This document shows positions 1 to 43,063 of a DNA stretch of 43,063 nt, in pieces. The notes under the pieces were generated by a model that was given only the letters and a program-made list of their open reading frames with translations, made no database searches and was not told the origin of the DNA. Within the stretch, counting starts at the first letter, position 1. Every line of letters starts with the position of its first letter. Location: positions 1 to 43,063 of IMG/VR virus record IMGVR_UViG_3300033143_005265; one strand, 5' to 3'. The translations under genes were made by a program, and so were the position numbers. The DNA comes from a virus.

Positions 1-66
1 GAATTTACAGGCAAATATCATCTGATTCCTATCGGGTTACAGTACCTTTTTGATACATATCGTATT

Positions 67-777
67 CTATTCACCAAACAACTCTAGTGCTAAAGAGTAG
101 ACCTGCTCTATGAGTCCTAGCTCCTCAGCTATATCTAATGGTTTATTCCCAGCGTTCTTTGATCTTTTCTTGAGATCTTTACTTAGTCTATACTTCACCT
201 CTGTATATAGATCATTGTATGCCTGCTGAAAAGAACTAGAAGAGTTGAGACAATAAGATCTTATCAAGCGTGTAATGTTCTTCCTTGTCGTTGTAGGATC
301 TATCTGTTCAATTGGTTCAGGTAATCTCTTGATGTCTTCAACTGCTTCGAATTGATTTGATTTGATTTCATTTATCTTATCTTCAATTAAATTAACTTGC
401 TCCTTCACGGCCTTCATGTTCTGCAATTGAGCGATCATCATGTCTTCCATAGATAGGATCGGAACTTCTTTTAATTTCTTTTCACACTCAATAAAATACT
501 TCCTTGCTTGTTTACCTTTATCGTTTCTTTCCAACATTGACAATTCTTTCGCCATTTCTATTGATAGAAAATAATCTTTAGAAGGACGTCCGCCCTTGTT
601 AGAGGTTTTTCCTAAAATTAGGATATAGTCTATTTCGTCAATAAAATCAAAATCGTCGATTCGGCTTTTAATCCAATCACTAAATTTTTGGCCGCTTTCT
701 AAAAATTCATGTAAATCTCTAGCATCAACGGTTTGTCTTCCTTCTCGCTCTACAATCTTAATTATTTCATTCATCAT
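67..777 (-). CDS. AntA/AntB-type antirepressor with ORF6C-like C-terminus
   Basis: Phage regulatory protein of about 236 aa. The first 90 residues match the AntA/AntB fold: a VDARDLHEFLE segment, FSDWIKSRI, then KGGRPSKDYFLSIEMAKELSM. A charged linker (about 110-160) leads to an ORF6C-like C-terminus with TTRKNITRLIR and a QQAYNDLYTEV segment. Such proteins relieve lytic repression by binding the repressor or DNA; the target here is unknown. The frame is open to 864, but I choose the ATG at 777, which has AAAGGAGAGG just upstream and avoids overlap with the preceding gene. It is the last gene of the leftward operon that begins near 5350. Family assignment is confident; the exact role is inference. 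Confidence 0.85.
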   Translation of the reverse strand: MMNEIIKIVEREGRQTVDARDLHEFLESGQKFSDWIKSRIDDFDFIDEIDYILILGKTSNKGGRPSKDYFLSIEMAKELSMLERNDKGKQARKYFIECEKKLKEVPILSMEDMMIAQLQNMKAVKEQVNLIEDKINEIKSNQFEAVEDIKRLPEPIEQIDPTTTRKNITRLIRSYCLNSSSSFQQAYNDLYTEVKYRLSKDLKKRSKNAGNKPLDIAEELGLIEQVYSLALELFGE

Positions 778-785
778 CCTCTCCT

Positions 786-1034
786 TTAACTCCAAATTAT
801 AGCCCAAAAAAACAGAAGCAATTTTCTTCCTAGAGGCTTTGGGATTGTCTCCCAATCTCCACAAGTACCATCTTCATTAGTGCATTTTTCATATCTAATA
901 GTATAAATATCTCCCTGCATATAACTAGTACCATATTCACTCTTAATATAACAATGCTCTCCGTGATGGAGATGCTTGCAATCCGTGGAAAGCTTCATTC
1001 CTTTCAACTTCTCCTGGGCTTCATAGTAATTCAT
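786..1034 (-). CDS. Hypothetical small Cys/His-containing protein
   Basis: Protein of 82 aa with no family I recognise. The middle holds closely spaced Cys and His residues (CKHLHHGEHC, later KCTNEDGTCGDW) that could bind metal, and the C-terminus is hydrophobic (LLLFFWAIIWS), so it may be a short membrane-associated protein. Its ATG overlaps the stop of the upstream gene as ATGA, with GGGGATATGAA as the likely ribosome site, which supports operon membership and real translation. Function unknown. Confidence 0.6.
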   Translation of the reverse strand: MNYYEAQEKLKGMKLSTDCKHLHHGEHCYIKSEYGTSYMQGDIYTIRYEKCTNEDGTCGDWETIPKPLGRKLLLFFWAIIWS

Positions 1035-1237
1035 TTCATATCCCCATTAAAAATCAATCCCTTGAAATGCTGAAAGTCATCCACCAGTCCATCAAGCTTA
1101 TTAGCCGTAGACTTCCCGTCCTTAAGAAGCAGATCTTGATTATGGCATAGTTTAGCACATAACTGTTCAAGCTCTTCAATTCTATGGCCTTGCGACTCTA
1201 CTGTCTTTAGAATTATTTCCATATTTTTAGTTGACAT
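1031..1237 (-). CDS. Hypothetical short coiled-coil protein
   Basis: Protein of 68 aa. Most of it is predicted helix with heptad-like spacing (MEIILKTVESQGHRIEELEQ, then LLLKDGKSTANKLDGLVDDF), typical of small phage accessory proteins of unknown role. The start ATG lies inside the end of the upstream membrane-protein gene and is preceded by AAGGAGG at good spacing. Two cysteines (CAKLC) sit mid-helix. No functional call is justified. Confidence 0.6.
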   Translation of the reverse strand: MSTKNMEIILKTVESQGHRIEELEQLCAKLCHNQDLLLKDGKSTANKLDGLVDDFQHFKGLIFNGDMK

Positions 1238-1766
1238 CGTTAGCCTCCTTCACTATATCCCATAATGGACTAGTATGACCGACATCGAAATGCCCATGTC
1301 TCTTGTTAATTAGAATATGGACATATTCATGAACTATTAAACTGGCTAACTCCTCAGAAGAAAGTCTGTTCGCCAAATTAATATCTATAAAAATTCTGTA
1401 TCTTGGCTGATAAAAGGATGAAGCTCTATAGACAGTGCTAGCACTCCCTGCTGCTTTTGAATTATTTCTATGCAGATCATCTATGAATATTATTTCAGTT
1501 CTACTAAGAATTTCTTTATCAAATAAAGGCTCCAGCCTTAATAGTTTTGTAAGCTTTCTGTTAATTTCATAATTATGAGTGGAATGTGTTAATAAAGATT
1601 TTCTTCTAAAAGGTATTGATATTTTAGATGCGCCAAGCTCAATTGCAAAAACAGCGAAAGACCCACTAACACGACCGTTTCTTTTCCAATATAGTATTAC
1701 GTCCAAAATATACATTATACCAAAAACTAAGGCAGCAAAGGGGATTATCGTTAATAACCAAATCAT
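1227..1766 (-). CDS. Putative membrane-anchored zinc metallopeptidase (HExxH)
   Basis: Protein of 179 aa. Residues 1-27 form a strong transmembrane segment (WLLTIIPFAALVFGIMYILD). Near the C-terminus is a zincin motif HEYVH (H146, E147, H150), followed by HGHF and GHTSPLW, where H164 could be the third zinc ligand as in SprT-, WSS1- or M48-like peptidases. The segment before it (YRIFIDINLANRLSSEELASLIV) is the usual strand-helix leading into HExxH. Substrate unknown; it could act on host membrane or cytoplasmic proteins. The start is set by GGAG 9 nt upstream of ATG. Fold call moderate, function inferred. Confidence 0.6.
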   Translation of the reverse strand: MIWLLTIIPFAALVFGIMYILDVILYWKRNGRVSGSFAVFAIELGASKISIPFRRKSLLTHSTHNYEINRKLTKLLRLEPLFDKEILSRTEIIFIDDLHRNNSKAAGSASTVYRASSFYQPRYRIFIDINLANRLSSEELASLIVHEYVHILINKRHGHFDVGHTSPLWDIVKEANDVN

Positions 1767-1893
1767 TTAATTTTCTCCATTTTTAAAACTACGAGATAAA
1801 ACTTGTTTTACTTTATTTTTTCTGAACTTTATTTTAATGACTTTGATTAACCGCTCTCCCTCTATCAGACAATTAATAAATTAACCGCCTGAT

Positions 1894-1905
1894 CTCTTGC
1901 AAGAG
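1894..1905. repeat. Perfect 12-nt palindrome in intergenic region
   Basis: CTCTTGCAAGAG lies in the 190-bp non-coding gap between the zincin gene and the next small gene. It could be an operator or the stem of a short hairpin. I see no convincing promoter attached to it and nothing else definable in the gap. Confidence 0.35.
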
Positions 1906-1955
1906 GAAAAGACAGCTTTATTGGGCGCAATGATAACACCGGGGAATAGTCTATT

Positions 1956-2138
1956 TTATTTTATTTCATCTGTCAATGTTTTTTTTCTGAGGTGATTTAG
2001 CCCAAGGCCTTGGATTCTTAAATCTCTCTCATCACATCTACAGCAATAACGAACATATACTTTTCTATCCACAAACGCCGAAATGTGTTCTTTACCCCAG
2101 GAATGGCCCATTATTGCACAAATTATTTTCTTCAACAT
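1956..2138 (-). CDS. Small zinc-knuckle protein, DUF1660-like
   Basis: Protein of 60 aa. The layout MLKKIICAIMGHSWG followed by YVRYCCRCDERDLR resembles the DUF1660 phage family, in which a short N-terminal Cys/His pair and a later CxxC form one zinc site. The start has a strong AAGGAGG 8 nt upstream. It is preceded by a structured non-coding stretch, so its expression may be controlled by that leader. It is one of several tiny Cys-rich proteins in this operon. Function unknown. Confidence 0.6.
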   Translation of the reverse strand: MLKKIICAIMGHSWGKEHISAFVDRKVYVRYCCRCDERDLRIQGLGLNHLRKKTLTDEIK

Positions 2139-2181
2139 TTTTTATCCTCCTTGCTTTTTTACTTCAGTTATTAAGTTTTAC

Positions 2182-2264
2182 TTAACATCTTGATTGGCAA
2201 CCTGAAAACTTTCGATGTTAACTGATCGTTTATATTTAAATATTAAATAAACTCAGGTTGCCAA
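2182..2264. repeat. Two interlocking inverted repeats in a non-coding leader
   Basis: Non-coding stretch 2139-2317 holds two perfect inverted repeats in the order A-B-A'-B'. A is TTAACATC (2182-2189) with GATGTTAA (2214-2221). B is TTGGCAACCTGA (2194-2205) with TCAGGTTGCCAA (2253-2264). Between A' and B' lies a further pair, GTTTAT (2228-2233) and ATAAAC (2247-2252), enclosing the palindrome ATATTTAAATAT. As RNA the arms permit either alternative hairpins or a pseudoknot; as DNA they could be paired protein-binding sites. On the leftward transcript this lies upstream of the DUF1660-like gene. The repeats are plain in the sequence; the role is unknown. Confidence 0.6.
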
Positions 2265-2317
2265 AAATATAAAAGAACGAATCTTGCAGATGGGCAAGCG
2301 CCAATTGTCAATTCATA

Positions 2318-2440
2318 TCAATCCCCCTTCTTTGTACTTCTAGAAAATATCTGTGTAACGCCAAACATCATTGGTGTCATGAATATTATAAACCAAGTAG
2401 TTAATATCCAATGCGCATATAAAAACTGCAAAACTTCCAT
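2318..2440 (-). CDS. 40-aa membrane microprotein
   Basis: Short gene with an excellent ribosome site (GGCAGGAGGATTGAG before ATG). The product starts MEVLQFLYAHW, continues as one hydrophobic helix (ILTTWFIIFMTPMMFGV) and ends with a basic tail (RSTKKGD), consistent with a single-pass inner-membrane peptide with its tail in the cytoplasm. No family recognised. It could be a small holin-like, host-take-over or exclusion peptide, but nothing in the sequence decides between these. Confidence 0.6.
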   Translation of the reverse strand: MEVLQFLYAHWILTTWFIIFMTPMMFGVTQIFSRSTKKGD

Positions 2441-2486
2441 CTCAATCCTCCTGCCTAATTGTTAATTTACTCATCTGAATTCTCCA

Positions 2487-2612
2487 TTATTTTCTATAAG
2501 CACGCTGCTTCCCACAATTAGCACACATGAAAAAATACGTACTTGCGTTCGATGTTTCTATTATTTTTATGAATTTATAACTGTGAATATTTAACTTACA
2601 TAAAAATTTCAT
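2487..2612 (-). CDS. 41-aa zinc-knuckle microprotein, DUF1660-like
   Basis: Begins MKFLCKLNIHSYKF and ends with FFMCANCGKQRAYRK: an N-terminal C-x4-H followed by a C-x2-C, the same arrangement as the 60-aa gene downstream. GGGGAGG lies 8 nt before the ATG, and the start directly follows the stop of the upstream 26-aa gene. Probably a paralogue or distant relative of the gene at 1956-2138. Function unknown. Confidence 0.55.
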   Translation of the reverse strand: MKFLCKLNIHSYKFIKIIETSNASTYFFMCANCGKQRAYRK

Positions 2613-2693
2613 TCACCCAACCTCCCCACACGGATACATATTTGTGCATTCGTTATTTCTGTTGTTTTCACATGCTATGTTGTTGCAGGTCAT
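2613..2693 (-). CDS. 26-aa cysteine-rich microprotein
   Basis: MTCNNIACENNRNNECTNMY followed by PCGEVG: four cysteines in 26 residues. GGAG lies 7 nt upstream of the ATG and the stop abuts the start of the next gene, the pattern expected of a translated operon member. It overlaps the 3' end of the coiled-coil gene in another frame. Its shortness makes the call tentative, but the neighbourhood is full of similar proteins. Confidence 0.4.
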   Translation of the reverse strand: MTCNNIACENNRNNECTNMYPCGEVG

Positions 2694-2817
2694 CTTTTTT
2701 CTCCAAAGTTGCTTTAAGTTGCATCTGCAGCAGCTTTTGCTTAAGTTGCTCATAGAGTTCTTTGTACATTTCCGCCCTAAGCTGTTGCTTGTATAACTCT
2801 TTTTCTAATTCACTCAT
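2668..2817 (-). CDS. 49-aa coiled-coil microprotein
   Basis: Almost entirely one charged helix rich in Glu, Lys and Gln (SELEKELYKQQLRAEMYKEL, then YEQLKQKLLQMQLKATLEKK), a probable oligomerising coiled coil. The start overlaps the upstream stop as ATGA, suggesting translational coupling. Function unknown. Confidence 0.55.
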   Translation of the reverse strand: MSELEKELYKQQLRAEMYKELYEQLKQKLLQMQLKATLEKKDDLQQHSM

Positions 2818-3239
2818 TCCGCTACCCCGCATGGTTCTAATTGTTTTGTTTCTGGGTTAAAGAATTTGAAATCCTTTTTCAATTCATCAAGGGACCATCC
2901 TTCATCAGCGTAAGTAAAGACACTTCTTCCATTCGCAACGTCAAGTCTAATTGCTTTAAACATCTCATCCGGCTCCTCTTTATGAACAAACCACTTATCT
3001 GAATTAGCAATTAACTCTTCCCAAGTCCAGGGTCTTAGTTTTGGTTCTTCGTAGATTTTCCAATGATCCTCCAACCAGTCTGTGATTTCAGCGTAGTGAC
3101 TAATCTCTGCATTATTCATATAAAGTTTGCCATCTGAAAAATGAAACACACCGTCGTCATCATCATAAATAACCTTCTTCCCTTCCTGCAGCCATTTCAG
3201 CACGGGATATTCCTCTTGTAATTTATCTAGAAATGTCAT
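2814..3239 (-). CDS. Hypothetical acidic phage protein
   Basis: Protein of 141 aa, strongly acidic, with a Trp-rich middle (LRPWTWEELIANSDKWFV). The RPWTWEE signature recurs in unannotated proteins of Gram-negative phages, where it precedes a stretch that reads like a small alpha/beta domain (KAIRLDVANGRSVFTYADEG). The start is placed directly after the upstream TAA with GGAG 7 nt away. No catalytic motif seen. Function unknown. Confidence 0.65.
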   Translation of the reverse strand: MTFLDKLQEEYPVLKWLQEGKKVIYDDDDGVFHFSDGKLYMNNAEISHYAEITDWLEDHWKIYEEPKLRPWTWEELIANSDKWFVHKEEPDEMFKAIRLDVANGRSVFTYADEGWSLDELKKDFKFFNPETKQLEPCGVAE

Positions 3240-3467
3240 TTATTTCTCCTTTTCCTCTTTCTCTTTTATTTTACTTGGTTTGTAGTCACTAATGTTTTCT
3301 TCGGTTATTTCTACATATTCACCATTTTCTAATTGAATATGCACACCAACTTTAACTCTTTCTTTGGATGCGCAATAAATACAAACATCTGATATGGCTC
3401 CACAATAATGAATATTAGGATTATCATAGTTAATATACATTTGATTTCCACAAAATTTACAATTCAT
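3240..3467 (-). CDS. Small zinc-ribbon protein
   Basis: The frame is open to 3497, but GGGGAGGAGG lies just before the ATG at 3467, so the protein is 75 aa. It begins MNCKFCGNQMY and continues with HYCGAISDVCIYCASKE, giving CxxC and C-x5-C-x2-C clusters that should hold zinc, then a small beta domain (KVGVHIQLENGEYVEIT) and a charged Lys/Glu tail. Possibly a nucleic-acid- or protein-binding adaptor; the partner is unknown. Confidence 0.65.
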   Translation of the reverse strand: MNCKFCGNQMYINYDNPNIHYCGAISDVCIYCASKERVKVGVHIQLENGEYVEITEENISDYKPSKIKEKEEKEK

Positions 3468-3630
3468 AGTACCTCCTCCCCAATTCATAAGCGTCAATTA
3501 TCAATTGTGAAATCTTTTCTTGCTCGCCACCACAAATATTCTCCAAAAAACAATCGCCACACTGAAGATGATCACACCCATCATTCTCCACAATACCTCT
3601 GGCCTGTTCTAAAACTCTTTTAATTTCCAT
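3457..3630 (-). CDS. 57-aa Cys-containing protein
   Basis: Starts MEIKRVLEQARGIVENDG, then CDHLQCGDCFLENICGG (four Cys) and a C-terminal helix (EKISQLIIDAYELGRRYY). The start is preceded by TAAGGAG at ideal spacing and the 3' end overlaps the next gene by 11 nt. The Cys spacing (C-x4-C-x2-C-x5-C) suggests a single zinc or iron site between two helices. No family recognised. Confidence 0.55.
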   Translation of the reverse strand: MEIKRVLEQARGIVENDGCDHLQCGDCFLENICGGEQEKISQLIIDAYELGRRYYEL

Positions 3631-3639
3631 ACTATCTCC

Positions 3640-3756
3640 TTACTGACAAAAAACATCACATATATTGTACGACCTTATATGACACAAATCACATTTTTCA
3701 GATCCAGCATATTCAATTTTGACAGCCTCGTCCTCACCTCTATATTTTAACGACAT
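3640..3756 (-). CDS. 38-aa Cys-rich microprotein
   Basis: MSLKYRGEDEAVKIEYAGSE followed by KCDLCHIRSYNICDVFCQ: four cysteines near the C-terminus. It ends a few bases before the ribosome site of the next Cys-rich gene. The ribosome site is weak (GGGTATCC), so I rate this lower than its neighbours. The 85 bp upstream, to the next gene, contain only a short palindrome (AGAGATCTCT, 3798-3807). Confidence 0.4.
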   Translation of the reverse strand: MSLKYRGEDEAVKIEYAGSEKCDLCHIRSYNICDVFCQ

Positions 3757-3841
3757 TAAACAAAAGGATACCCATGGTTAACTCTCTAGCTAAAAACAGA
3801 GATCTCTCGATTGCGCCACATCACCGTTCGCCTGCCAGCGT

Positions 3842-4537
3842 TCACAGGCCTCGCTTGCCGAGTTCAATTGTTAATTTTCTACGATAATAAGCATAACTAT
3901 CGAATTTCTCCGCGTTTTCAATTAAATATTTTTCCATGTCTGTTGAGCAGTTTAAAAAGAAATTTCTGATAACCAGTTGATAGGCTTCTTGCTCAGGGTC
4001 TTCAATTCCTAAACCTAGCATAGATGAGCGTGTTTGATTGAGAGCTTGTTGCATCATGGGATTGCTCATTACCTTCTCTAAAAAACTATCGATCAAGAAT
4101 TTTTTCCCCTCCATGCTGGTATGTTTCCAGTACTTGGGAAAATCCTCATGATGCTTTTCTCTTTCATTTCCTACCATTTCCAGATCAATCATTGCTGAGA
4201 TATAGGCAACTGACATGTTTTTTTGATAGTGTTGATCCTTGATGAAATCTACTCGATCTGGATATTTTTTAATTAGCTTCGTGTAAGCTTGGATCTCTCT
4301 CGAATTTGATTTTGATTTCCCATGGTGTTGAGTTTTTGAACGACTTTGAGATTGCTCACTGACCCATCCTATCTGTCTTTCAAAGCTTGAAAATTTAGGA
4401 TACTTAGCTTTGCTCTCTAGAAATCTTTTAAATGCTTTCTCTAAAATCTCTTCTGAATTTTCAGAAATCACTTGATTAATTTTCAGTTCGTCAAGATAAT
4501 CGGGGAATTCTGCTTTTATTTTTTCATGCATTTTCAT
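3842..4537 (-). CDS. Hypothetical protein paired with the replication initiator
   Basis: Protein of 231 aa, mostly helical and basic. A Ser/His/Lys-rich linker (about 60-80) separates an N-terminal helical region from a longer C-terminal one. It overlaps the replisome-organiser gene by ATGA, and the order initiator-then-this gene mirrors lambda O-P and other initiator/helicase-loader pairs. I see no Walker A motif, so it is not a DnaC-type ATPase; an ATP-independent loader or accessory replication factor is an inference from position only. Confidence 0.55.
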   Translation of the reverse strand: MKMHEKIKAEFPDYLDELKINQVISENSEEILEKAFKRFLESKAKYPKFSSFERQIGWVSEQSQSRSKTQHHGKSKSNSREIQAYTKLIKKYPDRVDFIKDQHYQKNMSVAYISAMIDLEMVGNEREKHHEDFPKYWKHTSMEGKKFLIDSFLEKVMSNPMMQQALNQTRSSMLGLGIEDPEQEAYQLVIRNFFLNCSTDMEKYLIENAEKFDSYAYYRRKLTIELGKRGL

Positions 4538-5352
4538 TCCATGCTCCCTAAAATTATTGGATCTGAATCTCGGCGATGAAAGTCCGGAGTGTTTTTAAGC
4601 TCACTGTGCTTTTCTTCATTGTCCCGATAATTAGCTTCCTTCTCTTGGTTTAATTCGTATTCTGTTTTCGGAATTGGATGCTTGTATTTCCCTTTTCCTC
4701 TTTGAGCCCAATTAGCTAGTCGCTTGCCAAGCTCCCATGTCTTTTCTTTTTCGAATCTCATCTTGTAGCTGTTCTCGTTTGTCTCGTTCCAATATTCATA
4801 AAAATCTCTTATCATTTGTGGGTCATATTTTGTCCAAGTATCCGCTAGTAATTTCCTTGCTAAATTTCTTTTTCTTTCTTCATAGTTTTCCTTTGGGAAG
4901 TTTTCTTTTTTAATTTTTTCTTTTATATCCTTATCCTTATCCTTATCCTTATTGCAAACATTGGGTCTATATATACTCTCATTAGACTCTATATAGGCTC
5001 TATATAGTTCTCGCTGATCATCACCGTTTAAATGTCGTCTCTTAGACGGGTTCACTACCTTTTGATAAGATTCCCATTTGTAAATAAGTAAGTAATCACG
5101 GCCGTTTACAAGAACTTTCATCAACACCCCAGAAGAAATAAGCTCATCTATCCATTTTTCAACATTTTTAATAGAAATATCATCTCTATAAGGAAAAACG
5201 TTACCCCAAATTTGTCGGGACGAAAATTCAAGCGCTCCATAGTCATCAGCGAAGTTTAAAACGCCAATATATAGCAGAATAGACTCTATTGAGACTCTAT
5301 TTAGTCTCTTGCTAGACCATATTGAGAGATTTATTATTCTATTTCTGGGCAT
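4534..5352 (-). CDS. Phage replisome organiser (replication initiation protein)
   Basis: Protein of 272 aa from the ATG at 5352 (AAAGGAGAG upstream); an earlier in-frame start at 5430 is unlikely. The N-terminal 100 residues look like the winged-helix replisome-organiser domain (MPRNRIINLSIWSSKRLNRV, ILLYIGVLNFADDYGALEFS, WIDELISSGVLM). A charged KDKDKDKD linker follows, then a C-terminal element (YEYWNETNENSYKMRFEKEK, TWELGKRLANW) seen in DnaD/DnaT-like phage initiators. It should bind the origin and recruit helicase. The gene carries two arrays of 11-bp repeats that could be its own binding sites. Family confident, origin role inferred. Confidence 0.78.
   Translation of the reverse strand: MPRNRIINLSIWSSKRLNRVSIESILLYIGVLNFADDYGALEFSSRQIWGNVFPYRDDISIKNVEKWIDELISSGVLMKVLVNGRDYLLIYKWESYQKVVNPSKRRHLNGDDQRELYRAYIESNESIYRPNVCNKDKDKDKDIKEKIKKENFPKENYEERKRNLARKLLADTWTKYDPQMIRDFYEYWNETNENSYKMRFEKEKTWELGKRLANWAQRGKGKYKHPIPKTEYELNQEKEANYRDNEEKHSELKNTPDFHRRDSDPIILGSME
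4926..4951. repeat. TTATCC hexamer tandem repeat
   Basis: Four consecutive TTATCC-type units, the first starting TATCC, inside the replication gene. On the coding strand they specify the alternating Lys-Asp linker. The length is a multiple of three, so copy-number change would alter the linker without breaking the frame. Confidence 0.7.
4962..5016. repeat. 11-bp periodic repeats, array A (candidate origin iterons)
   Basis: Units start every 11 bp at 4962, 4973, 4984, 4995 and 5006. The best are AGACTCTATAT (4984) and AGGCTCTATAT (4995); TGGGTCTATAT (4962) is close, ATACTCTCATT and AGTTCTCGCTG are degenerate. Eleven is not a multiple of three, so the protein does not impose this periodicity. 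Same-face spacing of one helical turn inside an initiator gene resembles iterons such as those in lambda O. Confidence 0.55.
5281..5335. repeat. 11-bp periodic repeats, array B (candidate origin iterons)
   Basis: AGACTCTATTG (5281) and AGACTCTATTT (5292) are followed at the same 11-bp step by AGTCTCTTGCT (5303), AGACCATATTG (5314) and a weak AGAGATTTATT (5325). The consensus matches array A, about 300 bp away in the same gene. Two phased arrays in one initiator gene are hard to explain by coding constraint. Confidence 0.55.
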
Positions 5353-5518
5353 GATTTTTTCTCTCCTTTTCTTGTCTACTTCTAAACCAATCCAGCACCT
5401 TTTTCTCTTCGAATCTATTCTGTCCCCCAATCTTAAAAACAGGCATTCCAGCCCTAATAAAATTATTAATAGATCATGGACTTATCTTCAATAAATAAAC
5501 ATCTTCAAACCTCCACAA
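5339..5518 (-). pseudogene. Decayed excisionase/MerR-like HTH_17 gene
   Basis: One minus-strand frame reads WRFEDVYLLKISP, a TGA stop (5476-5474), then SINNFIRAGMPVFKIGG, QNRFEEKKVLDWFRSRQEK, ending at a TAG that overlaps the replication gene. This is the typical HTH_17 layout (recognition helix, then GMPVxKIG..RF wing). GGAGG followed by an ATG lies at 5504-5502, but that ATG is one base out of frame with the domain. So both a single-base deletion near the start and a nonsense codon seem to have inactivated it. It sits where a lambda-type operon carries cII. Readthrough cannot be excluded. Confidence 0.55.
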
Positions 5519-5541
5519 ACATCTTTAAAGTTATTCAAACA

Positions 5542-5575
5542 ACAACAATATACATCAAGTTGGAATTGTTGTCAA
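5542..5575 (-). promoter_or_regulatory. Leftward early promoter with operator-like inverted repeat
   Basis: TTGACA (5575-5570), 17-bp spacer, TATATT (5552-5547), reading left into the replication operon. An 8-bp perfect inverted repeat, ACAACAAT (5572-5565) and ATTGTTGT (5549-5542), overlaps both boxes with arms 23 bp apart centre to centre, as expected of a repressor or Cro operator. Strong sequence match; the regulator is not identified. Confidence 0.7.
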
Positions 5576-5591
5576 GAAGAAACTTAAGAAA

Positions 5592-5610
5592 ACTGGAGTA
5601 TGCTCCCAGT
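5592..5610. repeat. Imperfect dyad in the divergent control region
   Basis: ACTGGAG-TATG-CTCCCAGT, an almost perfect dyad between the two early promoters; an additional operator or a small hairpin. The rest of the 5576-5724 stretch shows no gene. Confidence 0.35.
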
Positions 5611-5724
5611 TGAAAATATCCGGCAACGTACTTCACGAATAACTTGACATTCGAATTTTAATTACTCACGTCTCAACGTTGATTATAGCAAGGAGATTTT
5701 TTTTAAAATTTTAACCCATTTTAC

Positions 5725-5752
5725 TTGACACACCCCTTCACATGTGTATACT
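5725..5752 (+). promoter_or_regulatory. Rightward early promoter
   Basis: TTGACA (5725-5730), 16-bp spacer, TATACT (5747-5752), directed into the recombination operon. The spacer contains CACATGTG and the surroundings contain ACACA/TGTGT arms, so a repressor site probably overlaps it. Together with the leftward promoter it forms a divergent switch of about 200 bp. Confidence 0.7.
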
Positions 5753-5794
5753 GTGTATAGATGGACAAGATTTAACTTTTTCAAGGGGGAGATG

Positions 5795-6019
5795 ATGGCA
5801 TCAGATATTTTAATAGATGATGAATTGAAGCTTAAAGTATTTCAATTAATGAGTGATCACCGTGAGCTTGGTTTTCAAAATGCTGTAGACTGGGCTTTAG
5901 AAACACGTGAGTTGCAAAAAACAATTGAGCTTTTGCGCTACAGGTTGACTAGGAATGCATCAAGGTTTGAGGATGGCCCAGAAGGGAGTCGCTGCCTACA
6001 GAAAGATAAAACAGAATAG
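5795..6019 (+). CDS. Putative ribbon-helix-helix regulator, first early gene
   Basis: Protein of 74 aa. The frame opens at 5744, but that ATG lies inside the promoter; the AGGGGGAG just before the paired ATGs at 5792/5795 sets the start. The N-terminal part (SDILIDDELKLKVFQLM, then GFQNAVDWALE) has the strand-helix-helix pattern of CopG/Arc DNA-binding proteins, followed by a helical tail. As the first gene behind the rightward promoter it is a candidate Cro-like or autoregulatory protein. Fold tentative. Confidence 0.5.
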   Translation: MASDILIDDELKLKVFQLMSDHRELGFQNAVDWALETRELQKTIELLRYRLTRNASRFEDGPEGSRCLQKDKTE

Positions 6020-6028
6020 AGGTGTATT

Positions 6029-6181
6029 ATGTTATTTTCTCGCGATGAAATGAAAAGGTATTTAAAACTAGAGACTTATTGCAAATATCTCTTAGAAGGT
6101 CAGGAAGTAGAGAATAAAAATACTTTTACAGATAAAGAGATAGAGGATATGTGTGATTATTTAAAATTAGGAGAATTATGA
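6029..6181 (+). CDS. 50-aa hypothetical early protein
   Basis: MLFSRDEMKRYLKLETYCKY followed by an acidic helical stretch and FTDKEIEDMCDYLKLGEL. GAGGTG lies 5 nt upstream of ATG, and the stop overlaps the next start as ATGA. No family recognised. Confidence 0.55.
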   Translation: MLFSRDEMKRYLKLETYCKYLLEGQEVENKNTFTDKEIEDMCDYLKLGEL

Positions 6182-6876
6182 TGTCAAAAACAATTAAAGA
6201 AATGGCTCTAGAGTCAACAAAGAATTTATTTGAAAGTGAAGATTTACAAACAATAGTAGATAGAAAGGTTAAAAGCGCGGTCACATCTGTTATTGAAGAT
6301 CTGTTTTCATATAGTTCTAAATTCCGCAAGGATCTTGAAACAAAAATTAATGAGGTGTTGAATCTCAATTTTGATAATCTTAATATGACAGAATACAATC
6401 ATTTAATTCTGAAAATAATAGAGGCCAAGATTGATGAAACAATTATAAATGATGGAACTAAAAGAATGAAAGAAGACCTCGCGAAGCTTTTAAGTAGTGG
6501 ACAAAAGAAAGAAATAAAATTATCTGACATAATAGAAGAACTAAAAGGAGACGCCAATGATGATGCGATCAATAAATGTTGGGATGAAATTTCATTACAT
6601 ATAGAAAAAAGCGACATTGTAGGCTCTGAACTTATTTTTATACATTTCGATAAAGAGCCTGATAGGGAAAGATACGAATGTAATTATAGGATAGTTGCGA
6701 GCGATGGGATTTGCTCGTCCGTAAGTGCTAAAGATTACGATTATTCTAAAACAACACCTATGGGCGGCATCTACGGTATGGAGAGATACCTTTTCCGTCT
6801 CTATGCTAACAAGACAAAATTGATAATTGATGAGGACGATGTTAATTTTTATTATTGTCGAGATGATGAATATTAA
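6181..6876 (+). CDS. Hypothetical early protein
   Basis: Protein of 231 aa (ATG at 6181, 7 nt behind GGAG; an ATG at 6178 is also possible). The N-terminal 110 residues are helical and charged; the C-terminal 80 residues form a probable beta-rich domain (SELIFIHFDKEPDRERYECN, then TPMGGIYGMERYLFRLY). It lies upstream of the recombination genes in the same operon. No motif identifies its function. Confidence 0.55.
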   Translation: MSKTIKEMALESTKNLFESEDLQTIVDRKVKSAVTSVIEDLFSYSSKFRKDLETKINEVLNLNFDNLNMTEYNHLILKIIEAKIDETIINDGTKRMKEDLAKLLSSGQKKEIKLSDIIEELKGDANDDAINKCWDEISLHIEKSDIVGSELIFIHFDKEPDRERYECNYRIVASDGICSSVSAKDYDYSKTTPMGGIYGMERYLFRLYANKTKLIIDEDDVNFYYCRDDEY

Positions 6877-6892
6877 TCAGGAGAGTCTGGAA

Positions 6893-7030
6893 ATGGAAGA
6901 TTTAAAATTCATAATCCATAATGCAAAAATAGCAATAATAATAAATGACACAGATAGAGCTCAGGAATTATTAAATGAGGCTCTGGCATATTTAAATAAT
7001 ATAAAAAAAGGAGAAATCACAAATGGCTAA
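6893..7030 (+). CDS. 45-aa hypothetical helical protein
   Basis: The frame extends back to 6827, but AGGAG at 6879-6883 points to the ATG at 6893. The product is two helices (LKFIIHNAKIAIIIND, RAQELLNEALAYLNNI), TPR-like in appearance. It overlaps the next gene by 8 nt. Function unknown. Confidence 0.5.
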   Translation: MEDLKFIIHNAKIAIIINDTDRAQELLNEALAYLNNIKKGEITNG

Positions 7031-7580
7031 TGATGGACCATTTATTGAAATTTGGACTGACATTAAAGATTATGAGGGCCATTACCAAGTCAGTAATTAT
7101 GGTAGAGTCAAAAGCTTAACAAGAAGAAGAGCTGGTGAAAAAAAATATATTATTAAAGAAAAGATTTTAATTCCAGGAACACATAGACAAGGATATAAAA
7201 CTTATTTCCTATCTAATGGGGTTGAAAAGAGATTGCTTTATGTGCATCGTTTAGTCGCAATAGCTTTCATTCTCAATCCTGATCCTAAAAACAAAAAGAA
7301 TATAAATCATAAATGGGGAATAAAATATCTAAATAGCGTCAATGATGTCGAGTGGTGTACTCAAAAAGAAAATATAAGGCATTCTCATAGAACAGGATTA
7401 GTAAGGCCTGCTAGAGGAAAGTCTGTTAATAACAGTGTCTTAAAAGAAATGGAAGTAATATATATTCGGTTAATATATAAAACAGGAGATTGTTCACAAG
7501 AAAAGCTTGGTAAATTATTTAATGTATCAAGAGGCTGTATCGCAAAGATAGTAACAAGAAAAACATGGAAACACATTTAA
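7023..7580 (+). CDS. HNH homing endonuclease with NUMOD4 domain
   Basis: Protein of 185 aa. NUMOD4 domain at residues 7-35 (EIWTDIKDYEGHYQVSNYGR), HNH nuclease core at about 70-125 (VHRLVAIAFILNPDP, NINHKWGIKYLNSVNDVEWC, ENIRHSHRTG), and a C-terminal HTH of the type found in these enzymes (SQEKLGKLFNVSRGCIAKIV). It cuts DNA site-specifically and spreads by homing. It is inserted in the recombination operon, directly before RecT, whose ribosome site overlaps its 3' end; no intron boundaries are visible. Family call confident. Confidence 0.9.
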   Translation: MANDGPFIEIWTDIKDYEGHYQVSNYGRVKSLTRRRAGEKKYIIKEKILIPGTHRQGYKTYFLSNGVEKRLLYVHRLVAIAFILNPDPKNKKNINHKWGIKYLNSVNDVEWCTQKENIRHSHRTGLVRPARGKSVNNSVLKEMEVIYIRLIYKTGDCSQEKLGKLFNVSRGCIAKIVTRKTWKHI

Positions 7581-7591
7581 GGAGATTAAAA

Positions 7592-8482
7592 TTGGAAAAC
7601 AAAAAAAAGAGTACTGAGTTAACATTAGAAAAAGCCGACAATTATTTTGTTGAAAAAATGGGGATTCCACCACAAGAATTAAGTATCATAAAAAAACAGA
7701 TTGCGCCAGGAATATCGGATGGGGATCTTTTATATTGCCTTGATTTTTCAAAAAGCACAGGATTGAGCATTATAAATAAAGAGATGTATATAGTGCCTAG
7801 ATGGAGCAATGTAAAAGGGAAGGCTGTCGAAAAGCACGAGCCTATGGCTGGACGTAGAGGCGCGCGAAAAATAGCTAGAAGTAAAGGGATGGATCTGCCA
7901 CCGGAAACTCATTGCGAGATAAAAATGACACCTCGTCTTGTTAAAGGAAACTGGGAAATGGTTGAGGATCTTGTGGCGATTGCAGAATTAACAATAAAAG
8001 ATAAGAATGGTGAAGAGCATAAGTATACTCAAGAAGCAGCATATTCTAGTTTTGTTCAAACAAGAAAGTCAGGAGAAGTCACAAAATTTTGGAGAACAAT
8101 GCCGACAGTCATGCTTGAAAAAGTTGCAGAATTTCAATTGTTAGATGCTGTGTATGGTTTGAATGGTGTTCAAAATATTGACACCGGAACCGTTGAGGAT
8201 GAAATGCAAGATGGCAAAGGCAATATCGTCAACAGTATGATGCCAGAAGAAAAAACAGTAGAACCGATAACACCTGTCGATGCTCTTGACGAAGTTATTA
8301 ATAAAGCAACAGATCTTCCAAAAGAAATGAAAAGCACTCTATCCTCTAAACAGGAAGAAGTTGAAAAGGCTTTTGCGGATGCAGACATAAAAGGACTAGC
8401 GGAAATAAATCAAGCTCTTGGGGCTAATCTAGCAACGCTAACTGATAAAGAGTGTGACATGGTTTTAAGGAGAAATCAATGA
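7592..8482 (+). CDS. RecT/Red-beta family single-strand annealing protein
   Basis: Anneals complementary single strands during phage recombination. Protein of 296 aa. The annealase core runs from about residue 25 to 215: GISDGDLLYCLDFSKSTGL, MYIVPRW, then the conserved MPTVMLEKVAEFQLLDAVYG helix. The C-terminus is acidic and helical, as is usual for the variable part. An ATG at 7565 exists, but AAGGAG lies 7 nt before a TTG at 7592, so I take TTG as the start. The stop overlaps the exonuclease gene, the classic exo-annealase pairing. Confidence 0.88.
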   Translation: MENKKKSTELTLEKADNYFVEKMGIPPQELSIIKKQIAPGISDGDLLYCLDFSKSTGLSIINKEMYIVPRWSNVKGKAVEKHEPMAGRRGARKIARSKGMDLPPETHCEIKMTPRLVKGNWEMVEDLVAIAELTIKDKNGEEHKYTQEAAYSSFVQTRKSGEVTKFWRTMPTVMLEKVAEFQLLDAVYGLNGVQNIDTGTVEDEMQDGKGNIVNSMMPEEKTVEPITPVDALDEVINKATDLPKEMKSTLSSKQEEVEKAFADADIKGLAEINQALGANLATLTDKECDMVLRRNQ

Positions 8483-10083
8483 TTGATTTCGGAGCACTAA
8501 AAAAACTAAGGGCTGAAAAGGAAGCTTCCAAAATAAATGTTTTAGAATTTGACGAAGCTCGCCATAAATATAAATTTAATGGCAATTTCATTCCTTCTGT
8601 TTCTCAAATACTTAATGTTTGCGGAGTCTCTCCAGATTACACTGGAATTGATCCGTTTTATGCACAAAGAGGGACAGCACTACATAAAGCGGTTGAACTA
8701 TATAATCAAAAAAAGCTCGACGAATCAAGCATGCATCCTGAGATTAAACCTTTTTTCAAGAGTTATAAAAACTTCACTGCAGATAATCCAGGATATAAAA
8801 GTCTTGATCAGGAGATGAGATTTTGTAATTTGAAAGATAACCCTGAATCTAAACATCCTTTTGCTGGCACGGTTGATGATAAAGCAACTCTTAGCAACAA
8901 GGCCCCTAAGGTCATCATAGATTACAAAACCAGTTCAGCTATACATCAGCACTACTTATTCCAGTTAGGCGGATATATGATACTATCTGGTGTAGAAGAT
9001 GCGTACATTTTACAATTGCAGCCTGATGGCTACACTCTCAAGAAAGTTCCTGTTGAGTATAAAGAGAAATTCTTGCAAGTGTTAGACATTTACTATTCTG
9101 ATCTAACACCAGAAGATAAAAAGAAAAAAGGATCTAGACTTGTAAAGAATCAAATGGATTTAAAAGAACTGAGATGTAAAAAAGACATAGAAGAAATTAA
9201 ATTCTTAAGAGATAGAATGGTTCAGGATAAAAAGAAAATTGAAGAAAAACGCGAGAAAATACAGAACAAATTATTAATCGATTCTGTGAAATTTAATGGT
9301 GTTTTTGACGCTGACGACTATATCTTGAACTTCAATTTATCATCTGATTATATTAAACCATCTTACAATATTAAAGATTTTATCAGCAAGATTAAAACTT
9401 CTGAAACAGGAGAGATTTATAGTGCTGACATGATACTTCAAATGCTTGAAGATGTGAAGACAGAAACATTAGTTAAAGGGGGTTACAAATTAACAGTAGA
9501 GGAGAGAAAGCCTCAGGAAATAAAAACAGAAGCTGCAATAATCCATCCCAGCACAACACCGGAGGCTCCTGTTGCACCTGCTATTAACAAAGAGATAAAC
9601 GACCTTATTGATAAGCTAAAAGCAAGCAAGCTATATCCTGACTCTTACAAAGGTTTACAATCTCAAGCCTTGTTTCTTAAAGAAGAATGGAAAACTTTGC
9701 AGGATGTTAAATTTAATGAACTTAATTCAGCTGACTGTGAAAAACTTAAAGAAATAGTTAATAAGTTTATAGAAGATCAGGGAAAAGTTCCATCCAAAAA
9801 AGACCTTCAAGAATGGATGAAGCTTTGGGATCCTAAAAGGATATCTAAAGAGAAATCTGATATTTTAGAGGAAAAGCTAGGTGAAATATTTGGTGATATT
9901 TTTGATTACAAAGAACAAGATTTAAAAGGGAATGTCAAGGCTTTTTTGGGAATGAATGAAATCTTTCCTACATGGCTACAGACAGATAAGGATTTTGACA
10001 AATTTAATAAAATATTGGATGATAAGATAAAGAAGATAGATAGCGTGATTGAAAAAAATAAACCTAAAGGAGAAGGGGAATGA
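8479..10083 (+). CDS. RecB/Cas4-like PD-(D/E)XK exonuclease, partner of RecT
   Basis: Protein of 534 aa. The nuclease fold is in the first 170 residues: RGTALHKAVELY (H69), FAGTVDDK (D133), VIIDYKTSS (D148, K150) and FQLGGY (Q162, Y166), the full RecB-type catalytic set. It should resect DNA ends so that the adjacent annealase can load. The remaining 360 residues are long: a Lys/Glu coiled-coil segment at about 210-265, a Pro/Ala linker near 355-370, and a helical C-terminal domain of unknown role, which makes the protein roughly twice the usual phage length. Confidence 0.85.
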   Translation: MIDFGALKKLRAEKEASKINVLEFDEARHKYKFNGNFIPSVSQILNVCGVSPDYTGIDPFYAQRGTALHKAVELYNQKKLDESSMHPEIKPFFKSYKNFTADNPGYKSLDQEMRFCNLKDNPESKHPFAGTVDDKATLSNKAPKVIIDYKTSSAIHQHYLFQLGGYMILSGVEDAYILQLQPDGYTLKKVPVEYKEKFLQVLDIYYSDLTPEDKKKKGSRLVKNQMDLKELRCKKDIEEIKFLRDRMVQDKKKIEEKREKIQNKLLIDSVKFNGVFDADDYILNFNLSSDYIKPSYNIKDFISKIKTSETGEIYSADMILQMLEDVKTETLVKGGYKLTVEERKPQEIKTEAAIIHPSTTPEAPVAPAINKEINDLIDKLKASKLYPDSYKGLQSQALFLKEEWKTLQDVKFNELNSADCEKLKEIVNKFIEDQGKVPSKKDLQEWMKLWDPKRISKEKSDILEEKLGEIFGDIFDYKEQDLKGNVKAFLGMNEIFPTWLQTDKDFDKFNKILDDKIKKIDSVIEKNKPKGEGE

Positions 10084-10304
10084 CACCAAAACATGAAAGA
10101 TATAAGAAATTAAATCCTGATTATGTGAGAGATAAGACAGGGCTATCCTTGAGGGCGCTTGCTCATAAATTAGATTGTGATAGAAAATCTATTTATAAAG
10201 CATTATCTGGCGAAGCTAGTTTTGATCTTAGAACTACTATTTTAAAAATGATGGGGAAAACTGAATCTGAACTGGAGAGCGAAAAAGATGCTTTTGAAAT
10301 TTAA
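10080..10304 (+). CDS. Small helix-turn-helix protein
   Basis: Protein of 74 aa with an XRE/cro-like HTH (KTGLSLRALAHKLDCDRKS, IYKALSGEASFDLRTTILKM). GGAGAAGGGGA precedes the start, which overlaps the exonuclease stop as ATGA. Likely a DNA-binding regulator, though in this position it may instead help recombination or resolvase targeting. Confidence 0.6.
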   Translation: MTPKHERYKKLNPDYVRDKTGLSLRALAHKLDCDRKSIYKALSGEASFDLRTTILKMMGKTESELESEKDAFEI

Positions 10305-10707
10305 CTTAGAAAGACCGAAGTCGAAACAAAGCGTGCGACACAATAGAGCACAAAACCGATATCATAAAGATCCAGAAGTAGAAATATATGAAAGAGATTT
10401 GAAAGACCAAGCTTTTTTTCAAACCTTAAATCATACTCCATGGGAAGGCCCCCTTGTGATAGAATATATTATATATACCTTTCCACACTTGAAACGGTAT
10501 TCTAAAAAGCAAAGAGAATTCTTTCAAAGGTCTGGAGATTTATATAAAACTACTTGTCCGGATCTTGGCGACAATTTACAAAAACCACTACTTGATGCAT
10601 TGCAAGGAATTGTTTATCAAAATGACAGCCAGATATGTCTTATTAAGAACATAAAAAAAGTCTTTGGAAACGAAACAGGAATAGAAATATTTATAAGGGA
10701 GATATGA
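10288..10707 (+). CDS. rusA: RusA-family Holliday junction resolvase
   Basis: Protein of 139 aa, normal RusA length. The signature PDLGDNLQKPLLDALQGIVY with NDSQI provides the acidic residues D92, D95, D103 and D113, which bind Mg2+ and cut four-way junctions. Ribosome site GGAGAG 9 nt upstream, within the preceding gene. It completes the exonuclease-annealase-resolvase set. Confidence 0.9.
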   Translation: MLLKFNLERPKSKQSVRHNRAQNRYHKDPEVEIYERDLKDQAFFQTLNHTPWEGPLVIEYIIYTFPHLKRYSKKQREFFQRSGDLYKTTCPDLGDNLQKPLLDALQGIVYQNDSQICLIKNIKKVFGNETGIEIFIREI

Positions 10708-10711
10708 AATA

Positions 10712-11113
10712 ATGACAAGTCCAAAATTCAGTGAATCATCAACTAAGAAAATAGCAACTTTACATTGGGATCTTCAAACTATACTAGGGATAGCAATCAA
10801 CAAAATAGATTTTACAGTTATCGACGGGTATAGAGATGCGACAAAGCAAGAGGTTTATTTCAAACAGGGAGTATCTACAAAGCAATTTCCTAATTCAAAA
10901 CACAATGAAAAACCTTCGAAGGCCGTAGACCTTGCGCCCTATCCTATAGACTGGGAGAACAGAGAGAGATTTGTTCATCTTGCTGGAATTATTCAAGGGG
11001 TTGCCTTGGCTAAGGATATTAAAATCAGATGGGGAGGCGACTGGGATTCTGACAATGATTTGCATGATCAAAATCTTTACGACCTTGGGCATTTTGAGAA
11101 AGTAGATGAGTGA
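10712..11113 (+). CDS. M15-family peptidoglycan peptidase (endolysin)
   Basis: Protein of 133 aa of the VanY/CwlK type, probably an L-alanyl-D-glutamate or D-Ala peptidase. Zinc ligands are visible in SKHNEKPSKAVDLA (H64, D73) and LGHFE (H127), with the WGGDWD motif at 107-112. No signal peptide or membrane anchor, so it should need a holin to reach the wall. Unusually it lies in the early recombination operon, about 26 kb from the holin and spanin genes. Family call confident; the lysis role is inferred. Confidence 0.88.
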   Translation: MTSPKFSESSTKKIATLHWDLQTILGIAINKIDFTVIDGYRDATKQEVYFKQGVSTKQFPNSKHNEKPSKAVDLAPYPIDWENRERFVHLAGIIQGVALAKDIKIRWGGDWDSDNDLHDQNLYDLGHFEKVDE

Positions 11114-11309
11114 TTCAAAAAGAGTAACAGCATTCAAACGGAATGAGCACACTCTCCCTCATGAACATAAAAAATGTCCTGTTTGCGCTTCAACTATTTG
11201 GCAGAAAAAGAAGATGGAAAATTCTTACGAAATTACGAAGTATATCTGCACATTTATGGATTGTAAAGCTTTCGGAATTTATAAAACAGAAGATGACAAC
11301 AACCAATAA
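11106..11309 (+). CDS. Small zinc-ribbon protein
   Basis: Protein of 67 aa with HEHKKCPVCASTIW and later YICTFMDCKAFGIY, i.e. CxxC plus C-x4-C, a single zinc ribbon. It overlaps the endolysin stop. Many phages carry such ribbons of unknown role. A longer frame at 11143-11340 is its shadow. Confidence 0.6.
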   Translation: MSDSKRVTAFKRNEHTLPHEHKKCPVCASTIWQKKKMENSYEITKYICTFMDCKAFGIYKTEDDNNQ

Positions 11310-11320
11310 AGGAGAAAGAT

Positions 11321-11617
11321 ATGAAAACAGAAAAGATTGATATCAGAGTTACAAAAGAGCAATATGATGAAATAGAGAAAAAAAGTCATGACAACAGCAT
11401 GACAAAGTCAGCGTTTTTGATTTTTTGTGCACTAAACGCAAAGATTGATATTGAAATTGGTGTTGATCCTGCTTTTATATATTTGGATAATTTAGTAACT
11501 TTTTTAGAAAAAGATTTAATAACTCCAGATGAGTATGATCTTTTAAAGAAAAGACTTCTAGCAAACGGCTCATTATGGCAGCAGATTAAAAAAATAGAGG
11601 CAGATAATGGACAATGA
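11321..11617 (+). CDS. Ribbon-helix-helix (CopG/MobC-like) protein
   Basis: Protein of 98 aa. The N-terminal KIDIRVTKEQYDEIEKKS, then MTKSAFLIFCAL, is a standard ribbon-helix-helix as in CopG or relaxosome MobC proteins; a helical C-terminus follows. AAAGGAG is well placed. Likely a DNA-binding regulator; its target is unknown. Confidence 0.65.
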   Translation: MKTEKIDIRVTKEQYDEIEKKSHDNSMTKSAFLIFCALNAKIDIEIGVDPAFIYLDNLVTFLEKDLITPDEYDLLKKRLLANGSLWQQIKKIEADNGQ

Positions 11618-11894
11618 AACATACAGAAAAGCAATATTGAAATGGGGAATTGACGATCAAACAAGGATGGTAATTGAAGAACTGTCAGAACTTAACATTG
11701 AAATTGCTACTCTTATTCAAAACATATTGCATATTAAAAGAAGGAGGACAACTAATAAAAAAATTGCATCTGAGGTGGCAGATGTTATAATAATGCTAGA
11801 ACAACTAAAAATTATGCTAAATATTGAGGATGATGTTAACGAACACATCGAACTCAAAACAGAGAGATTAAAAAGAAGAATTGAAGATTTATAA
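11607..11894 (+). CDS. MazG-like nucleotide pyrophosphohydrolase
   Basis: Protein of 95 aa. The all-alpha NTP-PPase signature is present: ExxE in IEELSEL (E25, E28) and ExxD in SEVADVIIML (E56, D59). Phage MazG-like enzymes hydrolyse NTPs or ppGpp-type alarmones and may keep an infected cell in a growth-like state; the substrate here is not predictable. It starts inside the preceding gene. Confidence 0.8.
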   Translation: MDNETYRKAILKWGIDDQTRMVIEELSELNIEIATLIQNILHIKRRRTTNKKIASEVADVIIMLEQLKIMLNIEDDVNEHIELKTERLKRRIEDL

Positions 11895-12105
11895 GAAAAA
11901 TGGCTGTTTTTATGTCAGAAGAAAAGGTTTCACTTTTAAATTTGACACACAGTATGATTTATCAAAATTCTTAAAACATATCGAAAAATATCATTTCCAA
12001 AAAGATCTACAGAGCAGACCGCCATTTATTCTACTATTCCTTTTTTCAGGTTTAGCATCTTATACAGCTATATTAATCGCAGACTATATCGGGTCATATA
12101 TTTAA
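11881..12105 (+). CDS. Small C-terminally anchored membrane protein
   Basis: Protein of 74 aa from a TTG start overlapping the MazG-like stop. The soluble N-terminus is basic (YKKNGCFYVRRKGFTFKF) and residues 48-72 are one transmembrane helix (ILLFLFSGLASYTAILIADY). Weak ribosome site, so probably coupled to the upstream gene. Last gene of the rightward operon; its stop abuts the stop of the leftward operon without any gap. Function unknown. Confidence 0.55.
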   Translation: MKIYKKNGCFYVRRKGFTFKFDTQYDLSKFLKHIEKYHFQKDLQSRPPFILLFLFSGLASYTAILIADYIGSYI

Positions 12106-12363
12106 TCAATATTTGGCCGGGACTTTAATGCGTGCTTGGCGAAAATACATACTGTTTTTTATAGCACGTATATCGCTTCTTATTGCTTTTCTGAATTCTT
12201 TTTGCTCTACTTTATCACTTCTCGCAGATGTTATTATATGCTTAACATCTGCTTTCACACTAGCATAATCAGTGGTTGCTTTAACAACCAAAATCAATAT
12301 CGTCAAAGTAATTCCGGCAATACTAACTATTGTCGCCGTCATTGTTTTTGAATGCTTTGTCAT
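12106..12363 (-). CDS. Single-TM protein with basic tail at the end of the tail operon
   Basis: Protein of 85 aa from the ATG at 12363 (GGAGGGG just upstream; another ATG at 12375). Residues 8-28 are transmembrane (TATIVSIAGITLTILILVV), followed by a coiled-coil-like segment (YASVKADVKHI, VEQKEFRKAIRSDIRAI). The layout resembles XhlA/holin-associated or Rz-like proteins, so it could be a lysis accessory, but no family signature is clear. Confidence 0.5.
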   Translation of the reverse strand: MTKHSKTMTATIVSIAGITLTILILVVKATTDYASVKADVKHIITSARSDKVEQKEFRKAIRSDIRAIKNSMYFRQARIKVPAKY

Positions 12364-12375
12364 ATTCCCCTCCAT

Positions 12376-12603
12376 TTATGTTATTGATCCTGAGCCCGTG
12401 CCCGGTCCAGATACTCCTGCTCCTGGAGTAACTGCGGAAACACTAGAGACTGCCACAACTACTTGAGCATTTGTCTGAATATGAGAAACAACAAGCCCCA
12501 TAATACCTTTCCAAACTGTTTCATTATCGGCTTGCACTGCATCATCTAAGCCCGACACATACGCACTTATTGCTGATCCTAAAACATCCCCATTCATTGC
12601 CAT
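12376..12603 (-). CDS. Small conserved tail-region protein
   Basis: Protein of 75 aa. MNGDVLGSAISAYVSGL, VWKGIMGLVVSHIQTNAQVV, and a Gly/Ser/Thr-rich end (GAGVSGPGTGSG) match a type of small protein often seen at the end of phage tail or baseplate modules without assigned function. AGGGG 7 nt before ATG. Possibly a spike-tip or tail-associated protein; this is inference from position. Confidence 0.5.
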   Translation of the reverse strand: MAMNGDVLGSAISAYVSGLDDAVQADNETVWKGIMGLVVSHIQTNAQVVVAVSSVSAVTPGAGVSGPGTGSGSIT

Positions 12604-12612
12604 GGCAATCCC

Positions 12613-13071
12613 CTACTTAAATGTATCTAATCTTGTTTGTATTGATGTTAACTGAGTCAATGTTGTTGTTGTAAACGGAGATTCCCCGAGAGCTGTTACA
12701 ACTCTTGCGGCTAAAAGCTCTGTTAGTAAATCTGAGAGCACAGTTATTAACTCTTCCGTTTCATTTGATATCGCAAGTTTTCCATCATCTTTACCATGCA
12801 ACGAACCTTTTACATTGCCGTCTGAATCTCTCCATACAATCTTGGTTTCACCTTTATTAATATCTGTTTCCAATGGAATCAAAGCAATAGCAACCTCACC
12901 GGATTTGTCTAGCTGTAATGCCAATATTTCATCATCTTTCAACGGGATACTTTGAAAATTTGGAACAGTATATACCATATTCTCAGAGGTGTCGCCTTCA
13001 TAAAATTCCGTGGTAGCAACGACATCCCCGTCAATCTTCTCCGTATCTAATACCTTTACTATTTTAGGCAT
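12613..13071 (-). CDS. Baseplate spike protein, Mu gp45/P2 gpV-like
   Basis: Protein of 152 aa. The middle (KGETKIVWRDSDGNVKGSLH, GKDDGKLAISNE) has the repetitive beta-strand pattern of the gpV/gp45 needle, and the C-terminus is helical. It would form the trimeric membrane-piercing spike under the hub encoded just upstream. I use the ATG at 13071 with GAGAGG before it; it overlaps the hub gene by 8 nt. Moderate confidence from beta pattern and position. Confidence 0.6.
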   Translation of the reverse strand: MPKIVKVLDTEKIDGDVVATTEFYEGDTSENMVYTVPNFQSIPLKDDEILALQLDKSGEVAIALIPLETDINKGETKIVWRDSDGNVKGSLHGKDDGKLAISNETEELITVLSDLLTELLAARVVTALGESPFTTTTLTQLTSIQTRLDTFK

Positions 13072-14272
13072 CCCAAAACCTCTCAAACTCATTATTTAAT
13101 GCACTTGTAGGAACTAAACTCAATGTTGCTGTCTGACCTGAATCACTCAAACTGAAAGAGATTTCCTTTATTGAGAATTTTGTTTTTTGTCTTATTTGGA
13201 CAGATTCATTTTGTACCAGAATTACATCTTCGGGCTGCAACAACTCACCTTCTGCATTATCCCAAAAAGGCAAGGTAGTTGTGACAGAAATTGAATTCAA
13301 AAGAGTTCTACCTATTTCAGAATCTATATAATTCTCAAGCGATTCATCATCATCATCATTTTTTAAAATTGTGTGATGTCTAAAAAGATCTATATCTAGG
13401 CTTTTTTTAGCTGTTTGGGAAATTCGCTTTCTTGATTTTGACATTAATGCGGTATAATCTGAAAATAAATTATCTCCGTTATATTCCGCAGTCGTAGGGT
13501 ATTGACCTTTCTTAAATTCTAGAACAGAGGTAGACACATCCTTACTCTTTAAAGAAAAGAATAAAATACCATCTGAATCAGTTGAAGCAATCAAGCCTCT
13601 TTGTTGCGCCAATTTTATTATGAAGTTTGAAATTGATTCTGTTGGTCCTATTTTTACTGACTTAAAGTTTTGATTTATAGCCTCAGAAGCTTCGCTTGAA
13701 AAATCAGCAAAAACTCCAAAGGGTTTACAATATTTATCAGCAATGTTTTTCAAGGAAATATTATATAGAGTTCTTGGATACAGTGATTTAGGAAGCGTCA
13801 TCTTTTGAAGCATTCCAGGACGTCCGTAGCCTGAAATCGTTACGACATTCCCAGTGCTTGCAGAATCAAAACTAGATTTCGCAAGAATTCCCGAAATTAT
13901 TTTAACATCTTTGTAATAGATTTCGACATCTCTGTATGCAAAAGGTGCAAAAGCGTCTACAAACTCTGCAATGTCTTCATATGCTGCTGAAAATGAAAAT
14001 GTTGGAGCTAACCTATCAAGACTAAGAGTGAATTTTAAATTGAACCAAAATTCGAATTTTTTATCATCGATAACTATTCCGACAGTTGTAAAATCAAATA
14101 TCTCTCTAGGCTTTGTCTGAGTAGGCGGAATTTTTAAAATTTGTCCTGGCACAACAATTTCAGAGGTTAAATTATTAGCATCCTTAATTTCAAGATATCG
14201 TGCTGCATTATAATAAAATTTCTGAGCTATAAATTGTAATGTGTCGCCAGCTTGAACAGTATATCTTGTCAT
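13064..14272 (-). CDS. Baseplate hub protein (Mu gp44/P-like) with N-terminal LysM
   Basis: Protein of 402 aa. Residues 1-50 are a LysM domain (YTVQAGDTLQFIAQKFYY, VVPGQILKIP). The rest follows Mu gp44 and other gp27-like hubs: FEFWFNLKFTLSLDRLAPTF, a tandem beta-barrel region with GYGRPGML, and a C-terminal ISFSLSDSGQTATLSLVP strand set. In Mu-like phages LysM is usually in a separate tail protein X or in N, so the fusion is noteworthy. Translation is coupled to N by ATGA with no clear ribosome site. Hub call confident. Confidence 0.8.
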   Translation of the reverse strand: MTRYTVQAGDTLQFIAQKFYYNAARYLEIKDANNLTSEIVVPGQILKIPPTQTKPREIFDFTTVGIVIDDKKFEFWFNLKFTLSLDRLAPTFSFSAAYEDIAEFVDAFAPFAYRDVEIYYKDVKIISGILAKSSFDSASTGNVVTISGYGRPGMLQKMTLPKSLYPRTLYNISLKNIADKYCKPFGVFADFSSEASEAINQNFKSVKIGPTESISNFIIKLAQQRGLIASTDSDGILFFSLKSKDVSTSVLEFKKGQYPTTAEYNGDNLFSDYTALMSKSRKRISQTAKKSLDIDLFRHHTILKNDDDDESLENYIDSEIGRTLLNSISVTTTLPFWDNAEGELLQPEDVILVQNESVQIRQKTKFSIKEISFSLSDSGQTATLSLVPTSALNNEFERFWDA

Positions 14273-15495
14273 ACGTAATACTTTAATTCTCGTCCTGGTT
14301 TGAGTTCGAAAATTTCAGTTCCTTTAATATTGTTTACATCAATGAATAACTCTATCTGTGAATCAAGATCATCTAAACTATTTGCGCCAATTAGTCTATA
14401 AACTAAACTATAGACTTCCTCCGCTTTTTTCAATGTAATTATTCTTTCTTGTTTTGCCTTGAAGGCTATATCATTTAAATTACTTGCTGCTGAAACTAGA
14501 ATATCTGAAAGAAAAGTTGTTGCCTCTACTGAGGGTTCAAAATCTATGTCTTCTGCCTCTAGAACATCTATAGTCTCGTAATAAGTGGCATTTAAATCTA
14601 TAATTTTAGAAACATTTTCAAAGACAGCTTCTTTTGTCACATAATCATTTTCATTACCTTGGATTGAGGCCTGGGCATATCCTACTCTAGAAGAATTGTT
14701 AATTAAAATATTATTATGTGATGTTTCTGCAAGATCTTCAGTATTGTCAAAAAAATCAAGAAAAAAAGCCAATTTATCTTGAAATCTTTCAAGTGCTCTT
14801 TGCGGAAAATTTATAATTCCTTGAAGTACAAGTGCGAATCCTTCAGCATTAGCAACTATCGTATCTATTAGATTTAATGCTGAGAGCGTCATTGATTCCC
14901 ACTCTGCAAGTTGATCGGTTCCCATCTCATAAAGTTTTATGGATTCTTGAACATATTCTATTATTGAAAAGGCCTCATTCTGGGTTTTGGTGACATCTGC
15001 ACTGTTTAATTCTTCAAGAGCAGTTTGATATTTTTTAGCATTCACACCTTCTAATTCTATCTTTTTATTTTCTATGAAAATAGCCGCATTTTCTGATGCA
15101 AGAGGCTTTGTTAATTCTATTGTCTCATGTAGTGACAAAGAAAAAGCAACTTCGTTTGCCGATGTAGCAAGAGCATCCACACGCTGCAAAGACATAAGTT
15201 GTACAAGGAAGGAGCCTTTAAGCGGATGAGTGAATGTTAAGGCTCGCGGGTCTTGCGTTGCTATCTCAAAAGTCGTTGCTGTAGTATCTGCGTCATCTCC
15301 GGAGAACCAAAGTGTGATATTGAATACATTGCTTCCTGAGCTTTTCCTTTGTACAAAATCTTTATTTATTTCAGGATATTTAAAAGGATTTGCAAGCTCA
15401 GTGCGATTTGTAGGTATATCTCTAAATTCAAAAACAAATCTATCTCCGGCAGCTGTTTCTATTACAGCATCTTCAACCCTGTCTTGCCAACTCAC
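14269..15495 (-). CDS. Tail/DNA circularisation protein, Mu gpN-like
   Basis: Protein of 408 aa. The N-terminus (MSWQDRVEDAVIETAAGDRF) and a following beta region (FQRKSSGSNVF-like segment, RALTFTHPLKGSFLVQL) match the DNA_circ_N domain of Mu N; a long helical middle leads to a typical end (IFELKPGRELKYYV). In Mu-like phages this protein sits between tape measure and hub and belongs to the tail tip. The start is GTG with AAGGAG 9 nt upstream. It is the first gene left of the isolated rightward gene. Confidence 0.78.
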   Translation of the reverse strand: MSWQDRVEDAVIETAAGDRFVFEFRDIPTNRTELANPFKYPEINKDFVQRKSSGSNVFNITLWFSGDDADTTATTFEIATQDPRALTFTHPLKGSFLVQLMSLQRVDALATSANEVAFSLSLHETIELTKPLASENAAIFIENKKIELEGVNAKKYQTALEELNSADVTKTQNEAFSIIEYVQESIKLYEMGTDQLAEWESMTLSALNLIDTIVANAEGFALVLQGIINFPQRALERFQDKLAFFLDFFDNTEDLAETSHNNILINNSSRVGYAQASIQGNENDYVTKEAVFENVSKIIDLNATYYETIDVLEAEDIDFEPSVEATTFLSDILVSAASNLNDIAFKAKQERIITLKKAEEVYSLVYRLIGANSLDDLDSQIELFIDVNNIKGTEIFELKPGRELKYYV

Positions 15496-15563
15496 AATTA
15501 ACTTCTCCTTTGATTATTCATCAAATTATATAATAGAGTCAACAAAAAGGCAATAAATTCGAT

Positions 15564-15592
15564 TTTACGTAAACGTTATGGTATCATATAGT
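15564..15592 (+). promoter_or_regulatory. Rightward promoter overlapped by a palindrome
   Basis: TTTACG (15564-15569), 17-bp spacer, TATAGT (15587-15592), followed by AAGGAGG and the isolated rightward gene. The -35 lies within the perfect palindrome TTTACGTAAA (15564-15573), suggesting control by a dimeric regulator. It drives transcription against the surrounding late operon. Confidence 0.6.
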
Positions 15593-15609
15593 AATATAAG
15601 GAGGGATTT

Positions 15610-16341
15610 ATGAGTAAGTTTATTAGTGTCGATACTACCGAAATTGATCAACTTTTATTTTTCTTCCGTAGAAAGTTCCCCGATGCTGTTGATGCCGCAA
15701 TAAGAAACTATGTTAATGATTTAGCATTTGATACTAAGAAAAAAACAAGGTCAACATTGAATACTTTTAAATTTACAAATAATTCAACTCGGAAATTCAC
15801 ACAACGTGGGATTTTTGTTCAAAAAGCTGCAAGAGGCTCTATGGTTCCAGAAAGCGAAGTCGGAGCAACAGGAAGCTTAAAGGGCTCAACAAGAACTTCA
15901 AGAAAAGCCTCTTATCTTGCACGGCAAGAGCTTGGCGGCACTGTAACACAATTGAAATCATCCGGAGTAGGAGAAAGACAGAATTTGATAGCTCCGAACC
16001 CTGTTTTCAATAGACAAAGGAAATTAAATAAACTTGCTGGAAAGATTGCAAAACCGACAAAAGGATTAAGAAATAAGCAAGCAATGGCCTCTGCAATTCA
16101 AAACGCCAGAAGCAAAAATAAAAGAATAGCAGGGACACCCTACGGTTTGTATCGGGTAAATAAAGGCTCGGCACGTTTAATATGGAAATATAAAGGACGA
16201 GGAACAATCACAACTCCTAAAACTCCATGGTTACAACCTGCCGTAGATAAAGTAATGGTTAGAAGAGATGCTGTGTTCAAGGGTGCTTTAAATTTTCAAT
16301 TAAGAAGAATAAGAGGATTGAAGGGAACCTTTAAAATCTAA
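15610..16341 (+). CDS. Isolated rightward gene; possible neck/tail-completion-like protein
   Basis: Protein of 243 aa, very basic. The N-terminal 50 residues (TEIDQLLFFFRRKFPDAVDA, YVNDLAFDTKKKTRSTL) and the middle (YLARQELGGTVTQL, PNPVFNRQRKL) recall HK97 gp10-like or minor-tail neck proteins of Mu-like siphophages. Yet it is the only gene transcribed rightward within the tail region, with its own promoter, palindrome and AAGGAGG. Its stop overlaps the stop of the convergent gene by 4 nt. It may be a displaced structural gene or a moron. The family call is tentative. Confidence 0.45.
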   Translation: MSKFISVDTTEIDQLLFFFRRKFPDAVDAAIRNYVNDLAFDTKKKTRSTLNTFKFTNNSTRKFTQRGIFVQKAARGSMVPESEVGATGSLKGSTRTSRKASYLARQELGGTVTQLKSSGVGERQNLIAPNPVFNRQRKLNKLAGKIAKPTKGLRNKQAMASAIQNARSKNKRIAGTPYGLYRVNKGSARLIWKYKGRGTITTPKTPWLQPAVDKVMVRRDAVFKGALNFQLRRIRGLKGTFKI

Positions 16342-16958
16342 GGTACTTTATAAATTGTCACTGTAAAATGTCTTGTGAAATCAGTTATGGCATTAATCGA
16401 AGCATCCGAAAAATCTCCTTGTATGGTTATGTTCCCAACACTATTGTTAACAAAATGTCCTGTAGAAATATTATGTGCACAATAGATGCTGCCCACATAA
16501 ATGTTGCTAGTTGGAACCGGAATATTAGAGAAAGCAGCAGAAACAATATAATTCCCTGCGGTCGTAATATTAAGAGTATATCTAACTTGATTTGTACCAT
16601 CATCAAAAGTTTCAGTGAGCGAGCCGAATGTTAAAACCCCTAAACTTTCAAGTAGCGTTCCCTGATAAAAACTAAGTACCGCCGCTGGAGTAACCAATGA
16701 TGTACTTAAAAACAAATTTTGTAATGCCGTTAAAAATTGACTGTTATTCATTCTTTCCGGTGTTTCATTAGGGGTAACACTTGCAACTCTCATGATTTCC
16801 TGAATAGCTTGATAAGGATCTCCCATACCTGAAGCTTTTTCCAATATTGGTGTTCCATCAAAAAGCTCAGGAGAGCTGACATCTGTTACTCTACCAGTTG
16901 GATAGTCAGAATCACCTGTATCTATGAATGGTACAGATTGTCCGTCTAGCGTTCTCAT
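16338..16958 (-). CDS. Tail fibre or collar-type protein
   Basis: Protein of 206 aa. The N-terminal part (GQSVPFIDTGDSDYPTGRVT, then FLTALQNLFLS) resembles the baseplate-binding start of fibre proteins; the C-terminal part is a probable beta sandwich (RYTLNITTAGNYIVSAAFSN, ITIQGDFSDASI). AAGAGG 7 nt before ATG. It follows the gp48-like gene, where Mu carries its fibre S. Likely a short fibre; receptor unknown. Confidence 0.6.
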   Translation of the reverse strand: MRTLDGQSVPFIDTGDSDYPTGRVTDVSSPELFDGTPILEKASGMGDPYQAIQEIMRVASVTPNETPERMNNSQFLTALQNLFLSTSLVTPAAVLSFYQGTLLESLGVLTFGSLTETFDDGTNQVRYTLNITTAGNYIVSAAFSNIPVPTSNIYVGSIYCAHNISTGHFVNNSVGNITIQGDFSDASINAITDFTRHFTVTIYKVP

Positions 16959-16969
16959 ATTATAACCTC

Positions 16970-17905
16970 TTAAACATAATCAATTAATAAAAAGCCCCAC
17001 ATTCCTGCAGGTTTCAACTCTAACAATAATCTTCGAAATTCTTTTTCTCTTGAGGCATCAACATCAGCTCTTGCAGGCCATGTTTCACCGCCTACATAAA
17101 AAGCATATCTCCAAGTATCAGAATCCGAATCAATAACGTCTCTATAGGATTCATCCGTGGCAGCATCTAAACTGTTGACTACCAAGCTTGTGACTCCTGG
17201 GAGAATAGATCCATGGACCGCATTAAAGCGCCCATGAACTGCATTTTCATTTCCATGTGCTAAAAAGAAATTAAAGAAAGGCCGAGGATCTAATCCGTTA
17301 ACATGCAAATAAACATCAAATCCGGCAGCTTGCAGTTGAGTTTCAATGGCATCTTTTGTTAAACTACCCACATCCGAAAGCTTTCGGACTACATCTTGCT
17401 CTTGTTCTTCAATAGTTCCTTCTGCAGTAAGATTTAAGATGTTTTGCCATACTGGCAGTTTTTCCCCGAATAAGATATTATCAATATTTGTAATACCTGT
17501 AATTTGAGCTTCTTTAGAACTGAATTCGACAGCAATCCCTCTGAGATATGCTTTTTGTATTTCTCCATTCCAAGCGCGACCAGTTGGAAGCCTTCTTTCC
17601 ATTCCTCTACCGTGAGTATCATCGCCTAAGGCAGTCACTAGAATGCTTTCTGTATGATCTTCTGTGATTTCTATATTTTCAGAATATGAGCCTAATGTGA
17701 GCGGCTCATAAATTACATTGAAAACTTGTTCCAGTGAAGGCGTAAAATTACCAGGCCATTCAATATTATTGTTACCTAAATAAAAAGCTCCGGGCCATTC
17801 AGGATCTACAGCGGTTTTCCATATAGTGCCATCAAGATATATAGCGTCATATATAGTTACTCCGCCATCTATAGTCTCACCCCTTGTTGTTACATCAACA
17901 CTCAT
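16970..17905 (-). CDS. Baseplate protein, Mu gp48/YmfQ-like (DUF2313), with extra N-terminal module
   Basis: Protein of 311 aa. From about residue 100 it follows the gp48 family: LPTGRAWNGEIQKAYLRGIA, LPVWQNILNL, EEQEQDVVRKLSDVGSLTKD, and the end LLELKPAGMWGFLLIDY. This family joins the baseplate wedge to the tail fibres. The first 90 residues are not part of the usual family; they contain ETIDGGVTIYDAIYLDGTIW, a module also present in the gene at 18996-19577. Family call confident, fusion visible in the sequence. Confidence 0.8.
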   Translation of the reverse strand: MSVDVTTRGETIDGGVTIYDAIYLDGTIWKTAVDPEWPGAFYLGNNNIEWPGNFTPSLEQVFNVIYEPLTLGSYSENIEITEDHTESILVTALGDDTHGRGMERRLPTGRAWNGEIQKAYLRGIAVEFSSKEAQITGITNIDNILFGEKLPVWQNILNLTAEGTIEEQEQDVVRKLSDVGSLTKDAIETQLQAAGFDVYLHVNGLDPRPFFNFFLAHGNENAVHGRFNAVHGSILPGVTSLVVNSLDAATDESYRDVIDSDSDTWRYAFYVGGETWPARADVDASREKEFRRLLLELKPAGMWGFLLIDYV

Positions 17906-17907
17906 GA

Positions 17908-18999
17908 CTATACCTCATGTTGCATTCTAATTTCTACTCTTAATCTATCAGAAGGTTCCATCACTATTGGACTGCTAAATATACCTCTTAGATATTGGAA
18001 TTGAGTGCTGCTTACAATATCATATTCTTGTACAGTTAATGTAGTTGAGCCAACATATTGGAATTCTCTTCCATATTGGAAATACGCAGTATCCCCATCT
18101 ACTGTAGGAGGAGTGTATAAACCATTAGCAGGAGTACAATCAAAATAATTGGCGGTAGTATCTGTAGAGCCATGATCAATCAATGATTGAAGAGTATAAT
18201 CAGATGTTGAATAATCATCTCCTCCTGTACCTATTCTTATTCCATATGTGCTGTTATTAGCGCCCACATAAATAGTTTCATCTCCTGGGCGATTATCCAC
18301 TGCAGTGCTTGCTCCGGATGTATCGGTTCCGTAGGTAGTTCCGGTAACACTTACGCCCTCTATACACCATGCAGACATGTTTTGAGTCCAGCCTGCAGTA
18401 GTTGTGTAAGGCCAACTAAATACATATTTTAATTTTTTCGCTGATGAATTAGCTATGGCAACAGGCGTTCCTAAAACATCTCGTGCGAATAATGTATCAT
18501 AACCTTGGAACGAGTCTAACAACCAACCCAGTTCTCTAATTATCAATTCACTTCCTGAGTTATTAGTAGCATTAGACGATAAATAATATTCCCATGCCGA
18601 TCCAGTGGCTGTTCTTGATCCAGAGGCAACAGCGGCATAATTTAATTGATCAGCTCCAGCTCCTTCAGCATACATAGTATCTAAAATATAGTCAGCTTGA
18701 GCAACTGCTGTTGTACCAGAACCAGCTCTCACACCTAAAGGACTCCAAGATCCGGAACCAAAATCTGCTCCTGTTTCTCGAACAAAAGGATTCACCTCGG
18801 CGCCACCAAAAATAGCGTTTACTAAAACCCCAAAGTTTTTAACAAAACTTCTAAAAGGAAATTCTTTGTCTCCTATTATTATTCTACTATTATTTTTTAC
18901 ATTTTTAAATGGATTCATTTCTTGAATCTCTTTTATATTTCCGTTGCCGTCAAATAAAGTTGCCTTTGTAGTAAACCCCATACCATGACTATTCATCAT
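17908..18999 (-). CDS. Baseplate-associated tail protein, uncharacterised family
   Basis: Protein of 363 aa. The N-terminus (GFTTKATLFDGNGNIKEIQE, PFRSFVKNFGVLVNAIFG), a TTAVAQADYIL segment, and a long Ser/Thr/Gly-rich beta region ending in LRVEIRMQHEV resemble a widespread unnamed phage family found near gp48 and fibre genes. Probably a virion adhesin or fibre adaptor. The start overlaps the upstream stop as ATGA with GGAGG in front; the second ATG, 3 nt on, is equally well spaced. Confidence 0.55.
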   Translation of the reverse strand: MMNSHGMGFTTKATLFDGNGNIKEIQEMNPFKNVKNNSRIIIGDKEFPFRSFVKNFGVLVNAIFGGAEVNPFVRETGADFGSGSWSPLGVRAGSGTTAVAQADYILDTMYAEGAGADQLNYAAVASGSRTATGSAWEYYLSSNATNNSGSELIIRELGWLLDSFQGYDTLFARDVLGTPVAIANSSAKKLKYVFSWPYTTTAGWTQNMSAWCIEGVSVTGTTYGTDTSGASTAVDNRPGDETIYVGANNSTYGIRIGTGGDDYSTSDYTLQSLIDHGSTDTTANYFDCTPANGLYTPPTVDGDTAYFQYGREFQYVGSTTLTVQEYDIVSSTQFQYLRGIFSSPIVMEPSDRLRVEIRMQHEV

Positions 19000-19577
19000 A
19001 CATCCTCCACGCTACCTACAGCATCATAAGTGAAAATAAAATCAGGAGGGTCTGTATCCTCCACACTTCCTACAGCATCATATTCATAGCGCACTGTAAA
19101 TCTAGACTTAGAAAAGCTTAACAATAAATATCCCGGCAATGTAATTATATTACCACCAAGATATACCGGATTTGAAGTGCTCGGATCTGCTTTCTTCCAT
19201 ACTGTCCCATCAAGATAAACCTTATCCGAGACAGATACTCCACCATCTATTGTTTGTCCCTGAAGAGTAACATCATATTCATGATATGCGACTCTGATTC
19301 CTGTCGGTGCTGCACTAGTTGTCAAGCTTCCATCAGTATCAAGATAATACACATCATCAAGAAAAGGTTTATGTATAATGAAATTATCTATATTTTGAAC
19401 ATAAGTAGAATCATTGCTGTTTTTTATTTTTGTTCCTGCTGGAGATGCTATATCTATTTGTGATAATTCATCAACACTTAATTGAACAATTTCTAAGTCT
19501 AAAGATGAAGATTGTCCACCAACCTCAACAAAAGGAAACTTTAATTCCTTAGGTGTTACTTGTATTAATTTTGCCAT
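18996..19577 (-). CDS. Putative tail adhesin with TIDGGV module and C-terminal repeats
   Basis: Protein of 193 aa. Residues about 105-150 (GQTIDGGVSVSDKVYLDGTV, then a short PVYLGGN strand) match the N-terminal module of the gp48-like protein nearby. The C-terminus carries YDAVGSVED twice, encoded by two 27-bp copies (19002-19028 and 19056-19082, two mismatches, 54 bp apart). Good ribosome site (AGGAGAG). Possibly a baseplate-bound fibre subunit; no catalytic motif. Confidence 0.55.
   Translation of the reverse strand: MAKLIQVTPKELKFPFVEVGGQSSSLDLEIVQLSVDELSQIDIASPAGTKIKNSNDSTYVQNIDNFIIHKPFLDDVYYLDTDGSLTTSAAPTGIRVAYHEYDVTLQGQTIDGGVSVSDKVYLDGTVWKKADPSTSNPVYLGGNIITLPGYLLLSFSKSRFTVRYEYDAVGSVEDTDPPDFIFTYDAVGSVEDV
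19002..19082. repeat. 27-bp direct repeats encoding YDAVGSVED
   Basis: Copies at 19002-19028 and 19056-19082 differ at two positions. The 54-bp offset keeps the frame, so the unit is a recent in-frame duplication at the end of the adhesin gene. Confidence 0.7.
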
Positions 19578-19588
19578 CTTTTTCTCTC

Positions 19589-20713
19589 CTATGTATAAGA
19601 CACTGTGAGAGTAAATGGAATTGAGCCTTCAGGAAGAGCTTCTATAATAATAGAACCCCCAGTATCAGAGACATCTAAGTCATCTATTGTTGCGGGGAAA
19701 ATCTCAGATTGAACCAGGGCCATTAGCTCGGCTTTTGAAATAATATCTTCCCTTTCATTCTCAATATCAACACCGTCAAGAAACAATTCTTTTTGATCAA
19801 AATAATCATCAACAATCTGCTGTATTAATGGTTTCTGATCATCGTCACTTAGATTATTAATGCCTACAAAATATTGCTTACGAATAATTGATACTGTTGT
19901 GAGACTTAATGTTGCTGTCATAGGCTGTTTTAATGTTGCATTGTCATCAACTTCGGTTACTATTGCTGGGCTGGCTTCACCCTGTGGATTCCCTACTGTT
20001 TTTATTTCTTGTACATATTGCGTAATGTCTCCAAGACCAGGGCCAGAATAAGGGTATACTCTCCTCACTCCAACAATTTCATCGCCCCATACAACATAAT
20101 CACCCTTAGCTCCTCCTCTGGGAGTAATACGAAAAGATTGTAGTATATCTTCTCTATATTCTTCTGTTTCTTCTCCTGCCAATGGCGCAATCAATTCCAC
20201 ATTCACTATCCCTGGATTATTGATCCCCGGAATTTTCTGAACACTAAACAGTTCTGTGCCTACATCAAGAGCTACTTCTAATCCAAAGTCGGCACTTTTC
20301 ACAACAACATCGCCAATAGTTGTTATAATAGTTTCAGTTTGTACAAGATAGACAAACCCTGTATCCTGATTTACATATTGTGTTCCCGCTGCGACTGTTC
20401 CTGTCCCAGTTAAGCCGAGTTCGTATGTTCCAGCTGTCGGGGCATCCTCTACTCTATTTAATTTAATTATTCCCCAATCTTGTAGGCTGCCAATGTCAGA
20501 GTCTTTATTGCTGTCTGCCTCTTTTGGATTACCTTGTCTTGCAGCATCTACTGTGTATTGCTCCATTAACTTTACTTCTGGAGCAAGAGCTTTGGAAAAA
20601 GCATTTGTGACATTTTTTTCTGTAGAAACTTCATTGAACGTAGGATCTATTCCTTTAACTTCATCAGAAATACTAGTAAAAATTCTGTTTTTTATTTGAT
20701 TTGTTGTGCTCAT
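19589..20713 (-). CDS. Baseplate wedge protein, Mu gp47/P2 J-like
   Basis: Protein of 374 aa of the Baseplate_J family: N-terminal KNRIFTSISDEVKGIDPTF, FSKALAPEVKLMEQYTVDA, a central GTVAAGTQYVNQDTGFVYLV strand pair, and the signature REDILQSFRITPRGGAKGDY followed by VGVRRVYPYSGPG. It builds the wedge between sheath initiator and tail fibres. GAGGG precedes the start. Confidence 0.88.
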   Translation of the reverse strand: MSTTNQIKNRIFTSISDEVKGIDPTFNEVSTEKNVTNAFSKALAPEVKLMEQYTVDAARQGNPKEADSNKDSDIGSLQDWGIIKLNRVEDAPTAGTYELGLTGTGTVAAGTQYVNQDTGFVYLVQTETIITTIGDVVVKSADFGLEVALDVGTELFSVQKIPGINNPGIVNVELIAPLAGEETEEYREDILQSFRITPRGGAKGDYVVWGDEIVGVRRVYPYSGPGLGDITQYVQEIKTVGNPQGEASPAIVTEVDDNATLKQPMTATLSLTTVSIIRKQYFVGINNLSDDDQKPLIQQIVDDYFDQKELFLDGVDIENEREDIISKAELMALVQSEIFPATIDDLDVSDTGGSIIIEALPEGSIPFTLTVSYT

Positions 20714-20733
20714 TTCACCCTCGCTTTATAGCG

Positions 20734-21042
20734 TTATTGATTTGCACGTGCTACTATTTCTTCTGCTTCATCTCTCGCATCTATGGCCAATTGATCTAAG
20801 TGTAGATCGACTTCCTCATCTAATCTTATGAAAAAATCTCTGAAACTTTTTGTTATTATATTGCTTGTGAATACGACGTCGCCATTAACAGAAATAGTAT
20901 TTGTATCTGAATCCGAAATGACATTCAAAATAACCTCTTCAGTATCTTGCACAATAATCCGCATTTTGATAATAGGATCGGTAGATGCTTTTGATATTTT
21001 ACCTTTTTGATTCTTGAAAATTTTATACTTTTGAAGTGACAT
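20734..21042 (-). CDS. Hypothetical small tail-region protein
   Basis: Protein of 102 aa: an N-terminal beta portion (MRIIVQDTEEVILNVISDSD) and an acidic C-terminal helix (HLDQLAIDARDEAEEIVARA) that looks like a coiled coil. AAGGAG is well placed. Lying between collagen-like and wedge genes, it may be a fibre adaptor or chaperone; no family evidence. Confidence 0.5.
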   Translation of the reverse strand: MSLQKYKIFKNQKGKISKASTDPIIKMRIIVQDTEEVILNVISDSDTNTISVNGDVVFTSNIITKSFRDFFIRLDEEVDLHLDQLAIDARDEAEEIVARANQ

Positions 21043-21063
21043 TTTTAGCTCCTTAAAAAATTA

Positions 21064-21552
21064 TTATTCTGGAAACATCATCGGTAATACTGGCTGATTA
21101 TGAGGCACATATACGGGAATGCCATATAACTGAGAGTCACCGTCAAATCTTACTAATTTAACATGATCAAATTGCCATCCATCTTCTGCGTCCGAGAAAG
21201 CCTGTCCCATTTGTGGACAATTGGAATTAGTTGCACCGTTACCAAGATGATCGTTATTGGGCCCAAGTCTCATATCTTCAACTCCAGCAACACCTTGTAT
21301 TCCTTGTATTCCTTGTATTCCCTGAATACCTTGACCACCGTTATCTCCGTCGTCACCCTCAATTCCTTGGATTCCCTGAATACCTTGTATACCTGCATCT
21401 CCGGTATCGCCCTTTTCTCCCTGTAGACCTTCATGGGTATGGCTAACATCTGATTTGGTAACTTGAATTTTCTTTATTTGCTCAATGACATTTTGAACTT
21501 TTGCAATCAACGATCTGATTCGTGTATCTACATATTTTTTGCTAATAAACAT
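21064..21552 (-). CDS. Collagen-like phage fibre protein
   Basis: Protein of 162 aa. Residues 1-40 form a helical trimerisation-type segment (YVDTRIRSLIAKVQNVIEQI), residues about 42-92 are uninterrupted Gly-X-Y repeats (GEKGDTGDAGIQGIQGIQG, GIEGDDGDNGGQG and more GIQ units), and the remainder is a small globular tip with Trp and Cys. Such collagen-like triplexes make thin virion fibres. GGGAG overlaps the stop of the upstream gene. Confident for the fold, inferred for the location on the particle. Confidence 0.85.
   Translation of the reverse strand: MFISKKYVDTRIRSLIAKVQNVIEQIKKIQVTKSDVSHTHEGLQGEKGDTGDAGIQGIQGIQGIEGDDGDNGGQGIQGIQGIQGIQGVAGVEDMRLGPNNDHLGNGATNSNCPQMGQAFSDAEDGWQFDHVKLVRFDGDSQLYGIPVYVPHNQPVLPMMFPE
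21292..21420. repeat. 9-bp-type tandem repeats coding Gly-Ile-Gln
   Basis: CCTTGTATT/CCCTGAATA units run in two blocks and encode the collagen-like Gly-Ile-Gln triplets. Their near-identity at DNA level suggests recent expansion and contraction by slippage. Confidence 0.7.
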
Positions 21553-21554
21553 AT

Positions 21555-22178
21555 TTATCTCCCGAAGTCTAATACTTCAACGGTTATTGTATGGGTCGCA
21601 TTCGCGGTGCCTCCATCCTGGTCATTTAACAGAATATCAATAGTTCCGTTCTGAGGTTCAGGACCAGCTAGGTTAGTAGGCAGAAATTCCAGTCCAGCAA
21701 GTTCTGTGTTTAACTCTGTTATAGTGCCAGTAAGCCGAATGCCTCCGCCTATTTCCTCATAAGTCATGAGTAATGGCATATCGAGGGCTCCATTTGTTAC
21801 AGTAACTTCCATGATTAAAGATATTGAATCCTCATCGTCTACAGAACATCCTTCAACATTTTGGGATACTGAAGGATCTGAAAAACTCAGCACTACCATG
21901 TCGGGAGCAAATATACTTGGAGAGTTGTCAACTTCTGGAGGTTGAACTCCTGCTTCGGTGCCGCCAAAGTTACCCTTGGAAATCCAGCCTGTACCTGCAA
22001 TATATTTCTGTATTTCTAAATCATCGCCATTCTCAATATATCGCCAAGTTGGCGCGACATTAATTGCTGCCCCATCTTCGCATATATCCCAACTATTTGT
22101 TGAGCTTGAATATATAAATGTTCTATTTCCTTTTGTTTCCTTGTCTCCATTTGACGGAGTTGTATTATTGAAAGCCAT
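21555..22178 (-). CDS. Putative fibre protein with cadherin/Ig-like domain
   Basis: Protein of 207 aa. Residues 1-75 resemble the short adaptor region of phage fibres (TFIYSSSTNSWDICEDGA, IQKYIAGTGWISKG). Residues about 90-207 form an Ig or cadherin-like beta sandwich of the type found in repetitive bacterial adhesins (IMEVTVTNGALDMPLL, ELAGLEFLPTNLAG, GTIDILLNDQDGG, THTITVEVLD). Strong AAGGAGG. Probably binds a surface glycan or protein; calcium binding is possible but unproven. Confidence 0.6.
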   Translation of the reverse strand: MAFNNTTPSNGDKETKGNRTFIYSSSTNSWDICEDGAAINVAPTWRYIENGDDLEIQKYIAGTGWISKGNFGGTEAGVQPPEVDNSPSIFAPDMVVLSFSDPSVSQNVEGCSVDDEDSISLIMEVTVTNGALDMPLLMTYEEIGGGIRLTGTITELNTELAGLEFLPTNLAGPEPQNGTIDILLNDQDGGTANATHTITVEVLDFGR

Positions 22179-22235
22179 TTATTCCTCCTTCTCATATCTA
22201 AAATTAATATCATAATAATTTTCATCTTTTATCTC

Positions 22236-25200
22236 CTAAAATGTATAGGCAGCTACCCAGCTGGCGCCATCATAAACATAAACCGCATCAAGATCCATAT
22301 CTACAACATGCGCGCCCTCTGTCATTCCTGTCAAACTACCTCTTTGAGCAGTTGTAACTCTTGGAAACGGATAAGAATATGATCCAGTATCAATTGTATC
22401 TGGAGTACAATCAAGAACTCCGTCGGGACTAGTTGTTTGTATACCTAGTCTTCCGGTAGTGTCTAGCCTGACTTTCTCAGTTCCGGCAGTATACAATGCG
22501 ACTGCTGTCCCAGCATCAGAACCACCAATATGAACTAAATCTGTATCCCAGCCAAGAAACCCGGCATTTGCCCTTGATGCTGCTCTTACATCATTTCCCC
22601 AATATACTATCCCGTCACTTCGCGCCCCGAAAGTATTTGCAATTTGAATTTTATGCTCAGGAGTATCTGTTCCAAATCCCGTATTTCCGCTATTATGAAG
22701 ATACAATTGATTAGCAGTGAAGCCGCCATCAGCCGAATAAGTATCAATTCTCAGATCTACCGGGACTCCTGTTGCACCAGCAGCACCGTTTTGTATAGCC
22801 TGAATAATTACACCATGATCAAAATCACTACTACCGTTAACACCCAGAAAATCAATCACACCCAAAACATCACCATCTATTGTTTCAGCTTTTGTGCCTA
22901 AAACATCTGAATGAGACTTTCTGAAATGTAAATTAGAAAATCTATTTGTAGTGTTTTCATAGGTGTCAAAATATGTATGATTATGTGCTGTTCCCCCTGC
23001 GCTTGCTGTGTGGAAAGTTCCTTCAGGAGTAGGAATTCCAAGGCCCACATATCCCGTTGTGCCGTCTACGATTAAAGCATTAACATTGGTGTCACTTTCA
23101 ACTCTCAAGCTTACATCGGCGCCATCTTCATTAATAACTACATTGTCATTTATAAATACAGTGCCTCGAGTAGCATTACTTGTACTCTGTAATATTAAGT
23201 TATCGCTTGCATCTGACCCAGCTATCAATGTCTGTCCTCCAGACCTGCCATTTAAATAGGCGTACTGAGTATGGACATCTCCTGTTTCTAAATTAGACAA
23301 TGTATTATGATCTGTTATAGGTGATGTGTCAAACTGCTCTGTGAATGAGCTGTCAATTTGAGTAGCAGTTCCGCCACCATTAACAACGATTATCCTTCCT
23401 ATTAACAATGAATGGTTTACTATAATGTCCGGAAGACTTATAGGTGGTGAAGATGCTTGTGCAGCAGCTAGGGTGTGATTGTCGGAACCCAGTACGAAAA
23501 AAATGTGGCCATCACTTTCTGCTCCTCTATAAATCCAGTTAACAGCATAACGCCCAACGCCTAAAGTTTGTAAATCAGTTCCATCATCATACTGCGTGTT
23601 ATTGTATTGCGTGGGAGTTGATTTTGTCCAAACACTAGAAACATTATACCAAAACTCCGTATCATCTGTTGCCGAGTTAACAGAATCCAAGTCTATTCTA
23701 GTTCCTCCAAGCCATACAGCGCCAGCCGTTACGGTCATGTTCCTTGTTCCTATCTCTCCGAGAGCTATACCTCCGGGGACAACATCATACTTGCTAATCT
23801 CTAAATCTTTTTGATGCAATTTGTCAAGCAATCCCGATCCTGCGGAGTTAAGAGGGGTAATGTGTAATGTTGTTCCACCTATCTCTCTATATATATCAGC
23901 AACCCTTATTCTATCAGAATTGTTAATTAAACTTTCATCCGTTACGATACTATAAACAGGTGCTCCAGAGTTATAAACAGCAGTTAAAAAACTTAATCCT
24001 TCAGCTATCGCCTGATCATCTAGAAGAGGGACTGTGAATTGAAAAAGATCCTCTTTAAAATCATTAGTGCTATACAAATTTAATATAGCTGCTGAAACAT
24101 CAATCGTTGAGTTAAGATTATCGGTAATTATTGGAGTGTCTACCATTCCTGCACTATTTAAATTTTGATAACCAATTCCTTTCAAGTTACCTTTTTTATC
24201 TACCTGGAAAAATCTAACATCTGTTGGCTCTGAAAGGTCTGTCGCTCCTTCCTGGAGTATAATGAAAGCTCCAATAATTGCGCCTGCAGAATCACTAGGG
24301 ATAGTGAATTTCACTGCGGGTAGAGCTGTAACCGCGTCACTCATAGAATTAAATATTTGTTGTCCATATAAGATTTCAACTGCGCCTTCTGGGAAATAAG
24401 AAATTTGCTGTATTGTAAATTTTCCAGTAGGAACAGCGGCTGGAGTAGAGCTGCCATCATCATAATTATCTGGATCTATATTTGTAACTCCTAAAGCAAC
24501 ATCGGTGCCATCTGACAGTTTATAGCCAAAAGGGATTGCGCTACCAGTTGTAGGAATCATGCTGCGATTAGGATCCTTTCCGTTTGTCCTAGCATTAACC
24601 CCATTCCTAAAGATATTACGATCTGTGACAGCTAATGTAAGATTGTTTGAAAAAGCTGAGAATTCAACGTCGTTTATAGGGAATCCACCCCAAGATTCAA
24701 AGAAATCTTGCATTGAGGATCCCGGATTATGAATAAAATTCAATGGGGTATTAATTACAAAAACAATTTGATTAGAATCATTTCTTATTGCGATTCCTAA
24801 ATCTATAGTATCCCGTCTTTGTTCTGCATTTGCAAGTGACAAACGTTCAATAACATTCCCGCCAGAATCTAGAGAAATGAATATAGCTACTACATCGCCA
24901 GGACTTGCTACAGTTGTTAAATTGTATCCTGTTTTTGCTGTCCATATCACAGGAGCAACAGAAGGGCTTCCGGGTGTAGTGGTTGTGTCAACTACCTTCC
25001 CTTCTCCCAATGAAATATCTAATAGAGTATTATCTCCTCCGTTAACAGAAAGAGAACCGCCGCTCTTCAATCCGGTTGATAGGTTTTCTGGATAATTAGT
25101 ATGAATTGCCCAATCTGTAGGATTTGTATTTGGTTGAGATCCCAGATTTGTTGTTTTCGATTTATAAATAATACCTGAATAATTAACCATATCATTTGCA

Positions 25201-25586
25201 GAATAATTCTCCAAAATACTCCAGCTTGCTATTTTTGAAGCAGCCGCCCCAGTACCGAAAGTTAAGCCATCCGCCGAACCGTTAACAATAACAGATTGGC
25301 CGGCAAAACCGTTGTACTCTGATGGAGTATCAAGAAGCCCCAAGAATGTTCCTGTATTAACATTATATGTTAACATTCCAAGTTTCGCAGTTCCATCAAC
25401 ATCTATTGTAACATAAGTATCTGTAAGATTGCCAAGACTAATAATACTGTTATTTGGATCTGCGACAGTTTGGAGAACTAGTTTTTTTCCCTCAACAGTA
25501 TCGATAACCGTGTAGACATCTGCAGCAGATGCATAATTTAAATATACACCAATAAGTAAAATCAATGATATAAATAGCTTCTTCAT
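22236..25586 (-). CDS. Large tail-fibre-like protein with a Sec signal peptide
   Basis: Protein of 1116 aa. Residues 1-21 are a textbook signal peptide: MKK, a hydrophobic core (LFISLILLIGVYL) and ASA before AD. The rest reads as a beta-rich fibre: WSILENYSANDMVNYSGIIY (carbohydrate-binding-module-like), ITDHNTLSNLETGDVHTQYA and LNGRSGGQTLIAGSDASDNL near 760-800, VGLGIPTPEGTFHTAS, and an end motif PFPRVTTAQRGSLTG with YVYDGASW that is common in phage fibres and in exported bacterial repeat proteins. It has AGGAG 9 nt upstream and lies between sheath-initiator-like and adhesin genes. Export would be odd for a virion protein. Fibre call good, signal plain. Confidence 0.7.
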   Translation of the reverse strand: MKKLFISLILLIGVYLNYASAADVYTVIDTVEGKKLVLQTVADPNNSIISLGNLTDTYVTIDVDGTAKLGMLTYNVNTGTFLGLLDTPSEYNGFAGQSVIVNGSADGLTFGTGAAASKIASWSILENYSANDMVNYSGIIYKSKTTNLGSQPNTNPTDWAIHTNYPENLSTGLKSGGSLSVNGGDNTLLDISLGEGKVVDTTTTPGSPSVAPVIWTAKTGYNLTTVASPGDVVAIFISLDSGGNVIERLSLANAEQRRDTIDLGIAIRNDSNQIVFVINTPLNFIHNPGSSMQDFFESWGGFPINDVEFSAFSNNLTLAVTDRNIFRNGVNARTNGKDPNRSMIPTTGSAIPFGYKLSDGTDVALGVTNIDPDNYDDGSSTPAAVPTGKFTIQQISYFPEGAVEILYGQQIFNSMSDAVTALPAVKFTIPSDSAGAIIGAFIILQEGATDLSEPTDVRFFQVDKKGNLKGIGYQNLNSAGMVDTPIITDNLNSTIDVSAAILNLYSTNDFKEDLFQFTVPLLDDQAIAEGLSFLTAVYNSGAPVYSIVTDESLINNSDRIRVADIYREIGGTTLHITPLNSAGSGLLDKLHQKDLEISKYDVVPGGIALGEIGTRNMTVTAGAVWLGGTRIDLDSVNSATDDTEFWYNVSSVWTKSTPTQYNNTQYDDGTDLQTLGVGRYAVNWIYRGAESDGHIFFVLGSDNHTLAAAQASSPPISLPDIIVNHSLLIGRIIVVNGGGTATQIDSSFTEQFDTSPITDHNTLSNLETGDVHTQYAYLNGRSGGQTLIAGSDASDNLILQSTSNATRGTVFINDNVVINEDGADVSLRVESDTNVNALIVDGTTGYVGLGIPTPEGTFHTASAGGTAHNHTYFDTYENTTNRFSNLHFRKSHSDVLGTKAETIDGDVLGVIDFLGVNGSSDFDHGVIIQAIQNGAAGATGVPVDLRIDTYSADGGFTANQLYLHNSGNTGFGTDTPEHKIQIANTFGARSDGIVYWGNDVRAASRANAGFLGWDTDLVHIGGSDAGTAVALYTAGTEKVRLDTTGRLGIQTTSPDGVLDCTPDTIDTGSYSYPFPRVTTAQRGSLTGMTEGAHVVDMDLDAVYVYDGASWVAAYTF

Positions 25587-25598
25587 AAACCTTTTCTC

Positions 25599-26057
25599 CT
25601 ATGACAAAGACTCTAATGTGTTATCCCAGAAATATTCAAATTTCTCTTCAATTCCTTCAGGCTTTTTTATTGTTATTTCCATTTTTAACTTATCAACTCC
25701 TGTTATACTAGCAGAAGATTCTACAGACTCAATTATTTTTTTAGTTTTCATCCATTCAAGATCATTATTAGCGGCCTGTTCAATAATTCTTAAATTGCCT
25801 GATATTAAAGAATTCTCAATGAGAGACCGTTCAAAATTAGAATTAAATGGGATTTTATCTGCTGTGATTTCTCCAACATTTCCCCACCAATCGTCATTAA
25901 TAACTCCGGCAGGGCGTCTTTGAGCTGGCGTATTGCTTGCTAGATTTCCACCAAAAAGAGACAAGTAAATAATTGTATGAAAAGTTAAATCTGTTGCTAT
26001 CTTTCCACTTATTATTTTAAAATCTCCCCGTGTGTTATTATCTGTCAATCCGATCAT
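25599..26057 (-). CDS. Baseplate protein, Mu gp46-like (sheath initiator)
   Basis: Protein of 152 aa. GGNLASNTPAQRRPAG, the DDWWGN motif and the later DLEWMKTKKIIESVESSASI follow the GP46 family (RRGWWGD, then helix), whose members start sheath assembly. It overlaps the tape-measure stop as TAATG. In Mu it lies after gp45 and directly before gp47; here it is separated from both by fibre genes. Moderate to good confidence. Confidence 0.68.
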   Translation of the reverse strand: MIGLTDNNTRGDFKIISGKIATDLTFHTIIYLSLFGGNLASNTPAQRRPAGVINDDWWGNVGEITADKIPFNSNFERSLIENSLISGNLRIIEQAANNDLEWMKTKKIIESVESSASITGVDKLKMEITIKKPEGIEEKFEYFWDNTLESLS

Positions 26058-28009
26058 TATTCACCCACTCTTGAAAAACTTGGCTCTACAGTACTTTGCA
26101 TTGTAAAGAAGTCTTCATTTTCTTTTGTAGTTCTTAAGTCTGCGCGACCAGTATCATCTTTTATAAATAACTCTGCAGTAGATTTTGAAATGTTCTCTGT
26201 TATGCTTCTAGCAGTTTGAATTTGAGTAGAGATCACACCTATCTCTTGTTTTTCTCTTGCTTGCAATTCAGTTCTTGTTTCTGCTATAGATTCTTGAAAA
26301 CCCTTTAGCTTTTCGCCAAGAATAGGGATTTTCACGAGAGCATTTAACACAGCATTTAGAGGTGTCAATAATGCATCAGCTATTGCGGCTCCAGCTCCAA
26401 CCGAAAGAGAAACAATTCCTTGAAAAACAGATGCCATCAACGATCCAACATTTTTTATAACTTCAAAGAATTTTATGAAGAATGATGATACGGGCTCCCA
26501 ATTATCTAGAAGAACTTTTGCTAGGAGAACAAGCGGAGCAAATGCAGGCGCTAAAACTATAATCCCTGCTAAGATCAATCCAAAGTTTTCTTGAAACCAG
26601 TTAACTGCAAACTCCCAATTACTGACTAGCCAAAGCGTTGCAGCAACAAGAGCACCTATAGCAATAATAACCAGACCTATAGGATTCGCTGCGAGAGCTG
26701 CAGTGAATAACCAGGTAACAGCGGTAACAGCAACTATAGCAATAGCAAGTGTTCCTAAAACTGCAGCCATTATAGTTATCGCTTTTACAACTCCAGGATT
26801 TTCTTTTGCAAATTTGCTTACAACTCCGGCAAGATCTGTAATTGTAAAGATAACTTTCTCTAAGATAGGCTTTAAGGCATCAAATAAAGTAAGCTGCAGC
26901 GCTTCTATTGCGGAGTTCATTTTCTTTATTCTATTTTGTGTTGTGTCTCTCATCGCAGCAGCCATGCGTTTTGATTCGCCTGTTGCTCCTTCAAGAGATT
27001 TTGTATATTTCTCTATTTCTTTTTGTCCTAATTTTAATAAGTTGGTTGCTCCTGCAACGGCTCTTTTGCCGAAAATTGTAGCTATCGCGGCATTGCGTTG
27101 CACTTGTGTCATTTTGGAAGTAGATTTGTTGAGCTGTCCTATAATATTAGACATCTTTAACATTTCACCTTTGTCATCTTGTATCTCAATTCTTAATTTC
27201 TTAAGTAATTTCGCTTGTGCTTTTGTCGGTGCTTGAAGATTGAGGAACATGTTTTTAAGAGTAGTGCCTGCTTTAGTTCCCTTAATACCTGTGTTAGCAA
27301 GCAAACCAATCAACGCGCTAAATTCTTCAATGCTAGCTCCTGCAGCGGTAGCAACTGGAGCGCCATCTTTAATTGCTTCAAACATGTCTTGAATCGAAGT
27401 ATTCGCAGTTGTTGAAGTTTTCGCAAGAACATCATTTACACGAGTAAGGTTTTTAGTTAGTTGAGCAGAATCTTTAGACATTAAATTAAATGCGCCTAGG
27501 GAATCTGTTGCTATATCTGTAGCTGTTCCTAAATCCATATTTGCAGCAGTTGCAAGATCAACAGTCCCACCCAATGCGGCCATTGCTTGCTTAGAGTTAA
27601 ATCCAGCAAGTGCAAGAAAATCCAATCCTTGAGCAGCTTGAGTAGCTGAAAACTCTGTAGCTTCGCCGACTTCTTTAGCTTTCTTTTTTAAAGCATCAAA
27701 TTCAGGAGAGCCCTTTTGTATTTTATCAACAAATTTAGTAGAAGCATTTACCATTGTTTGCTCAAACTCTAAACCTTTTTTTATCGTAGATGTAAGAGCA
27801 GATTTGACCAGAAGCAAGCCCCCCGTGATTCCTGCGAAGGCTCCAATCTTACCCCCCAGCTTACCGAACTTTCCCATTTTACGATTTAGTTTCTCAGTAA
27901 AGCCACCTATTTTTCCGAATGCTTTCTTTCCATTCCTAGAAATTTTTCCAAAGACTTTTGACATTTTATCAATGCCTTTGAATTGTGTTGATACTGAAAA
28001 AGTTGCCAT
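26057..28009 (-). CDS. Tail tape measure protein
   Basis: Protein of 650 aa. Basic N-terminus, then the TP901-type tape-measure core at about 65-340 (GLEFEQTMVNASTKFVDKIQ, ATEFSATQAAQGLDFLALAG, MDLGTATDIATDSLGAFNLM), several hydrophobic segments at 405-500 (AANPIGLVIIAIGALVAAT) that enter the host membrane in this family, and a helical tail. It sets tail length and is ejected with the DNA. The ribosome site is weak (GGAAGTG); the ATG is 2 nt behind the stop of the chaperone extension, so translation is probably coupled to that frame. Confidence 0.9.
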   Translation of the reverse strand: MATFSVSTQFKGIDKMSKVFGKISRNGKKAFGKIGGFTEKLNRKMGKFGKLGGKIGAFAGITGGLLLVKSALTSTIKKGLEFEQTMVNASTKFVDKIQKGSPEFDALKKKAKEVGEATEFSATQAAQGLDFLALAGFNSKQAMAALGGTVDLATAANMDLGTATDIATDSLGAFNLMSKDSAQLTKNLTRVNDVLAKTSTTANTSIQDMFEAIKDGAPVATAAGASIEEFSALIGLLANTGIKGTKAGTTLKNMFLNLQAPTKAQAKLLKKLRIEIQDDKGEMLKMSNIIGQLNKSTSKMTQVQRNAAIATIFGKRAVAGATNLLKLGQKEIEKYTKSLEGATGESKRMAAAMRDTTQNRIKKMNSAIEALQLTLFDALKPILEKVIFTITDLAGVVSKFAKENPGVVKAITIMAAVLGTLAIAIVAVTAVTWLFTAALAANPIGLVIIAIGALVAATLWLVSNWEFAVNWFQENFGLILAGIIVLAPAFAPLVLLAKVLLDNWEPVSSFFIKFFEVIKNVGSLMASVFQGIVSLSVGAGAAIADALLTPLNAVLNALVKIPILGEKLKGFQESIAETRTELQAREKQEIGVISTQIQTARSITENISKSTAELFIKDDTGRADLRTTKENEDFFTMQSTVEPSFSRVGE

Positions 28010-28011
28010 TA

Positions 28012-28182
28012 TTATTTCACTTCCATTTCTTTATTTATTTCTTTGATTTTATCATTCCAAAAAAACAAACTGCTTGTTGTCCCGTCATCACTCAACTCTA
28101 AATCATTAATCTCTTTCAATCCGAAAGAGAATGAACTAGCGACCCCGGCAGCAATAGTATTGACAATGTCGAGGTCAGCCGT
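28012..28182 (-). other. In-frame extension of the tail chaperone behind UGA
   Basis: Directly after the chaperone's TGA (28185-28183) the same frame continues for 56 sense codons: TADLDIVNTIAAGVASSFSF, GLKEINDLELSDDG, ending FWNDKIKEINKEMEVK and TAA. It has no ATG, GTG or TTG near its beginning and no ribosome site, so it cannot easily be an independent gene. It fills the place of the T domain of G/GT-type chaperones and ends 2 nt before the tape measure. Readthrough would give a 192-aa product. A nonsense mutation in a formerly longer gene is the alternative. Confidence 0.6.
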
Positions 28183-28590
28183 TCATCCGACCATATACAT
28201 GGCCGTGAGAGGTGAGGACGTCATAAGATCAATCATATCCATTCTAGATATTAGACCTTTGTTTATTCCTGTCAATAGAGTAAGTATTATTATTGTTTTA
28301 CCCATTTCATTATCCTTTTTTGCTTGACTCATTTTCTGCATTTCACCGACAGTCAGACGGGGCTTTAGAGTTATACTATCAGTACCGTCTCCAAGCTCAA
28401 AGGCAAGTTTCTGTGTGATATTGCCTGCTTCATCAAGTGAAAAGGTCCCGTCTATAATGTTTTCTATAATAGATTCTGAGAACTCTTTATAATCTTTATC
28501 TTCTTCGATCAACCTTGGCTTAATCCTTTTTACTTCATAAGCCCAAGTTTCGAATTCTTTTATTGCCAACTCTCTACTTACTTTTTCCAT
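28183..28590 (-). CDS. Tail assembly chaperone (Mu gp41/E-type)
   Basis: Protein of 135 aa between tube and tape measure, the constant place of this chaperone. ELAIKEFETWAYEVKRIKP, LKPRLTVGEMQKMSQAKKDN, and an end helix (LLTGINKGLISRMDMIDLMT) fit the small tail chaperone family. It should coat the tape measure during tube assembly. I use the ATG at 28590 behind AGAGG; a GTG at 28599 is possible. It ends GGA-UGA-ACG, after which the frame stays open. No -1 slippery heptamer followed by an overlapping frame is seen. Confidence 0.75.
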   Translation of the reverse strand: MEKVSRELAIKEFETWAYEVKRIKPRLIEEDKDYKEFSESIIENIIDGTFSLDEAGNITQKLAFELGDGTDSITLKPRLTVGEMQKMSQAKKDNEMGKTIIILTLLTGINKGLISRMDMIDLMTSSPLTAMYMVG

Positions 28591-28609
28591 TTTCCTCACC
28601 TCTCTCTAA

Positions 28610-28999
28610 TTAAATCTTTTCTAACTTTCCAGGACCCGTAAATGTTACCGGGATATATCCAGTGTTTGAATCTGCCTTGATATCTCCCTCAATAGATCCA
28701 GACCCTTTATATATATATCCGTTAGTATGCTGCCAGGTTACAACACCAGGCTCATTTGTATCAACAAGCCCTTGCAAAAATTCCTGGTCTCCATTTTCTG
28801 GATCATATTCAAGCATTAATCCAGCTATTTCCCATGGCTTCACAGCCGACTTCGGATGTCCTGTACCATTGCCATTCATTTGTATTGTTTTTGTACGGCC
28901 GCCAACATCAACAGTGATGCTTTGATCACTCTGAACTGCAAAAGTTCTACTTCCTGCAGTAGGATGCTGTACTGTCAAATCTAATGTATCACCAGCCAT
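28610..28999 (-). CDS. Tail tube protein, Mu gpM-like
   Basis: Protein of 129 aa, beta-rich (DLTVQHPTAGSRTFAVQSD, VDVGGRTKTIQMNGNGTGHP, IEGDIKADSNTGYIPVTFTG), matching Mu-like tail tube proteins in length and pattern. It forms the inner tube inside the sheath. AGGAG before ATG. Position after the sheath gene agrees. Confidence 0.85.
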   Translation of the reverse strand: MAGDTLDLTVQHPTAGSRTFAVQSDQSITVDVGGRTKTIQMNGNGTGHPKSAVKPWEIAGLMLEYDPENGDQEFLQGLVDTNEPGVVTWQHTNGYIYKGSGSIEGDIKADSNTGYIPVTFTGPGKLEKI

Positions 29000-29011
29000 T
29001 TTTTTATTCTC

Positions 29012-30559
29012 CTATAGTTCACCGAAATTAAAACCAGCAAATGCAGTTGTTGCACTAATTCTTGTAACTCCAGAACGTTTGTAGTGAAATGTTGTTTCAA
29101 AGCGATCCGGATTAATTGCACTTATCTGCACTTGAATACTTGCCTGAGCAAATGGAACATCTGCAATAATAGCGAGCTTCCCAAGTGTAATCATAAGATC
29201 ATCAACAATAGATTTCCAGCCGGAAGGTTTAATAACTCCATCAACTGAAACCACATCAGTATCATTTGCAATTGTTTTCCCAACAAGAAATGTCTCTTCC
29301 TGTAGTCGATAATTGTATTTCACATTAAAATCAATTCCCACAACATTTCTTACATAGCGGAAATCAACAGAAGTAGCTGGTTGAGAATCAGGTCTTCTAT
29401 AAGTAATGAAATCCTGCATGATATAGCCCTGAGATTCTGTATAGATTACAGTAGAGATACCGTTTTTCACAAGATCATCTCTATTAATGTAATTCTGCAT
29501 ATCTCCGATAGTGTCCCCTGTCGGTGCGGGAAGATCTGAATAAGTTCTATTCAGAGTTGTTCTGTGTGGTTGGCTATTAAAGATAACCGCTGATTCAACA
29601 ACAGCATTTGTAGCAACCTCATAATTATATGCCGGGCTATTAGGAGCAGGAGCGACAGCATTTGTCATATCAAGTTTTCTTCCTGTCCCAAGAGCTTTAA
29701 GTGTTGCAATAACTGACTCAGTTGTTCCAGTAACAGAAACAAAGGGTTTGCAAACAATAGCAGACCATCTACCAGTACCACCAGTATCAGGATCAGGAGC
29801 CCCATTGAATGCTTCAATAGCATCTTCGGTCTCTGTGCCGTATGTGTTAATGACTTGTGTATACCAAGTTCCACCAAAATTAGCAAGAGCTCCAGAGATG
29901 TCATTTGCTCCAGCTCCTGTTGCCATCTGTGTAGAAGCGTATGATATATCCGCCGGAACACCATTTGTGTCGATAGTAAATGTAGTATCATTACCAAGAA
30001 TACCGGCTATTTGAGATGTAAGATCAACTTTTGTTGTTCCATCTGCTGCAGTAACAGGAGCATAGATATTGCCTCCAATAGCTGCAATTATTTTTGGAAT
30101 CAATTCTGTAACTGTATCATCTGTTTCTACAACCCAAGAAATTTGTTTTCCTGAAATAGATTTTCTTCCATTGAAAACTAAATTGTGAGTTGCATTTTCT
30201 GAAGCTGTTCCAGAGGGTGTAATGTCTCCAGCAGCAGCAGTTGCACCACCGGCGTCTTCTATTGGAAAAATATCAACTGGGATAGTTCCAACTCCGCCAC
30301 CTTGAACAGGCTTAAGAATTCTAGCCATCATATGTGCTGGACTTGCCCCGAATGTGTCAAAAGCGTCTTTCTCGCTACTTATTGTAATTGGTTGGTCATA
30401 AGATGCGAAGCCCGATTGTTTCGATGTTGCAACAGGAGAGAAAGCGGCTATCCTTTGCGGCAGGAAGCGGCCCCCTTCTGAAAAATCTTTAAACCCGAGC
30501 GCATAACCAACAACCGCTGCAACAGCATCTTGAGATACTGCGTTAGATAGTATAGCCAT
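29012..30559 (-). CDS. Contractile tail sheath protein, Mu gpL-like
   Basis: Protein of 515 aa. AAVVGYALGFKDFSEGG, PQRIAAFSPVATSKQSGF, DAFDTFGASPAHMMARILKP, a VWNSQPHRTTLNR-like segment (VIFNSQPHRTTLNR), and the C-terminal FQTTFHYKRSG-like strand (FETTFHYKRSGVTRI) follow the Mu-type sheath. Its presence proves a myovirus tail. GGGGGA before ATG. One of the surest calls in the window. Confidence 0.92.
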   Translation of the reverse strand: MAILSNAVSQDAVAAVVGYALGFKDFSEGGRFLPQRIAAFSPVATSKQSGFASYDQPITISSEKDAFDTFGASPAHMMARILKPVQGGGVGTIPVDIFPIEDAGGATAAAGDITPSGTASENATHNLVFNGRKSISGKQISWVVETDDTVTELIPKIIAAIGGNIYAPVTAADGTTKVDLTSQIAGILGNDTTFTIDTNGVPADISYASTQMATGAGANDISGALANFGGTWYTQVINTYGTETEDAIEAFNGAPDPDTGGTGRWSAIVCKPFVSVTGTTESVIATLKALGTGRKLDMTNAVAPAPNSPAYNYEVATNAVVESAVIFNSQPHRTTLNRTYSDLPAPTGDTIGDMQNYINRDDLVKNGISTVIYTESQGYIMQDFITYRRPDSQPATSVDFRYVRNVVGIDFNVKYNYRLQEETFLVGKTIANDTDVVSVDGVIKPSGWKSIVDDLMITLGKLAIIADVPFAQASIQVQISAINPDRFETTFHYKRSGVTRISATTAFAGFNFGEL

Positions 30560-30568
30560 ATCGTCCCC

Positions 30569-31204
30569 CTAAAAATCTGTTATTAATGAAAATTTACCAT
30601 AATCGTCTACATCTATTTTAGTATCATTTCCCAATAAATCATTTAAGGGCTTCAATGATACTATTTCATCATATTTTACTTGTAAGGATATTTTCAATCC
30701 CATAATGTAGTTAGCATTATCTATTTGTGTCGGCTGGAAGGGGTTAATGCTGGTTATGAATCTATGTGAAACAAATCCAGGAGCAAATCCTAATCTGAAA
30801 TAATCACCATCTTGAATTATACCTCTAATTATCCCGGCCATTCTTTGAATATATAACGCCGACTTTTTATCTCCTTCACTTGAAGAACTAGCCTTGCTGG
30901 CAACCTCAAGATCAATGTTGAAATTTGCAGCAGCTTTCTGTATTTTAGATGTCCCGGTTTGATATCCGGTATTCTCATAATATACATTTATTGAATTCTG
31001 TTCAGTTAAATCCACTGGAACAAATCGTTCTAGGAAAAGATTCAGTACATCATCCTCTCCCCAAAAAGATTCAATTATAGCTAAATCATTTGGGAAAGAT
31101 GCAGCCAGAGTTCTTTGGTTTGGTAATTCTATAGCAAGTATTGCTGCGATTTGATCCCTTATAAGTTCAAATCCAGCTTCACTAATTAATGCAGAAATCG
31201 CCAT
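30569..31204 (-). CDS. Probable tail terminator protein (Mu gp37-like position)
   Basis: Protein of 211 aa directly upstream of the sheath. The first part (RDQIAAILAIELPNQ) and a later beta region with FVSHRFITSINPFQPTQ look like tail terminators that cap tube and sheath, and the position agrees. Its ATG directly follows the upstream TAA, with GGAGAG within the preceding gene's end. Function mainly from synteny. Confidence 0.55.
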   Translation of the reverse strand: MAISALISEAGFELIRDQIAAILAIELPNQRTLAASFPNDLAIIESFWGEDDVLNLFLERFVPVDLTEQNSINVYYENTGYQTGTSKIQKAAANFNIDLEVASKASSSSEGDKKSALYIQRMAGIIRGIIQDGDYFRLGFAPGFVSHRFITSINPFQPTQIDNANYIMGLKISLQVKYDEIVSLKPLNDLLGNDTKIDVDDYGKFSLITDF

Positions 31205-31600
31205 TTATTCATACTCTCCAAGAATTACAGAAACACAACCAAAAGTTTGAGATGGTCTAACGTCTATACATTTCATTTTATGATCTTTTCCGCTAGCATC
31301 TACAAAATCAACTACAGCATCCTTAAGATAAGGATCTTCAGGTCTTTGCGTGCTACTAAACACCGGGAATCCTAGTTCTTCAAGTGTTTGAGTATTAAGC
31401 ACAAAGTGACCATTCTTGGCGTTAACAAAAAGACCCGTATCCGGATCTAATTGCGTATGATGAAGCGTTACCGATGCGTAAATAGTAGTTGTAAAAGTAT
31501 TCTTCGCATTTGTGATAGTTAGATCAGTTTGAAATCCACCTTGATCAAGTATGAATTTATTATCTGCTCTAGCCATGTTAAGTAACGCTCCATTCGCCAT
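31205..31600 (-). CDS. Putative head completion/neck protein
   Basis: Protein of 131 aa, mainly beta (FTTTIYASVTLHHTQLDPDT, VNAKNGHFVLNTQTLEELGF, VSVILGEYE). It sits between capsid and tail terminator, where head-closure or stopper proteins lie. AAAGGA before ATG. No sequence family recognised; the call rests on order. Confidence 0.45.
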   Translation of the reverse strand: MANGALLNMARADNKFILDQGGFQTDLTITNAKNTFTTTIYASVTLHHTQLDPDTGLFVNAKNGHFVLNTQTLEELGFPVFSSTQRPEDPYLKDAVVDFVDASGKDHKMKCIDVRPSQTFGCVSVILGEYE

Positions 31601-31816
31601 TTATTTATCCTTTCTCTTTTTCTTTTTGTCCACTTTCTCTGTTTTTTCGTCTTCTATAACTTCGCAGTATTCACCTTCATGACTTCTCAATGCTTCCTCA
31701 GCTTTCGGCCCTTGACCAAAAAACTTTAAAGGAATTGTATTCCTCAAAGGATCATTGCCAACAAAGCTGACGCCTAAAACTGTTAGGCCTTTACCTTTTC
31801 TTACTTTAAGTTTCAT
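31601..31816 (-). CDS. Hypothetical small head-region protein
   Basis: Protein of 71 aa: a small beta start (LKVRKGKGLTVLGVSFVG), an acidic middle and a Lys-rich end (EKVDKKKKRKDK). AGGAG at good spacing. Next to the capsid gene, so perhaps a capsid accessory. Function unknown. Confidence 0.5.
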   Translation of the reverse strand: MKLKVRKGKGLTVLGVSFVGNDPLRNTIPLKFFGQGPKAEEALRSHEGEYCEVIEDEKTEKVDKKKKRKDK

Positions 31817-31825
31817 AATTTACTC

Positions 31826-32947
31826 CTAAGCAAAAACTTTCATACAGCCAAATGTGTCATTTGTTTTTGGCACATAGAGTGGAGCTTTCTGAAGTCTCAA
31901 CCAAACACCAGCGTTTCTGTCGCCCTTATATGTATCGACATAAAAGGAATCAGCAACTCTATCGCCAATTTGACGAATATTGTTTGTGCCAAGAAATGAA
32001 AGTAAAGCAGGATCATTTATATCTTTGATCACATCAATTCCAGCGTAATAGATCTGGTAATCTCCATCACCAATGAATATAACTTTTTCTGGATCGATAT
32101 ATTCAGCAGTTGTTGAAGGATCTGTAGGAAGAAGATAGTAGTCTTCATATGTCCAAATACTAACATCATTCCCAGCAAGACTGAAAATACCCAGAAGAGA
32201 GAATCCTGTCATATCTCTTTCTTGAAATCTCATTTCTCCGCGTTGGAATCTTCTGTTTTCAAGTTCAGCTATCACTCTTGTATCTTTAACAAATTCTCTG
32301 GCTGCAGTACTTCCCATGATAATATCACGTACTTTTGTACAACCTTCTTTATCTATCTGTCTGATTCTTCCTTCAAGATCACGTATAGGATCAGCATCAG
32401 CTTCTCCCCAATATTCTGACCCTGCGGCGCCTGTTAGATCTGTAAAGTTAGCTGCGGGGGCCTCAAAATCAAGATCTGGCACATTCTCTACAGTCAGATT
32501 GCCAGTTTTAAAAGGAATAGTTCCAGTCTGGAAAATATTTGTAACCTGAAGAAGTTCCGCTCTTGTAATCTTGTCAGAAAGCATTGCAACATCTTCAGCA
32601 GTTTTCTGCATGATTAAAGCATTTTTGTCAGCCTGCGTATACAGCGTATTTCCTGCAATTCTTTTACGGAAATTTGCAATATTGTAAGGTCTTGACTCCT
32701 TGTACATAGGAGGAGTAAAAAGCACATTTCTAAAATTCTCGCTTCCATTCTCTTCTGCATCAGAAAATCTTTCTTTTGCAAGAGAAGTAAGTCTTCTTGA
32801 TTTAACTTTATCAAATTCAACATTTTCGCCGTCAAAAACATTTGTAGCTTTTGCTTCAAAAAAGTTTAGCAATCCTGGTTTTGGTTTGCACTCCTGTTTT
32901 ACTAAATCTGAAAACAGAGTCACATTATCTGTATTTGTATTAGCCAT
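31826..32947 (-). CDS. Major capsid protein, lambda gpE-like
   Basis: Protein of 373 aa with the lambda-E-type layout: N-terminal VTLFSDLVKQECKPKPGLLN, central FKTGNLTVENVPDLDFEAPA and REFVKDTRVIAELENRRFQR, and a C-terminal WLRLQKAPLYVPKTNDTFGC. HK97-fold shell subunit. Strong AAGGAGG. It follows the decoration protein gene as in lambda (D then E). Confidence 0.88.
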   Translation of the reverse strand: MANTNTDNVTLFSDLVKQECKPKPGLLNFFEAKATNVFDGENVEFDKVKSRRLTSLAKERFSDAEENGSENFRNVLFTPPMYKESRPYNIANFRKRIAGNTLYTQADKNALIMQKTAEDVAMLSDKITRAELLQVTNIFQTGTIPFKTGNLTVENVPDLDFEAPAANFTDLTGAAGSEYWGEADADPIRDLEGRIRQIDKEGCTKVRDIIMGSTAAREFVKDTRVIAELENRRFQRGEMRFQERDMTGFSLLGIFSLAGNDVSIWTYEDYYLLPTDPSTTAEYIDPEKVIFIGDGDYQIYYAGIDVIKDINDPALLSFLGTNNIRQIGDRVADSFYVDTYKGDRNAGVWLRLQKAPLYVPKTNDTFGCMKVFA

Positions 32948-32961
32948 TTTTTTAATCCTCC

Positions 32962-33633
32962 TTAAGAAACCATTTGAATAACATCTTGAGCGATGATACC
33001 TGTATTTTTCAACATCAATCTAACTGAACCTTCTGCTAGAATATCAGAAACAACAGTGAAAATATCACCTGTGTCAAAATCTTCTGCGCCATCGGCAATG
33101 GTTACACCAAAATGACCATTATCGTAAGCAACTGCAACTGTAAGATCTGGTAACGCCACGCCATCAGGGTCTACAACGCCGAAAGTTCCAGCATCTCCAG
33201 CCTCTGCGGTACAAGTCAATGTATATGTTCCTACTTTAGCAGCAAGGCCTTGTGTTATTGCTCCTGCCACACCGTTTCCGGTATTGGATCCACCTGGTGT
33301 GATAACCATTCCTGCTCCATCTGCTGAAGACGGAACGTCATCAAGTGCAAGACTTCCCGGAAGTTCAAGAGCTGCTCCGTTAACATCTCCTGCAACTGTG
33401 ATAGCTGCCGATGTTTCTGAAGTTGCGCCAATAGTTAAATCACTGCTGACAATAGCAACAGGCTTGTTAACACCGCCAGCATAGGGGATGTATGTTCCGT
33501 CGCTGTTATCGAACTGTAAAAGGCTTCCCTCATTAAGAGTTGCTTCGCCACCTGTTGTGTTTTTTACAGTAGCAGGAAAAGTTCTTAGATTCCCTTTCCT
33601 GAAATTCACATTTGAAACTGCTGTTTCCGCCAT
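32962..33633 (-). CDS. Head decoration protein, gpD-like, with inserted beta domain
   Basis: Protein of 223 aa. The N-terminal 85 residues (FRKGNLRTFPATVKNTTGGE, SLLQFDNSDGTYIPYAGGVN, PVAIVSSDLT) and the end (GSVRLMLKNTGIIAQDVIQM) fit gpD; they are split by about 75 residues forming an extra beta domain (KVGTYTLTCTAEAGDAGTFG, TVAVAYDNGHFGVTIADGAE). Decoration proteins stabilise the shell at threefold sites, and the insert would project outside. Family call good. Confidence 0.78.
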   Translation of the reverse strand: MAETAVSNVNFRKGNLRTFPATVKNTTGGEATLNEGSLLQFDNSDGTYIPYAGGVNKPVAIVSSDLTIGATSETSAAITVAGDVNGAALELPGSLALDDVPSSADGAGMVITPGGSNTGNGVAGAITQGLAAKVGTYTLTCTAEAGDAGTFGVVDPDGVALPDLTVAVAYDNGHFGVTIADGAEDFDTGDIFTVVSDILAEGSVRLMLKNTGIIAQDVIQMVS

Positions 33634-33645
33634 TTTCTCTCTCCT

Positions 33646-33984
33646 TTATTTAATTAATCCCAATTTTTTTGCTGCTTCATAGTTCTCGTTTACACTATCC
33701 TCTGAATCTATTTCTGTAGATGCGTCATGATGTTGTAGATTCTCGGGATTATTTCCCTCGATTCTTTGCGCATTAAATTTGTTTTCTGCCTTTTGCTCTG
33801 CATATGTTTCAATGCAATCCAAATATGGCTTCTCATCTTTAATATTTGACAATACTGTCTCGTTGTCCGCTGAACCAATAAAAGCAAGATGTTTGCTTAT
33901 TTCTTCTGCTTTTACCTTTAATCCAGCTTCAAACCCTTTCTTCTCAGCTGCTTCTATGTCAGCTTGTTTGAATTCATTTTCCAT
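33646..33984 (-). CDS. Nested scaffold protein from an internal start (lambda Nu3-like)
   Basis: Within the protease gene an in-frame ATG at 33984 follows GGAGAAG at about 8 nt, and begins exactly where the helical scaffold part starts (MENEFKQADIEAAEKKGF). The product would be 112 aa. Lambda C/Nu3 uses the same arrangement. The start signal is visible; use of it is inferred. Confidence 0.5.
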   Translation of the reverse strand: MENEFKQADIEAAEKKGFEAGLKVKAEEISKHLAFIGSADNETVLSNIKDEKPYLDCIETYAEQKAENKFNAQRIEGNNPENLQHHDASTEIDSEDSVNENYEAAKKLGLIK

Positions 33985-34692
33985 AACTTTCTTCTCCATA
34001 GGTTTATTTTGGGTGCTTTGTATAAATGCTTCCGGTGTCGGTATTTTCCCTATTGCAGCAATATTGCTGCAATGATTTCTGAATGCTTCTGTTGAAATGG
34101 CTGACACTTTTTCACCGGGATCAAAAATATTATCAACAAGGCCAGCATCTTTGGCGTCTTCGGCATTGATCCATTTTCCATTGCCGTTATCGGCATTCAT
34201 CAATTCGAATATCGATTCTTTTGTCTTGCCGGATCTCGCAGCGTAAATATCACCCATTAGGTTATCAATAGTATTCAAGCTATCAACAGTAGTCTGCATT
34301 TCATTTGCATTACCCCATAATCCCGTCCAAGCTTTATGGATTAAAAACAAAGAAGCTTTTGACATATTCAGCTTTCCAGGGTCGGCAGCTTGTGAAATTA
34401 TTGTAGCGGCGCTTGCTGTCATGCCTGTAACATTAACTTCAATAGCTGCAGGATGCTGTTTTAAGGAATCATATATTGAAAGTCCATGACTAACATCTCC
34501 ACCTATGGAATCTATATTAACGACAATTTTTTCCGTAACAGAACTATCAATCCTGCGAAGGAATGAAGTCACCGCTTCTTTGGTGTTTTTAGAATCTTCT
34601 GAGCCTGACCACCAATCATCACCAATTATTCCGTCAATATCTATATTTACTGATCCATCAGCCTGACTTTTAAAATCATATTTAAATTTCAT
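33646..34692 (-). CDS. ClpP/S49-fold head maturation protease with scaffold domain
   Basis: Protein of 348 aa. Protease domain 1-190: VVNIDSIGGDVSHGLSIYDS, the nucleophile in VTGMTASAATIIS (S94), FLIHKAWTG (H119), and a probable acid at D143 before YAARSG. A linker near 200-235 leads to a helical scaffold part (NEFKQADIEAAEKKGFEAGL) with an acidic end. Lambda C is the model: it cleaves scaffold and portal in the prohead. TAATG overlap with the portal gene. Confidence 0.87.
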   Translation of the reverse strand: MKFKYDFKSQADGSVNIDIDGIIGDDWWSGSEDSKNTKEAVTSFLRRIDSSVTEKIVVNIDSIGGDVSHGLSIYDSLKQHPAAIEVNVTGMTASAATIISQAADPGKLNMSKASLFLIHKAWTGLWGNANEMQTTVDSLNTIDNLMGDIYAARSGKTKESIFELMNADNGNGKWINAEDAKDAGLVDNIFDPGEKVSAISTEAFRNHCSNIAAIGKIPTPEAFIQSTQNKPMEKKVMENEFKQADIEAAEKKGFEAGLKVKAEEISKHLAFIGSADNETVLSNIKDEKPYLDCIETYAEQKAENKFNAQRIEGNNPENLQHHDASTEIDSEDSVNENYEAAKKLGLIK

Positions 34693-36290
34693 TATGCATT
34701 CACCTCGAAAGTATCTATAAAGTCATTCATTGTTTTTGAGAGAGCCGCAATAGCTGTTGTGTTTTCATCTATTACAGGTCTGTTCTCTAATTCTTTTTTT
34801 CTGATTCTTTGATTAGCATTGTAATCTGTTCCAAAATATTCATCAGCTATTTGTTCAGCTGTTTGATAGCCTCTATCTTCGATAATCTCAAGAGCTTTAA
34901 CCTGCTTGAGGATATCAACAGAAGTATTTGGAAGTCCACGCCATACGGAATTGCGCCAAGCGCCTAAAACTTCCCATTGATTAATATCTAGTAAAGAATC
35001 CATATATCCAGGCGCTGTTATTTTGCGACCCAAAATCATTCCAGTTAGCCACTCATTAAAAACAACTTGCGTAAAATTAGAAGCAAATGTTGATGTAGCT
35101 TTTAGAATGAAATCATTGAAATCATTTTTTGCCTGACGAGAGGCTGAAAAACTGCTGCCATATTCAAGAAATAAAATCTCTGGTGGTATCTCTAAAGAAT
35201 GAGCGGCACTTTTCAAGCAAAACTCTACGAATCCAGACATATTAACATTTGGTCTAGAAGTGTCGAATGAACTTATTTGTTCACCTGGGGCTAGCTTTGT
35301 GCCAAACCATCCGGGCTGCATCTGGGCAAACTCTGCGCTGCTATCACCATTTTGAGTTGACACATCATCTTTGCTTAATTTTGCATTAACAAAAGGTGTC
35401 CCCTTAAGAGGAGCCTTTTCACTTGCAGTATGAACAACCGCTATATATGAATTCACAAGAGCTGCTCTTTGCTCAGAGTCCATATATTTACCAATCTCAT
35501 TAAGATTCTGTAGAACCACAGAAAGAACAGGCAGACCCCGAACATCATCAATACGAGTCGTTGACGCTTTAACAAGCCAAGCTCTACGCGTTCCAGCATT
35601 TGACTTTGCTTTTACACGTTTAAATTTCATAGCATCAACTTTTACGTGATAGGCTATTTCAGTTCCTTTATCATCAAGCTCCACGCCTTGTGTAACTATA
35701 TTTTTACCTTGCATTAATGCAGGGCTACAAATATTAATTCCGTCCACTATTTCAAGAGATGGAAGGCCCAACTTATTTACACTCATAATCACAAGACAAT
35801 CTCCAGACAGTAGAGCTGTTCTATATACAAGCCTCTGAAGATCTGCAAAATTATATTTCTGAGCTTTCTCAATTAATCTCTTATCTTTCGACCACACTTC
35901 AAAAAGCCGCTCTGTCTTGCCTGACCATTCTTGCAGGTCTTCTTCAGAAATAAAATCTAATAGAATCTCGGAAACAGGAGCGCAACGCAATCTTAATCCG
36001 GAGTTAATAACTTTTGTCTCTAATCTAGAAAAGATAGAACTAACAAAAGAATTCTCACGGAATAATTGAAGACTGCGGAACTGCAAAAGACGTAGGTCAA
36101 TAACTCTAAGATCATATGTCAGACCGAATCCGTTCAGGAAGTTTGTCTTGTCGCCACCATAACCACCAACAGAAACGGGGCTCAAACTGGCAGCGACATT
36201 TAAGAATCCGGCGGAACCGCCCTTTGTTATGAATTCATTTTTGATATTATCTTTCTTGGAGAATAGAGAGCGGATTTTATTAAGAAGCAT
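34692..36290 (-). CDS. Portal protein, lambda gpB-like
   Basis: Protein of 532 aa. GYGGDKTNFLNGFG, RVIDLRLLQFRSLQLFRENS, then FVSSIFSRLETKVINSGLRL, and the late PPEILFLEYGSSFSASRQAK with FNDFILKATSTF are the lambda-type portal hallmarks. It is the 12-subunit ring at one capsid vertex through which DNA passes. The ATG at 36290 with AGGGGG in front is preferred to an earlier frame start. It overlaps the gpW-like gene by 11 nt. Confidence 0.9.
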   Translation of the reverse strand: MLLNKIRSLFSKKDNIKNEFITKGGSAGFLNVAASLSPVSVGGYGGDKTNFLNGFGLTYDLRVIDLRLLQFRSLQLFRENSFVSSIFSRLETKVINSGLRLRCAPVSEILLDFISEEDLQEWSGKTERLFEVWSKDKRLIEKAQKYNFADLQRLVYRTALLSGDCLVIMSVNKLGLPSLEIVDGINICSPALMQGKNIVTQGVELDDKGTEIAYHVKVDAMKFKRVKAKSNAGTRRAWLVKASTTRIDDVRGLPVLSVVLQNLNEIGKYMDSEQRAALVNSYIAVVHTASEKAPLKGTPFVNAKLSKDDVSTQNGDSSAEFAQMQPGWFGTKLAPGEQISSFDTSRPNVNMSGFVEFCLKSAAHSLEIPPEILFLEYGSSFSASRQAKNDFNDFILKATSTFASNFTQVVFNEWLTGMILGRKITAPGYMDSLLDINQWEVLGAWRNSVWRGLPNTSVDILKQVKALEIIEDRGYQTAEQIADEYFGTDYNANQRIRKKELENRPVIDENTTAIAALSKTMNDFIDTFEVNA

Positions 36291-36504
36291 AGAAACCCCC
36301 TGTATCTTCCGAGGCAGCAATCTGATATTCTAATTCTTGCTGATACTTTCTCAATGCTTCAAGATCGCCTTTTTTAACCCATTGCTCAACTTGCATATCA
36401 TTGAATTTATACTCTTGTCCACCTGTCGCTATAGCAATGATGGCAGCATCTATTTCAGCAAGTATTTCTATTTTCTTTGCTATTCTGTCTGTAAGAAATG
36501 ACAT
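36280..36504 (-). CDS. gpW-like head-tail joining protein
   Basis: Protein of 74 aa: helical N-terminus (KKIEILAEIDAAIIAIATGG), a beta hairpin around QEYKFNDMQVEQWVKKGD, and a second helix (LEALRKYQQELEYQI), the gpW fold pattern, and it directly precedes the portal as W precedes B in lambda. Ribosome site weak. A TATAAT (36519-36514) lies just upstream, so the head operon may have a promoter here; the -35 is poor. Confidence 0.72.
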   Translation of the reverse strand: MSFLTDRIAKKIEILAEIDAAIIAIATGGQEYKFNDMQVEQWVKKGDLEALRKYQQELEYQIAASEDTGGFYAS

Positions 36505-36555
36505 TTAAAACCTATTATAGTAATCTACAATTAGCTTATATCAAAAAAAATAGAA

Positions 36556-36583
36556 ATGCAAAAAATAGTGCAAAAATTTGCAT
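36556..36583. promoter_or_regulatory. TGCAAA/TTTGCA operator-like dyads
   Basis: TGCAAAAATTTGCA (36569-36582) is a near-perfect dyad, and ATGCAAA (36556-36562) pairs with TTTGCAT (36577-36583). They lie between the leftward head operon and the rightward Rha cassette, a likely binding site for a regulator such as Rha. Confidence 0.45.
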
Positions 36584-36614
36584 TCGGTGTGTTTTGGGCA
36601 TAAAAAAGACATTG

Positions 36615-36648
36615 TTGACTAATGATTATGAGTAAGTATAATGATTAT
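36615..36648 (+). promoter_or_regulatory. Rightward promoter of the Rha/lysis cassette with direct repeats
   Basis: TTGACT (36615-36620), 16-bp spacer, consensus TATAAT (36637-36642). The 9-mer AATGATTAT occurs at 36621-36629 and 36640-36648, overlapping the spacer and -10 region, 19 bp apart. Directly repeated 9-mers there suggest autoregulation. Confidence 0.65.
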
Positions 36649-36723
36649 CTGTGATTGCTGTCTTTTTCTTGATCAAGACTGACAGCGGTTTTTATTACTA
36701 CTGTCAGAAGAGGGGACGGCATC

Positions 36724-37359
36724 ATGAATCTAGTTCAAGTAAAATCAGAAAGTTTAAAAGAAGAATTATTTACAACAAGTTTAATCATTGCAGACAATGC
36801 TGGATTAAAACATCGATCTGTTTATGAATTAATAGAAAAACATGGTCACCGATTTGAAAAATTTGGGAAAATTAAGTTGATCGATTTGAAAACGATTAAC
36901 CCCAATGGTGGAAGATCTCAAAAAATATACGAATTAAATGAACAACAAGCATATCTATTATTCACCTATTTAAGAAATTCAGAAAAAGTTTTAGATTTTA
37001 AAGATAAATTAATTAAAGAATTTTTTAGAATGCGCGATGATCTTTTAAGTAGAATTATAACACGGAAATTAGGGAAGAGTGTTCACAGAACTATGACAGA
37101 CGCGATTAAAGATTCAGGGGAAAATGAAAGAATGCACGGTTTTGCTTTTTCTAGATATACCGATTTGGTTTACAAACACATTTTAGGAATGTCCGCAAAA
37201 AAATATATGACAGCAAATGAAATACCTAAAAATCAACTTAGGGACTATTTGAAAGAGGAAGAATTGAAAAAAATAGAGCAACTAGAGGATATGTGCAAAA
37301 GCCTGTTAAATATGGGAAAGCAATATTCTGATATCAAACAAATCATCACAACACTTTAA
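36724..37359 (+). CDS. Rha-family phage regulatory protein
   Basis: Protein of 211 aa. The N-terminal 105 residues are the pRha domain (TTSLIIADNAGLKHRSVYEL, RSQKIYELNEQQAYLLFTYL, FKDKLIKEFFRMRD). The C-terminal part (MTDAIKDSGENERMHGFAFS, YTDLVYKHILGMSAKKYM) is the DNA-binding-type end found on Rha and KilA-N relatives. Such proteins act in lytic regulation. AGAGGGG upstream. It heads the rightward cassette and has its own promoter. Confidence 0.88.
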   Translation: MNLVQVKSESLKEELFTTSLIIADNAGLKHRSVYELIEKHGHRFEKFGKIKLIDLKTINPNGGRSQKIYELNEQQAYLLFTYLRNSEKVLDFKDKLIKEFFRMRDDLLSRIITRKLGKSVHRTMTDAIKDSGENERMHGFAFSRYTDLVYKHILGMSAKKYMTANEIPKNQLRDYLKEEELKKIEQLEDMCKSLLNMGKQYSDIKQIITTL

Positions 37360-37372
37360 AAGGAGAATTATC

Positions 37373-37552
37373 ATGGGGAAAAAATTTTGGGCCAGTAAAA
37401 CATTTTGGGTAAACATTCTTGCGCTTGCTGCATTAATCGCACAAAGTCAATTTAACTTCAAGATCAGTCCTGAAGTTCAAGTAAGCATCTTGGCTGGGGT
37501 TAACATGGTGCTAAGGATCATAACAAAAGAGCCTATTGCCTGGAAAGGTTAA
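37373..37552 (+). CDS. Holin-like membrane protein
   Basis: Protein of 59 aa with AAAAGGAG at ideal spacing. SKTFWVNILALAALIAQSQF forms a membrane segment and VQVSILAGVNMVLRIITKEP a second amphipathic one, a pattern common in small holin-like phage proteins lying in front of spanins. It should permeabilise the inner membrane for the endolysin. The stop is 1 nt before the i-spanin start. Holin role inferred from context. Confidence 0.6.
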   Translation: MGKKFWASKTFWVNILALAALIAQSQFNFKISPEVQVSILAGVNMVLRIITKEPIAWKG

Positions 37553-37553
37553 T

Positions 37554-37799
37554 ATGTGGGCAACAATCGCTGGGATAGTGACCATTTTGGCCGCTATCCT
37601 CAAGCTTTACATTGAAACAAAAAAGAAAAAGAAGGCTATATCTGAATATGAGAAAAATAAACAAGATCTTGACAATGCTCTTGCTGACAATGATACTGAT
37701 GAACTTACAAGGATGTTTGATGAGTTCACCGCGCCGCCCGGATATAGTAGTAATACCGGAAAACAAGGTCATCAAGAAACTACCAAACGGCAACTATGA
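37554..37799 (+). CDS. Inner-membrane spanin subunit, Rz-like
   Basis: Protein of 81 aa: N-terminal anchor (ATIAGIVTILAAILKLYIET), a Lys-rich boundary, then a periplasmic coiled coil (KNKQDLDNALADNDTDELTR). This is the i-spanin architecture. It couples with the embedded lipoprotein to fuse inner and outer membranes in the last step of lysis. The start is the ATG just behind the holin-like stop. Confidence 0.7.
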   Translation: MWATIAGIVTILAAILKLYIETKKKKKAISEYEKNKQDLDNALADNDTDELTRMFDEFTAPPGYSSNTGKQGHQETTKRQL

Positions 37800-37884
37800 A
37801 GTAACTCAGGCTTGGATACAAGAGCGCTATAGATATGAAGCCTACATTACAGATGAGTTAAAAAAATGTGAAGGAAGTCAATAA
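37648..37884 (+). CDS. Outer-membrane lipoprotein spanin, Rz1-like, overlapping Rz
   Basis: In a different frame within the i-spanin gene: an ATG start, a signal peptide (INKILTMLLLTMILMNLQGC) with lipobox L-Q-G-C (C23), and a mature part of about 56 aa rich in proline early (SSPRRPDIVVIPENKV). Overlapped Rz/Rz1 genes are the classic lysis arrangement of phages of Gram-negative hosts. Weak ribosome site. A frame extension back to 37612 is not needed. Confidence 0.75.
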   Translation: MRKINKILTMLLLTMILMNLQGCLMSSPRRPDIVVIPENKVIKKLPNGNYEVTQAWIQERYRYEAYITDELKKCEGSQ

Positions 37885-38069
37885 TGTACAATCGAAAAAG
37901 GAATAAAAAGAAGAATCCAATTAATAAAGTATGGCCGCTGATACAAATAAATGATCTAAATAATGCATATAATAATGCTTACAATAACGATCCATGCTTA
38001 AATTGCTCGGGTCGATTGAATGGTGCATTCTGTCACTGCATCTTAGGGGGCCTCAAGTTTACATGTTAG
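37884..38069 (+). CDS. Small basic protein with C-terminal Cys cluster
   Basis: Protein of 61 aa: basic start (MYNRKRNKKKNPINK), Asn/Tyr-rich middle (NDLNNAYNNAYNNDP), and CLNCSGRLNGAFCHCILGG ending in Cys, a likely zinc site. Overlaps the spanin stop as TAATG. Function unknown; last gene of the cassette. Confidence 0.5.
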   Translation: MYNRKRNKKKNPINKVWPLIQINDLNNAYNNAYNNDPCLNCSGRLNGAFCHCILGGLKFTC

Positions 38070-38133
38070 ACGTATGGGTAATTTTACTCACCCTGCTTCA
38101 ATTCGAGCACCCGGTACAGTTTCGTTTTCAACC

Positions 38134-38149
38134 AACTCAAAATTGAGTT
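38134..38149. terminator. Weak inverted repeat between convergent transcripts
   Basis: AACTCAA-AA-TTGAGTT gives a 7-bp stem in the 120-bp gap between the cassette and the terminase gene. It lacks a T-run and is short, so it is at best a weak bidirectional terminator. Nothing else is visible in the gap. Confidence 0.3.
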
Positions 38150-38190
38150 TAGTAAACAAATGATGCTATTCGATCTACAAAGAAAATGAC

Positions 38191-40278
38191 TTATAATAAT
38201 AATTGAAATTCATTATCTCTTGTATAATCTGCGAAATAACTTAAGATAAGATGTGAAGAAGCGTTTTTTAGATCAGGATAAGAATCAGCTACAACAGAGC
38301 AATATATATCTAAAGCAGCAAAACAATATACTGCACAATCAAAGAAGTGGTTTTGGGCCCTAGAGTTTCTCTTCTTCCATCCTATCACAATTCCCTCTTC
38401 TTCGCCTTCTACTTTTTGTATTTCCGGATATTCTGCTGAATAGTTTTTAAAATAATCTTTATTATATCCTGCTCCTGCAATTCTTATGCCATACTTCTTC
38501 TCAAACTCTGTATCTTCGAATCCACCAACAAGTTTATTATTTGGAAAATTCATGAAATTATTTGGTTGGTCTATCGGATTGCCTGCCCACATTAGAAGGG
38601 CTGAAGCTGCCAGATTGTTCTTATAGTACACAGTATCAATAGTCCAACTTTCACCTTGTGCGCTTTTTGATTTTGATACTGTCCTATCTGTTTTATGTGG
38701 TCTATTTCGACCTCTAACGGGTACATATTTAGGATTATGACTACAAAACCAGTAAACAGCATCTTTCTTATACCCAGCATCCACAAGAGCGATATTAATG
38801 TCGTAATCGATACTATTATCATCAGACTTATAAACCCTATCCAGAATATCTGTTAACGCAAACCAGGCGTTACCACCTTGCGCTATTTTGCCGTGGATTT
38901 CTGCCTTTGCAATAGAATAAGTTTGACCATTTTCACAAAATCCTTTTATTTCTAGAGCGAACCAGCCCATAGAGTCATCAGTATTTCCGATACCCTTATT
39001 GACATCTACCGTGGCTACCAACATAACAATAGGGCCATTCCCATCTCTATGTGACAATCTATTTGGAACCTTCCCAGGCTGATAGTTGCGACAGTTCTTT
39101 AAAATTGCATTGGAGTCAATTGCTTTAACTTCCTCTTTGAATGTCTCACCTAGGACATTATTAATAAAAACTTTCAATTTCTTCTTATCATGTGCTGCCT
39201 TGATAAATTGGTGTACTGCAGCATCCCAGGTGAAAAAGTTAGAATAAAGAGAGCTGATATGAAAACTCCGGAATCCTTTTTCTTTTGGGCGTGCAGTTGG
39301 GACCCACTTACCATCTAAAAGCATTTTATATTTTTTATGTTCCCTAAATGTACATCCGTTAATGCACTGATAATGAACTGACTCAGAGATTAAAACGCCC
39401 TCTGAATCTCTTTCGAACTTTATGCCGGGGCCTTCTTTTTCTTCTCCCCATATTAACTTCTGTTTTTCTCCACAAACCGGACAAGGGACCATATAATAAC
39501 ATTGATCACCTCTAAGGAATAAAGCACCAATACGTGTTGTCTCTTCAGAAAGAGGAGTTGAGCCATATAGAATCTTTCGGACCTTTACATATGCATCTGT
39601 TCTTTTTTCAATCAGCTCTACCGGATCTCCATGTCCCGCAAGCTCTACGGGATAAGCATCAACCTCATCAAGTAATGCGATCGGAACGCCAAACTGCCTA
39701 AGCTTATTTGCATTGTTTCCACCAACAGCAAAAAGGACACCTCCGGCAAACTCTTTCATAGATTTCTTGTCACCAGTCTTCTTATTCGACCTTTTGACAA
39801 CTGAAGGACGGATCTTATCTTGTAACTTGGTGGTTTGAAGCATATTGTCAACACGAGTCTGCATTGCGTTTTCTGTCAGCTCTTTATCAGCAGAGCAGTA
39901 AAGCATAGAGCGAGGATAAATATCAATAGTATAGCCGATAATATTTTCTAGCACAACCATAGAAAAACCTAGCTGAGATCCTTTCATTACAGCAACTTTT
40001 CGAGTAGGGTCATCAGGGCTTAAACAATCAAGAACTTCGCGCCAATATGGACTATTATTAAAAGAGAATCTACCAGGAATAGGGGAGAAATCTGTGGTCA
40101 TGATTCTTTTGGTCTCAGCCCAGACAGACGGTTTTATATATTCTGCTTTAGGGACTATACCATTTATGAATCCGAATATTTCTTTCAGCTGCCTCTCTAC
40201 AGGCCTATGGGTAATGACATTATCAAGAACTTCGCTTATTTGCCTTTTTGTCAGGACATTGTCATGATGATTTAGCAT
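38191..40278 (-). CDS. Large terminase subunit, GpA/lambda-type
   Basis: Protein of 695 aa. ATPase part: Walker A-like MKGSQLGFS (98-106), Walker B ALLDEVD (201-207), motif III LYGSTPL (238-243). A zinc-binding pair (C266/C269 and C305/C309), and a C-terminal nuclease region with VATVDVNKG and ALVDAGYKKDAV. It packages DNA and cuts it to unit length. Lambda-type relatives usually cut cos sites; no cos sequence was identified. TAATG overlap with the preceding small gene. Confidence 0.92.
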   Translation of the reverse strand: MLNHHDNVLTKRQISEVLDNVITHRPVERQLKEIFGFINGIVPKAEYIKPSVWAETKRIMTTDFSPIPGRFSFNNSPYWREVLDCLSPDDPTRKVAVMKGSQLGFSMVVLENIIGYTIDIYPRSMLYCSADKELTENAMQTRVDNMLQTTKLQDKIRPSVVKRSNKKTGDKKSMKEFAGGVLFAVGGNNANKLRQFGVPIALLDEVDAYPVELAGHGDPVELIEKRTDAYVKVRKILYGSTPLSEETTRIGALFLRGDQCYYMVPCPVCGEKQKLIWGEEKEGPGIKFERDSEGVLISESVHYQCINGCTFREHKKYKMLLDGKWVPTARPKEKGFRSFHISSLYSNFFTWDAAVHQFIKAAHDKKKLKVFINNVLGETFKEEVKAIDSNAILKNCRNYQPGKVPNRLSHRDGNGPIVMLVATVDVNKGIGNTDDSMGWFALEIKGFCENGQTYSIAKAEIHGKIAQGGNAWFALTDILDRVYKSDDNSIDYDINIALVDAGYKKDAVYWFCSHNPKYVPVRGRNRPHKTDRTVSKSKSAQGESWTIDTVYYKNNLAASALLMWAGNPIDQPNNFMNFPNNKLVGGFEDTEFEKKYGIRIAGAGYNKDYFKNYSAEYPEIQKVEGEEEGIVIGWKKRNSRAQNHFFDCAVYCFAALDIYCSVVADSYPDLKNASSHLILSYFADYTRDNEFQLLL

Positions 40279-40493
40279 TATAAAATAATTTTCCTTCGTG
40301 CTACTCTTTCCAATGCTTTTAACAGGCCCTCTGTTTTAGCAGCTTTGCTTGTGCACGTTCCGTCTTCATCAATATGTTTGCATGCCATTACTCCTTCAGT
40401 TTCGAAATAGCCACATTTAGGATCAAGACAAACATAATCAATATAGCAGCGGTTCTTTTTCACTTTTGTTCTTTTTTGTTTATATATAGCCAT
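40278..40493 (-). CDS. Small zinc-finger protein
   Basis: Protein of 71 aa from the ATG at 40493 (an in-frame GTG lies 15 nt earlier). CYIDYVCLDPKCGYFETEG, then ACKHIDEDGTCTSKAA, gives several Cys/His pairs, perhaps two zinc sites, before a basic helix. Placed between small terminase genes and the large terminase, it may assist packaging; function unknown. Confidence 0.5.
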   Translation of the reverse strand: MAIYKQKRTKVKKNRCYIDYVCLDPKCGYFETEGVMACKHIDEDGTCTSKAAKTEGLLKALERVARRKIIL

Positions 40494-40494
40494 A

Positions 40495-40839
40495 TCAAGG
40501 CCGTTCACATTTGCGTTTAGGCTGGAACAAATTATAGCCGAAACCGTCCCATTTAGGCCTTACGAAAGTTTCACATAAATCACAATCCTTATGCTTCTCT
40601 ATGGAACAAGATCTTTTTAAGCTCAACTTGAAATTAAGATTTGTTTTTCCATTCCATCTGAAAATTATCTCTTCAATATCTGCAATATTATAATTTTCCA
40701 TTTTTTGAATAAGGATGGAGCAATGTTTTTTCAAATCAGCTTTTTCTATTCTTAGAATCCTGATTATATTTTCAGCTACATTGTCTAGGATAGCTTTTTC
40801 AGGTTCTTTCTTCCTTCTTTTTGTATTGTATCCTTTCAT
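40495..40839 (-). CDS. Hypothetical protein with C-terminal Cys cluster
   Basis: Protein of 114 aa. Basic, helical N-terminus (KAILDNVAENIIRILRIEKA) and a Cys-rich end (CSIEKHKDCDLCETFV, KRKC). GGAGAGG before the start. No family recognised. Confidence 0.5.
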   Translation of the reverse strand: MKGYNTKRRKKEPEKAILDNVAENIIRILRIEKADLKKHCSILIQKMENYNIADIEEIIFRWNGKTNLNFKLSLKRSCSIEKHKDCDLCETFVRPKWDGFGYNLFQPKRKCERP

Positions 40840-40855
40840 TTCACCTCTCCCCCTC

Positions 40856-41380
40856 TCAAAAATATCTTAAAACTAAACAGTCTATATTTTTATATTCTTT
40901 CTGTAAATATTCTTCCAAAGTTGTATTCAGATATATCTTGCCGCTGCTATATACAGATTGATGACAAGCTGCAACAATATGCATCCTTCTGGCCCTTCTT
41001 AAATCATATGGCAATATTGCATATCTTTTAACAACTTTCTTCTTGAACATTAATTTAACTAAAGTGGCAAACCCGTCGCAATCGTCTTTAAAATCCAAGC
41101 AAGCAAAAGTTAAGGCAAATTTAGGGTTCCAATCAAAAGCACCTTTTAAAGGATCATTTCTATATGTATATCTTCGAAGAAGCCATTCATTTTTAATTAA
41201 AATGTTATTATATTTCTGCATCTGCTTAAATTCCTTATATCTCCTGTTTATCTTCGACCTGTTAAACGGATACTTAAACAAGATGACCAAAACAGACAAT
41301 GTGTAACTTGTTATTTGCTGAAAAATGTATATGTATATAAGTGCAACTATAAAATAAAAACCTCTATATAATCTCCTCAC
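40856..41380 (-). CDS. Putative membrane-anchored transglutaminase-like cysteine protein
   Basis: Protein of 174 aa, GTG start overlapping the upstream stop. Residues 8-36 form hydrophobic helices (FYFIVALIYIYIFQQI, YTLSVLVILF). The C-terminal domain has the Cys-His layout of transglutaminase-like peptidases: DDCDGFATLVKLMF (C101), RMHIVAACH (H134), then a KIYLNTTLEEYL strand-helix that may hold the third residue. Such domains cleave or crosslink proteins or peptidoglycan peptides. Unusual next to terminase. Fold call moderate. Confidence 0.5.
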   Translation of the reverse strand: MRRLYRGFYFIVALIYIYIFQQITSYTLSVLVILFKYPFNRSKINRRYKEFKQMQKYNNILIKNEWLLRRYTYRNDPLKGAFDWNPKFALTFACLDFKDDCDGFATLVKLMFKKKVVKRYAILPYDLRRARRMHIVAACHQSVYSSGKIYLNTTLEEYLQKEYKNIDCLVLRYF

Positions 41381-42069
41381 GTCAACTCCTCAAATTTCTT
41401 ATGTGTCTCTTCTATACTTTTTCTCATCTCTAAACCATAACGCTCGATAAGCAATTTCAATATCTTCTCTCTTGCGCCTTCTTTCTCCTGTGCTATACTG
41501 ATCAACTCATCAACCAAGCTATGTGGAAGAGTTAAAACTGCTTGAGAGATAGTGCCAATTGTGTCGAACACTAAATTCTGCACCAAGCTTTTATCAATTA
41601 GCCTCCCTTTTTCCTCTGTCAGCTTCAAATCTTTCAGGGCATTGTCTTTCTTTATACCCTTTAATTTCTCTATCCTAGTAGCAATATCGAGTTTCTGAAC
41701 ACTATTTGCTCCAGGGAGATCATCGTCTAAACTATCTATTTCTATATCCTTTTCTTTTTTTATTTGTTTTGGTTCAGAATATTCTATACTAGGTTTGACC
41801 TCTAAATCAACTTTTCTGGACAATTCTTCCTGATCTTTCTCCCTTTCTCTTACTTTTTTACTCTTTTTCTTATTTTTGGACTTAGGATAAAAGACAGACC
41901 AATCACAGCCTTTAGAGTTCAGAAACTCTCTATTAACCATATCAGCTATATCAATTCTACCTTTTTCATTCTTGACAAGGAATCCAGGTATAACCATGTC
42001 ACGTGATACTAATTGCTCGGTTACTCCCAGGCTTTCAGCTATTAGTTCAAGGGTTGCTATTTTACTCAT
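41377..42069 (-). CDS. Probable small terminase subunit (Nu1-like)
   Basis: Protein of 230 aa. The first 50 residues make a winged-helix-like DNA-binding motif (IATLELIAESLGVTEQLVSR, DMVIPGFLVKNEKGRIDIAD), as in Nu1. A long charged linker and a C-terminal helical part (DALKDLKLTEEKGRLIDKS-like segment, TISQAVLTLPHSLVDELIS) follow, typical of Nu1 relatives. It should bind packaging sites and recruit the large subunit downstream. The TTG at 42087 is possible, but the ATG at 42069 is preferred. Confidence 0.7.
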   Translation of the reverse strand: MSKIATLELIAESLGVTEQLVSRDMVIPGFLVKNEKGRIDIADMVNREFLNSKGCDWSVFYPKSKNKKKSKKVREREKDQEELSRKVDLEVKPSIEYSEPKQIKKEKDIEIDSLDDDLPGANSVQKLDIATRIEKLKGIKKDNALKDLKLTEEKGRLIDKSLVQNLVFDTIGTISQAVLTLPHSLVDELISIAQEKEGAREKILKLLIERYGLEMRKSIEETHKKFEELT

Positions 42070-42424
42070 CTGTCTGAGCTTCTTCAATAATGTTTTTCAC
42101 TGTAGCAATATATTTTATTAAAAATTCTGCACGGGCTTCAGCTTCAGTAAGATATTCTTTATCATATACAATCCAGACAACAAATCCTGCTTCAATTTCT
42201 TTCTTGCGCAATGTGGCCCCATCTGGCATCATTACGCCTAACTCTGCAACTGTGAATGCTGAATAAGAAGAAACTGCATAAGGGTTCAATAAATGCGTGT
42301 TTGCTGACACTAGTCCTGTATGATCTTTTATTTTAGTCCAAACCCAATAAGAATCTTGCTTAACTCCTAAATCTTTCATTTTTTTAGCTGTATCTAAACT
42401 AATTACTTGATCTGTTAATTTCAT
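42062..42424 (-). CDS. Conserved hypothetical phage protein
   Basis: Protein of 120 aa. VISLDTAKKMKDLGVKQDSY, SAFTVAELGVMMP and EAEARAEFLIKYI make up a pattern I recognise from many unannotated phage proteins, with no known function. Strong AAGGAGG. Overlaps the next gene by 8 nt. Confidence 0.65.
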   Translation of the reverse strand: MKLTDQVISLDTAKKMKDLGVKQDSYWVWTKIKDHTGLVSANTHLLNPYAVSSYSAFTVAELGVMMPDGATLRKKEIEAGFVVWIVYDKEYLTEAEARAEFLIKYIATVKNIIEEAQTDE

Positions 42425-42425
42425 T

Positions 42426-42836
42426 TCAATCCTCCTTTTTAATAGCCCAGCCCTTATCTATATATCCAAGCTGATCTATCCCTTGTTGAATAAACCAGAA
42501 TACTATTCGCGTATACAAAACATAGTCGGCAGAACATAAATCATCTAAGAATAAATTTATCTCATCTATATTATAACCATATGAATAACCAAATTTTTCA
42601 ATTAATATATCTATTTCTTTACGAGTTATCTGGTCTATAGTTCTGAGGATAGGTTTGCAGTCCTCTGTGAGGAATTTGGCAGTGAACAACCTCTCCTCTA
42701 TTTTAAAGAGAACAGACAGTTCACAATGATTACTGCTATTAATAGCAACTAAAACACCTTCTTTAAAATCGGTGATGTCTGTGTCAACATGAATCTCCTG
42801 TCCCAGCATAAATCCCCAGTCTTGTATTGATAACAT
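42426..42836 (-). CDS. Hypothetical phage protein
   Basis: Protein of 136 aa: beta start (EIHVDTDITDFKEGVLVAIN) and a helical second half (EINLFLDDLCSADYVLYTRI). AAGGAGG at good spacing. Family and function not recognised. Confidence 0.55.
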   Translation of the reverse strand: MLSIQDWGFMLGQEIHVDTDITDFKEGVLVAINSSNHCELSVLFKIEERLFTAKFLTEDCKPILRTIDQITRKEIDILIEKFGYSYGYNIDEINLFLDDLCSADYVLYTRIVFWFIQQGIDQLGYIDKGWAIKKED

Positions 42837-42846
42837 ATTAACCTCC

Positions 42847-43062
42847 TTAATCTGATCTCTCCAAATAAATTCTAATCGCTATGACAAGACACGAGATCGC
42901 CCCAATGGCGAACAACGTACTCAAGACTCTTAAGAAATCTATAGTATAATAAAAACCGATAATATAAAGAATTGTCATAAATAGGAAATAACCTATAAAA
43001 AAATATCTTCTTATTTCTTGAGATCTCCTAATTTCTAATTTAGCTCCTTTGAATCCTACAGA
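42847..43062 (-). CDS. Two-TM membrane protein, 5' end outside the window
   Basis: Open frame from the right edge to TAA at 42849-42847, 71 codons visible. Soluble start (FKGAKLEIRRSQEIRRYF), two transmembrane helices (FIGYFLFMTILYIIGF, LFAIGAISCLVIAIR) and a short end. No canonical start before the first helix, so the true start must lie beyond the window. Could be holin-like; nothing decides it. Confidence 0.5.
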   Translation of the reverse strand, partial: SVGFKGAKLEIRRSQEIRRYFFIGYFLFMTILYIIGFYYTIDFLRVLSTLFAIGAISCLVIAIRIYLERSD

Positions 43063-43063
43063 C

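Follow-up and report, generated by a model that had tools for sequence, protein, structure and literature searches.

The window analysed in this study (the whole stretch of DNA, 43,063 bases) is a viral record, IMG/VR IMGVR_UViG_3300033143_005265. The whole of the feature considered here, i.e. the gene of a putative tail assembly chaperone, an in-frame UGA, an open extension and the tape-measure gene, lies on the minus strand. The order on this strand, from 5' to 3', is tail sheath, tail tube, chaperone and extension, followed after only 2 nt (from the TAA of the extension to the ATG at 28009) by the tape-measure gene (Table 1). Translation through the UGA would give a product of 192 aa. This layout had been described in a sequence-only reading (a 135-codon gene ending in GGA-UGA-ACG, 56 further sense codons, 2 nt to the tape-measure ATG and a 192-aa extended form), and it held exactly when compared with the ORF layout. 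A second contig (L001), which is 99.98% identical to the window over 5,015 bp, contains the identical TGA, and a pattern scan for variants at the UGA gave a match in this contig only.

Table 1. Features of the tail gene region and predicted RNA elements around the in-frame UGA, in the order of the coding strand
Feature	Position	Strand	Evidence
Tail sheath protein (contractile-tailed phage)	29012..30559	-	phrog_165, E 2e-66
Tail tube protein, upstream of chaperone	28610..28999	-	phrog_4699, E 6e-32
Chaperone, short form, 135 aa, ATG at 28590	28186..28590	-	ORF layout; relatives, families, model
12-nt stretch with full complementarity to the ribosome-binding region of the chaperone gene itself (28593-28604)	28207..28218	-	Pairing probability 0.86-1.0, full-transcript fold
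Small hairpin immediately upstream of the GGA codon, CGGCCAU-GUAU-AUGGUCG	28188..28205	-	Folding prediction
Hairpin with the UGA in its 5' arm, GAUGAACGGC-GACCUCG.../...CGGGGUC-GCU-GUUCAUU	28130..28187	-	Folding prediction
In-frame UGA, context GGA UGA ACG, recoding site	28183..28185	-	Same in L001; GGR-TGA in L076 and L026
Extension, 56 aa + TAA, same frame	28012..28182	-	Homologue of the -1 frame extension of relatives
Second hairpin, directly 3' of the UGA hairpin, CUCUUUC-GGAUU-GAAAGAG	28111..28129	-	Folding prediction
Tape-measure protein, next gene downstream, ATG at 28009	26057..28009	-	PF10145, E 3.6e-48; several PHROG tape-measure families

The short form is encoded between the tail tube and tape-measure genes, and so occupies the position expected of a G/GT-type chaperone. 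It shows 46% and 42% identity to the short forms of two related loci, L076 and L026, respectively, and its match to phrog_4648 (E 4.6e-9) is shared by all 16 members of the family that were scanned. The match to PF10109 (Phage_TAC_7) was below the cut-off for the window (E 0.007); 5 of the 16 members, including the window, match this family, the best with an E value of 2.5e-4. An AlphaFold2 model of the short form (pLDDT 92.8) retrieved viral predicted structures in a Foldseek search, one of them annotated as "Tape measure chaperone" of Burkholderia phage Mica (E 2.5e-4). Searches of the PDB by sequence and by fold gave no match, and chaperone searches in phages, in plasmids and in a first genome scan yielded nothing useful, nor did a query for "relatives" of a virus record. 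The assignment rests more on the position of the gene and on the shared two-part layout (a short form plus a C-terminal extension) than on any family score. This layout is present in the window and in its relatives, although it is a layout only and no protein has been observed. The other hallmark of the G/GT type, an extended form produced by frameshifting at a slippery site, is missing from the window, which has no slippery heptamer and a closed -1 frame.

Few uses of programmed frameshifting are as conserved as the one by which tail chaperones are made in a short and a long form at a fixed ratio. According to a review of the subject (PMC5009743), -1 frameshifting of this gene pair is widely conserved in long-tailed phages except T4, while HSTV-2 likely uses a +1 shift. 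For T4-like phages, a non-frameshift mechanism is reported to have been proposed in a 2022 title cited in the PRFect paper.

UGA serves as an ordinary stop codon in the window. The 61 listed ORFs end with TAA (30), TGA (18) or TAG (13). Several of the TGA stops form 4-nt overlaps with the start that follows, the other listed TGA stops are each followed by 13 open codons or fewer, and the longer open stretches past other stops are simply the next gene. The earlier claim that UGA is not globally recoded was thus upheld by the 18 of 61 ORFs ending in TGA and by the 4-nt overlaps.

The frame that follows the UGA of the chaperone gene has the properties of a coding sequence. With the local base composition, the chance of finding 56 open codons at this place is about 0.009. 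A profile built from seven extensions of the subgroup matched the extension of the window with 32.9 bits (E 1.4e-9 among 640 window ORFs), while it did not match the other two frames, and none of 2,000 shuffled sequences scored as well. The similarity begins about 4 codons past the UGA (window LDIVNTIAAGVASSFSF versus LDISNMVA-SVASTFGF of L076), which indicates that the protein continues right after the UGA; this fits readthrough and speaks against skipping. A same-frame extension behind the stop with conserved coding, a feature expected of any readthrough candidate, is shown by the homology to the extensions of relatives. An alignment joining short forms and extensions was uninformative.

Independent translation of the extension from an internal start was considered and rejected. 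Its frame has no ATG or GTG ahead of the C-terminal part. The single candidate, a TTG at codon 22 ahead of the region of the conserved FFW motif, lacks a good ribosome site, and initiation at this codon would omit the conserved helix. The absence of a usable start or ribosome site, as claimed previously, was thereby confirmed.

About 190 related loci were fetched by scans with tape-measure and chaperone alignments, and a profile-based census was performed on those in which both parts were detectable, with one frame call per distinct locus. The extension was found in the -1 frame in 109 loci and in the +1/-2 frame in two (L025 and L098); frame 0 occurred only in the window and its near-identical counterpart L001. 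A classification by ORF layout agrees with this census. Of 107 loci, 85 have an in-frame X_XXY_YYZ heptamer among the final 45 nt of the short form, and 100 have either this heptamer or a looser four-base slip motif. The last 45 nt of the short form of the window contain no heptamer, the sole looser match being TCTT, 39 nt upstream. A residual -1 or +1 shift in the window was also rejected, since both frames close early (the -1 frame two codons past the UGA and the +1 frame after 22).

Several loci of the family deserve separate mention. L098 (3396-4005) and L025 (around 3660-3830) have their extension in +1 (or -2) rather than -1, which indicates that the direction of recoding has changed more than once in the family. 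In seven loci with the -1 layout (L005, L014, L016, L042, L058, L061 and L090), the last 45 nt contain no X_XXY_YYZ heptamer and no obvious slip motif of four bases, and several of these loci share CTTTTAATGGAT directly ahead of the stop. Long open frame-0 stretches follow the chaperone stop in L005 (1742-1918), L075 (3788-3955) and L134, where the family-like extension is in -1; these stretches are probably by-products of the overlapping coding frame.

The nearest relatives of the window were particularly informative. Three loci (L076, L077 and L164, hereafter the L076 group) are identical over 620 nt and represent one virus recovered in three datasets. The ends of the short forms coincide in the L076 group (...YLVG-TGA), in L026 (...YFLG-TGA) and in the window (...YMVG-TGA). 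The L076 group and L026 thus have the same 0-frame GGR-TGA stop, but their homologous extension is in the -1 frame, behind a T-rich slip site. The slip codons are AGT-TTT-TAT in the L076 group and TAT-TTT-TTG in L026, and the window has ATG-TAT-ATG at the equivalent place. Moreover, the window has gained about 7 nt right after the TGA (TGA-A-CG plus six more), as a result of which its extension falls in frame 0. In a tape-measure tree the window and L076 are sisters (support 0.988) nested among -1 lineages, and frame 0 is therefore the derived state. The loss of the slippery run together with the move of the extension to frame 0 is what would be expected if the -1 route had been replaced.

The two outcomes named in advance as refuting this reading were checked, the second one through the homology of the extension only. 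Homologues with a sense codon at the site were not found, and L076 and L026 retain the UGA as the stop of the short form. Random sequence and an error of assembly or sequencing at the UGA can be rejected, because the extension is homologous to those of the relatives, the same site is present in L001 and the slippery run is absent as well.

The UGA is located in the 5' arm of a predicted hairpin. Together with its 3' neighbour this hairpin has a folding energy of -30 kcal/mol (z -3.4, none of 200 shuffles as strong), and it is among the strongest of 2,150 segments scanned on the strand. When the fold was compared with 500 synonymous recodings based on the genome's own codon usage, the z value was about -5, and none of the recodings was as good. 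When the codons already present were permuted, the effect was weaker, with z at about -3 (-1.4 if only the first hairpin is considered), which indicates that part of the effect is due to local G+C-rich rare codons at positions -12 to +14. The small 5' hairpin lies in this same run of codons that are rare for the genome. A search of Rfam gave nothing useful. Elsewhere on the strand, the most extreme folding z values (-5.4 and -4.9) were recorded at about 1923 and 2263, in or close to a region where long ORFs are few.

Hairpins at this place were also predicted in the family, with a mean z of -1.4 and with z <=-3 in 16 of 108 loci, including L076, L026, L019, L060 and L009. Since strong hairpins occupy the same place in several relatives that have a slip site, the hairpin of the window is probably an inherited frameshift stimulator, which has been kept and now acts on the UGA, although stimulation itself has not been shown. 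For a stimulatory 3' context, another feature sought in readthrough signals, this strong hairpin is a candidate on the basis of its predicted fold alone. The role of hairpins as stimulators of plain readthrough in bacteria is not well established.

The 12-nt stretch complementary to the ribosome-binding region of the chaperone gene corresponds to codons -11 to -7 ahead of the UGA. It may provide feedback on the gene's own translation or be a matter of chance. Little weight is placed on this pairing, which had looked like a component of the recoding signal, because L076 does not share it and the window contains ten 12-mer inverted-repeat hits within 450 nt.

These observations suggest that programmed UGA readthrough has likely replaced the -1 frameshift in this virus, giving a short and a long chaperone. 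The sequence layout, the homology of the extension, its frame in the relatives, the loss of the slippery site and the presence of a predicted RNA structure are shown; synthesis of the long protein, its rate and the residue inserted at position 136 are inferred. The proposal rests on sequence alone and on one lineage represented by two nearly identical contigs, with no expression data, an unknown host and no usable dN/dS, the one close copy being almost identical and the next relative too distant. It also counts against the proposal that the window has no tRNA gene capable of suppressing UGA. In the proposed mechanism, most ribosomes would stop at the UGA and release the 135-aa short form. A minority would insert a residue at the UGA, probably by near-cognate decoding (e.g. 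by tRNA-Trp), and would continue in the same frame through the 56 codons to give the 192-aa form, comparable to lambda gpGT or P2 E+E'. The UGA hairpin, placed as in the frameshifting relatives, would slow the ribosome or hinder termination, and in this way may set the ratio of the two products. UGA suppression in place of a frameshift, the central claim of the sequence-only reading, is therefore supported and still an inference; the minus-strand location, the stable UGA hairpin and the evidence for an inherited frameshift stimulator were not part of that reading.

In a bolder version, the ancestral frameshift element has become a structure-dependent readthrough element: the slip site was lost, a short insertion shifted the extension to frame 0 and the inherited hairpin, which now folds over the UGA itself, programs the readthrough that determines the chaperone ratio. 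This version may or may not be correct, and we see no strong ground to prefer either answer. If true, one gene would have changed its recoding mechanism, with the states before and after the change both kept in relatives. No case of stop-codon readthrough in connection with tail chaperones was found in the open-access literature searched, which is no proof of absence.

The most serious alternative is that the extended form is no longer made, i.e. that the insertion of about 7 nt broke the -1 frameshift and that the extension is a young relic. In favour of this view, only a single lineage is known, 56 codons are short enough for a recent lesion to have stayed open, and expression data are lacking. 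Nevertheless, we consider it unlikely. The slippery run, which lies inside the translated short form, has been lost too; the homology of the extension is still significant though the short form is only 46% identical to that of the nearest relative; the strong hairpin and the rare codons round the UGA have been retained; and accidental openness has the low probability given above. Furthermore, only one in three insertion lengths would bring the extension into frame 0, as this one happens to do, and lambda is known to need the long form for its tails (PMC5009743).

Selenocysteine insertion at the UGA, with the hairpin acting as a bacterial SECIS element, is very improbable. The hairpin does begin at the UGA, and bacterial SECIS elements lie directly downstream of this codon and carry a conserved loop G (PMC1088965). 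However, a simple uninterrupted-stem scan of the region 14-41 nt past the UGA, for a loop G in the first two positions and at least 4 uninterrupted pairs, found no such element. Neither Cys nor Sec is present in the relatives at the corresponding position, and relatives with similar hairpins exist that do not decode the UGA.

Equally hard to defend is bypassing in frame 0, with take-off at GGA-UGA, landing at a GGA in the loop of the second hairpin and 20 codons skipped. It is suggested by a gene 60-like arrangement (PMC5009743), namely a GGA take-off codon next to a stop, one hairpin at the take-off site and another 5' of it, and a matched in-frame GGA. However, the codons that would be skipped form the best-conserved part of the extension in comparison with L076, so that there is no non-coding gap of the gene 60 type, and an in-frame GGA somewhere in 56 codons is unremarkable. 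Bypassing would leave out the peptides TADLDIVNTIAAGVASSFSFG and TADLDIVNTIAAGVASSFSFGLK, and either of them in the long product would exclude it. Finally, reassignment of UGA to a sense codon by the host, so that only the 192-aa form is made, can be all but ruled out: some phages and hosts do recode UGA or UAG, but the use of TGA by 18 of 61 ORFs, the 4-nt stop/start overlaps and the few open codons (<=13) after the other TGA stops contradict it, and relatives end their short form with the same UGA.

If UGA readthrough does operate here, the locus offers a testable bacterial case of whether an RNA hairpin can program it. Frameshift predictors seek a change of frame and gene callers would annotate the short form only, and similar cases may therefore go unseen.

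The arrangement resembles lambda G/GT, P2 E/E+E' and the Mu-type genes (PF10109 and kin) in its position between tube and tape measure, in a predicted pair of short and C-terminally extended forms with one start, and in an extension that ends at the tape-measure start; the extension would be the functional equivalent of lambda T and P2 E'. It differs from them in that the extension is in frame 0 behind a UGA, not in -1 (or -2/+1), and in that there is no slippery heptamer. The phrog_4648 family, in the sample studied here (Shewanella phage SFCi1, Vibrio phage VP16T, Flavobacterium FCOV phages and IMG/VR contigs), comprises direct homologues with the same gene order, but all of the named phages have the -1 layout. 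T4 gene 60 and the window have in common a GGA with a stop right after it, hairpins both at the site and 5' of it, and a matched downstream GGA, whereas the putative gap in the window encodes conserved residues and resumption would be in frame 0. The coat/A1 pair of the RNA phage Q-beta also involves readthrough of an in-frame stop to give a minor extended protein, although this is a virion protein for which no frameshifting ancestor is known. A parallel for two recoding routes to one short/extended pair comes from retroviral Gag-Pol, which is produced by UAG readthrough in murine leukaemia virus and by -1 frameshifting in most other retroviruses (PMC8310308), and where an RNA structure 3' of the stop stimulates recoding. 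The genes are unrelated, the ribosomes are eukaryotic, the codon is UAG and the structure is a pseudoknot 8 nt downstream; yet, if our interpretation is correct, the tail chaperone would join Gag-Pol as a case in which selection preserves the ratio of two products while the decoding trick that achieves it is replaceable.
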